Origin: Gluconacetobacter asukensis
Lineage (GTDB): Bacteria > Pseudomonadota > Alphaproteobacteria > Acetobacterales > Acetobacteraceae
Direction: 5' to 3'
Assembly: GCF_014174375.1 (NCBI RefSeq)
Contig: NZ_JABEQE010000005.1
Location: 62,001-126,000, forward strand
Length of the DNA: 64,000 nucleotides
Made by a program: the position numbers and the translations under genes. Shown here piece by piece: positions 1-64,000 of this stretch. Position 1 is the first letter of the stretch; every line of letters starts with the position of its first letter. The notes under the pieces are model-generated. The model saw only the letters and a list, made by a program, of their open reading frames with translations. It made no database searches and had not been told where the DNA came from.

Positions 1-213
1 GTGGCGCGCCCCCATGATCAAGGTCGGCCGGTCGAGCGCCAGCCCCCAATGGACAGCACCGCTGAAAGCCAGCAGCAGGGCGGCATATTCCACCAGGCCC
101 ATAGTCATGCCCGGCACGGCGGCGGTGGAGAACAGGCTTCCCACCGCGAAGATGATGGCCGGAACGGGGCTGACAATTCCCATCAGAACCGTTGGAAGCG
201 GCAGGCGTTTCAT
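1..213 (-). CDS. DUF3429-family inner-membrane protein, 3' end outside window
   Basis: Only the first 71 codons lie in the window; the gene runs off the left edge. The start at 213 is preceded by a strong AGGAGGAAG ribosome site. The visible part has two hydrophobic stretches (about residues 5-25 and 38-55), and the motif LLAFSGAVHWGLAL is typical of DUF3429 membrane proteins, whose function is unknown. It is divergent from enolase, with 182 bp between the starts. The family call rests on one short motif and is moderately sure; the reading frame itself is well supported. Confidence 0.75.
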   Translation of the reverse strand, partial: MKRLPLPTVLMGIVSPVPAIIFAVGSLFSTAAVPGMTMGLVEYAALLLAFSGAVHWGLALDRPTLIMGARH

Positions 214-266
214 GTTTATCTTCCTCCTGCCCTGCTATTATCGCGCGGCTGGCCGCCTGCCCATGA

Positions 267-1676
<1,410 letters not shown>

Positions 1677-1689
1677 TCACGCGACACGA

Positions 1690-1742
1690 CCCGATTCGGC
1701 GGCATAGCGAGGAAAACAGTTTCCCGCCGCCGCCGAATCGGG
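1690..1742. promoter_or_regulatory. Long hairpin between eno and the FtsB-like gene
   Basis: A perfect 13-bp inverted repeat (CCCGATTCGGCGG at 1690-1702 against 1730-1742) encloses a second small stem (GGAAA/TTTCC). There is no T-run, so it could be an mRNA-stabilising or attenuating structure rather than a classical terminator. It sits 13 bp after the eno stop and 53 bp before the next start. The role is inferred. Confidence 0.6.
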
Positions 1743-1795
1743 AATAGTACAAACGTACCTATTGGCGCCCTGATGAAACGGGAGAAAGACGGACC

Positions 1796-2125
1796 ATGCA
1801 GATCGGCCGGATTGTGCGGCGGACCCTCCGTATGGTCATCCCCCCTTCCCTGTTCATCGGCCTGACCGCCTATTTCGGCGTAAACGCCATGCAGGGCGAC
1901 CATGGCATTCACAGCTATCAGGCACAGTTGCGCCTGCTGGACGAGGCGCGCGCCGCACAGGTCGACGCGGTCTCGGAACAGAATGCCTGGGCCCGCCGGG
2001 TCAGCGGACTGAAGGAAAAGGCGCTGGACCGCGACACGCTGGACGAGCGGTCGCGCGCAATGCTGAACCTGGCCCGCCCCGGCGAACTGGTCATCCCCTA
2101 CGGTCAGCACGACCGGCTGTTCTGA
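1796..2125 (+). CDS. ftsB: Septum formation initiator, FtsB/DivIC family
   Basis: A small bitopic membrane protein of 109 residues. It has one membrane segment (about residues 13-31) and then a predicted coiled coil with a heptad-like pattern (about residues 40-80), ending in a short ARPGELVIPYG segment. Length, topology and its place after eno match FtsB/DivIC, which bridges early and late divisome proteins. GGGAGAAAG upstream serves as ribosome site. Sequence identity in this family is always low, so topology and context carry much of the call. A bidirectional terminator follows. Confidence 0.85.
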   Translation: MQIGRIVRRTLRMVIPPSLFIGLTAYFGVNAMQGDHGIHSYQAQLRLLDEARAAQVDAVSEQNAWARRVSGLKEKALDRDTLDERSRAMLNLARPGELVIPYGQHDRLF

Positions 2126-2160
2126 CCGAAGCGCAGATATCCAGCCAATCCCGGAAACGA

Positions 2161-2202
2161 AAAAAAGGCCGGGCACCCCCCTGGGGTACCCGGCCTTTTT
2201 TC
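2161..2202. terminator. Bidirectional intrinsic terminator
   Basis: An A6 run, a GC-rich stem of about 13 bp with one mismatch, and a T7 run form a symmetric terminator between the convergent FtsB-like gene and rpmG. It can serve both strands. Confidence 0.9.
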
Positions 2203-2239
2203 GTGCCTATCCCGCGCGCAATGCGCGGGATAGAGCGGA

Positions 2240-2407
2240 TTATTTGATCTTCGCTTCGCGGAAGGCCACGTGCTTGCGCGCAACGGGGTCGTATTTCCGC
2301 ATCTCGAGCTTGCCGGTCTGCGCACGGGCATTCTTCTTCGTGACGTAGAAATACCCGGTGTCTGCCGACGAGACGAGCTTGATCTGAATGGTGTTGGTCT
2401 TGGCCAT
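2240..2407 (-). CDS. rpmG: 50S ribosomal protein L33
   Basis: A 55-residue basic protein beginning [20 protein letters not shown], with the L33 core [21 protein letters not shown] and the C-terminal [10 protein letters not shown]. It lacks the paired CxxC zinc motifs, so it is the zinc-independent form. I start it at 2407 rather than at an upstream ATG because of the GAGGA ribosome site just before this codon and the family's usual length. It is a single-gene unit convergent with the FtsB-like gene. Confidence 0.97.
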
Positions 2408-2472
2408 GGAATCCTCAGCACTGCTCCGCCGCTGCTGGAACAATCAGGTGCAGCAGTGGTTCAAGTCGGCGG

Positions 2473-2501
2473 AAAATGCGCATACAGAGCCCTGAGGTCA
2501 A
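2473..2501 (-). promoter_or_regulatory. Possible sigma-70 promoter of rpmG
   Basis: On the minus strand TTGACC, a 17-base spacer and CATTTT lie about 65 bases upstream of the rpmG start. The -35 box is good and the -10 box is poor, so this is only a candidate. Confidence 0.35.
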
Positions 2502-2565
2502 GCGTTAGTCGCACGAATCGAGCAGATATGTGCGCATGACCGTCGAATGGGGGAGATTGGGACCG

Positions 2566-3771
2566 ATGCTGAGTGTCGCCGAAGCCCAGGCGCGTATCCT
2601 GGCGGACCTCGTACCCACGGGGCCGGAACTGGTACCTCTGGCCGATTCCTGGGGGCGAATCGCTGCCGCCGATATCGCGGCCCGGCTGGACAACCCCCCG
2701 GCCGACGTCTCGGCCATGGATGGCTACGCGGTCCGGGCGGCCGATTGCGTGCCCGGCGGCACCCTGTCGCTGGTGGGCGAAAGCCCTGCGGGCCACCCCT
2801 TTCCCGGCCGGGTCGGACCCGGCGAGACCGTGCGGATCTATACCGGCAGCATCGTCCCCGATGGCGCCGACGCGATTCTGATCCAGGAGAACGCGCAGGA
2901 AGATGGCGGCACCGTCACGGTCACCGTTCCTCCCGGGGCCGGGCAGCATATTCGCAGGCGGGGTCAGGATTTCGCCGTGGATCAGGTCGTCGTCCCCGCC
3001 GGGCGCGCGCTGACGGCGCGGGATATCGGGCTGGCCGCCGCGGCGAACCATGCCTGGGTTGCCGTGCGCCGCCGCCCGGTCGTCGCCATCCTGTCCACGG
3101 GTGATGAAATCGCGCTGCCGGGCGACCCGATCGCGCCGGGCGGTATCACCAACTCCAACACCCCGATGCTGGCCGCCCTGGTGCGCGCCTGTGGCGGCGT
3201 GCCGGTCATGCTGCCCTCCGCGCAAGATACCGCGTCCGATATCGCCCGCCTGGCGCACGGCATCGAAACCGCCGATCTGCTGCTGACCGCCGGGGGCGCC
3301 AGTGTCGGCCGCTACGACCTGGTGCAGCAGGGGCTGGAACGGATCGGGCTGACGGTGGATTTCTGGAAGATCGCGATGCGCCCCGGCAAGCCGCTGATGC
3401 ATGGGAGGATCGGCCGGGTCCCCGTCCTGGGGCTGCCCGGCAATCCGGTGGCGGCCCTGGTGTGCGGCCTGATCTTCGCCCTGCCGGCGATCCGGGCGCT
3501 GGCAGGCCACGCTGAACGCAGCCTGCCCGAGGATCTCGCGTTTCTGGGCGGCGACCTGCCGGAGAACGATCGCCGGGCCGATTATCTGCGCGCAACATTG
3601 TCCCGCACCCCGGATGGCAGCCTGCTGGCCACCGCCTTCAACCGCCAGGATTCCGCGATGCTGCACACGCTGGCCCGCAGCCAGGCCCTGATCCTGCGCC
3701 CGCCGCACGCCCCCCCGGCACGGGCGGGCGAGCCCTGCCGCGTGGTCAGGCTGGACACGCTGGCAATCTGA
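2566..3771 (+). CDS. moeA: Molybdopterin molybdenumtransferase MoeA
   Basis: A 401-residue MoeA, which inserts molybdate into adenylylated molybdopterin in the last step of molybdenum cofactor assembly. Signatures are AMDGYAVR (about residues 50-57), the MoCF-domain segment STGDEIALPGDPI near residue 180, TAGGASVGRYD, and GLPGNPVAALV near residue 288. I prefer the start at 2566, which has a GGGAGA site, over an in-frame ATG at 2536; the length then matches the family. lexA follows on the same strand but has its own promoter. moaA lies separately at 24-25 kb. Confidence 0.95.
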   Translation: MLSVAEAQARILADLVPTGPELVPLADSWGRIAAADIAARLDNPPADVSAMDGYAVRAADCVPGGTLSLVGESPAGHPFPGRVGPGETVRIYTGSIVPDGADAILIQENAQEDGGTVTVTVPPGAGQHIRRRGQDFAVDQVVVPAGRALTARDIGLAAAANHAWVAVRRRPVVAILSTGDEIALPGDPIAPGGITNSNTPMLAALVRACGGVPVMLPSAQDTASDIARLAHGIETADLLLTAGGASVGRYDLVQQGLERIGLTVDFWKIAMRPGKPLMHGRIGRVPVLGLPGNPVAALVCGLIFALPAIRALAGHAERSLPEDLAFLGGDLPENDRRADYLRATLSRTPDGSLLATAFNRQDSAMLHTLARSQALILRPPHAPPARAGEPCRVVRLDTLAI

Positions 3772-3800
3772 CCGCTCCATTTTTGGTTACGGCAATGATA

Positions 3801-3830
3801 TTGACGGCCGGGCGGGAACCAATATAGAAC
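3801..3830 (+). promoter_or_regulatory. lexA promoter with overlapping LexA operator (SOS box)
   Basis: TTGACG (3801-3806), a 16-base spacer and TATAGA (3823-3828) form a sigma-70-like promoter. GAAC-CAATATA-GAAC (3816-3830) matches the direct-repeat GAAC-N7-GAAC operator described for alphaproteobacterial LexA. It overlaps the -10 box, which fits autorepression of lexA. I did not find a second well-placed copy in the window by eye. Confidence 0.85.
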
Positions 3831-3913
3831 ACAACAAGGCGGTTTCCTGTTTGTTCCCTTCTGCTGACAACGGATTGGCCGACTGACGGAACGATTTGGG
3901 TCACGGGGTGCCA

Positions 3914-4651
3914 ATGCTGACACGCAAGCAACATGAACTGCTGCTGTTCATCGACCGGCACCTGAAGCAGACGGGGTTTTCACCCTCCTTCGACGAGATG
4001 AAGGATGCGCTGAACCTGCGGTCGAAATCCGGCATCCACCGGCTGATCTCGGCGCTGGAGGAGCGCGGCTTCCTGCAACGCCGCCATCATCGCGCCCGCG
4101 CGCTGGAGGTGTTGCGCCTGCCGGAGATGGCATCTCCCCCAGTCCCTCAGGAAGAGGCTGCTCCCGCCAAGCCCTCCTCCGGCCCGGCCGATCATTCTTT
4201 TGTGCCCAACGTCATCAAGGGCGATTTCGCCGGCCGGCTGGCGGGCGCGCCGATCGCGACCGACGCCGATGCCGTCAGCCTGCCCTTCTACGGCCGCATC
4301 GCCGCCGGCCAGCCGATCGAGGCACTGCGCGAGACCGGGGCGCAGGTCTCCGTGCCGATGAACCTGCTGGGCCGTGGCGATCATTACACGCTGGAAGTCG
4401 CCGGCGATTCGATGATCGAAGCCGGGATTCTCGATGGCGACACCGTCATCATCCGTCGCGGCGACATAGCCGATAATGGACAGATCGTGGTGGCGCTGAT
4501 CGACGATCAGGAAGTCACGCTGAAACGGCTCCGCCGGCGCGGCAGCACCATCGCCCTGGAGCCCGCCAATGCGCGCTACGAATCGCGCATCGTGCCGTCC
4601 GACCGGGTGCGCATCCAGGGCTCTCTGGTCGGGCTGCTGCGCCGCTACTGA
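3914..4651 (+). CDS. lexA: LexA repressor / SOS response autoprotease
   Basis: A 245-residue LexA. Residues 1-70 form the winged-helix DNA-binding domain ([17 protein letters not shown] onward). Residues 71-120 are a longer than usual Pro/Ala-rich linker. The C-terminal peptidase shows the Ala131-Gly132 self-cleavage site ([11 protein letters not shown]), catalytic Ser166 (AGDSMIEAG) and Lys204 (VTLKRL). RecA-promoted self-cleavage would relieve repression of DNA-repair genes. I start at 3914 because the family begins MLTRKQ; an in-frame codon at 3896 would add six residues. It ends 1 bp from the convergent bioC-bioD gene. Confidence 0.97.
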
Positions 4652-4652
4652 C

Positions 4653-6056
4653 CTAGAGGCGCGCGAACGGCGGCAGCAGCCGGGCCAGTTCCTCGATCTG
4701 CGCCGGGCCGATCCGGTCCAGATGCGGAAATTCCGCCAGCACCCGCGCACCACCGAACAGGCTGACCGCCCGTCGCGCCTCGGGCGATGGCGGGCCGTTC
4801 AGCACCACGCCGGCAATGGCGATTCCCCGCTGGCGCAGGGCCTGCAAGGTCAGCAGCGTATGGTTGATCGTGCCAAGCTGGCTGCGCGCGACCAGCACCA
4901 CCGGCAGCGCGAAGCGGGCGATCAGGTCGATCATCATGCAATCCGGCGCCACGGGCACCATCACCCCACCCGCCCCTTCCACCACCAGCGGCTGCGCGCT
5001 CCGCGGCTCGGGAAGACGCAACCCGGAGATGTCGAGGACGACATTCTCACGCTCGGCGGCATCGAAGGGCGAGAGCGGGGCCGACAGCACGGAGGCCGGC
5101 GGATGGATGCGCGCCGGTTCCAGCCCGGCCAGCGCCGCAACCGTCACACTGTCGGCGATGTCCTCGGCAATCCCGGTCTGGAAAGGCTTCCAGTAATCCG
5201 CCGCCCAGGCGTGGACCAGACAGGCTGAAACCAGCGTCTTGCCCACACCGGTATCGGTGCCCGTCACGAAGACGCCCCGACGGGCAGGCGTCCGGAACAG
5301 GCCATAGCCGACCATATAGGTCGTCGTCGCACCAGACGGCGTCTCCAGATCCCGCAGCAGCCGGCGCATCGCACCCGGCGCAACCGGGCGCGTGCCCTCG
5401 CGCGGCACGGATGCGCCGATCTGGCGCAGTTCACGCACGAAAGCCAGCGCCGTCTCCGGCCGGTCGAGAATCGTCTCGACCTGCCACAAGCCCTGGCCGG
5501 TCAGAGGCCACTCGGCTTCGAGCTGCGTCGCGGCCGGATAGGCCGGGATCGCGCAGTCCAGCCCGGCCGCCGCATGGACGCGCCGCCATTCGGCAAAGCT
5601 GCCTGCGCAGAGGGTGGAGAACGCCATCATGCCCCCGGGCGCGAGCATGGCAGCCAGCCGCCCCAGTGTCGCCGCGCGGTCCGAGAACCATTGCATCGAC
5701 AGGCTGGAACAGATCAGGTCATACCCCCCGCCCGCCGCTTCCGGAGCCTCGGCATCCAGCACCAGGGCGCGCACATCGCCCTCCCCATGCATGCCCTCCA
5801 GCCGGCGGCAGGCGCGGTCGCGCATTTCCGGCGCCAGATCGCTCACCGTCAGGTCCGCATGCGGAAACAGGCGACGCAGATGCTGGCTGAGAAGTCCCGT
5901 GCCACACCCCAATTCCAGAATGCGGGCAGGTGTGATGCCGGCGGCGGCGATCCGTTCGGCCAGCCGCTCGGCGACCAGGCGCTGCACCCGCGCCGCATCG
6001 TCATAGGTTTCGGCGGCGCCGAAACGGGCGGCGATTTGCTGCTTGCGCGCGGTCAT
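4653..6056 (-). CDS. bioCD: BioC-BioD fusion: malonyl-ACP methyltransferase / dethiobiotin synthetase
   Basis: One 467-residue protein with two biotin enzymes. Residues 1-255 are a class I SAM methyltransferase with ILELGCGTG near 46-54, matching BioC, which methylates malonyl-ACP to start pimelate synthesis. Residues about 258-467 are BioD, with the P-loop GTDTGVGKT at 266-274 and VVEGAGGVMVPV near 358, which closes the ureido ring. The start at 6056 overlaps the bioH stop by ATGA, so translation is coupled. It is the last gene of bioF-bioH-bioCD. BioC and BioD are usually separate proteins and act at opposite ends of the pathway. Confidence 0.93.
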   Translation of the reverse strand: MTARKQQIAARFGAAETYDDAARVQRLVAERLAERIAAAGITPARILELGCGTGLLSQHLRRLFPHADLTVSDLAPEMRDRACRRLEGMHGEGDVRALVLDAEAPEAAGGGYDLICSSLSMQWFSDRAATLGRLAAMLAPGGMMAFSTLCAGSFAEWRRVHAAAGLDCAIPAYPAATQLEAEWPLTGQGLWQVETILDRPETALAFVRELRQIGASVPREGTRPVAPGAMRRLLRDLETPSGATTTYMVGYGLFRTPARRGVFVTGTDTGVGKTLVSACLVHAWAADYWKPFQTGIAEDIADSVTVAALAGLEPARIHPPASVLSAPLSPFDAAERENVVLDISGLRLPEPRSAQPLVVEGAGGVMVPVAPDCMMIDLIARFALPVVLVARSQLGTINHTLLTLQALRQRGIAIAGVVLNGPPSPEARRAVSLFGGARVLAEFPHLDRIGPAQIEELARLLPPFARL

Positions 6057-6751
6057 GACCGCCCCACTTCCGCAATCAGTCGGGCAATCGCGGCAGCACA
6101 TCGGTCAGGATGGGTCAGCGGGAGCAGATGCCCCCCATCCTCCACCCATTCGACCGGCACGCGGCCACGGAAACTGGCCTCGGTCATCGCAGGCGGAACA
6201 ATCGGGTCCTGCCCACCGGCCAGCACGCGAATCGGCGGCATAGCGGCGTTCGATTCGGCAGCGCCCGATTCCGCATCGAATGAATCGCGCGCATCGGCAT
6301 CGCGCAGCAACTCCAGCGCCCAGGCCAGCCGCTCGGCCCGGGCAGGGCCCGGCGCCGGCGTCTCAATTCCTGCACGGCCGCGAAAAGTGGCGACCACGTC
6401 ATCCGGATGATGGTCCAGCCCGCGCGCCATGCGTTCGATCACCCGGGGCGGAATCCCCTCCGGATAATCGGCCGTGGCGCCAAAACGCGCGAAACCGTTG
6501 ATCAGCAGCATGCCGGCGCAATCGGCCGGCGGGTTCAGCAACAGCCACAGCGCACCCAGCGAATGACCGACCGCCACATGGCGCCCGGACGGCCGGGCCG
6601 TCATGCTCGGGGGGCCGAAGAAGCCGAAATCCAGAGCCGTCGCCTCGACCCCACCCAGTCGCGTCAGGACCGGTTGCCAGAAATCGGGCGTGAAGCCCCA
6701 GCCATGGACCAGGAACAGCGCCGTCGGCGCCGGATCATCGGACAATGCCAT
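6053..6751 (-). CDS. bioH: Pimeloyl-ACP methyl ester esterase, BioH-like
   Basis: A 232-residue alpha/beta-hydrolase with VHGWGFTPDFWQPV at the oxyanion site, the nucleophile elbow GHSLG near residue 73, and a C-terminal catalytic His in EDGGHLLPLTHPD. BioH-type enzymes remove the methyl ester from pimeloyl-ACP after chain elongation, which frees the substrate of BioF. Position between bioF and bioC/D supports this function. The start at 6751 is inside bioF (17-bp overlap). BioH-like esterases diverge strongly, so another biotin-linked esterase subtype is possible. Confidence 0.85.
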   Translation of the reverse strand: MALSDDPAPTALFLVHGWGFTPDFWQPVLTRLGGVEATALDFGFFGPPSMTARPSGRHVAVGHSLGALWLLLNPPADCAGMLLINGFARFGATADYPEGIPPRVIERMARGLDHHPDDVVATFRGRAGIETPAPGPARAERLAWALELLRDADARDSFDAESGAAESNAAMPPIRVLAGGQDPIVPPAMTEASFRGRVPVEWVEDGGHLLPLTHPDRCAAAIARLIAEVGRS

Positions 6752-7931
6752 GCTCCCGTGCCCCCTCGTCGAGTGCCCGCAGCAGACGGTCGAGCATCCC
6801 GACATCATGCGCCGCACTCAACGCCAGCCGGATGCGGGCCGTTCCGGGCGGGACCGTCGGTGGCCGAATCGCACCGCCCAGGACCCCCTGCGCGGCCAGC
6901 GTGCGGGCCAGAGCCAGCGCCTGTTCCGCATCCCCGACCATGACCGGCACGATCTGCGTGGAGGACAAGCCGGTGGACCAGCCCCGATGGGCCAGATCCG
7001 TCCGCAATTGCGCCGCCAGCGCCGCCAGATGCCGACGCTCCGCATCCATCGTCGGTACCAGATCCAGCGCCGCATCGATCGCCCCCAGCAGGGAGGGCGG
7101 CATCGCGGTGGTATAGATAAAGCCCGAGCATGTGCTGACCAGCCAGTCACACAGCGCGCGCGAGCCCGCGACATAGGCGCCGAACCCGCCCAGCCCCTTG
7201 CTGAACGTGCCCATCACCAGGTCCACGCCCCCGATTTCGGCGGAAAGGCCCCTGCCCTGCGGCCCCAGCACCCCGGTCGCATGCGCCTCGTCCAGATACA
7301 GGAAGGCGTCGTGCCGATCGGCCAGCGCCTTCAGGGCCGCAATATCGGCACGGTCGCCATCCATGCTGAACACGCTTTCGGTAACGATGAAGCGCAGGCC
7401 CTTCTGGTCGCCATGGCGCTCCAGCGCCTGCTCCAGATGGCCGAGATCATTATGGGCAAAGCGGATCTGGCGGATACCGGCCGCCTGGCAGCCATGATGC
7501 AGGCTGGCGTGGTTCAACCGGTCGGTAAAGACCACGGCCGGCGCGCCGGTCGCTTCCACCGACAGGCGAAACAGGGCGGGCAGGATCGCGGCATTGGCCT
7601 GCCACCCCGATGCCAGCAGCAACGCCGCCTCGGTGCCCTTGAAGCGCGCGAGCTTCTCCTCGACCAGCCGATGCTGTTCGCTGGTGCCCGTCACCAGGCG
7701 CGACGCCCCGCTGCCGGTGCCGAAACGCTGCGTCCATTCGATGGATCGCGCCTTCAGGGCCGGATGGACGGACAGGCCCAGATAATCGTTGGACGAGAAA
7801 TTCAGCAGCGTTCCGCCGTCGCGCCGGACGATCACCGGCCCGTCGCGTTCCAGCGGCCGCAGTTCGCGCCGCAGATGCCGGCGGGACAGTCCCTCCAGCG
7901 CAGTCTGGAAAAATTGATCGAAACGGGTCAT
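6735..7931 (-). CDS. bioF: 8-Amino-7-oxononanoate synthase
   Basis: A PLP enzyme of 398 residues that condenses pimeloyl-ACP with alanine. It shows NFSSNDYLGLSVHP near residue 45, the aspartate motif YLDEAHATGVLGPQGRG, and the PLP lysine in GTFSKGLGGFGAYV. I give the start at 7931 (MTRFDQFF); an in-frame ATG at 7957 would add nine residues and cannot be excluded. It is the first gene of the minus-strand biotin operon and diverges from bioA across about 75 bp, so the two promoters must share this short region. Confidence 0.95.
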   Translation of the reverse strand: MTRFDQFFQTALEGLSRRHLRRELRPLERDGPVIVRRDGGTLLNFSSNDYLGLSVHPALKARSIEWTQRFGTGSGASRLVTGTSEQHRLVEEKLARFKGTEAALLLASGWQANAAILPALFRLSVEATGAPAVVFTDRLNHASLHHGCQAAGIRQIRFAHNDLGHLEQALERHGDQKGLRFIVTESVFSMDGDRADIAALKALADRHDAFLYLDEAHATGVLGPQGRGLSAEIGGVDLVMGTFSKGLGGFGAYVAGSRALCDWLVSTCSGFIYTTAMPPSLLGAIDAALDLVPTMDAERRHLAALAAQLRTDLAHRGWSTGLSSTQIVPVMVGDAEQALALARTLAAQGVLGGAIRPPTVPPGTARIRLALSAAHDVGMLDRLLRALDEGAREHGIVR

Positions 7932-8005
7932 GAAGCGATGGTTTGTGCCGGACCCCATGAACCCGGTCAATTCCAGTCTGCCGTCCCCGCAAGGAGAGTA
8001 AGCCC

Positions 8006-9271
8006 ATGACCGGACCGGACTGGTTCGAAGCCGGCCTGCCGCATATCTGGCTCCCCTATACCCAGATGCAGACGGTCTCGCCCCCCATGGCCGCCACATC
8101 GACGGACGGATGCCGGATTCGCCTGGCCGATGGGCGGGAACTGGTCGATGGCATCGCGTCCTGGTGGACCGCCTGCCATGGCTATAATCACCCGCACATC
8201 CGCCAGGCCGCGATCGAGCAGCTCACGCGCATGCCGCATGTCATGTTCGGCGGGCTGGTGCATGAGCCCGCGCTGCGCCTGGCGCGGCGACTGGCCGATC
8301 TGCTGCCGGGCGATCTGGAGCGTGTCTTCTTTTCCGATTCCGGCTCGGTCGCGGTCGAGGTCGCGATCAAGATGGCGATGCAATACTGGCTGAACCGGGG
8401 CCAGAAGGGGCGCACCCGCCTGGTCGCATTTCGCGGCGGCTATCATGGCGACACGCTGGCGACGATGGCGGTATGCGACCCGGAGGAAGGCATGCACAGC
8501 CTGTTCGCCGGCATCCTGCCCCAGCATTTCATCACCGACCTGCCGTGCGACGACCAGTCCACCGCCGCGTTGGAACAATTGATGGAAACCGAAGGCCAGC
8601 GCGTGGCCGCGATCCTGGTCGAGCCGCTGGTCCAGGGCGCGGGCGGCATGCTGTTCCATGACGCCGCAACCCTGCGACGCCTGCGCGACATCGCCGACCG
8701 GCATGGCGTACTGCTGATTCTGGACGAGATCTTTACCGGCTTCGGCCGCACCGGCACGATGTTCGCCTGTCAACAGGCCGATATCGTGCCGGATATCCTC
8801 ACGCTCTCAAAGGCGTTGTCGGGCGGGACGGTTCCGCTGGCCGCCACCGTGGCGCGGCATCACGTCTTTGCGGCCTTTCTGTCGGATGACCCGATGCATG
8901 CGCTGATGCACGGCCCGACCTTCATGGCCAATCCATTGGCCTGCGCCTGCGCCAACGCCTCGCTGGACCTGTTCGAGCGCGAACCGCGCCTGGAACAGGT
9001 CGCGGCGATCGAGGCCCAGATGCGTGATGAACTGGAGCCATGCCGCCACCTGCCCGCCGTGCTAGACGTCCGGGTCATGGGCGCGATCGGCGTGGTCGAG
9101 CTGGAGCGCATCAACGACATGAACCGCCTGAAGGCCAGGCTGGTCGAGCAGGGTGTCTGGGTGCGCCCCTTCCGCTCGATCGTCTATCTGACACCGGCTT
9201 TCACGGTGACAAAACCGGAACTCGCACGGCTGACAGGCGCCATCCGCACCGTTCTGGCCGACGCCCCGTGA
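8006..9271 (+). CDS. bioA: Adenosylmethionine--8-amino-7-oxononanoate aminotransferase
   Basis: A class III aminotransferase of 421 residues that converts KAPA to DAPA with SAM as amino donor. Visible are the N-terminal HIWLPYTQM typical of BioA, ASWWTACHGYNHP, ILDEIFTGFGRTGTMFACQ and the PLP lysine in ILTLSKALSGG. AAGGAGAG precedes the ATG. It is divergent from bioF-bioH-bioCD; together these genes cover every late step except BioB, which is not in this window. I see no BioR-type TTATCTATAA box in the short shared promoter region. Confidence 0.97.
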   Translation: MTGPDWFEAGLPHIWLPYTQMQTVSPPMAATSTDGCRIRLADGRELVDGIASWWTACHGYNHPHIRQAAIEQLTRMPHVMFGGLVHEPALRLARRLADLLPGDLERVFFSDSGSVAVEVAIKMAMQYWLNRGQKGRTRLVAFRGGYHGDTLATMAVCDPEEGMHSLFAGILPQHFITDLPCDDQSTAALEQLMETEGQRVAAILVEPLVQGAGGMLFHDAATLRRLRDIADRHGVLLILDEIFTGFGRTGTMFACQQADIVPDILTLSKALSGGTVPLAATVARHHVFAAFLSDDPMHALMHGPTFMANPLACACANASLDLFEREPRLEQVAAIEAQMRDELEPCRHLPAVLDVRVMGAIGVVELERINDMNRLKARLVEQGVWVRPFRSIVYLTPAFTVTKPELARLTGAIRTVLADAP

Positions 9272-9285
9272 CATAATAAGCGCCT

Positions 9286-9309
9286 GGACCGGCGGCAGAC
9301 CGCCGGTCC
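9286..9309. terminator. Hairpin between bioA and DUF4167 gene
   Basis: A perfect 10-bp stem (GGACCGGCGG/CCGCCGGTCC) with a CAGA loop lies between these convergent genes. There is no T-run, so it may act as a Rho-dependent or stem-only terminator. Confidence 0.7.
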
Positions 9310-9318
9310 CGCGACAAA

Positions 9319-9753
9319 TCAGGCTTCGACCGGCGCCAGTTCCGTGTCCGATCCCGGACGGGCTTTTTCCGAAGCCGATTCCTCGGCGCCTTCTTCGGCC
9401 GCGTCATCCCCGTCGCTCACCGCCATGGGGCGCTGGCGGACATGCCGCTCCTGGCGTTCCTGCTGGTTCTGCTGCGCCGCCTGGGTCATGGCGTTCAGGA
9501 TGCGGAAATAATGTTCGGCATGCTGAAAATAGGCCTCGGCCATCACGCGGTCGCCCGCGCCGCTGGCATCGCGCCCAAGCTGCAGGTATTTTTCAAACAA
9601 TTGCTGGGCGGTGCCGCGAATGCGCAGATCCGGCCCGTTACTGTCGAACACATGGTTACGATTGAGGGGGATCTGGCCGTTCTGCTGGCGTACACTTCCG
9701 CCATTGCTGCCGCCCGAACGATGGTGCCGGCCCCGCATGCGTTTCATGTTCAT
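9319..9753 (-). CDS. DUF4167-family protein
   Basis: A protein of about 144 residues with a basic N terminus (MKRMRGRHHRSGG) and the conserved DUF4167 block: HVFDSNGPDLRIRGTAQQ, then YLQLGRDASGAGDRVMAEAY and FQHAEHYFRI. The tail is charged and acidic. The family is widespread in alphaproteobacteria and its function is unknown; the basic start suggests nucleic-acid contact, which is inference. Starts at 9753, 9747 and 9789 are all possible; I chose 9753 for fit to the family's MKRMRG beginning. The 271 bp up to prmC hold no gene that I can support. Confidence 0.85.
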   Translation of the reverse strand: MNMKRMRGRHHRSGGSNGGSVRQQNGQIPLNRNHVFDSNGPDLRIRGTAQQLFEKYLQLGRDASGAGDRVMAEAYFQHAEHYFRILNAMTQAAQQNQQERQERHVRQRPMAVSDGDDAAEEGAEESASEKARPGSDTELAPVEA

Positions 9754-10024
9754 AAGCTGTCGCAGCACTTTCCTGTTAACGGCCGCCATTTGCCTGCGAC
9801 CGCCGGGGCCAACCATCCCCTATTGTCATTCTGAGCGCCTGGCGTGCAGCCCGGCATCTGATCCTGCGGCATGATACAACGACCCGGGTCCCTGCACGCA
9901 CCCGTGCGGCCATTTCTGTTTTCATGCATTCAGGATCGGCATGCGGCATCTCGGAAAGGTAAAAACCCCCGTCCGCATTCCATCGGTAATCTATGCCCTT
10001 ATATCCGCTCTGCCAAATGGTTTT

Positions 10025-10921
10025 TCACGCATTCCGCCGATGTCGCATCAGTACAGCACGCGGAACGCCCCCCAGATCGGCGCGGATATCCACGATTTCC
10101 AGCCCGGACTGCCGCGCCAGGGACGGCATGCTGTGCTCCTGCCCGATCCCGATCTCGAAAATAGCAACCCCATCATGCGCCAGAAGCAAGGGTAAGGCCC
10201 CCGTCAACACCCTGTAGGCATCCAGCCCATCCCGGCCGCCATCCAGCGCGCGGGCGGGTTCATACTCCCGCACATCGGGCATCAGGCCAGCCAGATCGCC
10301 ATGCGGGATATAGGGCGGATTGCTGAACACCACATCGAACGTCCCCCGAATCGCCGATGCCCAGTCGGCCGCCAGCATAACGCACCGTCCATCCAGCCCC
10401 GCCCGCCGGGCATTACGCGCGGCCAGGTGCGCGGCATCGGGCGCGATATCCACCCCCACGCCCCATGCCCCGCGATACTCGCTCAGCGCCGCCAGAAGCA
10501 GACACCCGGTCCCGGTTCCCAGGTCGAGCACGCTGCTGACCTGTTCGCGCGCGGGACGATAATCCAGCAGGGCCTCGATCAACGTTTCGCTGTCGGCACG
10601 GGGGATCAGCGTCGCGGGCGATGTCTCCAGTTCCAGCGACCAGAATCCGGCCCGGCCGGTAATATGCGCCATCGGCTCGCGCGCCGCACGGCGTCGCACC
10701 GTCGACAGGAAAGCTGTCCGCTCGAAATCGCCGATCCGCTCGCGGGCCAGCAGGCCGGCCAGATCGGTCCCGAGGACATGGGCCATCAGCAGCCGCGCCT
10801 CACGACGCGGATCGTCCACGCCGGCGTCGCGCAATTGCGCCCCACCCCAGCCGAGGCATGTCCGCAGGTCGGCCCCCTCGCCCGGCACGGCCAGCGCGTC
10901 CTCTTTCATTTCAGGCGACAT
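10025..10921 (-). CDS. prmC: Release factor glutamine methyltransferase
   Basis: A 298-residue HemK/PrmC enzyme that N5-methylates the glutamine of the GGQ motif in release factors, using SAM. It shows the helical N-terminal domain, RAGFWSLELETSPATLIPRADSE, the SAM motif VLDLGTGTGCL and the active-site NPPY (VVFSNPPYIPHGD). Its substrate RF1 is encoded just upstream at 11448-12506, but a gene on the opposite strand (10940-11404) separates them, so they are not in one transcript as they often are elsewhere. Confidence 0.96.
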   Translation of the reverse strand: MSPEMKEDALAVPGEGADLRTCLGWGGAQLRDAGVDDPRREARLLMAHVLGTDLAGLLARERIGDFERTAFLSTVRRRAAREPMAHITGRAGFWSLELETSPATLIPRADSETLIEALLDYRPAREQVSSVLDLGTGTGCLLLAALSEYRGAWGVGVDIAPDAAHLAARNARRAGLDGRCVMLAADWASAIRGTFDVVFSNPPYIPHGDLAGLMPDVREYEPARALDGGRDGLDAYRVLTGALPLLLAHDGVAIFEIGIGQEHSMPSLARQSGLEIVDIRADLGGVPRAVLMRHRRNA

Positions 10922-10939
10922 CCGTCCTACTCTGGCACC

Positions 10940-11404
10940 ATGATGCCGCAGTCTCGTTCATGGAAAATCCTTGTATTTCTGGGGGCCGGCGCGGTCCTGA
11001 CCTCGGCGGCCCGCTCTGCCCGGGCAGGCACGTTCACCGTCATCGACGGTCGCGCGGATAACGAGATTTCCGAGATCTCCCGCCTGTATGTCGATGAACA
11101 GCTTGCCGCCACGATCCGCCTCGACGCAACGGTGCCGCAACGCGCCGTCCAGGTTGAGACCGCGGCCGGGCGTGTCAACCACACCTATGCGTTGTGCGGC
11201 GAAATTACCATACGCACGCCCGACGGGCGGACGGAAACGCACGAGGTCAATGGCGGCGGCATGCTGCACCATCCGGACGGACGCACGCTGAACGCGCTGG
11301 GCACCCGCAATTTCACCGAATTCTACCTCGCCGACCCGGACGACCCAACGGTGGTCGAACGCCAACCCGGCCGGTCCTCAATCTGCTCGGTTCCCACTTC
11401 TTGA
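10940..11404 (+). CDS. Small exported protein of unknown function
   Basis: A 154-residue protein with a clear signal peptide (hydrophobic residues about 9-24, AxA cleavage site near SARA|GTF). The mature part has no motif I recognise; it is beta-rich in pattern, contains one HTYALCGEITIRTPDGRTE stretch, and its only two cysteines are in the mature chain (ALCGE and SSICSV). It lies between prmC and prfA on the opposite strand, starting 18 bp from the prmC start. ATG codons at 10940 and 10943 are adjacent; the choice does not matter for function. Confidence 0.75.
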   Translation: MMPQSRSWKILVFLGAGAVLTSAARSARAGTFTVIDGRADNEISEISRLYVDEQLAATIRLDATVPQRAVQVETAAGRVNHTYALCGEITIRTPDGRTETHEVNGGGMLHHPDGRTLNALGTRNFTEFYLADPDDPTVVERQPGRSSICSVPTS

Positions 11405-11413
11405 GAACCTGAC

Positions 11414-11452
11414 TGTAAACGCGCGCTGGTGGCGATCCGACGCGCGTTTACA
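11414..11452. repeat. Short intergenic palindrome, conserved-loop family (copy S1)
   Basis: Perfect 12-bp arms (TGTAAACGCGCG and its complement) flank the 15-base loop CTGGTGGCGATCCGA. The right arm contains the prfA stop codon. The loop matches copy S2 at 33536-33550 in 13 of 15 positions and matches the left end of the long repeats at 41 and 54 kb, although the arms differ in every copy. It lies between convergent genes, so a terminator role is likely. Confidence 0.8.
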
Positions 11453-12506
11453 AGCCCTCGGCGGCCAACAGACTGGCCTGCTCGTCCTGGATCAGGGCGT
11501 CGATGAATTCGTCGAACTCACCCAGCATCACGCGATCGATCTTGTAGGCCGTGAGGTTGATCCGGTGGTCGGTCACCCGCCCCTGCGGGAAATTATAGGT
11601 CCGGATACGCTCCGACCGGTCCCCGGTGCCGACCTGTGACTTACGGTCGGCGGCCCGGCTGGCATGGGCGGTGGCACGCTCGCGCTCGTATAGCCGCGAC
11701 ATCAGGATCTTCATCGCCTTGGCACGGTTCTTGTGCTGGCTTTTCTCTTCCTGCATCGCCACCACCACGCCGGTCGGCAGATGGGTGATGCGCACCGCGC
11801 TCTCGGTCTTGTTGACATGCTGCCCACCGGCGCCCGAAGCCCGGTAGACATCAATGCGCAGGTCGCTGTCGTTGATCTGGACATCGACCTCACCCGCCTC
11901 GGGCAGCATGGCGACCGTCACGGTCGAGGTGTGGATTCGGCCCTGGTTTTCGGTGGCGGGCACGCGCTGCACCCGATGCACGCCCGATTCGTATTTCAGG
12001 CGCGCGAACACCCCGCGCCCCGCGATGGTGGCCATCCCCTCGCGCAGGCCGCCCAGCTCCGATTCGTCGAATTCCATCACTTCGAAACGCCAGCCACGCA
12101 GAGCGGCATAGCGGCGATAGGCGTCGAACAGTTGGGCCGCGAACAAGGCCGCCTCATCCCCGCCGGCGGCGGGGCGGATTTCCAGGATCGCACTGCGCTC
12201 GTCCGCCTCGTCGCGCGGCAGCATGGCAATACGGATATCCTGGCGCAGTTCCACAATCCGGCCACGCAATTCGCCCAGTTCGGCCTCGGCCAGTTCGCGC
12301 ATTTCCGGATCGGCCAGCAGCGATTCGGACTGGATCGCCTCCCGCTCCGCCTGGCGCAGCGCGCCGATGCGGCTGACGATGGGTTCCAGCTCGGCATATT
12401 CGCGCGATGCCTTGCTGAACGCCTCGCCCACCAGCCCCTGGGCGAGCATATCCTGCAACTCTTCCGACCGGCCAACAATCCGGTCCAGCCTGTCGTCGAG
12501 ACTCAT
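11448..12506 (-). CDS. prfA: Peptide chain release factor 1
   Basis: A 352-residue class I release factor recognising UAA and UAG. The GGQ catalytic motif is at residues 227-229 ([16 protein letters not shown]), and the family stretches [14 protein letters not shown] and [19 protein letters not shown] are intact. It follows hisS by 3 bp on the same strand, so the two are likely co-transcribed. Its stop codon lies inside the right arm of the short palindrome S1. The GGQ glutamine is the expected target of PrmC encoded nearby. Confidence 0.97.
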
Positions 12507-12509
12507 GGC

Positions 12510-13760
12510 TTAGCGGCCAGCCGCCCCGGCCAGATAGGGCGCGACCGCGTCCAGCGCCAGCTCGTTCTGCGATCCTTCATCCAGCGCCTTCACCTGCGCC
12601 ACGCCGCGCGCCACTTCGTCATCGCCGATCAGCACCGCATGGGTGGCGCCGATACGGTTCGCCCGTTCCATCCGGCGCTTGGCATTGCCGCGATAGGCGA
12701 TTTCCGCCCGCACGCCATGGGCGCGCAGCGCCTGCAACAGCGTCACCGCCGCACCGCTAGCGCCTTCGCCCATAGGCACGACCGCCACCGGGCGCGGCGC
12801 CACCGGCGCACTGTCCAGCAGCAGGGCCAGCCGTTCGATCCCCCCGGCCCAGCCGATGGCCGGCGTGCGCGGGCCACCCATTTCGGCCACCAACCCATCA
12901 TAGCGGCCGCCGGCCAGCACCGTGCCCTGGGTGCCCAGCTTCTCGGTCACGAATTCGAAGGTCGTGTGCCCGTAATAATCCAGCCCGCGCACGATGCCCG
13001 GATTCTCGCGGAACGGCACGCCCAGCAGATCCAGCGCCGAGCGCAGATCGTCCCAGAAGGTCCGGGCTTCGTCGGTCAGGAAGGCACCGATCAGCGGCGC
13101 ATCGGCCACCAGCGCCCGGTCCTGCGGCGCCTTGCTGTCGAGGATACGCAGCGGATTGCGCTCCAGCCGGGCGCGGCTGTCATCGGACAGCTGGTCCTTG
13201 TATTCGGTGAAATAGGCGATCAGCGCGGCACGCCACGCGGCGCGGCTCTCCGTGTCGCCCAGCGTGTTCAGTTCCACCACCGTATCGTCGGCAATGCCCA
13301 GCGCCTTCAGGATATCGCGCCCCATCGCGATCACTTCGGCATCGGCCAAAGGCTCGGCCGCGCCGATCAGTTCGGCACCGATCTGGTGAAACTGGCGATA
13401 CCGTCCCTTCTGCGGGCGCTCGTAGCGGAACATCGGCCCGGCATAGAACACTTTCTGCGGCAGGGACTGGGTCAGGCCGTTGGTCACCAGGGCGCGGCAC
13501 ACGCCAGCCGTGCCCTCGGGCCGCAGGGTCAGGGATTCACCGCCCCGGTCCTCGAAGGAATACATTTCCTTCGACACCACGTCGGACGTATCGCCCAGCG
13601 AACGGGCGAAGACCCGCGTATCCTCGAAGATCGGGGTGGACCATTCATCGAAACCATACAGGCCCGCGATGCGCCGCGCGGTATCGACCACATGGGCATG
13701 GCGCCGCTGCCCCTCGCCGATCAGGTCATGGGTACCACGGACGGGTTGCAGGCTGCTCAC
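12510..13760 (-). CDS. hisS: Histidyl-tRNA synthetase
   Basis: A 416-residue class II synthetase. It starts with [16 protein letters not shown] and shows motif 2 near [20 protein letters not shown], the histidine-specific [13 protein letters not shown], and AGGRYDGLV before motif 3. The C-terminal anticodon-binding domain is present (VAVVPMGEG onward). It lies between ispG upstream (109 bp, with a hairpin) and prfA downstream (3 bp). Confidence 0.97.
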
Positions 13761-13790
13761 GGATCGATGTTCCTGTTTCTAAATCTCATA

Positions 13791-13820
13791 TGTGTTCCGC
13801 CCCGAACGGGACGGAACACA
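13791..13820. terminator. Hairpin between ispG and hisS
   Basis: A 9-bp outer stem (TGTGTTCCG/CGGAACACA) closes a C/G-rich inner stem. There is no T-run in the ispG direction, so partial termination or processing is as likely as full termination. I considered it as a LexA site; its GTTC repeats are 6 bases apart rather than 7. Confidence 0.55.
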
Positions 13821-13869
13821 ACAAAGGACGGCCAATCTCCAACCCGGTCCTGCCGGGTCGGGCGCGTCC

Positions 13870-15012
13870 TTACTGGGCGGCGACGACCGCCTCTGCGGCC
13901 TTCGCGGCCTCTTCCTCGGCACGAAGGATTTCGGCCTTCTTCTCGACCATCTCCACGATGTGCTCGATCATCGAATCCGCCGCGATCGTGTGGTCCTGCC
14001 GGCCGGCGGCATAGACCATGTGGCGGCCCGAGCCACCGCCGGTCACGCCGATATCGGTCATCAGCGCTTCACCCGGACCGTTGACCACGCAGCCGATGAT
14101 CGACAGCGTCAGCGGCGTCTGGATATGCGCCAGACGATCTTCCAGCGTCTGCACGGTCTGGATCACGTTGAAGCCCTGCCGCGCGCAGGACGGGCAGGAA
14201 ATGATCTTCACGCCGCGATGGCGCAGGCCCAGCGACTTCAGGATATCCCAGCCGACCAGCACCTCTTCCTCAGGCTCGGCCGATAGGGACACGCGCATCG
14301 TGTCGCCCACGCCGGCCCACAGCAGGTTGCCCAGCCCGATCGAGGATTTGACGGTGCCGGCCCGTTTGCTGCCCGCCTCGGTGATGCCGATATGCAGCGG
14401 ATGGTCGCAGACCTCGGCCAGTTGCTGATAAGCGGCAACGGCCATGAAGACGTCCGACGCCTTCACGCTGATCTTGAATTCGTGGAAATCGTGATCTTCC
14501 AGGATCTTGGCGTGCTCCAGCGCGCTTTCGACCAGCGCCTCGGGGTTGGGCTCGCCGTATTTTTCCAGAAGATGCTTTTCCAGCGAGCCTGCATTCACGC
14601 CAATACGGATCGAGCAGCCATAATCCTTGGCCGCCTTCACCACCTCGCGCACGCGCTCGGGGCTGCCGATATTACCCGGATTGATGCGCAGGCAGGCCGC
14701 GCCAGCCTGTGCGGCCTCGATCGCGCGCTTGTAGTGGAAATGGATGTCGGCAACGATCGGCACGTTGACCTCGCGCACAATCTCGGCCAGCGCGGCGGTG
14801 CTCTCCTCGTCGGGGCATGACACGCGCACGATATCGACGCCTGCCAGCTCCGCCCGCCGGATCTGCGCGATCGTCGCCTCGGCGTCGGTCGTCAGCGTGT
14901 TGGTCATGGTCTGGACGGAAATCGGCGCGTCGCCGCCCACCGCCACCTTGCCGACATGGATCTGCCGCGACTTGCGCCGTTCGATATACTGATAGGGACG
15001 ATAGCTGCTCAT
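13870..15012 (-). CDS. ispG: 4-Hydroxy-3-methylbut-2-enyl-diphosphate synthase (flavodoxin/ferredoxin)
   Basis: A 380-residue [4Fe-4S] enzyme of the MEP isoprenoid pathway (IspG/GcpE). It shows the N-terminal [15 protein letters not shown], the TIM-barrel region [17 protein letters not shown], and three cysteine ligands in [10 protein letters not shown] and [18 protein letters not shown] precedes the ATG. A tail of about 25 residues rich in Ala and Glu ends the protein. Electron donors may include the ferredoxin-NADP reductase system encoded at 56 kb; that link is inference. Confidence 0.96.
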
Positions 15013-15094
15013 TGTCTGCCCTCCGGATGAGGCGATGATAACATTGTTCTATCCGCCGGCATGACGGCGCGCCGCCTTTCCGTGCATGCTTCCT

Positions 15095-15136
15095 GCCAAA
15101 AACCGTTCGGTTTGGCCAGACCGGCCGCGGCCGGTC
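15095..15136. terminator. Two adjacent palindromes after the RodZ-like gene
   Basis: An 18-bp perfect palindrome (GACCGGCC...GGCCGGTC, 15119-15136) and a hairpin made of GCCAAAAACCG/CGGTTTGGC (15095-15117) lie between the RodZ-like gene and ispG. Their position suggests termination of the upstream transcript. Confidence 0.55.
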
Positions 15137-15145
15137 CCTGCCCTT

Positions 15146-16318
15146 TTACTCCCCGCTTTTCGCAGGCGCGGGCTGCGGCGCCGGAGGATGCCCCGCGCCG
15201 TCCACCCGCTCCGGAGCTGCGGCCGGGGCCGGGCGCACCGTCGGCGCAGGCACCGCAGCCACGATGCTACCGCTGCGAACGGCATCGCGCGTCAGCGGCA
15301 GATTGCGGCGCACCGTGCCATTCCGGCCCAGAGGCTGGGTCGTCACACCATCGGCGCTGACCACCAGCCCGCCGGCATTGCCGACCGTCAGCAGAAGATC
15401 CGTCTTGTCCTGCGGCGCGGACCAGCTCTCACCGGCTTGCAGGATATGGTCGTAAATCACTGGCCCACCAGCAACCCTGACCTGCACCCAGGTCTGGGCC
15501 GAGGCGGTCAGGACGATCTGCCCGGCAGGCGTGGCCGCCGCCGGGGCCGGAGCCTGAGCTGGGGGCGATACCGGAACCGGTGCCGTGCCCGGTGCGGCAG
15601 GTTGGGTCATGGACGGTACGGCAACAGGAGCGGCCGAAGCATCGGCGTTTGCAGCCGGCGCGGCCGGAGACGCGCCCTGCTCGACCTGACTGCCCGGCAC
15701 CGGCGTGGGCTCCGCGGGAATGTCCCCATCGGTGATCGCCGATTTCTCCGGCTCCGGCAGCGGTCGCGGCGGAATGGGCGCACGTTCCGGCGGCAGGACC
15801 GAAGCGACCTGCGGCGAGGTCGGCGCCTGGCGCGTCATGCCCGGAATGGCAGAGAAGACCGAGGGAACGGGCTGCGGCGGCGCGGATTGCCCGTCGGTCA
15901 TCCGGTACCAGCCGACATAGGCCAGCACGATGATCACCCCGCCCAGAAGCACCATGACGCCGACCGGCATCGCACCAGTGGATGCCGGGGCTGGAAAGGA
16001 CAGTTCTGGCTTGCAGTCGATGCTGCCCCGCGTATCGGCCTTGAAGCGCGTGACCACCGCGTCGGCATCCAGGCCGAGCGCCTGCGCATAGGTGCGCAGG
16101 AAGCCGAGCGTATAGACATTCCCCGGCAGGTCCTTCACCCGCCCCTCTTCCATCGCCTCGAGAAACGACAGGCGTATCCGCAGCCAGGTCGCGACGTCGG
16201 GCAGCGCCCAGCCAAGCTGCTCGCGCCGCGCCCGCAGGGCCGGTCCAACGCCAGCCGCCCCCGTGGAGGCCCTTGCGCCGGAATCGTTCAGCGTCGTCCG
16301 GGCGTCCTCGTCACTCAC
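15146..16318 (-). CDS. rodZ: RodZ-like protein: helix-turn-helix, membrane segment, DUF4115 domain
   Basis: A 390-residue protein in RodZ order. A Cro-like helix-turn-helix occupies residues about 25-95 (LRARREQLGWALPDVATWL, and GNVYTLGFLRTYAQALGLD). One membrane helix lies near 117-137, then a Pro/Ala-rich periplasmic linker of about 110 residues, then a DUF4115 domain near 255-340 (VLTASAQTWVQVRVAGGPV). In rods, RodZ anchors MreB to the membrane. Its position next to ispG is common. The linker length is variable in the family, so domain order decides the call. Confidence 0.85.
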   Translation of the reverse strand: MSDEDARTTLNDSGARASTGAAGVGPALRARREQLGWALPDVATWLRIRLSFLEAMEEGRVKDLPGNVYTLGFLRTYAQALGLDADAVVTRFKADTRGSIDCKPELSFPAPASTGAMPVGVMVLLGGVIIVLAYVGWYRMTDGQSAPPQPVPSVFSAIPGMTRQAPTSPQVASVLPPERAPIPPRPLPEPEKSAITDGDIPAEPTPVPGSQVEQGASPAAPAANADASAAPVAVPSMTQPAAPGTAPVPVSPPAQAPAPAAATPAGQIVLTASAQTWVQVRVAGGPVIYDHILQAGESWSAPQDKTDLLLTVGNAGGLVVSADGVTTQPLGRNGTVRRNLPLTRDAVRSGSIVAAVPAPTVRPAPAAAPERVDGAGHPPAPQPAPAKSGE

Positions 16319-17394
16319 GGCTCACCCGCGGCCTCTTCACGTCGGACCAGGGCATCGACGGCCTGCTCGACCAGTTCGGCGATAATGGTGGCCACCGGCT
16401 GAACCGACGTGATCATGCCGACCGACTGGCCAGCCATGACCGAGCCATTTTCCACGTCGCCCTCGATCACCGCCCGGCGCAGCGAACCCGCCCAGAAATG
16501 TTCGATATCGAGCTGGGCCGCTTCCTTGGTCAGTTCCCCGTCCAGATAGCGGCGAATCGTCTCGGCCTGATGGCGCAGGAACGCCCGCCCACCCTCGTTC
16601 GACAGGCCCCGCACCGGAATGACCGGGAAACGCTCGTCAAGCTGGACCGACGTCACCGCGTCACGCGCATTGGCACGCACGAAGGCCGCCTTGAAACGCT
16701 CATGGGCAATGCTTTCCGCCGAGGCGGCAAAACGCGTGCCGAGCTGCGCGCCGGCCGCACCCTGCTCCAGATAGGACAGGATGGCCTCGCCCCGTCCCAG
16801 CCCGCCCGCCACGAAGACGGGAATCGAGCGGATATGGGGCAGCACTTCCTGCGCCAGCACGGTCAGCGACACCGGCCCGATATGCCCGCCGGCCTCCGCC
16901 CCCTCGATCACCAGCGCATCGACGCCCATGCGCACCAGCCGCTTGGCCAGGACCAGCGCCGGGGTAAAGGCGATGACCTTCGCCCCGCCATCCTTCAGCG
17001 CCCGGATCGCCGGGCCGGGCGGAATACCGCCGGCCAGCACGACATGCGACACACCGGCCGCCAGGCAGACCTGGACCAGGTCGTCCAGGCGCGGATGCAT
17101 CGTGATCAGGTTGACGCCGAAGGGGCGGCTGGTCAGCGCCTGGGTCGCGGCGATTTCCTCGGCCAGGCGGTCGGGTTCCATCGCCCCGCAGGCCAGCACG
17201 CCGAAACCGCCCGCATTGGAAATGGCCGAGACCAGGTTCCGTTCGCTGACCCACGACATGGCGCCACCCAGGATCGCGACCTCGCTCCCCAGGAACTGCG
17301 TGCCGGGCGCCCACAGGCGGTCCAGGCGGGCGCGGGCCGCTTCCCGCTGCATCGCGTCGCCCACCGGCTGCGTAACGAGTATCTCCATCGCCAT
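16315..17394 (-). CDS. Nitronate monooxygenase / FabK-like flavoprotein
   Basis: A 359-residue FMN-dependent TIM-barrel protein. It shows AILGGAMSWVSERNLVSAIS at the start of the barrel, PFGVNLITMHP, IEGAEAGGHIG with the conserved histidine after the glycine pair, and the phosphate-binding VFVAGGLGRGEAI and AAGAQLGTRF. The family includes 2-nitropropane dioxygenases and FabK enoyl-ACP reductases; sequence alone does not separate them here. Its ends overlap rodZ (4 bp) and lysC (1 bp), so it belongs to a tight operon lysC-this gene-rodZ. Confidence 0.87.
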   Translation of the reverse strand: MAMEILVTQPVGDAMQREAARARLDRLWAPGTQFLGSEVAILGGAMSWVSERNLVSAISNAGGFGVLACGAMEPDRLAEEIAATQALTSRPFGVNLITMHPRLDDLVQVCLAAGVSHVVLAGGIPPGPAIRALKDGGAKVIAFTPALVLAKRLVRMGVDALVIEGAEAGGHIGPVSLTVLAQEVLPHIRSIPVFVAGGLGRGEAILSYLEQGAAGAQLGTRFAASAESIAHERFKAAFVRANARDAVTSVQLDERFPVIPVRGLSNEGGRAFLRHQAETIRRYLDGELTKEAAQLDIEHFWAGSLRRAVIEGDVENGSVMAGQSVGMITSVQPVATIIAELVEQAVDALVRREEAAGEP

Positions 17395-18647
17395 CAGGCC
17401 GCGTCGAGGCCGTAGGCCGTATGCAGCGCCCGCACGGCCAGTTCGGCATATTCCGCGGCGATCAGCACCGAAACCTTGATTTCGCTGGTCGAGATGACCT
17501 GGATATTGATGTTGCGGTCCGACAGGGTACGGAACATCAGGTTCGCCACCCCGGCATGCGACCGCATGCCGATGCCGACGACGCTGATCTTCACCACGTC
17601 GTCATCCGTCACCAGCTCGCCGTACTGAATGACATCCCGCGACGATTCCAGCGACTGGATGGCACGGGCCAGATCGGTCTTGGAGGTGGTGAAGGTCATG
17701 TTCGTCAGGCCGTCGGCGCCGGTGCTCTGCACGATCATGTCGACATTCACGTTCGCCGCCGTCAGCGGACCGAAGATCGCGGCCGCGATCCCGGGACGGT
17801 CCGGAATGCGCCGGACCGACAGCTTCGCTTCGTCGCGCGAATAGGCAATGCCGGCGACCAGTTCCTTTTCCACGATCTCGTCCTCATCCACCACTAATGA
17901 TCCGGGCAGGTTGCCTTCCGACGGGGCCGGGCCATCGACGAAGCTCGACAGCACCTGCACGCGCACCCGTTCCTTCATTGCCAGCTCGACGCTGCGGGTC
18001 TGCAGGACTTTCGCCCCGACCGACGCCAGCTCCAGCATTTCCTCATACGTGATCTTATCCAGCTTCCGCGCCCTCGCAACAATGCGCGGGTCGGTCGTGT
18101 AGATCCCGTCGACATCGGTATAGATATCACACCGGTCGGCCCCGATGGCGGCCGCAATGGCGACGGCCGACGTATCGGACCCGCCGCGCCCCAGCGTCGT
18201 GATGCGCCCGTCGGGGGCCACGCCCTGGAAGCCGGCGATGATCGGCACCTGGCCGGCCTGCATGCGTTCCACCAGCGCTTCGCCGTCTATCGAGCCGATA
18301 CGCGCCTTACCGTGCGCCGCATCGGTGCGCAGCGGGATCTGCCACCCCAGCCAGGACCGGGCCTCGACCCCGATGGTCTGCAGCGCAATGGCCAGCAGGC
18401 CGCTCGTGACCTGCTCGCCGGTGGCGACGACCGCGTCATATTCCCGGGCATCGTGCAGCGGCGACAGCGACTGGCAATAGCCGACCAGCTGGTTGGTGAC
18501 GCCGGACATGGCCGAGACCACCACAGCGACCTCGCACCCCGCCTCGACCTGCTTGCGTACTTTTTCCGCCACCGCGCGAATTCGGTCGAGGTCGGCCACA
18601 GAGGTGCCACCGAATTTCATGACGATCCGCGGAGTATGACGGGACAT
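17394..18647 (-). CDS. lysC: Aspartate kinase
   Basis: A 417-residue aspartokinase, the first step toward lysine, threonine and methionine. The kinase domain starts IVMKFGGTSVADLDRI and contains TTLGRGGSDTSAVAIAAAI and CDIYTDVDGIYTTDPRIV. Two C-terminal ACT domains (about residues 265-410) imply allosteric feedback. The single-function, roughly 415-residue form is usual in alphaproteobacteria. It is divergent from ubiG and heads a minus-strand operon with the following gene overlapping its stop. Confidence 0.97.
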   Translation of the reverse strand: MSRHTPRIVMKFGGTSVADLDRIRAVAEKVRKQVEAGCEVAVVVSAMSGVTNQLVGYCQSLSPLHDAREYDAVVATGEQVTSGLLAIALQTIGVEARSWLGWQIPLRTDAAHGKARIGSIDGEALVERMQAGQVPIIAGFQGVAPDGRITTLGRGGSDTSAVAIAAAIGADRCDIYTDVDGIYTTDPRIVARARKLDKITYEEMLELASVGAKVLQTRSVELAMKERVRVQVLSSFVDGPAPSEGNLPGSLVVDEDEIVEKELVAGIAYSRDEAKLSVRRIPDRPGIAAAIFGPLTAANVNVDMIVQSTGADGLTNMTFTTSKTDLARAIQSLESSRDVIQYGELVTDDDVVKISVVGIGMRSHAGVANLMFRTLSDRNINIQVISTSEIKVSVLIAAEYAELAVRALHTAYGLDAA

Positions 18648-18804
18648 CGAAAGGGCTCTCCAGTTCGGCGCGGGGGCCGTTCCAGCCCGTCTGGGGCCGC
18701 TGGGGCATCGGACGGGGCATTGCGGTTATCTGCAAGGCGCGTCACATACCCTTCCCCCGCTGTGCCGTCCAGCGGGAGAAGCCAGATGTGGAGGTGCTGA
18801 CGCC

Positions 18805-19560
18805 ATGCAGGTCAACGATTCGGTCCATTCGGGCGGCCCGTCCGTCGTTCCGGACGAAATCGCCCGCTTCAGCGCCCTCGCCGATCGCTGGTGGGACCCC
18901 TCCGGCCCGATGCGGCCCCTGCATGCCATGAACGGCCTGCGCCTGGACTGGGCAAGGCGCCACCTGCCGGCACCGCGCGCCGGGGAATCCGCGCCCGTGA
19001 CCCGCCTGCTGGATATCGGCTGCGGCGCCGGCCTGGCCAGCGAGGGGCTGGCCCGCATGGGCTATGACGTGCTGGGCCTGGACGCATCGGAAGCCGCGAT
19101 CGAGGCCGCACGCGCCCATGTGCAGGCCCACCCGCTGCCGCCCGGCGCGGGCCGCCTCGCCTATCGCGCCGGCAGCGCCGAGGAATTGCGGGCGGAAGGG
19201 GCACGCTTCGATGCGATCTCGGCGCTCGAGGTGATCGAGCATGTCGCCGACCCCGCCGCCTTCCTGCGCCTGCTGGCCGACATGGTGGAACCAGGCGGCA
19301 TCATCATCGTCTCGACCCTGAACCGCACGCTGCGCTCACTGGCAACGGCAAAGATCGGGGCGGAATATATCCTGCGCCTGCTGCCGGTGGGCACCCATGA
19401 ATGGCGGAAATTCATCACGCCGGCCGAACTCGGCGCCTTCGCCGGCCAGGCAGGCTTGCGGGTGTCGGACATCGCCGGCATGACACCCGGCCTGACCGGC
19501 TGGCGCGAAAGCCGCGATTTGGGCGTCAACTACATCGCCAGCCTGGCCGTGCCGGGATAA
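18805..19560 (+). CDS. ubiG: Ubiquinone biosynthesis O-methyltransferase
   Basis: A 251-residue SAM methyltransferase that carries out both O-methylations in ubiquinone synthesis. UbiG hallmarks are FSALADRWWDPSGPMRPLHAMN at the start, LLDIGCGAGLASEGLARMG, ALEVIEHVADPAAFL and the late GTHEWRKFITPAEL. GGAGGTG lies 8 bases before the ATG. The divergent lysC neighbour is a common alphaproteobacterial arrangement. Confidence 0.96.
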   Translation: MQVNDSVHSGGPSVVPDEIARFSALADRWWDPSGPMRPLHAMNGLRLDWARRHLPAPRAGESAPVTRLLDIGCGAGLASEGLARMGYDVLGLDASEAAIEAARAHVQAHPLPPGAGRLAYRAGSAEELRAEGARFDAISALEVIEHVADPAAFLRLLADMVEPGGIIIVSTLNRTLRSLATAKIGAEYILRLLPVGTHEWRKFITPAELGAFAGQAGLRVSDIAGMTPGLTGWRESRDLGVNYIASLAVPG

Positions 19561-19583
19561 TATCCCGGCTCCGGCGCATCCGG

Positions 19584-20822
19584 TTAAAGCTGGAGGAAGG
19601 CGAAGGTCGTGGGGCTGCCGACGGCGGTGAAATGCCAGGTGAAATCCAGCGCGCCGGTTTCGGGGTCGACACGGAACGACGTGACGGAATCGCTGCGCTG
19701 GTTGGCGCAGAACAGAAACGTGCCGGACGGGTCGAACATCATGGCCCGCCCGTAATCCGCATGCATCCAGACTTCGTCGATCAGGGTCAGCAATCCATCG
19801 GCGCCGACACGGAAGACGGCCAGGGAATCCCCCAGCCTGTTCGATGCATAGATATACCGGCCGTTGGGTGACAGCAGGATTCCCGCCGCCAGCGTGCTGC
19901 CCTGGAAATAGGAGGTGACGGTGCTGACCCGCTGCTGCGGGGTGATCGTGCCGGTCGTGGGATCGAACGCCGCCACGACAATTTTGGAATCCTGTTCGCA
20001 CAGGATGTAGAGCGTCCGCCCATCGTGGCTGAAGGAGAAATGACGCGGTGCCGATCCGGGCATCAGCGAGAGGAAAGGTTTCGCGGCGGGTTTGAGCTTG
20101 CCCGTCGCCAGATCCAGCGTCCAGACATAGACCCGGTCCAGCCCGGCGTCGCAGGCCAGGACGAAATTCCCCGACTGGTCACTGGCCACCATATGCACAT
20201 GCGGCCCGGAATGGTCGCTGACCGCGAAATTGCCCGGCGGATTGTCCTGTGCCCGTTCCGGCATGCGCGGGCCGGAATTCTGCACGATGTCCGTCGGTTC
20301 GCCCAGGCTGCCATCCGGCCGGATGGGCAGGACGCCCACGCTGCCACCGACATAATTGGCCACCAGGACATATTGCCCGGAATGATGGACGCTGAGATGG
20401 CACGGCACCGCCCCGCCCGACGACACGACACTCAGCCGGGTCAGTTCGCCCGACAGCCGGTCGACCGCAAACGCGGTGACGCTGCCGTCATGCTTGCCGT
20501 TGAAATCGTCGATCTCGCTCAGCGCGTACAGGAAGCGATGGTCGGCCGACAGGGTAATGAAGGACGGGCTGGCGATATCCGTGAAGGTCGAAACCGGTGC
20601 CAGCGCGCCGGTCGTCGGGTTCATCTCGAAGAGCGCGATGCCCTGCCCATTCCCCGCCCCCCCGGGCGGCGCATGTTTGTTGTAGCCGCCAATATAGCAC
20701 AATGTCCGCGCCCGGGCCGGGATCGCGGCCCGGGCAGGCCATGATGCGGCAAGGGGAATGCCCGACGCGGCCAGCCCGGTCAGCAGGGCGCGTCGTGAGA
20801 GGAGTGGGTTCATATCGCTCAC
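19584..20822 (-). CDS. Exported beta-propeller, lactonase (YbhE-type) family
   Basis: A 412-residue protein with a twin-arginine-like leader (LLSRRALLTGLAASG, cleavage likely after ARA near residue 33). Seven repeating blade-like units follow, for example ITLSADHRFLYALSEIDDF, HLSVHHSGQYVLVANYVGG and ILLSPNGRYIYASNRLGDS. This matches the lactonase/6-phosphogluconolactonase beta-propeller family. Export makes a role in cytosolic pentose-phosphate metabolism unlikely; a periplasmic lactone hydrolase would suit a bacterium that oxidises sugars in the periplasm, but this is inference. Confidence 0.87.
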   Translation of the reverse strand: MSDMNPLLSRRALLTGLAASGIPLAASWPARAAIPARARTLCYIGGYNKHAPPGGAGNGQGIALFEMNPTTGALAPVSTFTDIASPSFITLSADHRFLYALSEIDDFNGKHDGSVTAFAVDRLSGELTRLSVVSSGGAVPCHLSVHHSGQYVLVANYVGGSVGVLPIRPDGSLGEPTDIVQNSGPRMPERAQDNPPGNFAVSDHSGPHVHMVASDQSGNFVLACDAGLDRVYVWTLDLATGKLKPAAKPFLSLMPGSAPRHFSFSHDGRTLYILCEQDSKIVVAAFDPTTGTITPQQRVSTVTSYFQGSTLAAGILLSPNGRYIYASNRLGDSLAVFRVGADGLLTLIDEVWMHADYGRAMMFDPSGTFLFCANQRSDSVTSFRVDPETGALDFTWHFTAVGSPTTFAFLQL

Positions 20823-20846
20823 GAATTCCGTTGAGAAAGAGACGGT

Positions 20847-21368
20847 TCACGGCATCTGGCAGCGCGCTCCGATCGTGCCGCCATAGCGTGTCCAGGTGTG
20901 GGTTTCGCCAAACAGAGGAATGCCCACATAGCCCCTGAGTTTCAGCACACCATCGCGCGGCGACCAGATCTGCGCCTGGTAGACCTTCCCGCTATCGGGA
21001 TCGAGGATATGCCCGTTCCAGCGCCCGGCATCGTCCGAATCGGGAACGAATCCGGTCAGCATCAGCAGGCCGCATTCCGATGTCCCGTCCTTGGCCTTCG
21101 GAATCTCGCCCGTATAGCGCATGCCGACCAGCCGGCCGCACAGTTCGCCACCACAGGGCTTGATCTCGAAGACACCGTCATGCTCCCGCGTTTCCCATTG
21201 CCCGAGCACGGGCGACGCGTCGCGCGCGGCGGTAACCTCCGCCGCGCCCGCCGGCCGCGGATTCGCCGCCAGAAGGGCCAGCCCCCCCAGGGCAGCCAAC
21301 AGCCGCACATGACGCCGCCCTTGCGGGAATGGGATCATGCCGGCCCATCGGCTTGTTCTGTCGTGCAT
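20847..21368 (-). CDS. Exported DUF2147-family protein
   Basis: A 173-residue protein with a basic start and a hydrophobic leader (about residues 22-40, AGAAE cleavage region). The mature domain is DUF2147: VLGQWETREHDGVFEIKPCG, CGRLVGMRYTG, WNGHILDPDSGKVYQAQIW and LKLRGYVGIPLFGETHTW. I start it at 21368, where AAGGTGG is well placed. It lies 24 bp upstream of the lactonase-like gene on the same strand, so the two are probably co-transcribed. Function is unknown in the family. Confidence 0.9.
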   Translation of the reverse strand: MHDRTSRWAGMIPFPQGRRHVRLLAALGGLALLAANPRPAGAAEVTAARDASPVLGQWETREHDGVFEIKPCGGELCGRLVGMRYTGEIPKAKDGTSECGLLMLTGFVPDSDDAGRWNGHILDPDSGKVYQAQIWSPRDGVLKLRGYVGIPLFGETHTWTRYGGTIGARCQMP

Positions 21369-21420
21369 GCGTTCCACCTTGCTTCCGGCCCCCGGCTCCG
21401 GTCCCCGTCCCTGCGTGCGA

Positions 21421-21861
21421 TCAGCCGTCGGCACGCGGAACCCATGGTATGGCCATGATCTCGACCCCCTCATCGGCCAGGCGATCGCACTCTTCTTCCG
21501 ATGCCTGCCCGTAGATGCCGCGCTGTTCGGCATCCCCGTGATGGATCTTCAACGCTTCGTCGGCGAATTTATCGCCGACATTCTCGCATCGTTCCTCGAC
21601 ATACTGTCTCAGGCGCTGCATCGCGGCCATCATCGCGGCGGGAACGGCCGCCCCTGCCTCGGGGCGCGGCCGCTCTCCCTCCGGCACGCGGGCCGGCGCG
21701 GTCCGCACGGCCGGGGCCATCAGGGCACGCACGACATCGGACGTGCCGCATTGCGGACAGGACAGAAGGTTCCGGCGCGCCTGATCGTCGAATGCGGCAC
21801 TGCCGGGAAACCAGCCTTCGAATTCATGCCCCGCGTCGCAACGCAGCTGATAGCAGATCAC
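21421..21861 (-). CDS. DUF1178-family protein
   Basis: A 146-residue protein with the family's N-terminal motif MICYQLRCDAGHEFEGWF, then CPQCGTSDVVRALMAP, which together could bind a metal, a low-complexity Ala/Pro middle, and a conserved C-terminal block YVEERCENVGDKFADEALK, HHGDAEQRGIYGQAS. Function is not known. It is followed by the DUF2147 gene and preceded, 17 bp away, by grxC on the same strand. Confidence 0.93.
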   Translation of the reverse strand: MICYQLRCDAGHEFEGWFPGSAAFDDQARRNLLSCPQCGTSDVVRALMAPAVRTAPARVPEGERPRPEAGAAVPAAMMAAMQRLRQYVEERCENVGDKFADEALKIHHGDAEQRGIYGQASEEECDRLADEGVEIMAIPWVPRADG

Positions 21862-21878
21862 GCCCCCCCGGTGCCCCG

Positions 21879-22139
21879 TCAGGCCGCCCGCAGCAGCGGA
21901 TCGAGTTCGCCCCGCTGTTCCAGCGCCATCAAATCGTCGCAGCCGCCGATATGCTGCCCGTTGATGAAGATCTGCGGCACGGTTGTCCGGCCACCCGAAC
22001 GCTCCCTGGCCTCAAGCCGTTCTGCCGTGCCGTGCAGGGCCCGGATTTCGGTGAAATGCGCGCCCTTCTGCTGCAGCAGGCGCACGGCGCGAACGCAATA
22101 GGGGCAACCTGGCTGGGTATAGACTTCGATGCTGGGCAT
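21879..22139 (-). CDS. grxC: Glutaredoxin 3
   Basis: An 86-residue dithiol glutaredoxin with the active site Cys12-Pro-Tyr-Cys15, the cis-proline motif TTVPQIFINGQHIGGCDDL, and typical length. It reduces disulfides and mixed glutathione disulfides with glutathione, which glutathione reductase (encoded at 54.6-56 kb) regenerates. The start at 22139 is chosen over an in-frame codon at 22187 because the fold begins at PSIEVYT. It is 17 bp from the DUF1178 gene. Confidence 0.96.
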   Translation of the reverse strand: MPSIEVYTQPGCPYCVRAVRLLQQKGAHFTEIRALHGTAERLEARERSGGRTTVPQIFINGQHIGGCDDLMALEQRGELDPLLRAA

Positions 22140-22208
22140 GCCGCTCCTCGAACAGGGAAAGTAACCGATTTTGAAGACATAGCGCATTTGTGCCCTGGCA
22201 CTATACCG

Positions 22209-22967
22209 TTACCCGACAGATGCCCTCCAACCATTCGCGTCGGTCCGCGCCGGGTCCGGCGCGCGGGCGGCAACCAGCACGTCCACCGATGCCGCGCCGG
22301 CCGCCAGCACGGCCCGCGCGCAGGCGCCCAACGTCGCCCCCGTCGTCATCACGTCATCGATCAGGACGATCTGCCGGCCGGCAAGAGCATCCCGGCGCGA
22401 CGGCCGCACGGCAATCGCCCCCTGCAATATCTCCTGCCGCGCGCCCGCTCCCAGCCGCGCCAGCGCGGGCGTCTTTCGCACGCGGACCAGCGCATCCGGC
22501 AGAACCGACAGGTGCGCGATCCGGCCGATCGCCGCCGCCAGCAGCCCGGCCTGGTTGTAGCGGCGGCGGAACAGGCGGCCCCTGTGCAGCGGCACCGGCA
22601 CCAGCAGATCGGCCTCACACAGCAGGTCGCGACCAGCACGCACCATATGCCGCGCCAGCAAGGGGGCCAGATCGGTGCGATCGGCGTATTTCAGGCGCAG
22701 GATCAGGGGGCGCGACCACTCGTCATAGCTCAGCGCCGCCCGGCCCGATCGCCACGGCGGAGGCGTATCGAGGCACGGGGCGCAGACGCGGCCCGCGCCA
22801 CCGGGGGCCGATGCTGCGAAGGGCTGGCCGCATCGCGCGCAGCATGGGTCGGCAATGAAGCGCATCGAGCGGAAGCAGTCCGCGCACAACAGGCCAGCGC
22901 GGTCGACCGGCTGGTGACAGGCCAGACAATCGGGCGGCAGGAGAAGGTCGAACACACGCCCGGCCAT
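22209..22967 (-). CDS. comF: ComF-family protein with phosphoribosyltransferase domain
   Basis: A 252-residue protein. The N-terminal part holds a four-cysteine zinc-ribbon-like arrangement (PPDCLACHQP and LCADC, then CCARCGQP and CAPCLD). The C-terminal part is a type I phosphoribosyltransferase with the PRPP loop IVLIDDVMTTGATLGAC. Homologues act in natural DNA uptake in some bacteria, and the enzymatic activity is unclear. An ATG at 23042 would add 25 residues without homology; I prefer 22967. It is divergent from a methyltransferase gene. Confidence 0.88.
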   Translation of the reverse strand: MAGRVFDLLLPPDCLACHQPVDRAGLLCADCFRSMRFIADPCCARCGQPFAASAPGGAGRVCAPCLDTPPPWRSGRAALSYDEWSRPLILRLKYADRTDLAPLLARHMVRAGRDLLCEADLLVPVPLHRGRLFRRRYNQAGLLAAAIGRIAHLSVLPDALVRVRKTPALARLGAGARQEILQGAIAVRPSRRDALAGRQIVLIDDVMTTGATLGACARAVLAAGAASVDVLVAARAPDPARTDANGWRASVG

Positions 22968-23080
22968 GCGCCGTGGCAGGCCGCCTGCCCCGCCCCGTCC
23001 TGATCGGGTTTCCCCCGTATCGCCTATCGTGCCAACCATCACGCAAAGGTGCCATTGGCATCGCCGATCCGGAAGGGCAC

Positions 23081-23953
23081 ATGCACCCCATGAACGATCC
23101 CGTGATTTTCGACCGTGCCGCCGTGCGCCGTCACCGCGATCGCGCCGCCCCGCTGGTGCACAGGGTGGCCCCCGTCCTGCAGGAAGTCGCCGACAGGCTG
23201 CTGGACCGGCTGGACGACACGACCTACCGCTTCAGCGCGGCGCTGGACATCGGCGGCCGTGGTGTGGTGGGGCCCCAACTGCGCGCATGCGGGATCGACA
23301 GCGTCGTGTCGTGCGACCTCTCCCCCAAAATGGCGCGGGTGAACGGCGGAACGGTCCTGTGCGCGGACGAGGAATGGCTGCCCTTCGGCCCAGGCACCTT
23401 CGACCTGGTCGTCGCCAACCTGTCCCTGCACTGGGTCAACGACCTGCCCGGCGCGCTGGCGCAGATCCGCCACGCGCTGAAGCCCGACGGGCTGTTCCTG
23501 GCCAGCATCCCCGTCCTGCCTACCCTGGGAGAGTTGCGCCGCGCCCTGACCGAGGCCGAATGCGCGCTGACCGGCGGCGCCGCACCAAGGGTCTCCCCCT
23601 TCCCGGACCTGAGGGACTGCGCATCCCTGCTACAGCGCGCGGGCTTCGCCCTGCCGGTCGCGGATGTGGAAACGCTGACCCTGGCCTATCGGTCATCGAT
23701 GGCCCTGCTGCGCGACCTGCGCGCAGCAGGCGAGACCAATGCCCTGAGACTGCGCAGCCGGCAGGTTCCACGCCCCGAACTGTTTCCCGCCGCCCTCGCC
23801 AGCCTGACACCGGAGGCCGACGATGCCCATCTGTCCGTCCCGCTGCGCGTGGCGATCATGACCGGCTGGGCCCCGGCAAACAGCCAGCCCCAGCCCCTGC
23901 AGCCCGGCGCCTTTTCGATATCGCTTGAGGATGCGATAAAGAAAATGGAATAA
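23081..23953 (+). CDS. BioC/NDUFAF5-like SAM-dependent methyltransferase
   Basis: A 290-residue methyltransferase. It shows an early basic helix AVRRHRDRAAPLV, a variant SAM motif ALDIGGRGVVGPQL, the acidic loop VSCDLSPKMAR, and DLVVANLSLHWVNDLPGAL, which is close to NDUFAF5 and BioC families. A true BioC is already fused to BioD at 4.7-6.1 kb, so this copy probably has another substrate; alphaproteobacterial relatives of NDUFAF5 act on proteins. The glycine-rich SAM motif is shorter than usual. GGAAGGGC precedes the ATG. Confidence 0.85.
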   Translation: MHPMNDPVIFDRAAVRRHRDRAAPLVHRVAPVLQEVADRLLDRLDDTTYRFSAALDIGGRGVVGPQLRACGIDSVVSCDLSPKMARVNGGTVLCADEEWLPFGPGTFDLVVANLSLHWVNDLPGALAQIRHALKPDGLFLASIPVLPTLGELRRALTEAECALTGGAAPRVSPFPDLRDCASLLQRAGFALPVADVETLTLAYRSSMALLRDLRAAGETNALRLRSRQVPRPELFPAALASLTPEADDAHLSVPLRVAIMTGWAPANSQPQPLQPGAFSISLEDAIKKME

Positions 23954-23980
23954 TCCATTGAATATAAAAAATAACTGAAG

Positions 23981-24006
23981 CCGATTGGAGGCATGTCTCC
24001 AATCGG
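23981..24006. terminator. Terminator of moaA
   Basis: A perfect 10-bp stem (CCGATTGGAG/CTCCAATCGG) begins 1 bp after the moaA stop. On the minus strand it is followed by CTTCAGTTATTTTTT. It lies between convergent genes. Confidence 0.85.
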
Positions 24007-24007
24007 A

Positions 24008-25024
24008 CTAACCGCCGGTCACGCTCATATGCCGGCGTATGGCGGCAGGGTCGTCCACCCGCCGTCCGATGACGAAATCATGCCCCTTCGGCTTGCGCAG
24101 GATGGCCGACTGCACCAGGCGCAGCAGGTCGGCATCACTGGCCCCGTCCCGCAGGGGCTGCCGCAGGTCCGTTGCCCCTTCATTTCCCAGGCACGGATAG
24201 AGCTGCCCGGTGCAGGACAGCCGCACGCGGTTGCAGCTTTCACAGAAATTATGGGTCATCGGGGTGATCAGCCCCAGCCTGCGCCCGGTCTCCCGCACCC
24301 GCAGGTAGCGCGCCGGCCCTCCCGTACGCTCAGCCAGCGGCTCCAGCGTCCAGCGCCGCGACAGGTCGGCGCGCACGCTGGACAATGGCAGGTACCGATC
24401 GGACCGGTCTTCGCCCGTCTCGCCCATCGGCATGGTCTCGATCAGGCACAGATCGGCGCCGATTTCGCCGCACCATGCCAGCAGCGTGTCGAATTCGTCG
24501 TCATTCACCCCGGCCATTGCCACCGTATTGATGCGGATCGCCAGTCCCGCCGCCCGAGCGGCGCGAACACCTGCCAGGGTCTGATCGAGATTGCCGCGCC
24601 GGGTGATGCGATGAAATTTTTCAGAATCAAGCGAATCCAAGCTGATATTGACACGCCGTACACCCGACCGGGCCAGCATGTCGGCATGCTCCGCCAGCCG
24701 CGACCCGTTGGTCGTTACGGTCAGTTCGTCCAGATGGCCGTCCTCGCCCGTCCGGTTCAGCCATTGCCCCATCGTCTGGAAAAAACTGCCGATATCCCGC
24801 CTTACCAGCGGCTCGCCTCCGGTGACGCGCAGCCGCGTCACGCCGCTGCGGATGAAGGCAGCACAGAGCCGCTCCAGTTCCGCATAGGTCAGGATTTCGG
24901 CCTTGGGCAGAAACGACATAGTTTCCGCCATGCAGTACACGCAGCGCATGTCGCACCGGTCGGTGACGGAAACCCGCAGATAGGTGACAGTCCGGCCGAG
25001 GGAATCGAGGAACGGCGTACCCAT
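24008..25024 (-). CDS. moaA: GTP 3',8-cyclase MoaA
   Basis: A 338-residue radical-SAM enzyme that performs the first step of molybdenum cofactor synthesis. The SAM cluster ligands are Cys24, Cys28 and Cys31 (TDRCDMRCVYC). The C-terminal cluster shows NFCESCNRVRLSCTG, and the chain ends in the Gly-Gly pair needed for activity. Also visible are RVTGGEPLVRRDI and VNISLDSLDSEKF. A DUF3553 gene ends 9 bp upstream on the same strand, so both share a transcript. moeA is elsewhere in the window. Confidence 0.97.
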   Translation of the reverse strand: MGTPFLDSLGRTVTYLRVSVTDRCDMRCVYCMAETMSFLPKAEILTYAELERLCAAFIRSGVTRLRVTGGEPLVRRDIGSFFQTMGQWLNRTGEDGHLDELTVTTNGSRLAEHADMLARSGVRRVNISLDSLDSEKFHRITRRGNLDQTLAGVRAARAAGLAIRINTVAMAGVNDDEFDTLLAWCGEIGADLCLIETMPMGETGEDRSDRYLPLSSVRADLSRRWTLEPLAERTGGPARYLRVRETGRRLGLITPMTHNFCESCNRVRLSCTGQLYPCLGNEGATDLRQPLRDGASDADLLRLVQSAILRKPKGHDFVIGRRVDDPAAIRRHMSVTGG

Positions 25025-25033
25025 GCCAACCCT

Positions 25034-25219
25034 TCAGGAAATAACCGTCAGCATGACGACCGACGCATCGATCAGCACCTTGCCCTGATCCTCGAAATTG
25101 ACCGTAACCCGATGGGCAATGGCCGACTGCACCTGGCCCACTCCCCATTCCGGATGATCCGGATGGCGAACGAACTGCCCCGGCTCCAGAAACGAACGAA
25201 AAGGCAGCGCATCGGTCAC
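25034..25219 (-). CDS. DUF3553-family small protein
   Basis: A 61-residue protein with the full DUF3553 pattern: FLEPGQFVRHPDHPEWGVGQ followed by VQSAIAHRVTVNFEDQGKVL. The motif resembles the small CarD/UvrD-tail type beta domain that contacts other proteins, which is a family-level comparison and not proof. It is 9 bp upstream of moaA. Function is unknown. Confidence 0.9.
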   Translation of the reverse strand: MTDALPFRSFLEPGQFVRHPDHPEWGVGQVQSAIAHRVTVNFEDQGKVLIDASVVMLTVIS

Positions 25220-25301
25220 GCGACATAAGCCTCCGAAAACCGGCTACCAGGCACGTTACCAGCCTGCGCCGAGATATTCAAAGGCCGGAGGCCCGTCCCA
25301 C

Positions 25302-26708
25302 TCAGTGTCCTTCACCCGCGAAATCGGGCGCTGCCACGCCTGCGCGTTCCAGTTGCGCGGTCAGGACTGCCTTCAGCCGCTCCAGCCCCTCCTGGCTCGC
25401 GCTTTCCGCCCGCGCCACCAGCATGGCCTGGGTATTGGAAGCCCGCAGCAGCCACCATCCATCCACGCTGTTCACCCGCACGCCGTCAATCGTCGACATG
25501 TCGGCGCCCTCTTCAGCCAACCGCGCCGCAACATCCTCGATCACCGAAAATTTGCGGGCGTCGGGGCAGTCGAAACGCAGCTCCGGCGTGCTGACCATCC
25601 TGGGCAGCGCCTCGCGCGCCGCAGACAGCGTCGTTTCCATCCGGGCCACCATTCCCAGCACGCGAACCGCCGCATACAGCGCATCGTCGAACCCGAACCA
25701 TCTGTCGGCAAAGAAGAAATGACCCGACATCTCGCCAGCCAGGGGCGCGCCGGTTTCCATCATCCTGGACTTGATGGGCGAATGGCCGCTGCGCCACATC
25801 AGCGGCTGCCCACCTGCCCTGCCCACCTCGTCAAACAGAACCTGACTGGCCTTTACATCGGCAATGACCGTGCTGCCCGGCCGGGCACGCAGCACATCGC
25901 GCGCCAGAAGCACCAGAAGCTGGTCACTCCACAGGATCTCGCCCCTGTCGTCCACCACCCCGATCCGGTCGGCGTCGCCATCGAAGGCAATGCCGATATC
26001 GGCACCCGTATCGTGCACGGTGGCGATCAATTGGGCAAGGTTCCGCGGAATGGTCGGGTCCGGATGATGGGCCGGAAAGCGGCCGTCGATCGCTCCGTTC
26101 AGGATCGTATGCTCGCCGGGGATATGCCGCACCAGTTCCGCCAGGACCTCGCCGGCGGCGCCATTGCCATTGTCCCAGACGATTTTCAGCCGGCGCGCGC
26201 CGCCATCCCAGTCCCGCGCCAGACGCGCGACATAGGCCTGCCGAATATCGACATCCCGCATGCTGCCGGCACGCTCGGGCACCACGTCGCCACGTGCCGC
26301 GAGATCCCCCAATTCCCTGATGCGCGGGCCGAAGAAAGGCTGGCCCGCCAGTATCATCTTGAACCCGTTGTGATCGGGCGGATTATGGCTGCCGGTCACC
26401 ATGACCGCGCCGTCAGCCTCCATGACGGTCGATGCGAAATACAGCATCGGCGTCGGCCCGAGACCGACGCGCAGCACTTCAACACCCGAGGCGACAGCCC
26501 CGCTGACCAGGGCTGCCTCCAATTCGGGAGAGGATAGCCGGCCATCACAGCCGACCGCGACCGTCCGCCCGCCCCCGCGTGCCACCATGCTGCCGAACGT
26601 CCGCCCGATCGCATAGGCATCACGCGGATGCAGGGTCTTTCCGACGATTCCCCTGATATCGTATTCGCGCAGGCTCGTGGAATCGAAGCCGTGCGCGAAC
26701 GCCACCAT
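25302..26708 (-). CDS. Phosphomannomutase/phosphoglucomutase
   Basis: A 468-residue alpha-D-phosphohexomutase of the AlgC/ManB type. It starts with SLREYDIRGIVGKTL and has the phosphoserine loop TGSHNPP (Ser107), the metal-binding AFDGDADRIGVVDDRG, the sugar-binding GEMSGHFFF, and a C-terminal RASNTQAMLVARAES. It would interconvert mannose or glucose 1- and 6-phosphates. ATGA overlap with galU (upstream) shows translational coupling, which suggests a joint role in supplying UDP-glucose and other nucleotide sugars for envelope or exopolysaccharide synthesis. Confidence 0.94.
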   Translation of the reverse strand: MVAFAHGFDSTSLREYDIRGIVGKTLHPRDAYAIGRTFGSMVARGGGRTVAVGCDGRLSSPELEAALVSGAVASGVEVLRVGLGPTPMLYFASTVMEADGAVMVTGSHNPPDHNGFKMILAGQPFFGPRIRELGDLAARGDVVPERAGSMRDVDIRQAYVARLARDWDGGARRLKIVWDNGNGAAGEVLAELVRHIPGEHTILNGAIDGRFPAHHPDPTIPRNLAQLIATVHDTGADIGIAFDGDADRIGVVDDRGEILWSDQLLVLLARDVLRARPGSTVIADVKASQVLFDEVGRAGGQPLMWRSGHSPIKSRMMETGAPLAGEMSGHFFFADRWFGFDDALYAAVRVLGMVARMETTLSAAREALPRMVSTPELRFDCPDARKFSVIEDVAARLAEEGADMSTIDGVRVNSVDGWWLLRASNTQAMLVARAESASQEGLERLKAVLTAQLERAGVAAPDFAGEGH

Positions 26709-27583
26709 CACGCGCCGGTATAGTTCTTCAGGAACGCACGCACCGAATCGCCCAGATCGGGCCGATCGATCGACATGGCAATCTGCGCCTCCAGGTAACC
26801 CAGCTTGTTGCCGCAATCGAAACGCTGCCCCTCATAGCGCAGGCCATGGAAGGGAACATGCCCGATCACCTTGGCCATCGCATCGGTCAACTGCACTTCG
26901 CCGCCCGCGCCACGCTCCAGCTTGGCCAGATGCGTCATGACGTCGGCCGTCAGGACATAGCGCCCGATGATCGAAAGGTTGGACGGCGCTTCCTCGGGCT
27001 TGGGCTTCTCGACCAGTCCCGTCACCTCGACGATGCGGCCATCATCCTTGCCCGTCTTCAGGATACCGTAGCGGCTGGTATGCTCGCGCGGCACTTCGGT
27101 CACCGCGACGACGTTGCCGCCGGTCTGGTTATAGGCATCCACCAGCTGCTTCAGGCACGGCACATTGCTCTTGACCAGATCGTCGGGCAGCAGAATCGCA
27201 AACGGGTCGTCACCGATAAAGCTGCGCGCGCACCAGATCGCGTGACCCAGGCCCATTGGCTCCTGCTGGCGAACGGCAATCAGCGCGCCGGCGGCGATGC
27301 TGCTGGGCGCCAGCGCGTCCAGCGCTTCCTGCTTGTTGCGCTCGCGCAGCGTCGTTTCCAGCTCGAAAGCGACGTCGAAATAATCGATCAGCGAATCCTT
27401 GCCCCGGCCGGTAATCAGGCAGAATTCCTCGATACCGGCGGCGCGGGCCTCGTCGATGGCATACTGGATCAGCGGCTTGTCGACGACCGTCAGCATTTCC
27501 TTGGGCATGGCCTTGGTCGCCGGGAGGAAACGGGTGCCGAGACCGGCGACCGGAAGCACGGCTTTTCGCAAGGGTTTGATCAC
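26708..27583 (-). CDS. galU: UTP--glucose-1-phosphate uridylyltransferase
   Basis: A 291-residue nucleotidyltransferase making UDP-glucose. The signature is KAVLPVAGLGTRFLPATKAM followed by PKEMLTVVDKPLIQYAIDEA, with FAILLPDDLV and VTGLVEKPKPEEAPSNL later. I use the GTG start at 27583 (family start MIKPLRKAV, AAGGT upstream); an earlier GTG at 27634 would add 17 residues not seen in the family. The next gene, a phosphohexomutase, overlaps the stop. Confidence 0.95.
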   Translation of the reverse strand: MIKPLRKAVLPVAGLGTRFLPATKAMPKEMLTVVDKPLIQYAIDEARAAGIEEFCLITGRGKDSLIDYFDVAFELETTLRERNKQEALDALAPSSIAAGALIAVRQQEPMGLGHAIWCARSFIGDDPFAILLPDDLVKSNVPCLKQLVDAYNQTGGNVVAVTEVPREHTSRYGILKTGKDDGRIVEVTGLVEKPKPEEAPSNLSIIGRYVLTADVMTHLAKLERGAGGEVQLTDAMAKVIGHVPFHGLRYEGQRFDCGNKLGYLEAQIAMSIDRPDLGDSVRAFLKNYTGA

Positions 27584-27870
27584 AAGCGTTACCTTCGATC
27601 CATCGTTGAAATTCAGAGCGCGCGAACGCGTCACGAACGGTCGCAGCGCATGAAAACAACGACCGTGCTCGCATTTCGTTCTAACCGATAAACGGTAAAA
27701 AAAAATGACTTAAGTGAGGCAAAATAAGATGATGGGTCAGAAGGATGGCCCTCCCAGGCCTCTTCGGCCGGCCATCATGCCACATGAGATCGCCGTAAAA
27801 ACGGCACGCGCCGCCGGGCCACCGAAAGGGTGGAGGCAGTATTCCGTTTGTTCTGATTTTCGGCTGAGAG
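27584..27870. other. galU leader region with several small hairpins, no gene seen
   Basis: This AT-richer stretch between tRNA-Leu and galU holds an A9 tract near 27700, a stem GATGGCC/GGCCATC (27744-27776) closing an inner GGCC/GGCC stem, a GCCGT/ACGGC stem near 27792, and a CCACC/GGTGG stem near 27820. I find no convincing ORF. It could be the galU promoter and leader, or could encode a small RNA; nothing decides this. Confidence 0.45.
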
Positions 27871-27905
27871 CCAATCGCTGCCGGTCATGCCGGCATATCG
27901 ATTGG
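27871..27905 (-). terminator. Terminator hairpin at the tRNA-Leu 3' end
   Basis: CCAATCG at 27899-27905, which includes the encoded CCA end, pairs with CGATTGG's complement at 27871-27877 around an inner TGCCGG/CCGGCA stem. It directly follows the tRNA and may compete with, or follow, 3' processing. Confidence 0.65.
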
Positions 27906-27988
27906 TGCGGTCGAGAAGACTCGAACTTCCACGGGGTTGCCCCCACAAGCACCTCAAGCTTGCGCGTCTACCATTCCGCCACGACCGC
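27903..27988 (-). tRNA. tRNA-Leu (anticodon GAG)
   Basis: The minus strand folds as a type II tRNA. It has acceptor arms GCGGTCG and CGACCGC, D-arm GGCGGAATGGTAGACGC, a 7-base anticodon loop TTGAGGT inside stem CAAGC/GCTTG (GAG at 27953-27955), an extra arm TGGGGGCAACCCCG, and a T-arm around GTTCGAGTC. CCA is encoded. GAG reads CTC/CTT leucine codons. Confidence 0.97.
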
Positions 27989-28062
27989 ACCGTGACATCG
28001 GTTACCGCCTGAGCGATACCGTGTGACGGAAGGCCGTATAGACGATGCAGGTTCGAGGGGCA

Positions 28063-28743
28063 ATGACCGAAAAGACAATTCTGTGGAATTCAAGCCGGGT
28101 ACCGGTTCCCTACCCCGATGCGATCGCGGGAATGGAGCGACAGGTGGCGGGAATCCGCGACGGCAGCCTGCCCGAACGGGTCTGGCTGCTGGAACATCCC
28201 CCCACCTACACGGCCGGCACATCGGCCCGGCAGGAAGATCTGTTCAATCCATCCGGATTCCCCACCCACGCGGCCGGCCGGGGCGGGCAATGGACCTATC
28301 ACGGCCCGGGCCAGCGGGTGGCCTATGTAATGCTGGACCTCACCAGCCAGCAGGGCACAGCCCCGCCACGTGATCTGCGCGCCTATGTCCATGCGCTGGA
28401 GGAATGGCTGATCCGGACATTGCGCCGGTTCGACGTGACGGGCGAACGGCGCGCGGACAGAATCGGCGTCTGGGTCGTCGATCCCCTCACCGGGCGCGAG
28501 AGCAAGGTCGCGGCCCTGGGCGTCCGGGTCACGCGCTGGACCTGCTGGCATGGCGTGGCGCTGAACGTGGCGCCGAATCTGGCCCATTTCGAGGGCATCG
28601 TGCCCTGCGGCATCCGCGAGCACGGCGTGACCAGCCTGCACGAACTGGGCCGCGACGTGGACATGGCCACCGTGGACGAGGCGCTGCGCGCCAACTGGCA
28701 GGATCTGTTCGGCAGCACCCCGACGCCGATCGGGGATGCCTGA
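28063..28743 (+). CDS. lipB: Octanoyl-[ACP]:protein octanoyltransferase
   Basis: A 226-residue LipB, which moves octanoate from ACP to lipoyl domains of 2-oxoacid dehydrogenases. It shows [38 protein letters not shown] and the catalytic lysine region [17 protein letters not shown], followed by [14 protein letters not shown] with the active-site cysteine. The start at 28063 is supported by GAGGGG; an upstream ATG at 28045 is less likely. Its 5' end is divergent from tRNA-Leu. Confidence 0.96.
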
Positions 28744-28762
28744 CGGCAAAGAGCGCGCCGGA

Positions 28763-29371
28763 TTACAGCGGCGCGCTCAGTGAAAAGAAATCGGGCGGGA
28801 AGTCCGTCCCGGTCCGCACATCGGTCAGATGCAGGCGCGTGCTGTTGCGCCGCGCGTCCAGCAGGTCGATCGCGACCAGCGACAATTGCCCGGCGAAATC
28901 GGAGAATCCCAGCGTCAACAGGCCCTGGGACGGATTGTCGCTGCGCGCCATGGAGATCTGCAGCACATTGGCCCCATGCCGGATCGCGGTCACCACCACC
29001 GCGCCCCCCAGATGCACTGGCGTGGCCAGCAACAGCCCCAGCGGCTGGTGCGACAGGTTCATCCGCGTCACCGACTGGCGCTGCGCGTCACGAAACACCA
29101 GGTGCCCGCCCGCCGCCACCAGCCGCATCGGGTGCGGCGTCCGGTAATCCAGGCGCAGATTGCCCGGTTCGTAGGAAAGCGTCCCTTCCCCAACCCCGCC
29201 ATCGGGCCAGGTCTGGACAACCTGGGCGGTCAGGCCGCGCGTGGTGTTCAGGTAGCGTTCGACCCGCGCGACATCATGCAAGTCCACCGCGCCGGGCGAT
29301 GCCTGGCAGGCTGCCACAGCCAGGGGCGCGGCCAGGAAAAGCCGGCGCGACAGAATGACGCGAGGGCTCAT
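28763..29371 (-). CDS. LolA-family outer-membrane lipoprotein carrier, probably itself a lipoprotein
   Basis: A 202-residue LolA-like protein: VERYLNTTRGLTAQVVQTWP, GTLSYEPGNLRLDYRTPHP and VTRMNLSHQPLGLLL match the family, which shuttles lipoproteins across the periplasm. The leader is odd: it has a twin-arginine motif (SRRLFLA, residues 8-14) and a lipobox (VAAC, Cys22). Classical LolA is soluble, so this may be a membrane-anchored relative. Its start overlaps the bolA stop by 4 bp, so bolA and this gene are co-transcribed. Confidence 0.88.
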   Translation of the reverse strand: MSPRVILSRRLFLAAPLAVAACQASPGAVDLHDVARVERYLNTTRGLTAQVVQTWPDGGVGEGTLSYEPGNLRLDYRTPHPMRLVAAGGHLVFRDAQRQSVTRMNLSHQPLGLLLATPVHLGGAVVVTAIRHGANVLQISMARSDNPSQGLLTLGFSDFAGQLSLVAIDLLDARRNSTRLHLTDVRTGTDFPPDFFSLSAPL

Positions 29372-29709
29372 GCGCCCGCGATCCGGGCCTGCTCGGCAGG
29401 CGTGCGCAATGTCAGCGACAGCGCATGCAGGCCAGAGGCAAATTCCGGCGTCAGCAGCTCATGCACCAGCCGCGACCGCTGCACGCGCGCCAGCCCGTCG
29501 AATGCGGCGCTGACCACCAGTACATTGAAATGGGTCTCGCCCCCTGCGGGGGCCCCGCGCATCCCCGCATGCCCGGCATGACGGCCGCTGTCATCCTCGA
29601 TTTCGATCAGGCTGGGGGCCAGTTGCGCGCGGAGCGCCCGGCCGATCCGGTCCACTCTCCTGTCCTCGGCCAGAGGCGGTGCCGCATGCGCATGTTCCGT
29701 GCTGTTCAC
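29368..29709 (-). CDS. bolA: BolA-family protein
   Basis: A 113-residue BolA fold: IGRALRAQLAPSLIEIEDDS, HAGHAGMRGAPAGGETHFNV and the C-terminal SRLVHELLTPEFASGLHALS. The histidines before the GETHF motif are the ones by which BolA proteins bind a shared iron-sulfur cluster with monothiol glutaredoxins. I use a GTG start at 29709 with GAGGGAAC upstream; the ORF is open farther upstream without homology. It is divergent from the J-domain gene, a common alphaproteobacterial pair. Confidence 0.92.
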   Translation of the reverse strand: MNSTEHAHAAPPLAEDRRVDRIGRALRAQLAPSLIEIEDDSGRHAGHAGMRGAPAGGETHFNVLVVSAAFDGLARVQRSRLVHELLTPEFASGLHALSLTLRTPAEQARIAGA

Positions 29710-29781
29710 TGTTCCCGTTCCCTCTGCTGACTGACTCTCTTGGCTCTTGCACGAATACGGTTCGAACGCACATAACGCCAG

Positions 29782-30384
29782 ATGATGACCCGAAAGAACA
29801 CACGTCACCGGGCTTTCGACCCCGATCCGGATGCGCCGGCCCGGTGCTGCGACATGGCCGGATGTGACGAGAATGCCGGCTACCGCGCACCGAAGTCACG
29901 CGACGCGCTGAACGAGTATTTCTGGTTCTGTCTGCCCCATGTGCGCGAATACAATGCGCGGTGGGACTATTATAAAGGCATGTCCCCCGGCCAGATCGAG
30001 GCCCATATCCGCGATGACGTGTCTTGGAACCGCCCCTCCTGGCGGCTGGGCCAACGTGCGTCGCGCCTCGGGCCGGACGATTTCATCGATCCGATGGACC
30101 TGATGGACGGCGCACGCCGCCCCGGGCCACGCGCCGGCACCCCGGCCCGCCCCGACATGCCCGAGGCGCTACGCCAGCCGCTGGACATGCTCGGCCTGGA
30201 CTGGCCGCTGTCGATGGACGAGCTGAAAATGCGCTACAAGGACCTGGCACGACGGCATCACCCCGACGCCAATGGCGGCGACCGCCAGTCGGAGGAACTG
30301 CTGAAGAGCATCAACGTCGCCTACACCACGCTGCGCGCCCACCTTGCCTCGGCGCGGGAAGCCGACCTGGAACGTACCGCGTAG
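29782..30384 (+). CDS. J-domain protein
   Basis: A 200-residue protein. Residues 1-100 contain a conserved region with a CCDMAGCDENAGYRAPKSRD cysteine motif and YFWFCLPHVREYNARWDYYK. Residues about 140-195 are a J domain with HPD in LARRHHPDANGGDR, so it should stimulate an Hsp70 such as DnaK. This class is usual in alphaproteobacteria next to bolA and cobS. Two adjacent ATG codons (29782, 29785) make the start uncertain by one residue. Confidence 0.92.
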   Translation: MMTRKNTRHRAFDPDPDAPARCCDMAGCDENAGYRAPKSRDALNEYFWFCLPHVREYNARWDYYKGMSPGQIEAHIRDDVSWNRPSWRLGQRASRLGPDDFIDPMDLMDGARRPGPRAGTPARPDMPEALRQPLDMLGLDWPLSMDELKMRYKDLARRHHPDANGGDRQSEELLKSINVAYTTLRAHLASAREADLERTA

Positions 30385-30552
30385 GCATGGCCTTGCCGGC
30401 GATAGCGTCTATAGTGACACGGGAAACGTCGAGAGAACGCCGCAGGCACCAACCGGGCGCCGAAGACAGGAAGCCAGAGACCAGAACAGGATGCGGGACA
30501 ACGCCACATCATGGCGTGTCCGGACCTACCAGCCGTGACGGATGCAACCCTT

Positions 30553-31587
30553 ATGAATGACCTCGCCACCCTGACAGCCGGAGCCGTAGACGAGAACGGA
30601 GAGGCCCTGCCGCCGATCTCGGCCCTGTCCGGCGCCCCCGACCTGATGGTTTCGGCCCGCGAAATCTTCGGCATCGACAGCGACCTGCAGGTCCCCGCCT
30701 TCTCGATCCGTACCGACCATGTGCCCGATGCCGACCCGACCTACCGTTTCGACCACGACACCACGCTGGCGATCCTGGCGGGCTTCGCGTTCAACCGCCG
30801 GGTCATGATCCAGGGCTATCACGGCACCGGCAAGTCATCGCATGTCGAACAGGTGGCCTCGCGCCTCAACTGGCCCTGCATCCGCATCAACCTCGACAGC
30901 CACATCTCGCGCATCGACCTGATCGGCAAGGACGCGATCGTGCTGCGCGACGGCAAGCAGGTGACGGAATTCCGCGAGGGCCTGCTGCCGTGGGCGCTGC
31001 AACGCCCGTGCGCCCTGGTGTTCGACGAATATGATGCCGGCCGCCCAGACGTGATGTTCGTCATCCAGCGCGTGCTGGAAGTCGAAGGCCACCTGACGCT
31101 GCTGGACCAGAACCGCGTCATCCGCCCCCACCCGTTCTTCCGCCTGTTCGCCACCGCCAACACGGTCGGTCTGGGCGATACGACGGGCCTGTATCACGGC
31201 ACCCAGCAGATCAATCAGGGCCAGATGGATCGCTGGAACATCGTGACCACCCTGAACTACCTGCCCCACGCCCAGGAAACGGCCATCGTGATGGCCAAGA
31301 TGGGCGTCGACCCCAACGACGCGCCGGCCCGCAAGCGGATCGAGAGCATGGTGGCCCTGGCCGACCTGACGCGCGCGGGCTTCATCGCCGGGGATATCTC
31401 CACCGTCATGTCGCCGCGCACGGTGATCAGTTGGGCGGAGAATTATCGGATCTTCCAGAACCTGGAATTCGCATTCCGGGTCACGTTCCTCAACAAGTGC
31501 GACGAGGCGGAGCGGCAGACAGTGGCGGAATATTACCAGCGCTGCTTCAACGTCGACCCCACCGGCACCGCGCCGCGCGCGCGCTGA
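30553..31587 (+). CDS. cobS: Aerobic cobaltochelatase subunit CobS
   Basis: A 344-residue AAA+ ATPase that, with CobT and CobN, inserts cobalt into hydrogenobyrinate diamide in aerobic cobalamin synthesis. It shows Walker [10 protein letters not shown] (residues 88-96), [20 protein letters not shown], Walker [33 protein letters not shown] and [13 protein letters not shown] give the start at 30553; an ATG at 30511 would add 14 residues, and neither has a strong ribosome site. cobT follows after 15 bp. CobN is not in the window. Confidence 0.96.
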
Positions 31588-31602
31588 TCGGCCGGCGCCG
31601 CC

Positions 31603-33504
31603 ATGCGCGAACGTAAGAACGACATCCTGTCCGCCCGCCAGGCCGCCGCCGAACGGACGGACGCGTTCAAGCGCGCGACCGTAGGCGTGCTGCGCGCGCT
31701 GGGCGGCCGCGCGAACGCCGACGTGATCTTCCAGAGCGGCCCGATTCCCGCCGCCGCCGCCGTCAGCGGCGAGCATGTACGCCTGCCCCAGCCGGGCGCG
31801 AACCTGCAGGAAGCCGATATCGACCGCGTCCGGGGTGCTGCCGACGCGGCGGCCCTGCGGCTGCGCCATCACGATGCCGCGCTGCACGCAGCCACCCGGC
31901 CCGAACCGGCCGATGCCCGCGCAGCCTACGAGGCTCTGGAACAGGCCCGCGTGGAAAGCGTGGGCGCCCGCCACATGGCCGGCGTCGCCGCCAACCTGAA
32001 ACATAAGATCGAACGCGAATATCACGATTCCGGCTATGACCGTGCCGAACGGCGCGAGCAGATACCGCTACCCGTCGCCCTGTCGCTGCTGGCGCGCGAG
32101 ACACTGACCGGCGAACCGGTGCCCGACTCCATGCGCGCAATCGCCGACAAATGGCGCGAGCATCTGGGACCTTCCGCCCAGCGCGCATTGAAGGACATGG
32201 CGGCCACCCAGGACGACCAGCGGGCCTTCGCCCGGGCGGCGCGCCGCCTGCTGGTGGCCTGCGAACTGATCGAGAGCGAAGCCGAAATCGAGGAAGATGC
32301 GGAGGGCAGCGACAGCGCCTCGTCCGACGAATCCGAAGACCAGCCCTCCGAATCGCCCGAGGATCAGCAGCCGCAGAAGCAGGAGGATGCGTCCGGACTG
32401 CAAGAGGACGAATCCGGCCTGCAACCCCAGCTGGCGCAAGGCACCGGCATGGGCGACGAGGATGCCGACGATGCCGAACCCGGCGAGGCCGCCGGGTCGG
32501 AGGAAGCCGGCGGCCCGCGTGGCGCCGACAACCAGACGGCAGAGGACCCCGCGAACGTCTACCACGCCTTCACGACGCAATTCGACGAAGAGATCGCGGC
32601 CGAGAATCTGTGCGACCCCGAGGAACTGACGCGCCTGCGCCAGCAGCTCGACCAGCAATTGCTGAGCCTCCAGGGCGTGGTGTCGCGCCTGGCCAACCGC
32701 ATGCAGCGCCGCCTGCTGGCCCAGCAGACCCGCGCTTGGGAATTCGACCTGGAGGAAGGCATCCTCGATGCCGGCCGCCTGTCGCGGATCGTGGTCAATC
32801 CCACCTTGTCGCTGTCCTACAAGCACGAACGCGACACCGATTTCCGCGATACGGTGGTGACGCTGCTGATCGACAATTCGGGCTCGATGCGCGGCCGTCC
32901 CATCTCGGTGGCCGCGATGTGCGGCGACATCCTGGCCCGTACGCTGGAACGCTGCGCGGTGAAGGTCGAGGTGCTGGGCTTCACCACCCGGGCCTGGAAA
33001 GGCGGACAGAGCCGCGAGCGCTGGGTGGCACAGGGCAAGCCCCCCAATCCCGGCCGCCTGAACGATCTGCGGCATATCATCTACAAATCGGCCGACATGC
33101 CATGGCGCCGGGCGCGCAAGAATCTGGGCCTGATGCTGCGCGAGGGCCTGCTGAAGGAAAATATCGACGGCGAAGCCCTGCTCTGGGCATGGCGGCGCCT
33201 GCAAACGCGCCACGAAAGCCGGAAGATCCTGATGGTGATTTCCGACGGCGCCCCGGTCGATGACAGCACGCTGTCGGTCAATCCCGGCTCCTATCTGGAG
33301 ACGCATCTGCGCCAGGTCATCGGCCAGATCGAAAATCGCAGCGGCGTCGAACTGGTAGCCATCGGCATCGGTCACGACGTGACGCGCTATTACCGCCGCG
33401 CGGTCACGATTTCCGACGCCGAGGAACTGGGCGGCACGATGATGCAGGAACTCTCCGACCTGTTCGACGAACGGGCCGCCACACCCACCCGCCGCCGCGC
33501 CTGA
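31603..33504 (+). CDS. cobT: Aerobic cobaltochelatase subunit CobT
   Basis: A 633-residue CobT. The N-terminal half is alpha-helical, with an acidic Glu/Asp-rich stretch (about residues 225-320) typical of the family. The C-terminal VWA domain has the metal-ion site [10 protein letters not shown] beginning near residue 424, [20 protein letters not shown] and [17 protein letters not shown]. It forms a ring complex with CobS. Short palindrome S2 follows the stop and ends in TTATTTT, which would terminate this operon. Confidence 0.96.
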
Positions 33505-33515
33505 AAAGCGCGGCT

Positions 33516-33570
33516 GAGCCTGGCTGGAATGCGCGCCGGCGGCGATCCGACGCGCATTCCAGCCAGGCTC
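33516..33570. repeat. Short intergenic palindrome, conserved-loop family (copy S2); terminator of cobST
   Basis: Perfect 20-bp arms (left arm 33516-33535 starting GAGCCTGGCTGG) flank the 15-base loop CCGGCGGCGATCCGA. The right arm is followed by TTATTTT on the plus strand and abuts the stop codon of the next gene. The loop is shared with S1 and the long repeats, but the arms are unrelated to theirs. Confidence 0.85.
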
Positions 33571-35010
33571 TTATTTTGCCAATGTTTCCAGCCGGTCCGC
33601 CAGCAGCCGCAGCAGCGCGTCAACCATGGCATCGACATCCGCCGCCACCGTGCGGTGGTTGACGATGGCCGCCCGAATCGCGCGCACGCCGTCCACCATG
33701 GTGGTGGATGGCGCGGCGACACCCGATTCGTGCAGATCCTTCACCAGCTCGCCGTTCAGCCAGTCCAGATCCACACCCGGCACACACACGCGGAAGCACA
33801 CGATATTCAGCCCCACCGGCGCCAGACGCTCCAGCAGTGGCTCCCGGTCCACGCGCCGCGCCAGATGCTGCGCCACGGCACAGCATTCATCGACCATCAG
33901 GCCCATCCGGTCGGTGCCGTAGGTGCCCAGCGTCATCCAGACCTTGAGCGCGCGAAAACCGCGTGAGAGGTCCGGCCCCAGATCGCAGAACCAGGGCGCA
34001 TTGCCGGCCAGCCCCCGATCCTCGCGCGACAGATAGGCCAGGGACTGCGCGAATGCCGCCGCCTGCCGCCCCGGCGTGCGGACCAGGATGCAACCCGCGT
34101 CATAGGGAACCTGCGCCCATTTATGGAAATCGAACGCCACACTGTCCGCCCGCTCCAGCCCAAGCAGGGCCGGACGGCGCGTCGGCGACAGCATGGCCAA
34201 CGCGCCGAACGCCCCATCGACATGGAACCAGAGCCCCTCTCCCGCCGCGATCTCCGCAATCGTGTCCAGATCGTCGATCGCACCGGTATCAACGGTGCCA
34301 GCCGTGCCGATGACGATAAACGGCTCCAGCCCCGCCGTGCGATCCGCCGCAATGGCCGCCCGCAACGCCGCCAGATCCATGCGATGTTCTGAATCCACCG
34401 GCAGCACGCGCAACGCATCCGTTCCCAGCCCTGTCAGGTCGAACGCGCGGGCAATACAGCCATGGGCGGTCGCCGCAGCGTAACCGACCAGCTTTCGTCC
34501 CCCCACACCTTGCCGGCGCAGCGCCAGCCCGTCGCGCGCCGCCCGGCTGGCAGTCACGACCGCGATCATGTTCGCCATCGACGATCCGGTGACCAGCAGC
34601 CCGGTCGCATCGTCGGGAAACCCCATGATCCGCGCCGCCCAGCCGATCACCGCGCGCTCGATTTCGACCGGCGCATGGTCGCGGCCGCCGCAATTGGCGT
34701 TCAGGCCGCCGGCCAGCAATTCAGCCAGCATGCCGACCCCGGTGCCGCCGCCATGGACCCAGCCCATGAAACCCGGATGGGTGTTGCCGGTGGCATAGGG
34801 CGCGATCAGCGCCTGAAACCGCTCGTAGAGAATATCAGGCGACGTCGGGCCCGACGGCAGGGTATCATGCAGTGCATCGCGGACCGTATCGGGCATCGGG
34901 CGCCAGACAGGGCCACCCCGCAGGGTCGCCAGCCGGTCGACCATGTCGTCGATCATCCGGTGGCCGAGACGACGCAGATCGTCCCAATTGTCGGGGTCCA
35001 GGCCGGTCAT
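33571..35010 (-). CDS. PLP-dependent group II amino-acid decarboxylase
   Basis: A 479-residue decarboxylase of the aromatic-L-amino-acid/glutamate/tyrosine type. It has HPGFMGWVHGGGTG, LVTGSSMANMIAVVTASRAA, WFHVDGAFGALAMLSP and the PLP lysine in FDFHKWAQVPYD (Lys297), plus GFRALKVWMTLGTYG. Such enzymes decarboxylate tryptophan, tyrosine, DOPA or similar substrates; the sequence does not fix which. It stands alone, convergent with cobT, with no transporter beside it. An amine product could aid acid resistance or signalling, which is speculation. Confidence 0.9.
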   Translation of the reverse strand: MTGLDPDNWDDLRRLGHRMIDDMVDRLATLRGGPVWRPMPDTVRDALHDTLPSGPTSPDILYERFQALIAPYATGNTHPGFMGWVHGGGTGVGMLAELLAGGLNANCGGRDHAPVEIERAVIGWAARIMGFPDDATGLLVTGSSMANMIAVVTASRAARDGLALRRQGVGGRKLVGYAAATAHGCIARAFDLTGLGTDALRVLPVDSEHRMDLAALRAAIAADRTAGLEPFIVIGTAGTVDTGAIDDLDTIAEIAAGEGLWFHVDGAFGALAMLSPTRRPALLGLERADSVAFDFHKWAQVPYDAGCILVRTPGRQAAAFAQSLAYLSREDRGLAGNAPWFCDLGPDLSRGFRALKVWMTLGTYGTDRMGLMVDECCAVAQHLARRVDREPLLERLAPVGLNIVCFRVCVPGVDLDWLNGELVKDLHESGVAAPSTTMVDGVRAIRAAIVNHRTVAADVDAMVDALLRLLADRLETLAK

Positions 35011-35130
35011 GGGCGCGTCCGTTTCCTTTTATCGGCGATCGGCGGGCTGGCCAGTCGCGCGCGTCTGTCCAATAATTCGATGCGTGCCTATATGTGCCAT
35101 CGGGCGCATCAAGTCTTCAATGGAACCTGC

Positions 35131-35928
35131 ATGTTCTTCGGCAAACTCGAATTGACGGAAGTGGCGTGGGGCGACAGCCCGCGCCGGGCCAGGCTTGGGG
35201 GGCAAGGCAAGCTGCTGGTCCTGCTGCATGGCCAGATGCAAAGCCACGCAGCCTGGCATGCCATCGCGCCCGACCTGGCCCGCACCCACACCGTGCTGTG
35301 TCCGGACCTGCCGCGCGACCTGGATTTCCGGCGCCAGGCAGAGGAATTGCTGCGCCTGGCATCGGATCTGGGGCACGAGCACCTGGCCGTGGCGGGGCAT
35401 GGCACGGGCGGCCATATCGCCGCCTATGCCGCCTGGCTGGCGCCGGAGCGGGTGACCCATCTGGCCGAGATCGAATGCATCCCCTCGCCGGGCCATCAGG
35501 GGCGCGCCGATCTGGCCTTCGAACTGTCGCGCTACAGCAGTTGCTGGTTCGCCCAGCTTCATCCCAAGCCCGAATCGGCCACGATGGCGGTGCCCGAGGA
35601 ATGGACCCGCCCGGCACCGCATTCCGTGGCACCGTTCAGCCGCTCGGCGGTGGCCGACTATCTGGAAACCATGCCGGCGGGCGAGACCCCGGGGGCGAAC
35701 GGCCATCATCGCATCCCCCCCTATCCCGGGGATTTGCGCATCGCCTGTCCGCTGCTGGTGGTCTGGTCGCGCGACGGGCGGCTGGGCGGCTGGTACAACC
35801 CCGCCGATCTGTGGCGGCCTTACGCGACCGGCCCGCTCAACCAGGCCGAAATCGCGTGCGGCTATTATATCCCCGAGGAACAGCCCCAGGCACTTCTGGA
35901 CGCGCTGACCGCGTTCCTGGCGTCCTGA
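35131..35928 (+). CDS. Alpha/beta-hydrolase-fold protein lacking catalytic residues (pseudoenzyme)
   Basis: A 265-residue protein resembling the haloacetate dehalogenase branch: LLVLLHGQMQSHAAWHAIAP for the usual HGxP region, AVAGHGTGGHIAAYAAW for the nucleophile elbow, CPLLVVWSRDGRLGGWYNP, and ACGYYIPEEQPQALLDAL for the usual catalytic-histidine region. The elbow has Gly91 where Asp or Ser should be, and Tyr245 stands where the catalytic His is expected (CGHY in relatives). Two of three catalytic residues are thus missing in an intact frame, so a binding or structural role is more likely than hydrolysis. Confidence 0.82.
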   Translation: MFFGKLELTEVAWGDSPRRARLGGQGKLLVLLHGQMQSHAAWHAIAPDLARTHTVLCPDLPRDLDFRRQAEELLRLASDLGHEHLAVAGHGTGGHIAAYAAWLAPERVTHLAEIECIPSPGHQGRADLAFELSRYSSCWFAQLHPKPESATMAVPEEWTRPAPHSVAPFSRSAVADYLETMPAGETPGANGHHRIPPYPGDLRIACPLLVVWSRDGRLGGWYNPADLWRPYATGPLNQAEIACGYYIPEEQPQALLDALTAFLAS

Positions 35929-35945
35929 CGCGGCGTCAGGACGCC
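35919..35945. terminator. Palindrome containing both stop codons of two convergent genes
   Basis: Perfect 13-bp arms (35919-35931 and 35933-35945) around one central base. It includes the TGA of the hydrolase-like gene (35926-35928) and, on the other strand, the TGA of the SBF-type transporter (35936-35938). Both proteins therefore end in Ala-Ser. It probably terminates transcription from both sides. Confidence 0.75.
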
Positions 35946-36934
35946 TTGGGCAGCGCCTCGGGCTCGTCTTGCCGGCGCTCCCACGCGGTAGCATAGCGCC
36001 GGGCCAGCACCGCGCAGACAAAGAGCTGGACCTGGTGAAAGATCATCAGCGGCAGCACCACCAGGCCGACGGTGGCGGGCGGAAACAGCACGTTCGCCAT
36101 CGGCACGCCAGAGGCCAGGGTCTTCTTGGAACCGCAGAACACGATCGCGACTTCGTCCTCCCGTGGGAAGCCAAGGGCGCGGCTGCCGAATGTGGTGACC
36201 AGCAGCACACAGGCCAGCAGGATACTGTCCGCCAGCAGGATCAGCCCGATCTGCGAGAGCGGCATCTTGTGCCACAGCCCCTGGACCACGGCCTCGCTGA
36301 ACGCGGTATAGACCACGATCAGGATCGACCCCCGGTCGGTCATGGACAGCAGGCGCTTGTTGCGATGCGCCCATTTACCCAGCCACGGCTGCAACACCTG
36401 CCCCAGTACGAACGGCAGCAGCAATTGCAGCATGATGGCCACGACACCCCCCGAGCCCGATGCCGCGCCATGGCGCTCCAACACCAGCCCGGTCAGGATC
36501 GGCGTGATGAAGATGCCCAGGATATTGGACGTGGTCGCCGCACAGACGGCAGCCGGCACATTGCCGCGCGCGATCGAGGTAAACGCGATCGAGGACTGCA
36601 CGGTCGACGGCAGGCAGCACAGGAACAGAATGCCCAGCCAGACCGACGGATGTAGCATGTTGGGAAACAGCGCATGCAGGCCCAGGCCCAGCAGCGGAAA
36701 CAGCGCGAAGGTGCACAGCAGGATGGCCAGATGCAGCCGCCAGTTCACGATGCCGCCCATCACGGCCTGGCGCGACAGGCGCGCCCCCTGCATGAAGAAC
36801 ATCACGGCAATGACCGCGATCGCCAGATCCTGGAAGATCGGCACGGCAGCGCCGTGACAGGGCAGGATGGTGGCGATGATGACGGTACAGATAAGGCTGA
36901 TCAGAAACGGATCGGGCTTGAGCATCGGAAACAT
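35936..36934 (-). CDS. SBF-like (bile acid:sodium symporter superfamily) membrane transporter
   Basis: A 332-residue integral membrane protein with about ten hydrophobic segments. It matches the YfeH/SBF-like branch: ILPCHGAAVPIFQDLAIAVI, FFMQGARLS, LGLGLHALFP, LPSTVQSSIAFTSIARGN and VAIVFCGSKKTLASGVPMAN. The substrate is unknown. Start codons at 36934 and 36925 are both possible; the ORF is open farther upstream but without homology. It is convergent with the hydrolase-like gene and divergent from an exported protein. Confidence 0.87.
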   Translation of the reverse strand: MFPMLKPDPFLISLICTVIIATILPCHGAAVPIFQDLAIAVIAVMFFMQGARLSRQAVMGGIVNWRLHLAILLCTFALFPLLGLGLHALFPNMLHPSVWLGILFLCCLPSTVQSSIAFTSIARGNVPAAVCAATTSNILGIFITPILTGLVLERHGAASGSGGVVAIMLQLLLPFVLGQVLQPWLGKWAHRNKRLLSMTDRGSILIVVYTAFSEAVVQGLWHKMPLSQIGLILLADSILLACVLLVTTFGSRALGFPREDEVAIVFCGSKKTLASGVPMANVLFPPATVGLVVLPLMIFHQVQLFVCAVLARRYATAWERRQDEPEALPKAS

Positions 36935-37079
36935 TCCGCTGGCGGTGGAGTGAAGACGCACTGGCGCGCGCACCATGGACCGGCCCGATGTCTGCCGAAA
37001 CATCGCAGCCTGCCTCGCCTCGGTCACGATCCCGTGCCAAGGAAGGGCGGTATAAGATCGCAATTCCCGGGGCAAGTCG

Positions 37080-38015
37080 ATGACCATGCGCATTCCCGTT
37101 CTGCCGGCTCTCTTCGGCGCCGTTCTGGCGATGAGTTGTTCCGGCGCTCACGCCGCCCCCCTGCCGCCGGCCTGTGCCGTCGGCGGGGCCGGCAGCCTGT
37201 CGGCCTCACCGACCGAGGCCACGGCCCGCAATTATATCCTGCGTTTCTCACCCGGCGCGGGCGCCCCGTCGCTGCATGCCGCATCGGTCACGGTCAGCGG
37301 CGCCGGCGGCAGCGCGCGCGACATGCGCGATATTCTGGACGCGGCATCGGTGGTGCTGCTGGGCGCGCTGGTCAATCACCATGGTGCCAGCTGCACGGCG
37401 GATTATTTCCTCGCGGCGCTCCAGCCGATCCTGGCAGGGCTGCAGACTGGGCAAGTTTACGATATTTCCTGGTCGTCGCCGGTCGCCCAGACCGGCGCGA
37501 AGCAGATCCGCTTCGGCGCCCTGCACCTGCATCTGTCCGGCGGCAGCGGCGCGCAGCCCATCGCAGTTTCGCTGGACCTGGGCGGCGCCGGCATGACCGG
37601 CGACACCGTGCTGGCATCGCTGTTGCCCCAGGACGCGCAGTCGGATTTCTCCATCCCGGCACAGGCGCTCGGCCCCCTGCTGGCCGCCACAGCCGGCCGG
37701 CCGGCCCGTAGCGTGGCGGTACCGGTCACAATCCGGACATTACGCGCCCGCCGTGGCGACATGCAGTTGGAAGGCGCCGGTTCGGCGGAACTGACCGGCA
37801 GCCCCGACGCGGCTTCGGCCAGCGGGCACATGAGCATGCGCAACCTGCCCGAACTGATCGAGACCCTGCGCGCCGCCGGCCAGACCCGCCCGGCCGCCGC
37901 CCTGATCATGGCCAACCTGGTCGGGCATCACACCGATGCCGCCGATACGTCATGGGACGTCGAATGGGCGGGCGGCATCCTGACCGTCAACCACATTCCG
38001 CTACCCTTGCGCTGA
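37080..38015 (+). CDS. Exported protein of unknown function
   Basis: A 311-residue protein with a signal peptide (hydrophobic residues about 5-22, cleavage near AHA|AP). The mature region is rich in Ala, Gly and Leu with alternating beta-like patterns and ends in WDVEWAGGILTVNHIPLPLR. That ending recalls DUF2125-type periplasmic proteins, but I cannot confirm the family. GGGGCAAG precedes the first ATG. It is the first of three consecutive plus-strand genes for exported proteins. Confidence 0.75.
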   Translation: MTMRIPVLPALFGAVLAMSCSGAHAAPLPPACAVGGAGSLSASPTEATARNYILRFSPGAGAPSLHAASVTVSGAGGSARDMRDILDAASVVLLGALVNHHGASCTADYFLAALQPILAGLQTGQVYDISWSSPVAQTGAKQIRFGALHLHLSGGSGAQPIAVSLDLGGAGMTGDTVLASLLPQDAQSDFSIPAQALGPLLAATAGRPARSVAVPVTIRTLRARRGDMQLEGAGSAELTGSPDAASASGHMSMRNLPELIETLRAAGQTRPAAALIMANLVGHHTDAADTSWDVEWAGGILTVNHIPLPLR

Positions 38016-38122
38016 ACATGGTGCAGCCGGCCGCGAGCGGTTCATAAACTGCTTTTCACTGTTCGCCCGTTTCGGGGACGGGACATACTGGTGCCTCCAA
38101 CCGCCGCTGGAGGATACCGGAC

Positions 38123-38719
38123 ATGACCGTCTCGCGACGCGCTTTCCAGACCTTCCTCGCCGGAATCGGCCTGTCGCTGGCCGGGACCGACATTTGCGCC
38201 GCCGGCGCCGCAGATCATGACGTCGAGTCCTTCATGCTGCCGCGCAACGACTGGGTGCCCAACAACGACCATCTGCCGGTACTCTATTACCGCAACGCGC
38301 TGGCACTGCCGGCCCACGACCCGGCTTCGGCGTTCGAGGATCTGTTCACGGCCAATGGCTGGCCGCCCCAATGGCGCTGGGGCGTCTATGATTTCCACCA
38401 TTTCCATTCCACGGCGCACGAGGTGCTGGGCGTCGCCTCGGGTTCGGCGCGCCTGATGCTGGGCGGCCCCGGCGGCCGGGTCGTCGATGTCCGCGCCGGT
38501 GACGTCGTGCTGCTGCCCGCCGGCACCGGCCATCGCAACCTGGGGTCGGATGACGATTTCCTGGTCGTCGGCGCCTATCCGCCCGACCAGCATTTCGACC
38601 TGCGCCGCGGCGCGCTGTCAGCCGAGGAACTTGCACAGATGAACCACGTCCCCTTCCCCGCCAGCGACCCGGCAAAAGGCGCCGGCGGCCCACTGACCGC
38701 CCTCTGGCACCAGGCATGA
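38123..38719 (+). CDS. Exported cupin, YjlB-like (COG4297 type)
   Basis: A 198-residue cupin. A twin-arginine-like leader (VSRRAFQTFLAGIG) is followed by a domain closely resembling Bacillus YjlB: FEDLFTANGWPPQWRWGVYD and FHHFHSTAHEVLG with metal-ligand candidates His93, His95, Glu100, then AGDVVLLPAGTGHRNLGSDD. YjlB relatives are normally cytosolic, so a leader is unusual. Its stop overlaps the next start (ATGA), so it is translationally coupled to an exported reductase-like protein. GGAGGATA precedes the ATG. Substrate unknown. Confidence 0.87.
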   Translation: MTVSRRAFQTFLAGIGLSLAGTDICAAGAADHDVESFMLPRNDWVPNNDHLPVLYYRNALALPAHDPASAFEDLFTANGWPPQWRWGVYDFHHFHSTAHEVLGVASGSARLMLGGPGGRVVDVRAGDVVLLPAGTGHRNLGSDDDFLVVGAYPPDQHFDLRRGALSAEELAQMNHVPFPASDPAKGAGGPLTALWHQA

Positions 38720-39429
38720 ACCACCCCATGCGCCGTCGCACGCTCCTCGCCGGCCTCTGCGCCCTGCTCCCAGCCCGCCTTGCCCTGGCGGCGCAACCCT
38801 TGCGGATCGGCACCATCGGGGCCGGCCATGTCGGCAGCACCCTGGCCGGCCTGTGGCTGCGCGCCGGCCATCCGGTCATGCTCTCGGCCAGCGATATCGG
38901 CTCGGCCCGCTCGGCGGCCGAGGTGCTGGGGTCAAACGCCCAGGCCGGCACGCCGCAGGATGCCGCCCGGTTCGGCGATGTCGTCCTGCTGGCCGTCCCC
39001 TACGGCGCCCTGCCCGGTCTCGGGGCCAGCCTGCATGGATTACTGGCGGGCAAGATCGTAATCGACGCCTGCAACCCCTACCCCTGGCGCGACGGCGACA
39101 TTGCCCGCACGGCCAGGCAGCAGGGTGCGGGCGTCGTCACCCAATCCCTCTTTCCCGGTGCCCATGTCGTCCGCGCCTTCAATTCCGAGGACATGTCGAC
39201 CATCCAGGCCGAGGCCCATCGCACGCCGCCGCTGCTCGGCATTCCCTATGCCGGTGACGATCCGGCGTCCATGCGCACCGTGGGCGCCCTGATTGCCGAG
39301 GCCGGGTTCGACCCGGTCGCGGTCGGCCCGCTGGCAACCGCGCGCCTGTTCCAGCCCGGCTCCAACGGGTTCGAGGCCAATCTGACGGCACCGGAACTGC
39401 GCACCCGCCTCGGTCTGCCCCGTACATGA
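38716..39429 (+). CDS. Exported NAD(P)-binding protein, F420:NADP-reductase-like (COG2085 type)
   Basis: A 237-residue protein with an RRRTLLAGLCALLPARLALA leader and then a Rossmann domain: IGTIGAGHVGSTLAGLWLRA, VVLLAVPYGALPGL, IVIDACNPYPWRDG and HVVRAFNSEDMSTI. These match the predicted dinucleotide-binding family that includes F420-dependent NADP reductase. Such enzymes are usually cytosolic; a leader with three arginines suggests Tat export with cofactor already bound. It overlaps the cupin gene by 4 bp. A strong terminator follows at once. Confidence 0.87.
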   Translation: MNHPMRRRTLLAGLCALLPARLALAAQPLRIGTIGAGHVGSTLAGLWLRAGHPVMLSASDIGSARSAAEVLGSNAQAGTPQDAARFGDVVLLAVPYGALPGLGASLHGLLAGKIVIDACNPYPWRDGDIARTARQQGAGVVTQSLFPGAHVVRAFNSEDMSTIQAEAHRTPPLLGIPYAGDDPASMRTVGALIAEAGFDPVAVGPLATARLFQPGSNGFEANLTAPELRTRLGLPRT

Positions 39430-39454
39430 AAACGGGGGGCCAGGCCCCCCGTTT
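39430..39454 (+). terminator. Terminator after the cupin/reductase pair
   Basis: AAACGGGGGGCC and GGCCCCCCGTTT form a perfect stem with a tiny loop directly after the stop codon, ending in GTTTCC. It is also placed to act for the convergent HdeD-family gene. Confidence 0.8.
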
Positions 39455-39477
39455 CCGTCCCCGTGGACCGGCTCTTT

Positions 39478-40023
39478 TCAGGGACCGGTCAGCGCGTTCG
39501 CCTGACGCAGCCCGAGGCCGAACTGGATCCAGCCCACGCCGGCGGCGATCAGCTCCACCGCAATGAAGGTGCCGATCAGCCACAATCCCGACCAGGGCAG
39601 CGTCAGATACAGGCACACGCCGACCAGCAGGCTGATCAGCCCGGCGCCCAGGATGATCCACCAGCCATTCAGCTCGCGGTGCCGCGCCGCGATCAGCATG
39701 CGCATGGTCCCCGACACAATCAGGCAGGCGGCGATGAACAGGGTCAGCACGATCGAACCGGTGACGGGTTCGTACATCAGCGCGAAGCCGCCGAGGACAT
39801 AGAGCGCGCCGCCCAGCAGCGACAGGACAAAGCCGCCCCAGTCGCGCACCGCGAAGGCATGGAACAGTTGCGCCCCACCCGCGATCACCAGCACGATGCC
39901 GATAATGACGGTGCTGGCCAGGGTGACGGAAATCGCATCGATCCAGGCGACGATGCCCAGCGCGATGGACAGCAGGCCCAGCAGGACAAACAGTCCCCAG
40001 CGCTGCGTGAACGGGGTGGCCAT
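39478..40023 (-). CDS. HdeD/DUF308-family membrane protein
   Basis: A 181-residue protein with six hydrophobic segments in HdeD pattern: LLGLLSIALGIVAWIDAISV, IIGIVLVIAGGAQLFHAF, LLGGALYVLGGFALM, and GWWIILGAGLISLLVGVCL. HdeD is linked to acid resistance in E. coli; a role in acid tolerance would fit an acetic acid bacterium, but that is inference. The start at 40023 has an excellent GAGGAGAGG site. The 338 bp to rpsD carry the rpsD promoter and leader. Confidence 0.88.
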   Translation of the reverse strand: MATPFTQRWGLFVLLGLLSIALGIVAWIDAISVTLASTVIIGIVLVIAGGAQLFHAFAVRDWGGFVLSLLGGALYVLGGFALMYEPVTGSIVLTLFIAACLIVSGTMRMLIAARHRELNGWWIILGAGLISLLVGVCLYLTLPWSGLWLIGTFIAVELIAAGVGWIQFGLGLRQANALTGP

Positions 40024-40147
40024 GACCTCTCCTCGATGCCAGAAACAGAAGATATTCCGGAGTATACGGACTTCCCGCCCCGCGGCACCGGCTTTTTTCG
40101 CCCGCCCGGTCCGCGCATGGCCGGCATCCACGCCGCCGCCCATCCGG

Positions 40148-40177
40148 TTGACAGGCCGGGGCCGAACCGCCTATAGG
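40148..40177 (+). promoter_or_regulatory. rpsD promoter
   Basis: TTGACA (40148-40153), an 18-base spacer and TATAGG (40172-40177) make a strong sigma-70-like promoter. Transcription would start near 40184, which gives rpsD a leader of about 180 bases. Confidence 0.75.
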
Positions 40178-40239
40178 CCAGCCCCACTGCCGGGAACGTG
40201 GACGGACCGGCCGGTGCCTGATCGGGTGATTGCTCCCCG

Positions 40240-40325
40240 GCACCGGTAATGCGGTTCGCGCCCGCCCTGTTCATGCGGAACAGGGCCTACCGGTGCAATA
40301 CAGGGCGGCAGCCGGCCTTCGGGCC
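40240..40325 (+). promoter_or_regulatory. Structured rpsD leader RNA
   Basis: An outer stem GCACCGGTA (40240-40248) / TACCGGTGC (40288-40296) encloses a perfect 9-bp hairpin GCCCTGTTC (40264-40272) / GAACAGGGC (40278-40286). A third stem, GGCC/GGGCC, lies at about 40314-40325, 37 bases before the rpsD start. Ribosomal-protein leaders often bind their own product; S4 is a known autoregulator, so this may be an S4-responsive element, which is inference. Confidence 0.6.
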
Positions 40326-40361
40326 ATGATGCTGCCCGTCGACTATGAAAGACCGCGCGCG

Positions 40362-40979
40362 ATGAGCAAGCGCCTTGAGAGCAAGTACAAAATCAACCGC
40401 CGCCTTGGCGTCAACCTGTGGGGCCGCGCGAAGTCGCCGGTCAACAAGCGGGAATACGGCCCCGGCCAGCACGGCCAGCGCCGCAAGCAGAAGCCGTCGG
40501 ACTTCTCCGTCCAGCTGATGGCGAAGCAGAAGCTGAAGGGCTATTACGGCAACATCAGCGAGAAGCAGTTCCGCAAGTATTATGACGAGGCCGTGCGCCG
40601 CAAGGGCGACACCTCCGAGAACCTGATCGACCTGCTGGAGCGCCGGCTGGACGCGGTCGTCTATCGCCTGAAGTTCGCGATGACGCCGTTCGCCGCCCGC
40701 CAGTTCGTCAGCCATGGCCACATCACGGTCAACGGCCGCAAGGTCAACATCCCGTCCTTCCTGGTGCGTGATGGCGACGTGATCGAGGTCCGCGAGAAGT
40801 CCAAGCAGCTCGCCATCGTCCTCGACGCAGCCCAGAGCGGCGAGCGTGACGTGCCGGAATATGTGGAAGTCGATCACCGCCAGATGAAGGGCCGCTTCGT
40901 GCGCGCGCCGAAGCTGTCGGACGTTCCCTACCCGGTGCAGATGGAACCGAACCTGGTCATCGAGTTCTACTCGCGCTGA
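40362..40979 (+). CDS. rpsD: 30S ribosomal protein S4
   Basis: A 205-residue S4 that binds 16S rRNA early in 30S assembly. It starts [20 protein letters not shown], has [20 protein letters not shown], the S4 RNA-binding domain [20 protein letters not shown] and [17 protein letters not shown], and ends [11 protein letters not shown]. The reading frame is open upstream, but the family start is at 40362. The ribosome site is weak (GAAAGA), which fits control through the structured leader. Confidence 0.98.
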
Positions 40980-41006
40980 TCCGGTCTTCCAGACCAACGA
41001 CCGCAG

Positions 41007-41038
41007 CGCCGGGCGTGGGGGAACCCCCACGCCCGGCG
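41007..41038 (+). terminator. rpsD terminator hairpin
   Basis: A perfect 15-bp stem (CGCCGGGCGTGGGGG and its complement) with an AA loop, 28 bp after the rpsD stop. GTCCGCATTTT follows. Confidence 0.85.
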
Positions 41039-41047
41039 TCCGCATTT

Positions 41048-41211
41048 TAAGCCGGGCCGGACAGGCGGTCTGGCGGCGATCCGACGCGCGTTTCCTGCGC
41101 TTCGGTGCTCACGGCCCAAAAGGCCGCTCCGCTCCGATGCTCGGAAACGCACGACGGGCGTGCCGCTTCGCGGCACTCTCGCTCACCAGACCGCCTGTCC
41201 GGCCCGGCTTA
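41048..41211. repeat. Long intergenic inverted-repeat element, copy L1
   Basis: Perfect 26-bp arms (41048-41073 and 41186-41211) enclose a 112-bp core. The core starts with CGGCGATCCGACGCGCG and includes GTTTCC/GGAAAC, a GGCC/GGCC stem, GCTCCGCTCCGATGCTCGG and the hairpin GTGCCGCTTCGCGGCAC. The core recurs at 54.4 and 62.3 kb; the arms do not. Small ORFs across it are by-products. It lies between rpsD and prfC. Confidence 0.9.
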
Positions 41212-41284
41212 CCGATTATAGTTATTGGCTGACGCAACAGCCCGCCGGCCTTGCCCGATTCCACAGCCCGCATGGGATTTTGCC

Positions 41285-42844
41285 GTGAACGCCGAGCCCT
41301 CTTCCGAACTCGCCCCGACCATCGCCCGCGAAATCGCCCGGCGGCGCACCTTCGCCATCATCTCGCATCCCGACGCGGGCAAGACCACGCTGACCGAACG
41401 CATCCTGCGGGCGGGCGGCGCGATCCAGATGGCGGGCAATGTGCGGGCCAAGGGCGAACGCCGCCGCACGCGGTCGGACTGGATGGGCATCGAGCGTGAT
41501 CGCGGCATCTCGGTCGTCACCTCGGTGATGACGTTCGAATATGGCGGCTGCATCTTCAACCTGCTCGACACGCCGGGCCACGAGGATTTCTCGGAAGACA
41601 CCTACCGCACGCTGACGGCCGTGGACTCCGCCGTGATGGTGATCGACGCCGCCAAGGGCATCGAGGACCGGACCCGCAAGCTGTTCGAGATCTGCCGCCT
41701 GCGCGATATCCCGATCGTCACCTTCATCAACAAGATGGACCGCGAGGCACAGGACCCGTTCACGCTGCTCGACGAAATCTCGTCGGCGCTCGCGCTCGAC
41801 ACCGCGCCGGCCACCTGGCCCGTCGGCCGCGCCGCGCAGTTCGCCGGCACCTACGATCTCCGCGAGCGCCAGCTTCACGTATCGCCCCCGCTGGAGCAGT
41901 CGGACCCGCGCATGGTGCAACTGGCCGAAGAGCTGGAACTGGCCGAGGCCGCCCTGCCGACCTTCGACCGCGAAAGCTTCAATGCCGGGCATCTGACGCC
42001 GGTCTTCTTCGGCAGCGCGATGAAGGAAATCGGCGTGACCGACCTGCTGGACGCGCTGGTGGCCTTCGGCCCGCCGCCGCGCGACCAGGCGACCGAAACC
42101 CGCACCGTCCGCGCGGACGAAACAGGCCTGACCGCCCTCGTCTTCAAGATCCAGGCCAACATGGACCCCAACCATCGCGACCGCATGGCCTTCGCGCGGA
42201 TCTGCTCGGGCCGGCTGGAACGCGGCATGCGGCTCAAGCACACCCGCACCGGCAAGCAGTTCGCCCTGCACACGCCGCAATTCTTCTTCGCCCGCGACCG
42301 TCAACTGGCCGAGGAAGCCTTCGCCGGCGACGTGGTGGGCATCCCCAACCACGGCACATTGCGCATCGGCGACACGCTGACCGCAGGCGAGGATCTGCGC
42401 TTTACCGGCGTGCCGCATTTCGCCCCGGAAATCCTGCGCCGCGTCCGGCTGGACGACGCGATGAAGGCCAAGAAACTGCGTCAGGCCCTGACCGAACTGG
42501 CCGAGGAAGGCGTGGTGCAGCTCTTCCGCCCGCAGGACGGCGCGCCGCCGATCGTCGGCGTGGTCGGCACGCTCCAGCTCGACGTGCTTCAGGCGCGCCT
42601 GGCCGGGGAATACGGGGTGACGATCGGCTTCGAATCCACCCCCTACAATCTCGCGCGCTGGGTGGTGGGCGACAAGGCGAAGCTGGAACTCTTCGCCATG
42701 GCCAACCGGTCGGCGATGGCGGACGATTTGGACGGCGACCCGGTCTTCCTCGCCGGCTCGGCCTTCATGATGCGCCGCACGGCCGAAATGAACCCGGACC
42801 TGACCTTCCACGACATCAAGCAGATCGGCGTGGAATCCCGCTGA
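41285..42844 (+). CDS. prfC: Peptide chain release factor 3
   Basis: A 519-residue translational GTPase that removes RF1 and RF2 from the ribosome. G-motifs are present: HPDAGKTTLTERIL (G1), RGISVVTSVMTF (G2), DTPGHEDFSEDTYR (G3) and FINKMDREAQDP (G4). I use the GTG at 41285 (VNAEPSSELAPTIARE); a TTG at 41225 would add 20 residues and has no clear ribosome site. Its last 29 bp overlap the convergent MATE gene. Confidence 0.95.
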   Translation: MNAEPSSELAPTIAREIARRRTFAIISHPDAGKTTLTERILRAGGAIQMAGNVRAKGERRRTRSDWMGIERDRGISVVTSVMTFEYGGCIFNLLDTPGHEDFSEDTYRTLTAVDSAVMVIDAAKGIEDRTRKLFEICRLRDIPIVTFINKMDREAQDPFTLLDEISSALALDTAPATWPVGRAAQFAGTYDLRERQLHVSPPLEQSDPRMVQLAEELELAEAALPTFDRESFNAGHLTPVFFGSAMKEIGVTDLLDALVAFGPPPRDQATETRTVRADETGLTALVFKIQANMDPNHRDRMAFARICSGRLERGMRLKHTRTGKQFALHTPQFFFARDRQLAEEAFAGDVVGIPNHGTLRIGDTLTAGEDLRFTGVPHFAPEILRRVRLDDAMKAKKLRQALTELAEEGVVQLFRPQDGAPPIVGVVGTLQLDVLQARLAGEYGVTIGFESTPYNLARWVVGDKAKLELFAMANRSAMADDLDGDPVFLAGSAFMMRRTAEMNPDLTFHDIKQIGVESR

Positions 42845-44222
42845 TCTCTGCCTCGGGCGGCATCCCTGCCGCCCGCCGGCCCCGGCCGAGCGCATACACG
42901 GCCCGCGCCGCCAGCAGCAGCGCCACGACCACCAGCGCCGTCGCGATACCGCCCCATAGCCCTATCACGCCCAGCCCGCACCGGAAGGCCAGCCAGTTGG
43001 CCAATGGGAAGCCGACACCCCAATAGCCGGCAATGGCCAGCACCATCGGCACCATGGCATCCCCACGCCCGCGCAGCACACCGACCAGCACCGCCTGCGC
43101 TCCATCGGCCACCTGAAAAATCGCCGCCAGCAGTAGCGCCGCCATGGCGATACGCACGCTGTCCGCATTGGCCGGCACCGACGGGTCCAGATAGAAGCCC
43201 ACGATCGGCGCACGGAACAGATAGATCAGGCAACCCACCATCCCCATGCCGGTAATCGCGGTCCCAACCGCCACCCGCGCCGCACGGCGCACCCGCTCGG
43301 GCCGCGCCGCCCCGGTCCAGTAGGCCACCCGCACATTGGCAGCCTGCCCCAGCGCCATGGTCACCATGTAGGTGGTCGCGGTCACGCTCAGCACGATCTG
43401 GAACGCCGCCAGCGCATGCGGCCCCAGCGTCGCCGCCTGCAATCCGGTAACCTCGAACAGCATGATCTCTGCCCCCGTCGCCGCGAACATCGGCAGCCCC
43501 AGCCGCAACAGCGCCGCCATGTCGGCCACACGCGGCAGCAACGGCCACAGCAGCAGGCGCAGATGCGGCCGGGAATGCACCATCGCCAGCAGCACCAGCG
43601 CACTGCCCCACATGGTCAGCGCCGTGGCCAGCGCCGACCCGCGCAGCCCCATCGCCGGCAGGCCGAACCATCCATGGATCAGCGCCGCATTCAGCACGCC
43701 ATTCACCACGGCCACCACCGGCATCACCCGCAGCAGGATGATCTGCGCATCCAGCGCCGGCAGCACCACCTCCACCACCCCAGTCCCGATCAGCGCAGGG
43801 GGAACACCCCACATCAGGGTATGGGTAAAGGACGAAACCGGCCCGACAAAGGATTCGGGCTGATGCATCAGCCGCAGCAGCGCCCCCGCCTGATGCAGGA
43901 TCGCCAGGCACGGCAGGCACAGCAGCAGCGCTATCACCAGCAGCATGGCATGGATCGGGGCAATCCGTTCCCGGTCTCCCCGCCCCCGTGCCTGGGCGAT
44001 CAGCACCCCGCCCGCCCCCAGCATCGCCTGCAACACCGCAAGGACGGTAAAGAACAGCGTCGTGGACAGGCCGCCGATGGCCAGCGCATCCGCCCCCAGC
44101 CCGCCCAGCAGCACGCTGTCGGTCACCCCCATGGCCATCTGCGCTATCTGCGCCAGCGCGATGGGGGCCGCGACACGCAGCAGAAGACGAAGTTCCGATT
44201 GGGGCAAGGCTGGGTCCAACAT
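42816..44222 (-). CDS. MATE-family multidrug exporter
   Basis: A 468-residue protein with 12 predicted membrane helices in two halves. It has the NorM-type features AAPIALAQIAQMAMGVTDSV, LGADALAIGGLSTTL, GVVEVVLPALDAQIILLRV and ALGQAANVRVAYWTGA. It should exchange cations for organic drugs or metabolites. It ends inside the prfC coding region on the opposite strand (29-bp overlap) and is divergent from cysS. A second, unrelated MATE gene lies at 47.8-49.1 kb. Confidence 0.93.
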   Translation of the reverse strand: MLDPALPQSELRLLLRVAAPIALAQIAQMAMGVTDSVLLGGLGADALAIGGLSTTLFFTVLAVLQAMLGAGGVLIAQARGRGDRERIAPIHAMLLVIALLLCLPCLAILHQAGALLRLMHQPESFVGPVSSFTHTLMWGVPPALIGTGVVEVVLPALDAQIILLRVMPVVAVVNGVLNAALIHGWFGLPAMGLRGSALATALTMWGSALVLLAMVHSRPHLRLLLWPLLPRVADMAALLRLGLPMFAATGAEIMLFEVTGLQAATLGPHALAAFQIVLSVTATTYMVTMALGQAANVRVAYWTGAARPERVRRAARVAVGTAITGMGMVGCLIYLFRAPIVGFYLDPSVPANADSVRIAMAALLLAAIFQVADGAQAVLVGVLRGRGDAMVPMVLAIAGYWGVGFPLANWLAFRCGLGVIGLWGGIATALVVVALLLAARAVYALGRGRRAAGMPPEAEISGIPRRSA

Positions 44223-44346
44223 GGCCGCATCCAGAGCAGATCGGCCCCGGAAAGGCCAGATGCGACACGCCGCATCCCTCTATTCGGCCGCCGCCACACA
44301 TAAGGGTGTTGCGTCCGCCCCGTCCCTGTCGCATCTAGGCGCCATC

Positions 44347-45711
44347 ATGCCCGATTCCATGCCGCAACTGACCCTGCACGACAGCAGCAGCCGCACGACG
44401 GTTCCCTTCGCGCCCCTCGCTCCGGGGAATGTACGGGTCTATTATTGCGGCCCAACGGTCTACGACCTGGCGCATATCGGCAATCTGCGGGCCATGATCA
44501 CCGCCGATATCCTGGTGCGCCTGCTGCGGCACCTGTATCCGCGCGTCACCTATGTCCGCAACATCACGGACGTCGACGACAAGATCAACGCCCGCGCCCA
44601 CGCGAACGGCGAGACGATCGACAGCCTGACCGCCCGCACGATCCGCGATTTCCACGACGATCTCGCCGCCGTCGGCGTCCTGCCGCCGGATGTGGAGCCG
44701 CGCGCCACCCATCATATCGGCGAAATGATCACGCTGATCGAGCGCCTGATCGCCAGCGGCCACGCCTACGAGGCCCAGGGCCACGTCCTGTTCGCCGTCG
44801 CGCACTTCCCCGATTACGGCAAACTGTCCGGCCGCTCGCCCGACGATCTGCTGGCCGGCGCCCGGGTCGAGGTCGCGCCCTACAAGCGCGACGCCGGCGA
44901 TTTCGTGCTCTGGAAGCCGTCGGCACCCGGCCTGCCGGGCTGGGAAAGCCCCTGGGGCCGGGGCCGGCCGGGCTGGCATATCGAATGCTCGGCCATGTCG
45001 CACCGCTATCTGGGCGAGAGCTTCGACATCCATGGCGGCGGCAGCGACCTGCTGTTCCCCCACCATGAGAACGAGCGGGCACAGAGCCAGTGCTGCTTCC
45101 CGCACAGCCGCTTCGCCAACCACTGGGTGCATAACGCGATGCTGCTGGTGAATGGCGAGAAGATGTCCAAATCCCTGGGCAACTTCCTGACCATCCGCGA
45201 CGTGCTGTCCGACACGCCCGCCGAGGCCCTGCGCCTGCTGCTGCTGCACGCGCAATACCGGTCGGTGCTGAACTTCACCCGCACCGGGCTGGACGAGGCG
45301 AAACAGACACTGAACCGCTTCTATCGCGCCATCGGCGACCTGCCGCCGCCCGACGCGGCCGATCCCGTCCCGGCCGAGATTCTGACCGCAATGTGCGACG
45401 ACCTCAACACGCCGCGCGCCCTGGCCGAGATGCATGCCCTCGCCGACCGCGCCCTGGCCGGCGACCACGCCGCCGCACGCGGCCTGCGCGCCTCCGGTCG
45501 CCTTCTGGGCCTGCTGGGCCAGTCGTCCGATGCCTGGTTCCGCGCCGGCGCCGGCGTCGACGAGGCCGAGATCGACACCCTGATCGCCGAGCGCCTCGCC
45601 GCCCGCAAATCCCGCGATTTCGCCCGCGCCGACGCCATCCGCGACGACCTCGCGGCACGCGGCATCCTGCTGGAAGACGGCCCAACCGGCACCATCTGGA
45701 GGCGCGCATGA
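44347..45711 (+). CDS. cysS: Cysteinyl-tRNA synthetase
   Basis: A 454-residue class I synthetase. It shows the zinc-cysteine and HIGH region VYYCGPTVYDLAHIGNLRAM, GRPGWHIECSAMSHRYLGES, DIHGGGSDLLFPHHENERAQ and KMSKSLGNF. The ATG at 44347 is chosen because the domain starts soon after; upstream reading frame has no homology. Its TGA overlaps the trmJ start (ATGA), so the two genes are co-translated. Confidence 0.97.
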   Translation: MPDSMPQLTLHDSSSRTTVPFAPLAPGNVRVYYCGPTVYDLAHIGNLRAMITADILVRLLRHLYPRVTYVRNITDVDDKINARAHANGETIDSLTARTIRDFHDDLAAVGVLPPDVEPRATHHIGEMITLIERLIASGHAYEAQGHVLFAVAHFPDYGKLSGRSPDDLLAGARVEVAPYKRDAGDFVLWKPSAPGLPGWESPWGRGRPGWHIECSAMSHRYLGESFDIHGGGSDLLFPHHENERAQSQCCFPHSRFANHWVHNAMLLVNGEKMSKSLGNFLTIRDVLSDTPAEALRLLLLHAQYRSVLNFTRTGLDEAKQTLNRFYRAIGDLPPPDAADPVPAEILTAMCDDLNTPRALAEMHALADRALAGDHAAARGLRASGRLLGLLGQSSDAWFRAGAGVDEAEIDTLIAERLAARKSRDFARADAIRDDLAARGILLEDGPTGTIWRRA

Positions 45712-46493
45712 CCGGCCGTGACGGCGGGGCCGATATCGGCCCGATCGGCAACAGCCCGGTCGTGATCCTGGTGCGCCCGCAGATGGCCGAGAATATCGGC
45801 ACCACGGCGCGCGCCATGGCCAATGGCGGCCTGTTCCACCTGCGCCTGGTCGCCCCGCGCGACGGCTGGCCACTGGAACGCGCCTGGCGCGCGGCCTCCG
45901 GCGCCGACCGGATTCTGGAAGCCGCGACGGTGCATGAAACCGTCGATGACGCAGTGGCCGACCTGCACCACGTCTTCGCCACCTGCCCCCGCCCGCGCCA
46001 TATCGTCAAGACGGTGCTGACCGCCCGTGGGGGTGCTGCCGAACTGCGGCAGATGACCAGCCGCGGCCTGCGCACCGGCCTGATGTTCGGCCCCGAGCGC
46101 GCGGGGCTGGACAACGAGGACATGGCCCGCGCCGACGCCCTGATCCGCTACCCGCTGAACCCGGCCTTCATGTCGCTGAACCTGGCGCAGGCGGTCATGA
46201 TCATGGCCTATGAATGGTGGATGGCCGAAGATGCCACCCCGCCGCGCACGCTGATGACCAATGAAACCCACGTCGCCACCAAGGGCGAACTGGACAATTT
46301 CATGCGCAACCTGGTCGGCCAGCTCGACGAATGCGGCTTCCTGCGCAACGAGCAGAAACGCCCCGGCATGGTCCGCAACCTGCGCCATTTCTTCACCCGC
46401 GGCGAAGTCACGGAACAGGAACTCCGCACCCTGCACGGCGTGGTGACGGAACTGGCCCGCGGGCGCAAAGCACGGGCGACCGGCCGGGGATAG
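45708..46493 (+). CDS. trmJ: tRNA (cytidine/uridine-2'-O-)-methyltransferase TrmJ
   Basis: A 261-residue SPOUT methyltransferase. Motif 1 is VVILVRPQMAENIGTTARAM, motif 2 is GLMFGPERAGLDNEDMARAD, and motif 3 is PAFMSLNLAQAVMIMAYEWW; a C-terminal extension of about 90 residues is typical of TrmJ, which modifies position 32 of tRNAs. GGAGGCGCGC precedes the start, which overlaps the cysS stop. Confidence 0.93.
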   Translation: MTGRDGGADIGPIGNSPVVILVRPQMAENIGTTARAMANGGLFHLRLVAPRDGWPLERAWRAASGADRILEAATVHETVDDAVADLHHVFATCPRPRHIVKTVLTARGGAAELRQMTSRGLRTGLMFGPERAGLDNEDMARADALIRYPLNPAFMSLNLAQAVMIMAYEWWMAEDATPPRTLMTNETHVATKGELDNFMRNLVGQLDECGFLRNEQKRPGMVRNLRHFFTRGEVTEQELRTLHGVVTELARGRKARATGRG

Positions 46494-46541
46494 GACAGGG
46501 GACAGGACAATGGCCTGCTTCGATGCCTCCTGCCTCCCTGC

Positions 46542-47186
46542 TTATGTTTTGCCATCTTCCGGAAGATCGGCTCCGCCGAGGTTCGCCTGCGCGAGCTTCA
46601 AGGCATAAGCCCTCACGTCGGCTGGCCATACGCCCATACGGTCGGCGAAGGTATCGCCGTCTCCTGAAAACAAGGCGCGTATCACTTCTTCGAACCCGGG
46701 AAGATCGCCGGCCAACGCCGACAAGAAACGATACGCCCGCTCGCGGGCAACCCTATCCCGGTTTCGTCCGCCATCGGCACGGCGCGCATCGTCGATGAGA
46801 CGACGCAATGCCTGAGAGGCCCCTCCAGCTTGTGTTCCAAGCCACTCCCAATGGCGAGGAAGAAGCGTCACCTCGCGGGCGACCACGCCCAATTTCGGGC
46901 GCCCGCGCGATCGCGCGAACGTCGCGCCGTCAGGCCGATCGTGCGTTCCGGATTCAGGTAATCCACCTCCGCCCTGGCGGGTCAGCCGTGCGACAATCTC
47001 CGCAGTGCTCCCCCGAAGATCGAAATCGATTACAGCGCCCGATGCATCGTCAAACGTCAGGATGGGACCATGCGTCCCGGCCGTAGCGGCGGCCCTGACC
47101 GCAAGTGCCACGTCGATCAGCGCTCCACTGGCGAGCTGCCGGGTGCCATCGAAGGCGGTACAGGGGATTGAGAGATATTCCGACAT
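46542..47186 (-). CDS. DUF2239-family protein
   Basis: A 214-residue protein carrying the family block GRPKLGVVAREVTLLPRHWE followed by LGTQAGGASQALRRLIDDAR, and later LAGDLPGFEEVIRALFSGD and WPADVRAYAL. The N-terminal part (CTAFDGTRQLASG, TFDDASGAVIDFDLRGS) also fits. The function is unknown; the family is often found in gene sets with resistance or transport traits. Codon usage is less GC-biased than neighbouring housekeeping genes. It is divergent from the GIY-YIG gene and appears to be part of an acquired three-gene cassette. Confidence 0.9.
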   Translation of the reverse strand: MSEYLSIPCTAFDGTRQLASGALIDVALAVRAAATAGTHGPILTFDDASGAVIDFDLRGSTAEIVARLTRQGGGGLPESGTHDRPDGATFARSRGRPKLGVVAREVTLLPRHWEWLGTQAGGASQALRRLIDDARRADGGRNRDRVARERAYRFLSALAGDLPGFEEVIRALFSGDGDTFADRMGVWPADVRAYALKLAQANLGGADLPEDGKT

Positions 47187-47218
47187 ATCCTGATTTTAAT
47201 AATGGGTAAAAATAAGTC

Positions 47219-47237
47219 AATATACCCGGGTGATATT
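47219..47237. promoter_or_regulatory. Possible operator between DUF2239 and GIY-YIG genes
   Basis: AATATACCCGGGTGATATT is a near-palindrome centred on CCCGGG with AATAT/ATATT flanks, in an AT-rich 103-bp divergent promoter region. It could bind a dimeric repressor controlling both directions. No repressor gene is present in the cassette. Confidence 0.4.
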
Positions 47238-47289
47238 GTCTCCATCTTCACGCTGCGCTAACAACGCTTTCAAAGCGAGGATGGCGCGG

Positions 47290-47625
47290 ATGAAGGGAAA
47301 AGAGCGAAAGGCGGCAATAGCCGCGTACAAAGAACGAAAGGTCGAGGCTGGCATCTACGCCGTCCGCTGCTCTGTGACCGGTCAGGTGTGGGTGGGCAGC
47401 GCGCCCGATCTTTCCACTATTCAGAACCGGCTCTGGTTCACTCTCAGGCATGGGTCCAATACCCACCAAACGCTTCAGGAGGCGTGGACCATCCACGGCA
47501 GTGACGCCTTTACCTTCGATATCGTCGAACGACTTGAGGATGACGATCCCGGCTATGTCCGAAATGTCGCGCTCAAGAAACGTCAAGAACGATGGCAGGA
47601 CCAGCTCCAGGCTATGCGCATATGA
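47290..47625 (+). CDS. GIY-YIG-domain nuclease-like protein
   Basis: A 111-residue protein with a compact GIY-YIG-like fold: EAGIYAVRCSVTGQVWVGSA for the two signature strands (GIY, and WVG in place of YIG), an arginine in the following helix (IQNRLWFTLRHGS), and FTFDIVERLEDDDPGYV where the metal-binding glutamate is expected. It stands alone rather than fused to a DNA-binding domain. The start at 47290 has GAGG nine bases upstream; 47281 is also possible. Its activity is not established in this subfamily. Confidence 0.85.
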   Translation: MKGKERKAAIAAYKERKVEAGIYAVRCSVTGQVWVGSAPDLSTIQNRLWFTLRHGSNTHQTLQEAWTIHGSDAFTFDIVERLEDDDPGYVRNVALKKRQERWQDQLQAMRI

Positions 47626-47769
47626 GTTTGGCAGATCAAACGGCGATCTGCGCAGCGAACCTCTCCCGATGGACGTTCACCCGATGCGTCTCGACCTCCT
47701 CTTTCATCCCCAGGCTGACAATTGGCTGTCGGCACGGGGATGGGCCTTGCAGGACGAAGGTTTGTCGAC

Positions 47770-49110
47770 ATGCGTGATCTGACGCAAGGCTCCATTCCTC
47801 GGCTTCTTGCCGGCATGGCAGGCTTCATCGGTTTCGGCCTGGTCGTCCAGACCATGTATCTGGTTGTCGATCTCTACTTCGTGGCACAACTCGGAGGGCA
47901 GGCAGTTGCGGGAGTGGCGACGGGTGGGAGCGTGCTGCTCTTCGTCATGGCCCTGAGCCAGGCCGTGTCGGTGGGCGCACTGTCTCTGATCTCGCGCGCG
48001 ATCGGCGGCAAGGACGCAGCCGAGGCTCAGACCGTGTTCGAGCAGGCCATGAGCATGGCGCTTACCGCCGCCGTCGCAACGCTTCTGATCGGCTATCTTG
48101 CGGGTGGTCGGTTCATGGCCGTACTGTCGGCCGACGATGCCACTAGAATGGCGGCACGCGCGTATCTGTTCGCTTCCCTACCCTCGTTGGCGTTGATGTT
48201 CCCAACTGCCGCACTAGGGTCGGTGTTGAGGGCGAGCGGCATCGTCGCGGCACCGATGCTGCTTCAGTCCGCAACCGTATTCCTCAACATCGCACTCGCT
48301 CCCGTCCTGATCGCGGGATGGGGCACGAATCATCCGCTCGGCACCGCGGGCGCTGGCTTGGCGACTTCAATTGCAACGATCATCGGCACGATAATCCTGA
48401 TCGTCCTTTTCGGCAGGCTTGAGATGACGCTTCGGATGAAAGTGGCGGCGCCTCGGTTCGCGGCATGGCGGCGGATTGCGGCGATCGGCCTGCCCTCATC
48501 CGGTGAGTTCCTGCTGATGTTCGTGATCTCGGGCGTGATCTATTGGGCGCTACGTCGCTTCGGACCCGACGCGCAAGCGGGATTCGGCATCGGTTCGCGC
48601 ATAATGCAGTCGATCTTCCTGCCGGCGATGGCCGTGGCTTTCGCCGCCGCTCCGATCGCCGGACAAAATCACGGTGCGGGCCGGGCGGATCGCGTTCGCG
48701 CAACATTCCACACCGCTGTGCTGATCAGCAGCGGGATCATGCTGGCGCTGACGCTGTTATGCCAGCTCAATCCGGAGCTGCTGGTTCTGGTCTTCACGCG
48801 CAAATCGGCCGTCGTCGCCGTGGCTTCAGAATATCTTCGTATCGTGTCCTGGAATTTCGTCGCAATGGGGCTGGTCTATAGCTGCTCGGCGATATTTCAG
48901 GGTTTCGGCAACACCGGCCCAGCATTCGCCGCCAGCGCCAGTCGCCTCGCCACCTTCGTCCTGCCCACTCTCCTGTTCGCTCGTTGGCCGCAGGCAACGC
49001 TCCACGACCTGTGGCGGCTCTCGAACGTCTCGATCATTATCCAGGCATTGATAAGCCTGCTGTTGCTGCGTCGCGCGTTCCGGCCCCGAGGGGCGCCGAG
49101 AATTCCGTAA
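47770..49110 (+). CDS. MATE-family exporter (second copy, different subgroup)
   Basis: A 446-residue polytopic protein with twelve hydrophobic segments. It shows GLVVQTMYLVVDLYFVAQLG, LSQAVSVGALSLISRAIGGK, PTAALGSVLRASGIVAAPML and AVAFAAAPIAGQNHGAGRAD, of the DinF/NorM superfamily but clearly different from the 42.8-44.2 kb copy. It lies 144 bp after the GIY-YIG gene and ends just before gltX. Base composition and codon choice are less GC-rich than around it, in line with an acquired cassette. Substrate unknown. Confidence 0.92.
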   Translation: MRDLTQGSIPRLLAGMAGFIGFGLVVQTMYLVVDLYFVAQLGGQAVAGVATGGSVLLFVMALSQAVSVGALSLISRAIGGKDAAEAQTVFEQAMSMALTAAVATLLIGYLAGGRFMAVLSADDATRMAARAYLFASLPSLALMFPTAALGSVLRASGIVAAPMLLQSATVFLNIALAPVLIAGWGTNHPLGTAGAGLATSIATIIGTIILIVLFGRLEMTLRMKVAAPRFAAWRRIAAIGLPSSGEFLLMFVISGVIYWALRRFGPDAQAGFGIGSRIMQSIFLPAMAVAFAAAPIAGQNHGAGRADRVRATFHTAVLISSGIMLALTLLCQLNPELLVLVFTRKSAVVAVASEYLRIVSWNFVAMGLVYSCSAIFQGFGNTGPAFAASASRLATFVLPTLLFARWPQATLHDLWRLSNVSIIIQALISLLLLRRAFRPRGAPRIP

Positions 49111-49143
49111 TTGAACGGATCGGCGCCAGCCCCCCGACTGCCA

Positions 49144-50475
49144 TTACCGCGCCGCGATCCGCAGCCGCTCCGCCACCCGCGCATGGCCCATCAGCGGCAA
49201 CAGGTCACGCATCTCCGGCCCCTTCTCCTCGCCGGTCAGGGCCACGCGCAGCGGGTGGAACAGCGCCTTGCCGCTACGGCCACTTGCAGCCCGGATCGCA
49301 CCGGTCCATGTCTTCCAGGTCTCGGAATCCCACGGATCGTCCGGCAGCAGCGACAGGGCCTGCAGCAGATACGCGCCCTCCTCGTCCTGCACCGGCGGGA
49401 CAATCGTGCCGGCAACCACATCCCACCAGTGGCGCAGTTCCGACAGCAGATCGACATTGCCGCGCACGGCCAGCCAGAACGCCTCGGTCGCGCCCTCGGG
49501 CAACAGGTCGCGCATCTCGCCAAACGGCTTCTGATGCATGACCTTGCGGTTCAGCGCCAGCAACTGCCGCATGTCGAACCGCGCGGCCGAGCGCGAAACG
49601 CGCCGCACGTCATAGCTGGCCGCCAGTTCCTCGAAGGACAGCGGCGCCGGATCGTCCGAACTGCCCAGCCGCGCCAGATAGGACACGACGGCACCGGGAT
49701 CGATCCCATCCTGCCGCAGGGCACGCAGCGACAGCCCGTCGAAGCGCTTGGACAGCTTGCCCCCCGCCTCGTCCAGCAGCAGCGGCAGATGCGCGAAGGT
49801 GAAGCGGCCCGGCCGAGCGCCCAGCGCCTCGGCGATGTCGATCTGCACGCCGGTATTGGTCAGATGGTCCTCGCCACGCAGGATGTGCGTCACGCCGGTT
49901 TCCAGATCGTCCACCACCGATGCCAGCGTATACAGCACCGTGCCGTCAGCTCGGACCAGCACCGGGTCGGAAATGGAAGGCAGCTTGACCTGCGACCGGC
50001 CCATGACCAGGTCGTCCCACGCCACCATCCCGTCGGACAGGCGGAAGCGCCAGTACGGCACCTTGCCGTTCGCCTCGGCCTGGGCGCGCTGCTCGGCCGT
50101 CATGCGCAGCATCGCGCGGTCATAGACCGGGGGCTTGCGCATGCGGATGCGCGCCTCGCGCTTGGCAGCCAGTTCCTGTTCGCTCTCGAAGCACGGATAC
50201 AGCCGCCCCGTATCCTTCAGGGTCTCGATCGCCGCCGCATAGCGGTCCAGCCGGTCCGACTGGCGAAACGTCTCATCCCAGTTGATGCCCAACCATGTCA
50301 GGTCGGTGCGCAGCGCATCGGCATACTCCTCGCGCGAACGCTCGCGGTCGGTATCGTCGATGCGCAACTGGAACGTGGCGCCATGGCGGCGCGCATACAG
50401 GGCGTTGGCAATCGCCTGACGGGCGTTGCCGACATGGATCAGGCCCGTCGGGCTGGGCGCGAAGCGGAGTTTCAT
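49144..50475 (-). CDS. gltX: Glutamyl-tRNA synthetase
   Basis: A 443-residue class I synthetase. It starts MKLRFAPSPTGLIHVGNARQ and shows IDDTDRERSREEYADAL, TYLASVV-like core (VLYTLASVVDDLETGVTHIL), RGEDHLTNTGVQ and the KLSKR signature. The HVGN variant of the HIGH motif is seen in the shorter GluRS type that many alphaproteobacteria carry, often as one of two copies. Only the synthetase frame from 50475 is homologous; the long upstream ORF extension is not. Confidence 0.95.
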   Translation of the reverse strand: MKLRFAPSPTGLIHVGNARQAIANALYARRHGATFQLRIDDTDRERSREEYADALRTDLTWLGINWDETFRQSDRLDRYAAAIETLKDTGRLYPCFESEQELAAKREARIRMRKPPVYDRAMLRMTAEQRAQAEANGKVPYWRFRLSDGMVAWDDLVMGRSQVKLPSISDPVLVRADGTVLYTLASVVDDLETGVTHILRGEDHLTNTGVQIDIAEALGARPGRFTFAHLPLLLDEAGGKLSKRFDGLSLRALRQDGIDPGAVVSYLARLGSSDDPAPLSFEELAASYDVRRVSRSAARFDMRQLLALNRKVMHQKPFGEMRDLLPEGATEAFWLAVRGNVDLLSELRHWWDVVAGTIVPPVQDEEGAYLLQALSLLPDDPWDSETWKTWTGAIRAASGRSGKALFHPLRVALTGEEKGPEMRDLLPLMGHARVAERLRIAAR

Positions 50476-50536
50476 GCCGCCTATATGCGTCGGGCGCGCC
50501 GGAAAGACCAGCCGGAACGCCGCCGCCACCCATCCC

Positions 50537-50965
50537 TTATTCGTCGTCGGCGTCTTCGTCATCCTCGACCAGCCGGCGCGGATCGAGCGCCCGCCAGTCC
50601 CGCTCCATCGGCGTGGCCGAATTGGCGGTAAAATCGTCCAGCTCGTTCGCCGAGCGCCAGCCCTCGTCGCCCACATCCAGGATCTCGGCATCCTCACCGA
50701 ACGACAGCCAGGATTGCAGCACCTCGCGCGGCGAGGCACCGGGCACGCGGCAACGCTCGATACTGTCGCGCACATAGGCCCGCGCGAAGGCATTGGCATG
50801 GGACAGATCGACGAAGCCGCCGACATCCTCGACGATTCCATCCTCGGCGCCGCCCGACAGATCCAGAATCCGGACGCGCCAGCCCGACTCGTCCGCCGTG
50901 GAATCGGAAATGGGGGGAGTATCGGTCAAATGCGGAATTCCCTGTGATGATGCCCGCACGGGCAT
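50537..50965 (-). CDS. Conserved-looking acidic protein of unknown function
   Basis: About 142 residues from an ATG at 50965, with a TTG at 50911 (LTDTPPIS) also possible, since AGGGA lies eight bases before it. It contains SGWRVRILDLSGGAEDGIVE, DLSHANAFARAYVRDSIERC and DWRALDPRRLVEDDEDADDE, with a strongly acidic end. I do not recognise the family. It sits between pncB and gltX on the same strand with short gaps, so it is probably expressed with them. Confidence 0.7.
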   Translation of the reverse strand: MPVRASSQGIPHLTDTPPISDSTADESGWRVRILDLSGGAEDGIVEDVGGFVDLSHANAFARAYVRDSIERCRVPGASPREVLQSWLSFGEDAEILDVGDEGWRSANELDDFTANSATPMERDWRALDPRRLVEDDEDADDE

Positions 50966-50985
50966 GCCCCGGCGGGAGAGTGGGA

Positions 50986-52167
50986 TCAAGTGCCGGCAAC
51001 AGCCCGGGCACCCGCGCGGCGCAGCAGGAACTCACGGCCGATCTTCACGCGCGGTTCGCCGTCATACGACACGATGTCGGCGGTGGCATAGGTCTCCGAC
51101 CAGCGATCGGGAATGAAGGACCCGGTGCCGACAACGTCGATCGGCGCATGCGCATCGGCCATCGCCAGGCATTTCTCGACGTTGAAGCCCGACGAGACGA
51201 TGATGCGCACCCGGGGGAACCCAGCCTCGTCCAGCGCCTCGCGCATGCGCCAGATCGCGGCGGCCGAAACGCCGGTCCCCACCAGATTGCGCAATTCGGT
51301 CTCGGACCGGTAGCGCCGGATGGTGCCCGGCGTGTTGCGCTCCAGCGCGGCGTAGGAGGATTGCGGGTCCAGCCCCTCCAAGAACCGCCCGCCATGGGTA
51401 TCCAGCCGCACCGCCAGCCGCCCCGCCGCCGCCAGCTCGGGAAAGGCGCGGCACACCGCCAGCCCGTCCGTGATCTCCCGCCCGAAATAATCCGTCAGGA
51501 CCACAAGGTCGGACTCGGGAAACGCCTCATGGAACATCTCGGCCGCACGCAGGGTCGATCCCGCATAGCCGATCAGGGCATGGGGCATGGTGCCCAGCCC
51601 GGCCGACTGGCCGAAAAAGCCCGCCGTGGCATCGTTGGCCCCGCCGACGAACCCCAGCGCCCCCTCGCTCCGGGCCGCCAGACTGCCGACCGAGGCGGCA
51701 TAGGCCATCTGTTCCTGCATCTCGAAGCCCGCGCAGTGCCGGGCCTCCATGGCCAGAAAACGCACCTTCGGCAGCGCCATCGCCATCTGGTAGGCATTCA
51801 GCGCCGCCACGCAGGGCGGCCCCAGCTTCTGCAGCAGCAGCGTCTCCAGGTCGGCCAGCGCGGCGAACGAGCCGGTGATATAGACCAGCGGCTCCCCCGC
51901 CCCGACCCACGCCCCCTCGGGAAACATCACCTCGTGCGTCAGGGCGATCCCCCGCGCGCGCGCCACATTGTCCAGCCACTCGGTCATCAGCCGCGTCGCG
52001 GACAGGACCGGCCGGCGGACGAACAGGGCATATGTCACCCGCTGGTCGCCGAAGCGGGTGACGATGTCGCGCGTCCGGTTGAAATAGGCATCGGTCCGGG
52101 CCCGGATGGTCGCGTCATCCAGCGCCTGATATGGACCGAATGCCGTAGAAGACTGGACTGCCGACAT
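50986..52167 (-). CDS. pncB: Nicotinate phosphoribosyltransferase
   Basis: A 393-residue type II phosphoribosyltransferase for NAD salvage from nicotinate. It shows TDAYFNRTRDIVTRFGDQRV, YITGSFAALADLETLLLQKL, GFVGGANDATAGFFGQ, LTDYFGREITDGLAVCRAFP, AVRLDTHGGRFLEG, IIVSSGFNVEKC and VVGTGSFIPDRWSET. It ends in the same minus-strand group as DAHP synthase (22 bp upstream) and the unknown acidic gene downstream. Confidence 0.94.
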   Translation of the reverse strand: MSAVQSSTAFGPYQALDDATIRARTDAYFNRTRDIVTRFGDQRVTYALFVRRPVLSATRLMTEWLDNVARARGIALTHEVMFPEGAWVGAGEPLVYITGSFAALADLETLLLQKLGPPCVAALNAYQMAMALPKVRFLAMEARHCAGFEMQEQMAYAASVGSLAARSEGALGFVGGANDATAGFFGQSAGLGTMPHALIGYAGSTLRAAEMFHEAFPESDLVVLTDYFGREITDGLAVCRAFPELAAAGRLAVRLDTHGGRFLEGLDPQSSYAALERNTPGTIRRYRSETELRNLVGTGVSAAAIWRMREALDEAGFPRVRIIVSSGFNVEKCLAMADAHAPIDVVGTGSFIPDRWSETYATADIVSYDGEPRVKIGREFLLRRAGARAVAGT

Positions 52168-52189
52168 CGTTCCTCCGAGGAGCTTCCCG

Positions 52190-53605
52190 TTACGCGGCCT
52201 CCGTGCCTTTCGTCCCGGACCCGCCGCGCAGGCGTGCCGTCAGTTCCTCGGCCAGCAGGAATGCCATCTCCAGCGACTGCTCGGCATTCAGCCGCGGGTC
52301 GCAGAAGGTCTCATACCGCTCACCAAGATCGGCCTCCGTCAAGCGGTGGGCACCGCCCACGCACTCAGTCACATTCTGCCCGGTCATCTCGACATGCACC
52401 CCGCCAGGGTGGGCGTTTTCGGCCTGGAACACGTCAAAAAAGCCGCGAATCTCGGTCAAAATCGCCTCGAACGAGCGGGTCTTGATCTTGTTGACGGTCG
52501 AGATCGTGTTGCCGTGCATCGGATCACACAACCACGTGACCGTGCGCCCCGAGGCCACGACCTTGCGCAGCAGCGCCGGCAGATGCCGCCCCACGCCCTC
52601 GGCCCCCATGCGCGAGATCAGCGAGATCCGGCCCGGCTCGTCCTTCGGGTTCAGGATCTCCAGCAGCCGCTCCAGATCCTCGATCGTCGTCGTCGGCCCC
52701 ACCTTGATGCCGATCGGGTTGCGCACCCCGCGCAGGAACTCGACATGCGCGCCATCCGGCTGGCGGGTGCGATCACCGATCCAGACGAAATGCGCCGAGC
52801 AGTCGTACCACTCGCCCGTCGTGGAATCGACGCGCGTCAGCGCCTGCTCATAGGGCAGCAGCAGCGCCTCGTGCGAGGTATAGAACTCGGTCTCGTCCAG
52901 TTGGCGGGTGGTCGCGCCATTCACGCCGCACGCCGCCATGAAGGCCAGCGTCTCGTCGATCCGCTCGGCCAGCACGCCATAGCGCTGGGCCAGGGGCGAA
53001 CGCTCGACAAAGCCCAGGTTCCAGCGATGCACCTGATGCAGGTTGGCATAGCCGCCGCCGGCGAAGGCCCGCAGCAGGTTCATCACGCCGGCCGACTGGA
53101 AATAGCCGGTTTCCATGCGCACCGGGTCGGGAATCCGCGCCTCGGGCGTGAACGCCGCACCGTTGATGATGTCGCCGCGATAGGACGGCAGGCTGACGCC
53201 ATCGATCGTCTCGCTGTCCGACGAACGGGGCTTGGCGTACTGGCCGGCCATGCGGCCGATCTTCACCACCGGCACCTTGGCGCCGAAGGTCAGCACCACC
53301 GACATCTGCAACAGCACGCGGAACGTGTCGCGGACGATGTCGGCGGTGAATTCGCTGAAGCTCTCGGCACACGCGCCGCCCTGCAGCACGAAGGCCTTGC
53401 CCTGCGACGCGGCGGCCAGACTGGCCTTCAGCCGCCTCGCCTCGCCCGCAAAGACCAGCGGCGGATATCGGCGCAACCGTTCCTCGACCGCCCCCAGGGC
53501 GGCCGCGTCGGGATAGGACGGAACCTGACGGATGGGAAACGACCGCCAGCTTTCCGGCGTCCAGGCCTGCCGGGAAGATTTGTCGTGGCTGTGCATCGCA
53601 CTCAT
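52190..53605 (-). CDS. 3-Deoxy-7-phosphoheptulonate synthase, class II
   Basis: A 471-residue class II (plant/Mycobacterium type) DAHP synthase, the first step of the shikimate pathway. It starts [19 protein letters not shown] and has [73 protein letters not shown] and [31 protein letters not shown] precedes the ATG. pncB follows 22 bp after the stop. No regulatory ACT domain is present. Confidence 0.95.
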
Positions 53606-54011
53606 GGTCGCTTCCTAAAATTCCTCTGATCGTCCGGTCGCGACATCCCATTGATGCGCGCCGCCATCTTCCCCAGCCCGCGCCCCGATGGCCGGCCTTG
53701 CAAAGGGGCAGCCTTTATGTCGAAAATCGTCCCTGAACGCAAAGACGATCATCGCCTGCCAGCGATCGCACGACATATTCGTGCGCCGGGCCTTCGGATG
53801 CATCGCTTCTCTTGCCTGCCTGCCATGTTTTTCGGGCGTGCAACGATGCCGCGCAATCGGCTAGACCCGGCTGACACAGGGGCGCTTCGACACGATATCG
53901 CGCGGACCGCCCCGACAGGCCCCCGCACCCTGTCCACGATACGATGCGGGGCCTTAACGGGCCACGGCACACATGACATGCTGCGTCCCATATAAATTGG
54001 AAGGACTCCCC
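53606..54011. other. 406-bp intergenic region, no gene seen
   Basis: It lies between the divergent DAHP synthase gene and a small exported protein, so it should contain both promoters. ORFs across it (for example 53715-54257 on the minus strand) read with no homology and overlap the exported gene, so I reject them. I see no strong hairpin or repeat. Confidence 0.5.
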
Positions 54012-54377
54012 ATGCTGGCCACGTTCCGCACCAGCCTGTTTCCGCTCCTGGCCGGCTTCTGCCTGCTTGCCGCCCCTGCCCTCGCCGCTCCCGGCGACCC
54101 GGCCAGCAAGCAGCCCACGCAGGAAGAAGGTGTCGAAGCCCAGCACGGCGAAGACATGACCGTTCAGGGTCGCCGCAGCCTGCCGCCCGGATATCAGGAC
54201 GCCCCGTCGATGGACATGACCCACGGGCCCGACCCGGACCACGAGGCCAACGTCCATCGCGACTCCGTCACCGGCACTGACCTCTCACGCTTCGGCAGCG
54301 CCTATCAGAGCAGCAGCCCCTACGGCCAGGGCCAGCTCGGCGATGCCACCGGCAACGGCTGGGTCACCCCCCGCTGA
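54012..54377 (+). CDS. Small exported protein of unknown function
   Basis: A 121-residue protein with a clear signal peptide (hydrophobic about residues 8-22, cleavage near ALA|APG). The mature part is short, polar and probably disordered, containing GRRSLPPGYQDAPSMDM and GSAYQSSSPYGQGQLGDATG. No family recognised. GGAAGGA is a good ribosome site. The stop codon is inside the left arm of long repeat L2. Confidence 0.75.
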   Translation: MLATFRTSLFPLLAGFCLLAAPALAAPGDPASKQPTQEEGVEAQHGEDMTVQGRRSLPPGYQDAPSMDMTHGPDPDHEANVHRDSVTGTDLSRFGSAYQSSSPYGQGQLGDATGNGWVTPR

Positions 54378-54537
54378 GGCCATTTGCAAAGCCGCTCTGC
54401 TGGCGATCCGACGCGCGTTTCCTGCGCGTCGGTGCTCACGGCCCACAAGGCCGCTCCGCTCCGATGCTCGGAAACACACGACGGCCGTGCCGCTGCGCGG
54501 CACTCTCACTCAGCAGACCGGCTTTTCAAACGGCCTC
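54376..54537. repeat. Long intergenic inverted-repeat element, copy L2
   Basis: Arms of 26 bp (54376-54401 and 54512-54537, three mismatches) enclose a core nearly identical to L1: GGCGATCCGACGCGCGTTTC, GGCCCACAAGGCC, GCTCCGCTCCGATGCTCGG and the hairpin GTGCCGCTGCGCGGCAC, in which only the loop differs from L1. The arms are unrelated to those of L1. It lies between convergent genes. Confidence 0.9.
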
Positions 54538-54559
54538 TGGGAGAGCCTGACCGCTCAGC

Positions 54560-55957
54560 CTAGTCGCTCGAGCGCTCCGTGACGCGTGTGCGGGTGCGCA
54601 TGGTCACGAATTCTTCGGCCGAAGTCGGGTGGATACCGACCGTGCGGTCGAAATCCTGCTTGGTCAGCCCCGCCGTCACGGCAATGGCCAGCCCCTGCAT
54701 CATCTCCGGCGCGTCGTCGCCCAGCATGTGGGCACCGACGATTTTCTGGCTCGCCTGATCCACCACCAGCTTCATCACCGTCTTGCGCGTCCGGCCGCTG
54801 AGCGTGTGGCGCATCGGCGTAAAGCGCGCCAGATAGATATCGACCGTGCCCTCACGCGCGGCCTCGCCCTCGGTCAGGCCAACACTCGCCAGCGGGGGCG
54901 AGAAGAACACGGCCTTGGGCGTCGTCTCCAGCGACCATTCGCGCGGATGCCCATGGCCGAACAGACGGTCGGCCAGGCTATGCCCCTCGGCGATGGCAAC
55001 CGGCGTCAGGTTCATCCGGTTCGTCACGTCGCCAATGGCGAAGATGCCGGGCACATTCGTCTCGCTCACCGCATCGACGACGATCCGCCCCCCTGCCGTC
55101 ACCGACACGCCAGCATGGTTCAGGCCCAGCGCGCCCACATTCGGATTGCGCCCGGTGGCGAAGAACACGCAATCGGTCTCGATCTTCGCACCATCGTCCA
55201 GCGTGACCGTGTAGTGGCCGCCGTGTGCGCGGATCGCGACCGGCGACCGCCCCGCATGCTGCCGGATCCCCCTGCCCGCGATAGCCTCGTGCAGGGACGT
55301 ACGCAGATCATGGTCGAACCCGCGCAACGGCAGATGCTTGCGATAGACCAGATCGACCTCCGACCCCAGACCCTGGAAGATGCCGGCGAATTCCACCCCG
55401 ATATAGCCGCCGCCAATCATGCAGACCCGCTTCGGCCGCGTCTCGAGATGAAACGCCTGATCCGAGGAGATCGCATGCTCGATCCCCGGAATCTCGGGCA
55501 GGTCCGGCCGCGACCCGGTCGCGATCACGATCCGCGCCGCCGTCACACGCCGCACCGGCGCCTCCGGCGCCAGCTCGCCCGGACCGACCACGATCGTATG
55601 CGCGTCCTCGAACCGGGCGGTGCCGGTAAACAGCGTCACCCCGGACTTTTCCAGCATCGAGACATAGATGCCGTTCAGGCGCGCAATCTCATGGTCCTTG
55701 GCGGCGATCAGCGCCGCCCAGTCATGATGGCCGGGGGCGAAATCCCAGCCGAACCCGTGGCTGTCACGGGCCAGGTCGCCATATTCGGCGGCCTGGACCA
55801 TCAGCTTCTTGGGCACACATCCCAGATTGACGCAGGTGCCGCCCCAATGCCGGTTCTCGGCGACGGCGACGCGGGCACCGTGCGCGGCGGCAATGCGCGC
55901 ACAGCGCACACCGCCCGACCCCGCACCGATGACGAACAGGTCGAAATCATACGTCAT
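54560..55957 (-). CDS. gor: Glutathione-disulfide reductase
   Basis: A 465-residue FAD/NAD(P) disulfide reductase. FAD motif GAGSGGVRCARIAA, redox pair Cys42/Cys47 (GGTCVNLGCVPKK), NAD(P) motif CMIGGGYIGVEFAGI with VDLVYRKHLPLRGFD after it, and the C-terminal histidine in TVGIHPTSAEEFVTM. It keeps glutathione reduced for glutaredoxin 3 at 21.9 kb. It lies 12 bp downstream of fpr on the same strand, suggesting a shared redox-related operon. Confidence 0.95.
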   Translation of the reverse strand: MTYDFDLFVIGAGSGGVRCARIAAAHGARVAVAENRHWGGTCVNLGCVPKKLMVQAAEYGDLARDSHGFGWDFAPGHHDWAALIAAKDHEIARLNGIYVSMLEKSGVTLFTGTARFEDAHTIVVGPGELAPEAPVRRVTAARIVIATGSRPDLPEIPGIEHAISSDQAFHLETRPKRVCMIGGGYIGVEFAGIFQGLGSEVDLVYRKHLPLRGFDHDLRTSLHEAIAGRGIRQHAGRSPVAIRAHGGHYTVTLDDGAKIETDCVFFATGRNPNVGALGLNHAGVSVTAGGRIVVDAVSETNVPGIFAIGDVTNRMNLTPVAIAEGHSLADRLFGHGHPREWSLETTPKAVFFSPPLASVGLTEGEAAREGTVDIYLARFTPMRHTLSGRTRKTVMKLVVDQASQKIVGAHMLGDDAPEMMQGLAIAVTAGLTKQDFDRTVGIHPTSAEEFVTMRTRTRVTERSSD

Positions 55958-55969
55958 GTCGGTTTCCGC

Positions 55970-56881
55970 TCAGCGCTCGGCAAACGCCTTTTCGACCACA
56001 TAGGCACCGGGGTTCGAGTTGTTGCCCTCGTCGAAGCCACGGGCTTCCAGCAGTGCCTCGGTATCGGCCAGCATCTCGGGCGAACCGCAGATCATGACGC
56101 GGTCATGCTCGGGGTCCAGCTCCGGAATGTTCAGGTCGGTAAAGATCTTGCCGGACTCGATCAGCTTGGTGATGCGGTCGGTCACGGCGAACTCCTCGCG
56201 CGTTACGGCCGGATAGTACAGCAGCTTGCCCGACACGTCCTCGCCCAGGAATTCATGCTGCGGCAGCTCGTGGCGGATATGGTTGGCATAGGCCAGCTCG
56301 CCCGAGATCCGCACCGTGTGGCTCAGAATCACCTTGTCGAACCGCTCATAGGCCGTCGGATCCTTGATCAGGCTCATGAACGGCGCCAGCCCGGTGCCCG
56401 TGGACAGGAAATACAGGTTGCGGCCAGGACGCAGATTGTCCAGCAGCAGCGTGCCGGTGGGCTTGCGGCCGATCAGCACCTTGTCGCCCGGCTTGACGTG
56501 CCGCAGGCGCGAGGTCAGCGGGCCGTCCGGCACCGCGATCGACAGGAATTCGAGCTGCTCTTCGTAATTCGCGCTGGCGATCGAATAGGCACGCAGCAGC
56601 GGCTTGCCCTCGACCTCGATGCCGATCATCGCGAACTGCCCGTTCTCGAATCGCAGCGCCGCATCGCGGGTGGTGGTGAAGCTGAACAGGCGGTCGGTCC
56701 AGTGATGGACGGTCAGCACCGTCTCGGCGTTCAGGTGGCCATAGGTCTTGGTCGGCTCGGCCAGATGATACACGCCCGCCTCACCCGGAACGGGTTCCAG
56801 ACCGCTCGGCACGGTCCCGGCAGGCATGGTCCCAACAGGCATGGTCAACGTATCGGACATGAGATCAGAACGCTCCGTCAT
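55970..56881 (-). CDS. fpr: Ferredoxin--NADP reductase
   Basis: A 303-residue flavoprotein of the bacterial Fpr type. It has the FAD motif LRAYSIASANYEEQLEF, VKPGDKVLIGRKPTGTLLL, the NADP region LYFLSTGTGLAPFMSLI, and the C-terminal AYVVEKAFAER. The first 40 residues are a Met/Pro/Thr-rich extension, so the true start may be 56860 (MSDTLTM). It moves electrons between NADPH and ferredoxin or flavodoxin. gor is 12 bp downstream. Confidence 0.95.
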   Translation of the reverse strand: MTERSDLMSDTLTMPVGTMPAGTVPSGLEPVPGEAGVYHLAEPTKTYGHLNAETVLTVHHWTDRLFSFTTTRDAALRFENGQFAMIGIEVEGKPLLRAYSIASANYEEQLEFLSIAVPDGPLTSRLRHVKPGDKVLIGRKPTGTLLLDNLRPGRNLYFLSTGTGLAPFMSLIKDPTAYERFDKVILSHTVRISGELAYANHIRHELPQHEFLGEDVSGKLLYYPAVTREEFAVTDRITKLIESGKIFTDLNIPELDPEHDRVMICGSPEMLADTEALLEARGFDEGNNSNPGAYVVEKAFAER

Positions 56882-57042
56882 CACAGGGATTCAGTACGCC
56901 ACGAGCCGCGGCAAGGCCCCGTTCGTGCAGAAGGGAGTGATGTTTAAGCACCCAACGCCCCCGATGCCAGCACAAAACCGCGATCGGAGGGTTGAGGCAG
57001 CGGCAGGCCTGCCCACGCACGACCGTTGAGACTTGACGCGCG

Positions 57043-59487
57043 ATGGCGCACAAACCGGGTATGACATCCAATTCCCCCGCCGCCAGCGCCGTCGCCGCCG
57101 CCATCGCCGAAACCGGCCTGACGGTCGAAACCCGCGAACTGCCCAAGCTGGAACGCACCGTCGCCCGCGCCCTCGTCCCGGGCCAGGACCGCGTCGACGA
57201 CGCCACCTTCCGCGCGGCCCTCTGCACCGTCCGCCGCAAGCCATGGGGCTCGCGCCTGATGGACCTCACCCGCCGCGCGGGCGAGGTCTGGGTGACCCGT
57301 GCGGATACCGAGGCCGCCGCCGCCACAATCGACGAGCCCGAACCCGCCGACGCCCAACTGCTCGACGCGCTCGCCATCGTCGTCCGCGCGCGCCTGCGCG
57401 CCAGCGCCCCCACGCCCGAGGCGGCCGTGGAAACCGTCCGCGCCGACCTGTTCGACGGCACCGGCCGCGTCTTGACGCCGGCCGAGACCGAAACCCTGTC
57501 CCGCGCGGTGGCCGAAGCCTTCGCCCTGGACCCGCAATCGGGCTTCGTCGAGGGCATGCGGCGCGACGCCGACATCAGGCGACAGGAACAGGAGGCGATC
57601 GAACAGGCGGCCCGCACCCGCCGCACCGAGGAAGAACGCCGGCTACAGGAGTGGGAAACCAGCCTGGTCGGCTTCTCCGAGGTTCCGCGCCTGCTGCGTT
57701 GCTCGGGCAAGGAGGCCCTGCGCTGGATCGCCGAGAACCGCCTGCCCGTCGCCCGCCGCGTGCCGCAGCCGGACGGCACCGAACACTGGGAATTCGACCC
57801 CAGGGAACTGGTGGCCCTGCGCAAGCATCTGCCGGAATGGCGCGGCGGCGCCCCCACCGGCCCCGCCCTGGCCCCTGACGCCGGCACCCGCAAGGTCGGC
57901 AACGCCGTCATCGCCCGCGTCGCAGCACTCGATCGCTATGCCGCGCATTTCAAGACCGCACGCGCATTGAAGCGCCGCATTACGCTGGTCACCGGCCCCA
58001 CCAACAGCGGCAAATCCCACACCGCGCTGGAAGCCCTGGCCCGCGCCGAAAGCGGCATGGCGCTGGCGCCATTGCGCCTGCTGGCCCACGAGTTCCGCGA
58101 AGCCCTGACGGCGCGCGGCGTGCCCACATCCCTGGCCACGGGCGAGGAACGGATCGACGTCCCGGGCAGCCGCCACCTGGCCGCCACGGTGGAAATGTGC
58201 CCCCTACATAACCCCGTCGATGTCGCGATCATCGACGAAGCCCAGATGCTGTCCGACCCCGATCGCGGCGCGGCCTGGACGGCGGCGATCATGGGCGCCC
58301 CGGCACGACATCTCTATGTGCTGGGCGCCCCGGACTGCGTGCCGATGGTCCGCCGCATCGCCGAACTGTGCGGCGACCCGCTGGACGAGGTGCGGCTGGA
58401 ACGCAAGGGCCCGCTGGTCACCGCCAGCGAGGCCGTCCAGATCAAGGACCTGAAACCCCACGACGCACTGATCGCCTTCTCCCGGCGCGAGGTCCTCGAT
58501 CTGCGGGCATTGCTGCTCGCGCGCGGCCGCAAGGTCGCCGTGGTCTACGGCGCCCTCAGCCCCGAAGTCCGCCGGGCCGAAGCCCAGCGCTTCAATGACG
58601 GCGCGGCCGATATCCTGATCGCGACCGACGCCATCGGCATGGGCCTGAACCTGACGATCCGCCGCGTGATCTTCACCGCCCTGCGCAAGTTCGACGGCAC
58701 CCAGACCCGCGACCTGAACGCGCAGGAGGTCAAGCAGATCGGCGGCCGCGCCGGCCGCTACGGCAAGCACGAACAGGGCGTGGTGGCCGTGCTGGCCGGC
58801 GCGGGCAGCGTCAGCTTCGTGCGCGCCATGCTGGCCGCCCCACCCGCCGATCCCACCGACCTGCGCCCGCAGGTCCAGCCCGACGCCGACATCATCCAGG
58901 CGGTCGCGGCCGAAATCGGGTCGGAAAGCCTGTTCGGCGTACTCTCACGCATCCGCCGCGCCGTGCTGCGCCATGACGATCCGAACTACCGCCTGGCCAA
59001 CATGGAGCAGGCCTTCGCCATCGCCACCGCGCTGGAAGGTGTCACCGGCCTGACGCTGGCCCAGCGCTGGGTCTATGCGATGTGCCCGGTCGACGACCGC
59101 GACAACGGCATCCAGCGCCTGGTCCAGTGGGCCGCCGACCACGCCGCCGGCCGCCCGGTCATCCCCCCCGGCACTGGCCGCCTGCCCCCCGCCGAACGCG
59201 CCGACCGTATCGAACTGGAACGCGCGGAAAAGCGCCACAAGCGCCTGGTCGCCTGGCGCTGGCTGGCCCTCCGCTTCTCCGACGCCTACCGCGCGAGCGA
59301 AGACGCAGAGGACGCCACCGCCCGCCTGAACGACTGGATCGAAGACGTGCTGCGCCAGCAGAGCAGCCGCGCCCGCGCGGACAATGCCGAACAGCCGGCA
59401 CACAAGCGCCCCGGTCCCTACAAACCGGGCAAGGGCAAGGGCCCAGGCGGCAACGGGCGCAAGCCCCGATCGGCTGCCCGCGCCTGA
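57043..59487 (+). CDS. SUV3-like RNA/DNA helicase
   Basis: An 814-residue superfamily 2 helicase. Walker A is GPTNSGKS (residues 318-325), DEAQ box at 398-401, IATDAIGMGLNLTIRRVIFT and QIGGRAGRYGKHEQG match mitochondrial SUV3, part of an RNA degradosome. It carries about 300 extra N-terminal residues, with a charged coiled-coil segment (about 178-210) and a small helix-turn-helix-like region LLRCSGKEALRWIAENRLPV, and a basic Lys/Pro/Gly tail. Alphaproteobacterial relatives are poorly characterised; a role in RNA turnover is inference. Confidence 0.88.
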   Translation: MAHKPGMTSNSPAASAVAAAIAETGLTVETRELPKLERTVARALVPGQDRVDDATFRAALCTVRRKPWGSRLMDLTRRAGEVWVTRADTEAAAATIDEPEPADAQLLDALAIVVRARLRASAPTPEAAVETVRADLFDGTGRVLTPAETETLSRAVAEAFALDPQSGFVEGMRRDADIRRQEQEAIEQAARTRRTEEERRLQEWETSLVGFSEVPRLLRCSGKEALRWIAENRLPVARRVPQPDGTEHWEFDPRELVALRKHLPEWRGGAPTGPALAPDAGTRKVGNAVIARVAALDRYAAHFKTARALKRRITLVTGPTNSGKSHTALEALARAESGMALAPLRLLAHEFREALTARGVPTSLATGEERIDVPGSRHLAATVEMCPLHNPVDVAIIDEAQMLSDPDRGAAWTAAIMGAPARHLYVLGAPDCVPMVRRIAELCGDPLDEVRLERKGPLVTASEAVQIKDLKPHDALIAFSRREVLDLRALLLARGRKVAVVYGALSPEVRRAEAQRFNDGAADILIATDAIGMGLNLTIRRVIFTALRKFDGTQTRDLNAQEVKQIGGRAGRYGKHEQGVVAVLAGAGSVSFVRAMLAAPPADPTDLRPQVQPDADIIQAVAAEIGSESLFGVLSRIRRAVLRHDDPNYRLANMEQAFAIATALEGVTGLTLAQRWVYAMCPVDDRDNGIQRLVQWAADHAAGRPVIPPGTGRLPPAERADRIELERAEKRHKRLVAWRWLALRFSDAYRASEDAEDATARLNDWIEDVLRQQSSRARADNAEQPAHKRPGPYKPGKGKGPGGNGRKPRSAARA

Positions 59488-59494
59488 ACTATCC

Positions 59495-59518
59495 CCCCCG
59501 GACGCGCGCGTCCGGGGG
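59495..59518. terminator. Hairpin between helicase gene and serS
   Basis: A 10-bp stem (CCCCCGGACG/CGTCCGGGGG) with a CGCG loop lies between convergent stops. No T-run. Confidence 0.7.
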
Positions 59519-59526
59519 CAAACGGG

Positions 59527-60801
59527 TCAGCCGGCGGTGATGACGGCCAGCCCGCCCATATAGGGAAGCAGCACCTCCGGCACCGTGATGCTGCCGTCCT
59601 CGTTCTGATAATTCTCCATCACCGCGATCAACGTCCGTCCGACCGCCAGGCCCGACCCGTTGAGCGTATGGACGAACTCCGGCGCCTCGCCCTCGGCGGG
59701 GCGGAAGCGCGCATTCATCCGCCGCGCCTGGAAATCCCGCGTGGTGGAACAGGAGGAAATCTCCCGCCACGCATCCTGCCCCGGAAGCCACGCTTCCAGG
59801 TCGAACGTCTTCGCAGCTCCAAAGCCGGTATCCCCGGCGCACAGCAGCATGCGGCGATAGGGAATGCCCAGCCGCTCCAGCACCGTCTCGGCGCAGCGGG
59901 TCATGCGCTCCAGTTCCGCATCGCTGTCTTCCGGCCGCGTGACCGACACCATCTCGACCTTCTGGAACTGATGCTGGCGCAGCATGCCCCGTGTATCGCG
60001 CCCCGAGGCCCCGGCCTCGCTGCGGAAACAGGAAGACAGCGCCACCATCCGGCGCGGCAGGACCGACGCCGGCAGAATGTCCCCCGCCACGCTGGCGGTC
60101 AGCGGCACCTCGGCCGTCGGCACCAGCCACCGCCCATCCTCGGTACGGAAGGACTGGTCGGCAAATTTCGGCAGCTTGTCGGTGCCGAACATCGCGGCCT
60201 CATTGACCAGCACCGGCACGGAAGTCTCGGTATAGCCATGCTCCTGGGCGTGCAGGTCGAGCATGAACTGCCCCAGCGCGCGCTCCATCCGCGCCAAGGC
60301 CCCACGCAGCACCACGAAACGCGCGCCCGACAGTTTGGATGCGGTTTCGAAATCCATCTGGCCCAGCGCCTCGCCCAGCGCGAAATGCTCGCGCGGGGCA
60401 AAACCGAAATTCCGCCGCTCGCCCACCTGATGCACCACCACGTTCGCGGCCTCGTCCGCACCGTCGGGCACGGCCTCATCCAGCCGGTTGGGCAGCGTCA
60501 CCAGCAGGTCGCGGATTTCCGCATCCCGGTCCCGGACCACCGCCTCAAGCTGCTCGATCCCCTCGCGCAGCGCGACAGCCTCTTCCTCCAGCGCCGCACT
60601 GTCGGCACCCGTGCGGCGCAGGGTCCCGATCTCTTTCGAGAGCGTCTTGCGCCGGGCCTGACGGTCCTGCAACGCCGTCACGGCGGCGCGCCGATCCTCG
60701 TCCAGCCGCACGACATGCGCGGCGACGGGAGCATCCCCCCGGCGCGTCAGGGCGGCGTCGAAGGCGGCCGGATCGGCGCGAAGCGCGCGAAGATCATGCA
60801 T
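59527..60801 (-). CDS. serS: Seryl-tRNA synthetase
   Basis: A 424-residue class II synthetase. The N-terminal long coiled-coil arm (about residues 25-105) is visible, followed by motif 2 [38 protein letters not shown] and motif 3 [18 protein letters not shown]. It overlaps the tatC stop by 8 bp and is the last gene of the scpA-scpB-tatB-tatC-serS run. Confidence 0.97.
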
Positions 60802-61633
60802 GAATATTCTCCTGGTCCAGATCCTCGGGGCGTTTGGGCTGGACCAGACGCGCGCAGACGATGGAAATTTCGTACAACCCGATCAACGGCACCGCCAGAC
60901 CGGTCTGGGTGATGATGTCCGGCGGCGTCAGGATCGCCGCGACCACGAAGGCCCCGACATAGGCGTAGCGCCGGAACCGCTTCAGCGTGGCGGCGGTCAC
61001 GATCCCCACCCGCGCCAGCAGCGTCAGCGCCACCGGCAGCTCGAACGCCACGCCGAAAGCCATGATCAGCTTCATGACCAGCGCCAGATATTCCGACACC
61101 TTGGCCTGGAGCTGGATCTGCAACCCGTCCTGCCCATCGGCGGTCTGGAACGAGAGGAAGAACTTCCAGGCAAAGGGAAAGACGAAATAATAGGCCAGCG
61201 CCGCGCCCATCACGAACATGATCGGTGTCGCCACCAGAAACGGCAGAAAAGCCCGCTTCTCGCTGCGATAAAGCCCCGGCGCCACGAACATCCAGGCCTG
61301 CATGGCCACCATCGGAAAGGACAGGAACGCCGCCCCGAAGATCGCCACCTTGATGTAGGTAAAGAACGCCTCGTACAGCGCCGTATAGATCAGGTGCGGC
61401 TGCTCGCCCTGCGCGCGCATCACGTCGCCCAGAGGCTGGGCAAGAAACAGGTAGATCCGCGCCGAGAAATGATAGCACAGCAGGAAGCACAGGCCGAACG
61501 CCACCGCCGACCAGATCAGGCGGCGGCGCAGTTCCACCAGATGCTCCAGCAGCGGCATGGGCTGGTCGTGGATCGGATCGTTATGGCCCGGATCGTCGTT
61601 CAGGATCGTCTCTCCCGGCTTGGCTTGGTCCAT
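60794..61633 (-). CDS. tatC: Sec-independent protein translocase TatC
   Basis: A 279-residue, six-helix membrane protein and the signal-receptor core of the Tat translocon. It shows [59 protein letters not shown] and [20 protein letters not shown]. Its ATG overlaps the tatB stop (TAATG). The window also contains several proteins with Tat-like leaders (19.6, 28.8, 38.1 and 38.7 kb). No tatA lies in the cluster. Confidence 0.97.
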
Positions 61634-62232
61634 TATGTCGGCTCTCCCGCAGCCGCGGGCGGCACCGCCGGCCCGTCCACGGGCACGCGCCGCGCCCCAT
61701 GGATCACCCGTACCGGCGGCAGGAAGGCGGGCGGATGCAACCGCGCCCGGTCGGCGGCCAGCCGCCGCGCGACGGATGGCGGCAGCAGCGCCGGCGCCGG
61801 ACCGGCATCCGCAACCGGCGGAAACGTGGCGTCCTCATAAGGCTGCGCCGGCGGCACATAGCCATAGCGATGCTGCCCGTCAGGGTCGAAACCGGGCGTC
61901 GCGGCCGGGGGCTGGACCAGCGGCGCGGAAGGCCGCGCATCCAGCGGCGATTCGTTGAAGGTGCGCTGAAGCACGCCGTCATCGTCGATCGCCCGCATGA
62001 TCTGGTTGCGGACATTGAAGCGCCGGATGCCACCCAGCGCGTCCCGCGCCTCGGTCAGGTCCGCCTCGCGCACCATCTCGTCGACATGGGTCTGGAATTC
62101 CGAGGCCATCTTGCGGGCCTTCTTGATCAGGCCGGTGATGGTGCGGATCGCCACCGGCATGTCCTTGGGCCCGATCAGCAGCAGGGCGACGACACCGATC
62201 AGCGCCATCTCGGACCATGCGAAATCAAACAT
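61633..62232 (-). CDS. tatB: Sec-independent protein translocase TatB
   Basis: A 199-residue protein with the TatB start MFDFAWSEMALIGVVALLLI and GPKDMPVAIRTITGLIKKAR, in which the early glutamate and GPKD hinge separate it from TatA. The amphipathic helix runs to about residue 60. A long Pro/Ala-rich tail follows. It is coupled to tatC. Upstream, long repeat L3 sits where tatA is usually found. Confidence 0.93.
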   Translation of the reverse strand: MFDFAWSEMALIGVVALLLIGPKDMPVAIRTITGLIKKARKMASEFQTHVDEMVREADLTEARDALGGIRRFNVRNQIMRAIDDDGVLQRTFNESPLDARPSAPLVQPPAATPGFDPDGQHRYGYVPPAQPYEDATFPPVADAGPAPALLPPSVARRLAADRARLHPPAFLPPVRVIHGARRVPVDGPAVPPAAAGEPT

Positions 62233-62249
62233 GACCGATCCCTGGCTCA

Positions 62250-62412
62250 GAGCCTGACTGGAAAATGCGGGCTGGCGAGCGAGAGCGGCCCGCAGGGCCG
62301 CGCCCGGCGTGTGTTGCCGAGCATCGGAGCGGAGTGGCCTTGATGACAATGAGCACCGAAGCGCAGGCAACGCGCGCTGGATCGCCGCCAGCGCGTATTT
62401 TCGGTCAGGCTC
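62250..62412. repeat. Long intergenic inverted-repeat element, copy L3 (inverted orientation)
   Basis: Arms at 62250-62276 and 62387-62412 match with few differences. The core read on the minus strand follows L1/L2 but with paired changes: GTTGCC/GGCAAC instead of GTTTCC/GGAAAC, and GCGGCCCTGCGGGCCGC instead of GTGCCGCTTCGCGGCAC. It fills the gap between scpB and tatB. Confidence 0.88.
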
Positions 62413-62503
62413 TCAGACTTGGACATTAAAACGGACCCAGACATGGCATGACGCGAACCGCGCGCCGGCACGCGCCGACATGCGCGGAAAGGATGGACAC
62501 CTA

Positions 62504-63232
62504 TCACGCCCCCGGCGGGCCGGAAACCGCTTCCGTTTTCGCCCCGTCCGTCTTGGCCTCCTCCGGCGCGGCAGCCCGCAGCGCCGGATTGTCCGGCACA
62601 TCCACCAGCAGTTCCTCGCGGCGCGGCAGGTCGCGCAGGTCGCGCAGGCCGAAATGACGCAGGAAATCGGCCGACGTTCCCCACAGGATCGGCCGCCCCG
62701 GCACCTCCTTGCGGCCACGCGGCACGATCAGCGACGCCTCCAGCAAATTATCCAGCACCTGCTGGCTGAGCGACACGCCGCGAATCTCCTCGATTTCCGC
62801 GCGAGTGCAGGGCTGGTGATAGGCAATGATCGCCAGGCTCTCCAGCGTGGCCCGAGGCAGCCGCCGGGGCCGCTGCAACACGCGGGTCAGGCGCGGCGCC
62901 AGATCGGCCGCCGTCCTGAACTGCCAGCCGCCCGCCACCAGAACGGGCGCCACCCCCCGGCCGGCATATTGCGTCACCACGCCGTCGATCACGCCGCGCA
63001 CATAGGCGGCCAGATCCTCCGCCTCGGGCGGCACCAGCCCCTGTGCCTCCAGCAGATCGGCAATCGCGCGTTCGGACACCGGGTCGGGGCTGGCGAAGAT
63101 CATCGCCTCCACCAGCCGGACCGCAAGCTCCACGACACCCGCGCCCGACTCCTCATGCGTTCCAGGAATCGCGGCGCGCGATTCGTCACCGGAAACCGGC
63201 GCGGCCGGAATCTGCTGGCTGTCGTCGGTCAT
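62504..63232 (-). CDS. scpB: Segregation and condensation protein B
   Basis: A 242-residue protein with two winged-helix domains. It shows VRLVEAMIFASPDPVSERAI, LVAGGWQFRTAADLAPRL, RLPRATLESLAIIAYHQPCT and IEEIRGVSLSQQVLDNLLEA, then VPGRPILWGTSADFLRHFGL. It binds ScpA and modulates the SMC condensin complex. The start at 63232 overlaps the scpA stop by ATGA. An acidic Ala/Pro tail ends the protein. Confidence 0.95.
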   Translation of the reverse strand: MTDDSQQIPAAPVSGDESRAAIPGTHEESGAGVVELAVRLVEAMIFASPDPVSERAIADLLEAQGLVPPEAEDLAAYVRGVIDGVVTQYAGRGVAPVLVAGGWQFRTAADLAPRLTRVLQRPRRLPRATLESLAIIAYHQPCTRAEIEEIRGVSLSQQVLDNLLEASLIVPRGRKEVPGRPILWGTSADFLRHFGLRDLRDLPRREELLVDVPDNPALRAAAPEEAKTDGAKTEAVSGPPGA

Positions 63233-64000
63233 TCCGCCGCGTCCATCCTGTCCATGTCCGGATCGTTGGCTGCCTCGCCCCCCACATGGGGGCGCAGCAT
63301 GATCCGGCCGAATTGTTCGTCCTGACGCAGCTCGATCGTACCGTTGCGCGCCAGTTCCAGCCCGGCGATCAGCGTGCCGGCCATGGCCGCCCGGCGCTGC
63401 TGGATGCGCTCTTCCGCATCCTCGCCCTCCATGGCCGGACCACCCTCGGGCAGGAAGGAGCCAAGCTCGCACCATTCCCCACCGCCGGGAATGCTGTCCG
63501 CCCCCAGCAGCCGGTGCAACCGGGCCAGCGCGTCCTGCACCGTCCAGAAATGCATCCGCCGGGGCTGGTAGACACGCTTGCGCGCCCCCCGCCGCATGGC
63601 CGCCATATAGGCACCCATCAATTGCGACAGATCCAGCGCCAGCCCCGAGCGGTCGATTTCCGTCAGATCCTCGCGCTCGCCACGGGCAAACACGTCGCGG
63701 CCCAATTGGGGGCGTGCCCCCAGCCATGCCGCCGCCTGCCCGATCCGCGCCAGTTCGACCAGCCGCGCCTGGAGCAGTTCGGCCGCCTCCTCGGCGTCCA
63801 CATCCTCGCCGTCCTCGGCCGGCAGCAGCAGGCGCGACTTCAGCCAGGCCAGCCATGCGGCCATCACCAGCCAGTCGGCCGCCAGCTCCAGGCGGATGCG
63901 GCGGGCGGATTCGACGATGGCCAGATATTGCTCGACCAGTTGCAGGATCGAAATCCGCGCCAGATCGACCTTCTGCGCCCGGGCCAGCTCCAGCAGCAGG
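63229..64000 (-). CDS. scpA: Segregation and condensation protein A, 5' end outside window
   Basis: A partial kleisin of which 256 codons are visible. The frame is open to the right edge; visible segments read ARAQKVDLARISILQLVEQY, LAADWLVMAAWLAWLKSRLL and the C-terminal part FLPEGGPAMEGEDAEERIQ. ScpA bridges SMC heads with ScpB. Its stop overlaps scpB. An internal ATG at 63867 would wrongly shorten the protein; homology clearly continues upstream of it. Confidence 0.93.
   Translation of the reverse strand, partial: LLLELARAQKVDLARISILQLVEQYLAIVESARRIRLELAADWLVMAAWLAWLKSRLLLPAEDGEDVDAEEAAELLQARLVELARIGQAAAWLGARPQLGRDVFARGEREDLTEIDRSGLALDLSQLMGAYMAAMRRGARKRVYQPRRMHFWTVQDALARLHRLLGADSIPGGGEWCELGSFLPEGGPAMEGEDAEERIQQRRAAMAGTLIAGLELARNGTIELRQDEQFGRIMLRPHVGGEAANDPDMDRMDAAE

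Follow-up and report, generated by a model that had tools for sequence, protein, structure and literature searches.

Integron attC sites follow the stop codon of a gene in a fixed orientation, fold on the antisense strand, and keep their structure over their sequence. RIME1 is a palindromic mosaic repeat of rhizobial intergenic regions. Among insertion sequences (IS), IS1031 represents a type of the IS5 family and is associated with duplication of a TNA target. Quasipalindrome correction denotes template switching from one arm of an imperfect palindrome to the other. The bacterial miniature elements (MITEs) listed in PMC3733652 include RUP, NEMIS, Bcr1, ERIC, YPAL, Nezha, and EFAR, and the same source describes the termini of GTAG REPs as often supplying the stop codon of flanking ORFs (PMC3733652).

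The window analyzed here is a 64,000-nucleotide stretch of contig C5 from the Gluconacetobacter asukensis genome (G000; 4.39 Mb in 64 contigs). It carries three copies of a non-coding, dispersed element of about 143-174 nt, designated L1, L2, and L3. The covariance model R1, built on 27 copies from the same genome, recovers all three where the original prediction had placed them (Table 1). L3 is oriented opposite to L1 and L2, and the strand assigned to L1 is antisense to the core as originally described. The folding energies of the two L1 strands are −135.5 and −122.9 kcal/mol. A pattern of 20 fixed core letters matches L1 and L2 and gives zero matches in 100 shuffles, which makes chance an unlikely source of the common core; L3 is not matched, its core differing at those letters. 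The L1 arms are perfectly complementary, as was claimed, and three bases of the arm at the low-coordinate end differ in the sister genome G007. Only L2 adjoins a gene-like stop: its end overlaps the TGA at 54375-54377, which closes a plus-strand ORF open for 139 codons. The frames that end at L1 and L3 fall short of gene-likeness under the same cut. A separate terminator-like hairpin (41007-41038) and a T-run (41045-41048) directly precede L1, and both also occur in relatives that lack L1.

Table 1. Positions of the element copies and associated features within the 64,000-nucleotide window; the strand is the better-folding one.
Feature	Position	Strand	Observation
L1, full element	41048..41211	(−)	R1 match of 182 bits at C5:103048-103211
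L1 arm, one side, 25 nt	41049..41073		Exact complement of 41186-41210
L1 arm, other side	41186..41210		Identical in G007
L2, full element	54375..54538	(−)	R1 match of 179 bits at C5:116375-116538
L3, full element	62249..62413	(+)	R1 match of 167 bits at C5:124249-124413
CTCAGA, left direct-repeat copy at L3	62246..62251		6-bp overlap of flank alignments at empty sites
CTCAGA, right direct-repeat copy at L3	62412..62417		Same empty-site comparison

The family is real and large, with relatives in several alphaproteobacterial groups. Searching the genome and its relatives for further copies yields at least 138 in the G000 contigs at E ≤ 1e-4, a lower bound in that the best 150 of 6822 candidates were scored. 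Nine of the 138, every one below 70 bits, were left out of the sequence set, leaving 129 copies, of which 112 were aligned and 109 taken for arm counts. G007 has 98 copies at E ≤ 1e-8 by the same model, and BLAST finds the family in 13 of 13 genus relatives (best 14 candidates scored per genome). Across the bacterial family, the model is positive in 29 of 150 genomes, own included, spread over 23 of 102 genera (best 19 candidates per genome); a class-wide draw gives 6 positives among 289 genomes, again counting our own. With a Sphingobium plasmid copy as the query, 29 plasmid records match at E ≤ 0.01, and 16 of these span at least 80% of it. Sphingobium accounts for 12 records and Shinella for 6; Phyllobacterium, Agrobacterium, Rhizobium, Ensifer, Bosea, and Aminobacter are among the further hosts, and Klebsiella contributes one weak match. 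Among named genomes, an exact 62-letter core pattern is confined to two contigs of Gluconacetobacter dulcium and one of G. tumulicola. The phage collection holds no family match at E ≤ 1e-5. With more than 100 copies in one genome and several orders represented, the family offers natural replicates for separating selection, arm correction, and copy-to-copy conversion.

Several features of the distribution are recorded here for themselves. Contig C1, 12% of the genome, carries 40 of the 138 own copies (p = 1e-7, tandem units counted singly). Tandem arrays occur at G011:C1:961922-962719 and also at L104, L115, and L103; the G011 array has five units spaced about 158-161 bp apart, four of which miss the outermost part of one arm. 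An IMG/VR contig filed as viral (L031) contains three tandem copies at 1959-2439, and a distant copy (L304:1117-1645) lies about 40 nt past a tmRNA gene.

The family is apparently nameless, judged on Rfam and open-licence papers: no name for it was found in Rfam, searched with a few copies, or in the open-licence literature, and the original statement that no named element was known to behave in this way stands after both searches. No Rfam family reaches its gathering threshold at a copy in the whole window, in three further searched loci, at L1, or in nine distant loci. The models that do reach threshold are tRNA and tmRNA only, at positions outside the element, and the ncS011 alignment inspected is poor. 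Rfam families are accordingly rejected as candidates, with no model above threshold inside the element.

The ends of a repeat are usually retained and its middle lost. In this family, the arms go on pairing although their sequence is largely free. Watson-Crick pairing between arms is 0.84 within copies vs 0.64 when arms are exchanged among the 109 copies (largest value 0.66 in 200 shuffles). Copies differ more in the arms than in the core: among 92 well-paired own copies, pairwise distances average 0.33 and 0.31 in the arms and 0.18 in the core. Scored against the commonest pair in the 109 copies, the arm-pair cells comprise 431 two-sided changes that still pair, 146 one-sided changes, and 202 broken pairs. 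The same behavior extends across genomes. We fitted 29 rows to the covariance model, namely 27 copies from other genomes or records and one own copy, with one copy doubled (L289 +, on the wrong strand). In this alignment 95.8% of cells pair, vs 70.8% after shuffling and 34-41% when the structure is slid; two-sided changes occur at 55 of 64 pairs and at all 18 outer-arm pairs, and cells changed on both sides number 403, whereas shuffling gives 100.5 and sliding 47-72. When 27 own copies are aligned with MAFFT, the structure, which was derived from those same copies, shows 97.9% pairing and 163 two-sided cells vs 42.5 shuffled. Covariation is not confined to the ends: internal helices 3, 4, 6, and 7, distant from them, covary, as do apical helices with short loops. 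The apical part is kept in sequence across alphaproteobacterial orders, and the arms are kept mainly as pairs.

The original prediction described the arms as copy-specific and self-complementary. Self-complementarity is borne out by the pairing values, and the arm distances agree with variation between copies. The arms are not, however, unrelated: the motif GAGNCYG is present at both ends in 32 of 109 copies (left end 47, right end 38), and many arms derive from a common IS-like end that diversifies via paired changes. The arms of several copies are unlike any IS end. A few copies have arms that depart from the consensus; C1_276586 (L171), for example, has long perfect arms of this kind, and it is found in the sister genome too (L274 of G007). 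Selection for a foldback at the ends, one of the two readings first proposed, is supported insofar as pairing persists as sequence drifts, with a mutational, non-selective origin of the paired changes as its rival. Complementarity does not continue past the ends of the element (95 well-paired copies of 111), and a general tendency of the palindrome to extend into host DNA is rejected for that reason. At C1_7301 (L120), the partner of one G000 arm is sequence that falls beyond the element in G007, where the arms (L213) are ordinary.

The body of the element is a single long branched hairpin that is conserved on one strand. That strand folds better in 27 of 27 own copies, by a mean of 17.9 kcal/mol, and in all 28 of the cross-genome set (mean 17.1 kcal/mol), from which the doubled row was omitted; under DNA parameters, 27 of the 28 keep the preference. 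The cross-genome set contains 117 G-U cells vs 10 A-C cells. Recent one-sided changes at 26 low-divergence orthologous loci divide equally, with 22 exchanging Watson-Crick and G-U pairs and 22 exchanging Watson-Crick and A-C pairs, and thus give no support for strand-specific selection acting now. The family as a whole shows this asymmetry, which is distinct from a demonstrated current pressure and is compatible with RNA and with single-stranded DNA. The mRNA of an adjoining gene carries the weaker-folding strand. Because the better-folding strand is antisense to that gene, a simple role in its 3′ UTR is disfavored.

About half of the copies examined start at the stop codon of a neighboring gene, in one orientation. 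With left and right taken along the better-folding strand and genes called by a home-made GC3 method, 56 of 108 copies have a gene-like ORF on the opposite strand that stops no more than 3 nt from their right end, and three have one at the left end. Weaker, non-gene-like ORFs add 11 on the right and 6 on the left, so that any ORF of at least 100 codons stops within 3 nt at 67 right and 9 left ends (p = 4e-12). Test points moved outward give 0-3 on the right and 1-5 on the left. These shifted controls alone do not answer the concern that proximity to a stop is spurious. A stop-like triplet is part of the target, and GC-rich DNA abounds in long open frames, so right-end triplets were compared with matched background triplets, and this comparison does answer it. 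Right ends bearing TCA close an ORF of at least 100 codons in 41 of 44 cases (35 gene-like), vs 15.9% of 1376 TGA, 15.4% of 475 CTGA, and 25% of 40 CTGAG occurrences in the window. The preference holds for copies with no neighboring copy within 400 bp (stop at the right in 52 of 78, at the left in 9, all ORFs counted). The right neighbor lies on the opposite strand with its 3′ end facing the element for 90 of 125 copies, and its stop is within 5 nt in 53 of those 90; a left neighbor on the same strand accompanies 57 of the 125, with 3 stops within 5 nt. The right-end stops are TGA (54), TAG (8), and TAA (5). A CTNAG-like target should place C before TGA, and C does stand there in 50 of the 54, vs 45 of 73 in the background.

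The placement recurs elsewhere. Of 29 copies taken from 24 further genomes or records, 21 have a stop near the right end and 3 near the left, counted from −6 to +11 nt for ORFs of at least 60 codons with no gene-likeness filter; shifted points give 1-2 of 26-27 on the right and 1-6 of 29 on the left. In annotated plasmid records from Sphingobium and Shinella, a gene on the opposite strand stops at the right end. The Novosphingobium record has a stop within a few nucleotides of that end, the one from Allorhizobium has a stop near it at an approximate position, and the Phyllobacterium record has no gene stop there; the Ensifer record is unannotated at this point. Many host mRNAs could be affected by such placement.

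The element moves, or has moved, in the manner of a mobile one, being absent from orthologous sites in relatives and flanked at filled L3 by a short direct repeat. L3 is filled in G000 and G007. The sequences read from G004, G010, G005, and G001 are empty there, with a single CTCAGA and no arms, and G006 has the same two-piece match as judged by coordinates. The filled site bears CTCAGA at both ends, which is consistent with duplication of TCA within a CTNAG-like target. L1 is likewise filled in G007; G004, G010, and G005 lack it and have a different spacer. Near the L1 site, G001 has a derivative of about 60 bp with IS-like ends (L112, G001:C3:96500-99800), which looks like the two arms with little of the core left. 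At L2, the aligned flanks are 49 bp apart in G010 and G005, and G001 has a diverged full copy. Locus C3_171735 is empty in G007, with neither arms nor a clean duplication. Target duplication is therefore clean at L3 but weak overall: the same TNA occurs at both ends in 18 of 108 copies vs 10.6 after shuffling (largest 19), in a set of 108 cut by other rules than the one used for stop codons.

The ends of the element point to the IS5 family. In the genus, four loci with an IS5-family transposase over the cut-off (L121, L123, L133, and L134) were followed as far as both ends; all have GAG ends, and three of the four carry the same TNA at both. L121 ends in GAGCCCGATCCGAAAGT, L123 in GAGACTGTTTGGAAAAT and GAGCCTGTTTGGGAAAT, and L133 in GAGTCCGTTTGAGAATG and GAGCCTGTTTGAGAATG, of which L134 has close variants. 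Element copies in two genomes of one other genus start with GAGACCGTTTGAGAATG, sharing 16 of 17 letters with one IS end. In the 109 own copies, 56 left and 50 right ends match the best of five IS ends at 12 or more of 17 positions (shuffled, 1 of 109), a partial resemblance that falls short of identity and is absent in some copies. Distant copies match less well (L308, 9 of 17; L302, 11 of 17). The element is also short, multicopy, and bounded by terminal inverted repeats, as an IS5-family MITE would be. From the resemblance of its arm ends and TNA-type target to the full IS5-family elements of the genus, we infer that a host transposase of this family, IS1031-like, would move the element in trans. 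BLAST at one setting did not find the core inside 30 IS5-type loci, which gives no support to an origin by internal deletion from an IS; a finer search returned three weak partial matches (42-55 nt, 75-79%) at L141, outside its transposase.

Change at fixed positions was followed at 40 loci filled in both G000 and G007, five of which were dropped for gaps, leaving 26 of low and nine of high divergence. In the low-divergence group, 78 of 3308 paired bases have changed vs 48 of 901 unpaired bases (p = 1.3e-5), and pair changes are one-sided in 66 cases and two-sided in 6. Recent changes show constraint and no strand bias. The nine remaining loci carry 16-39 substitutions and 1-12 two-sided changes, within flanks that are mostly 95-99% alike (88% on one side); two of the nine are tandem arrays, and at several the flank beside the left arm is also altered. 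Conversion, reinsertion, or fast paired change are possible at these loci. A donor search at ten discordant or selected loci found a near-identical copy in the same genome only for C1_460369 of G000, which has one difference from C3_250064. Some small distances in the G007 donor lists (2, 4, 6) probably reflect one locus delimited in two ways, and a donor may have been missed, the comparison covering 79 distinct G007 copies. In 41 stop-anchored copies, the left target duplicate matches at 49, 56, and 85% per base, and 974 of 1020 arm pairs still pair. Arm pairing therefore seems to outlast neutral decay, if every insertion made a duplication; otherwise, the argument is weaker.

The explanation that we favor, with the balance of judgment standing about even, is an IS5-like miniature element in which pairing rather than arm sequence is preserved and which is often kept at gene stops. 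Under it, an IS5-type transposase of the host would mobilize the element in trans, and many copies would be retained where one particular end adjoins a gene stop in a single orientation. Pairing may be needed for propagation of the element, or for its tolerance or function at gene 3′ ends, and damaged hairpins could be lost or else repaired through compensatory change, conversion between copies, or arm-to-arm template switching. The preserved pairing may reflect selection, correction, or another process. A plainer account takes the family for an ordinary miniature IS5-type element in which the arms are already matched at insertion, matched ends being needed for transposition, and the fold is a by-product, with different transposases and recombination between copies diversifying the arms. 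The IS-like ends, the target repeat at L3, the near-identical pair C1_460369 and C3_250064, and the tandem arrays would all follow, but covariation in helices 3, 4, 6, and 7, conservation across orders of the core and not the arms, arm pairing that seems to outlast the target duplication, and the slower change of paired than of unpaired bases make this account rather unlikely. To a similar degree, we doubt that the paired changes are mutational in origin, with template switching between arms during replication rewriting one from the other. Three bases, two of them neighbors, distinguish a single L1 arm between the sister genomes, and the palindrome is perfect in the G000 state, which may be the older or the younger of the two; the C1_7301 arm that pairs with sequence outside the G007 element would also fit. 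Against this, 6 two-sided vs 66 one-sided changes in 26 loci indicate that correction is not rapid, complementarity generally does not spread beyond the ends, and apical helices with short loops covary too.

The stop-codon placement raises the question of whether the element is mainly a regulatory or protective structure for the 3′ end of the host gene, with a REP/BIME-like role and mobility secondary. The one-orientation placement of 56 of 108 copies at a gene-like stop, its recurrence in other genomes, and the annotated Sphingobium and Shinella records favor such a role, which we nevertheless consider improbable: the weaker-folding strand would be the one found in the mRNA of the adjoining gene, close species differ in whether the element is present, and the U-run of an intrinsic terminator is lacking (1 and 2 of 109). 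Also improbable is a class-wide mobile element that would be recognized by the shape of one folded strand, with an apical hairpin site and arms that serve only to pair, and be placed at stops with the folding strand antisense. If recognition by structure were true, it would represent a new route of DNA mobility. The original suggestion that the core had inserted into the loop of old terminator hairpins is almost certainly wrong. L1 does start right after the T-run of a hairpin, but that hairpin is separate from L1 and is present in relatives that lack the element, and the arms have a common family consensus. The comparison with empty orthologous sites, the check originally proposed, contradicts it at L3 (G004, G010, G005, and G001) and at C3_171735, as no arms are present at either, and the stop of complementarity at the element ends also counts against it.

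Set beside described systems, the favored IS5-like element resembles the MITE class as characterized in PMC3733652, whose members are 70-300 bp, non-coding, foldable, multicopy, bounded by terminal inverted repeats, and found beside coding sequences. It departs from that class in arms that vary by paired changes around a middle that is constant across genera, in a strand-specific branched fold, in the preference of one end for stop codons, and in a core not found in an IS. RAYT-linked REP/BIME sequences, including GTAG REPs, are likewise numerous intergenic palindromes close to gene 3′ ends, but REPs are described as 20-40 bp long (PMC3733652), unlike the present family. No RAYT (Y1) transposase was found in 14 genus genomes or 24 family genomes, own included, with 5 of 14 control genomes positive, and a RAYT-type REP is rejected on this basis. 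Br-REP1 and Br-REP2 of Bradyrhizobium are comparable as alphaproteobacterial 3′ UTR repeats with stem-loops (PMC5082802), and they have no 10-mer in common with the 129 family copies. An intrinsic terminator is rejected for want of a U-run, which follows the hairpin in 1 and 2 of 109 copies on the two strands. RIME1 resembles the family in its description as an intergenic palindromic repeat. To our knowledge, placement at stops in fixed orientation with the folding strand antisense is otherwise known only from integron attC sites, which the family also resembles in its preserved pairing; unlike attC, it conserves the apical part and not the ends. The attC core sites RYYYAAC and GTTRRRY occur in none of 109 copies on either strand, and no integron integrase exceeds the cut-off in 21 genomes, where matches below it appear in 21 of 21 and in 14 of 14 controls; an integron attC site is rejected accordingly. 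Because derivation from an IS is not established and target duplication is weak, we do not class the family as a plain MITE. It is filed instead as a variant of the miniature-element kind, one with a strand-specific fold, varying paired arms, and a preference for stop codons.
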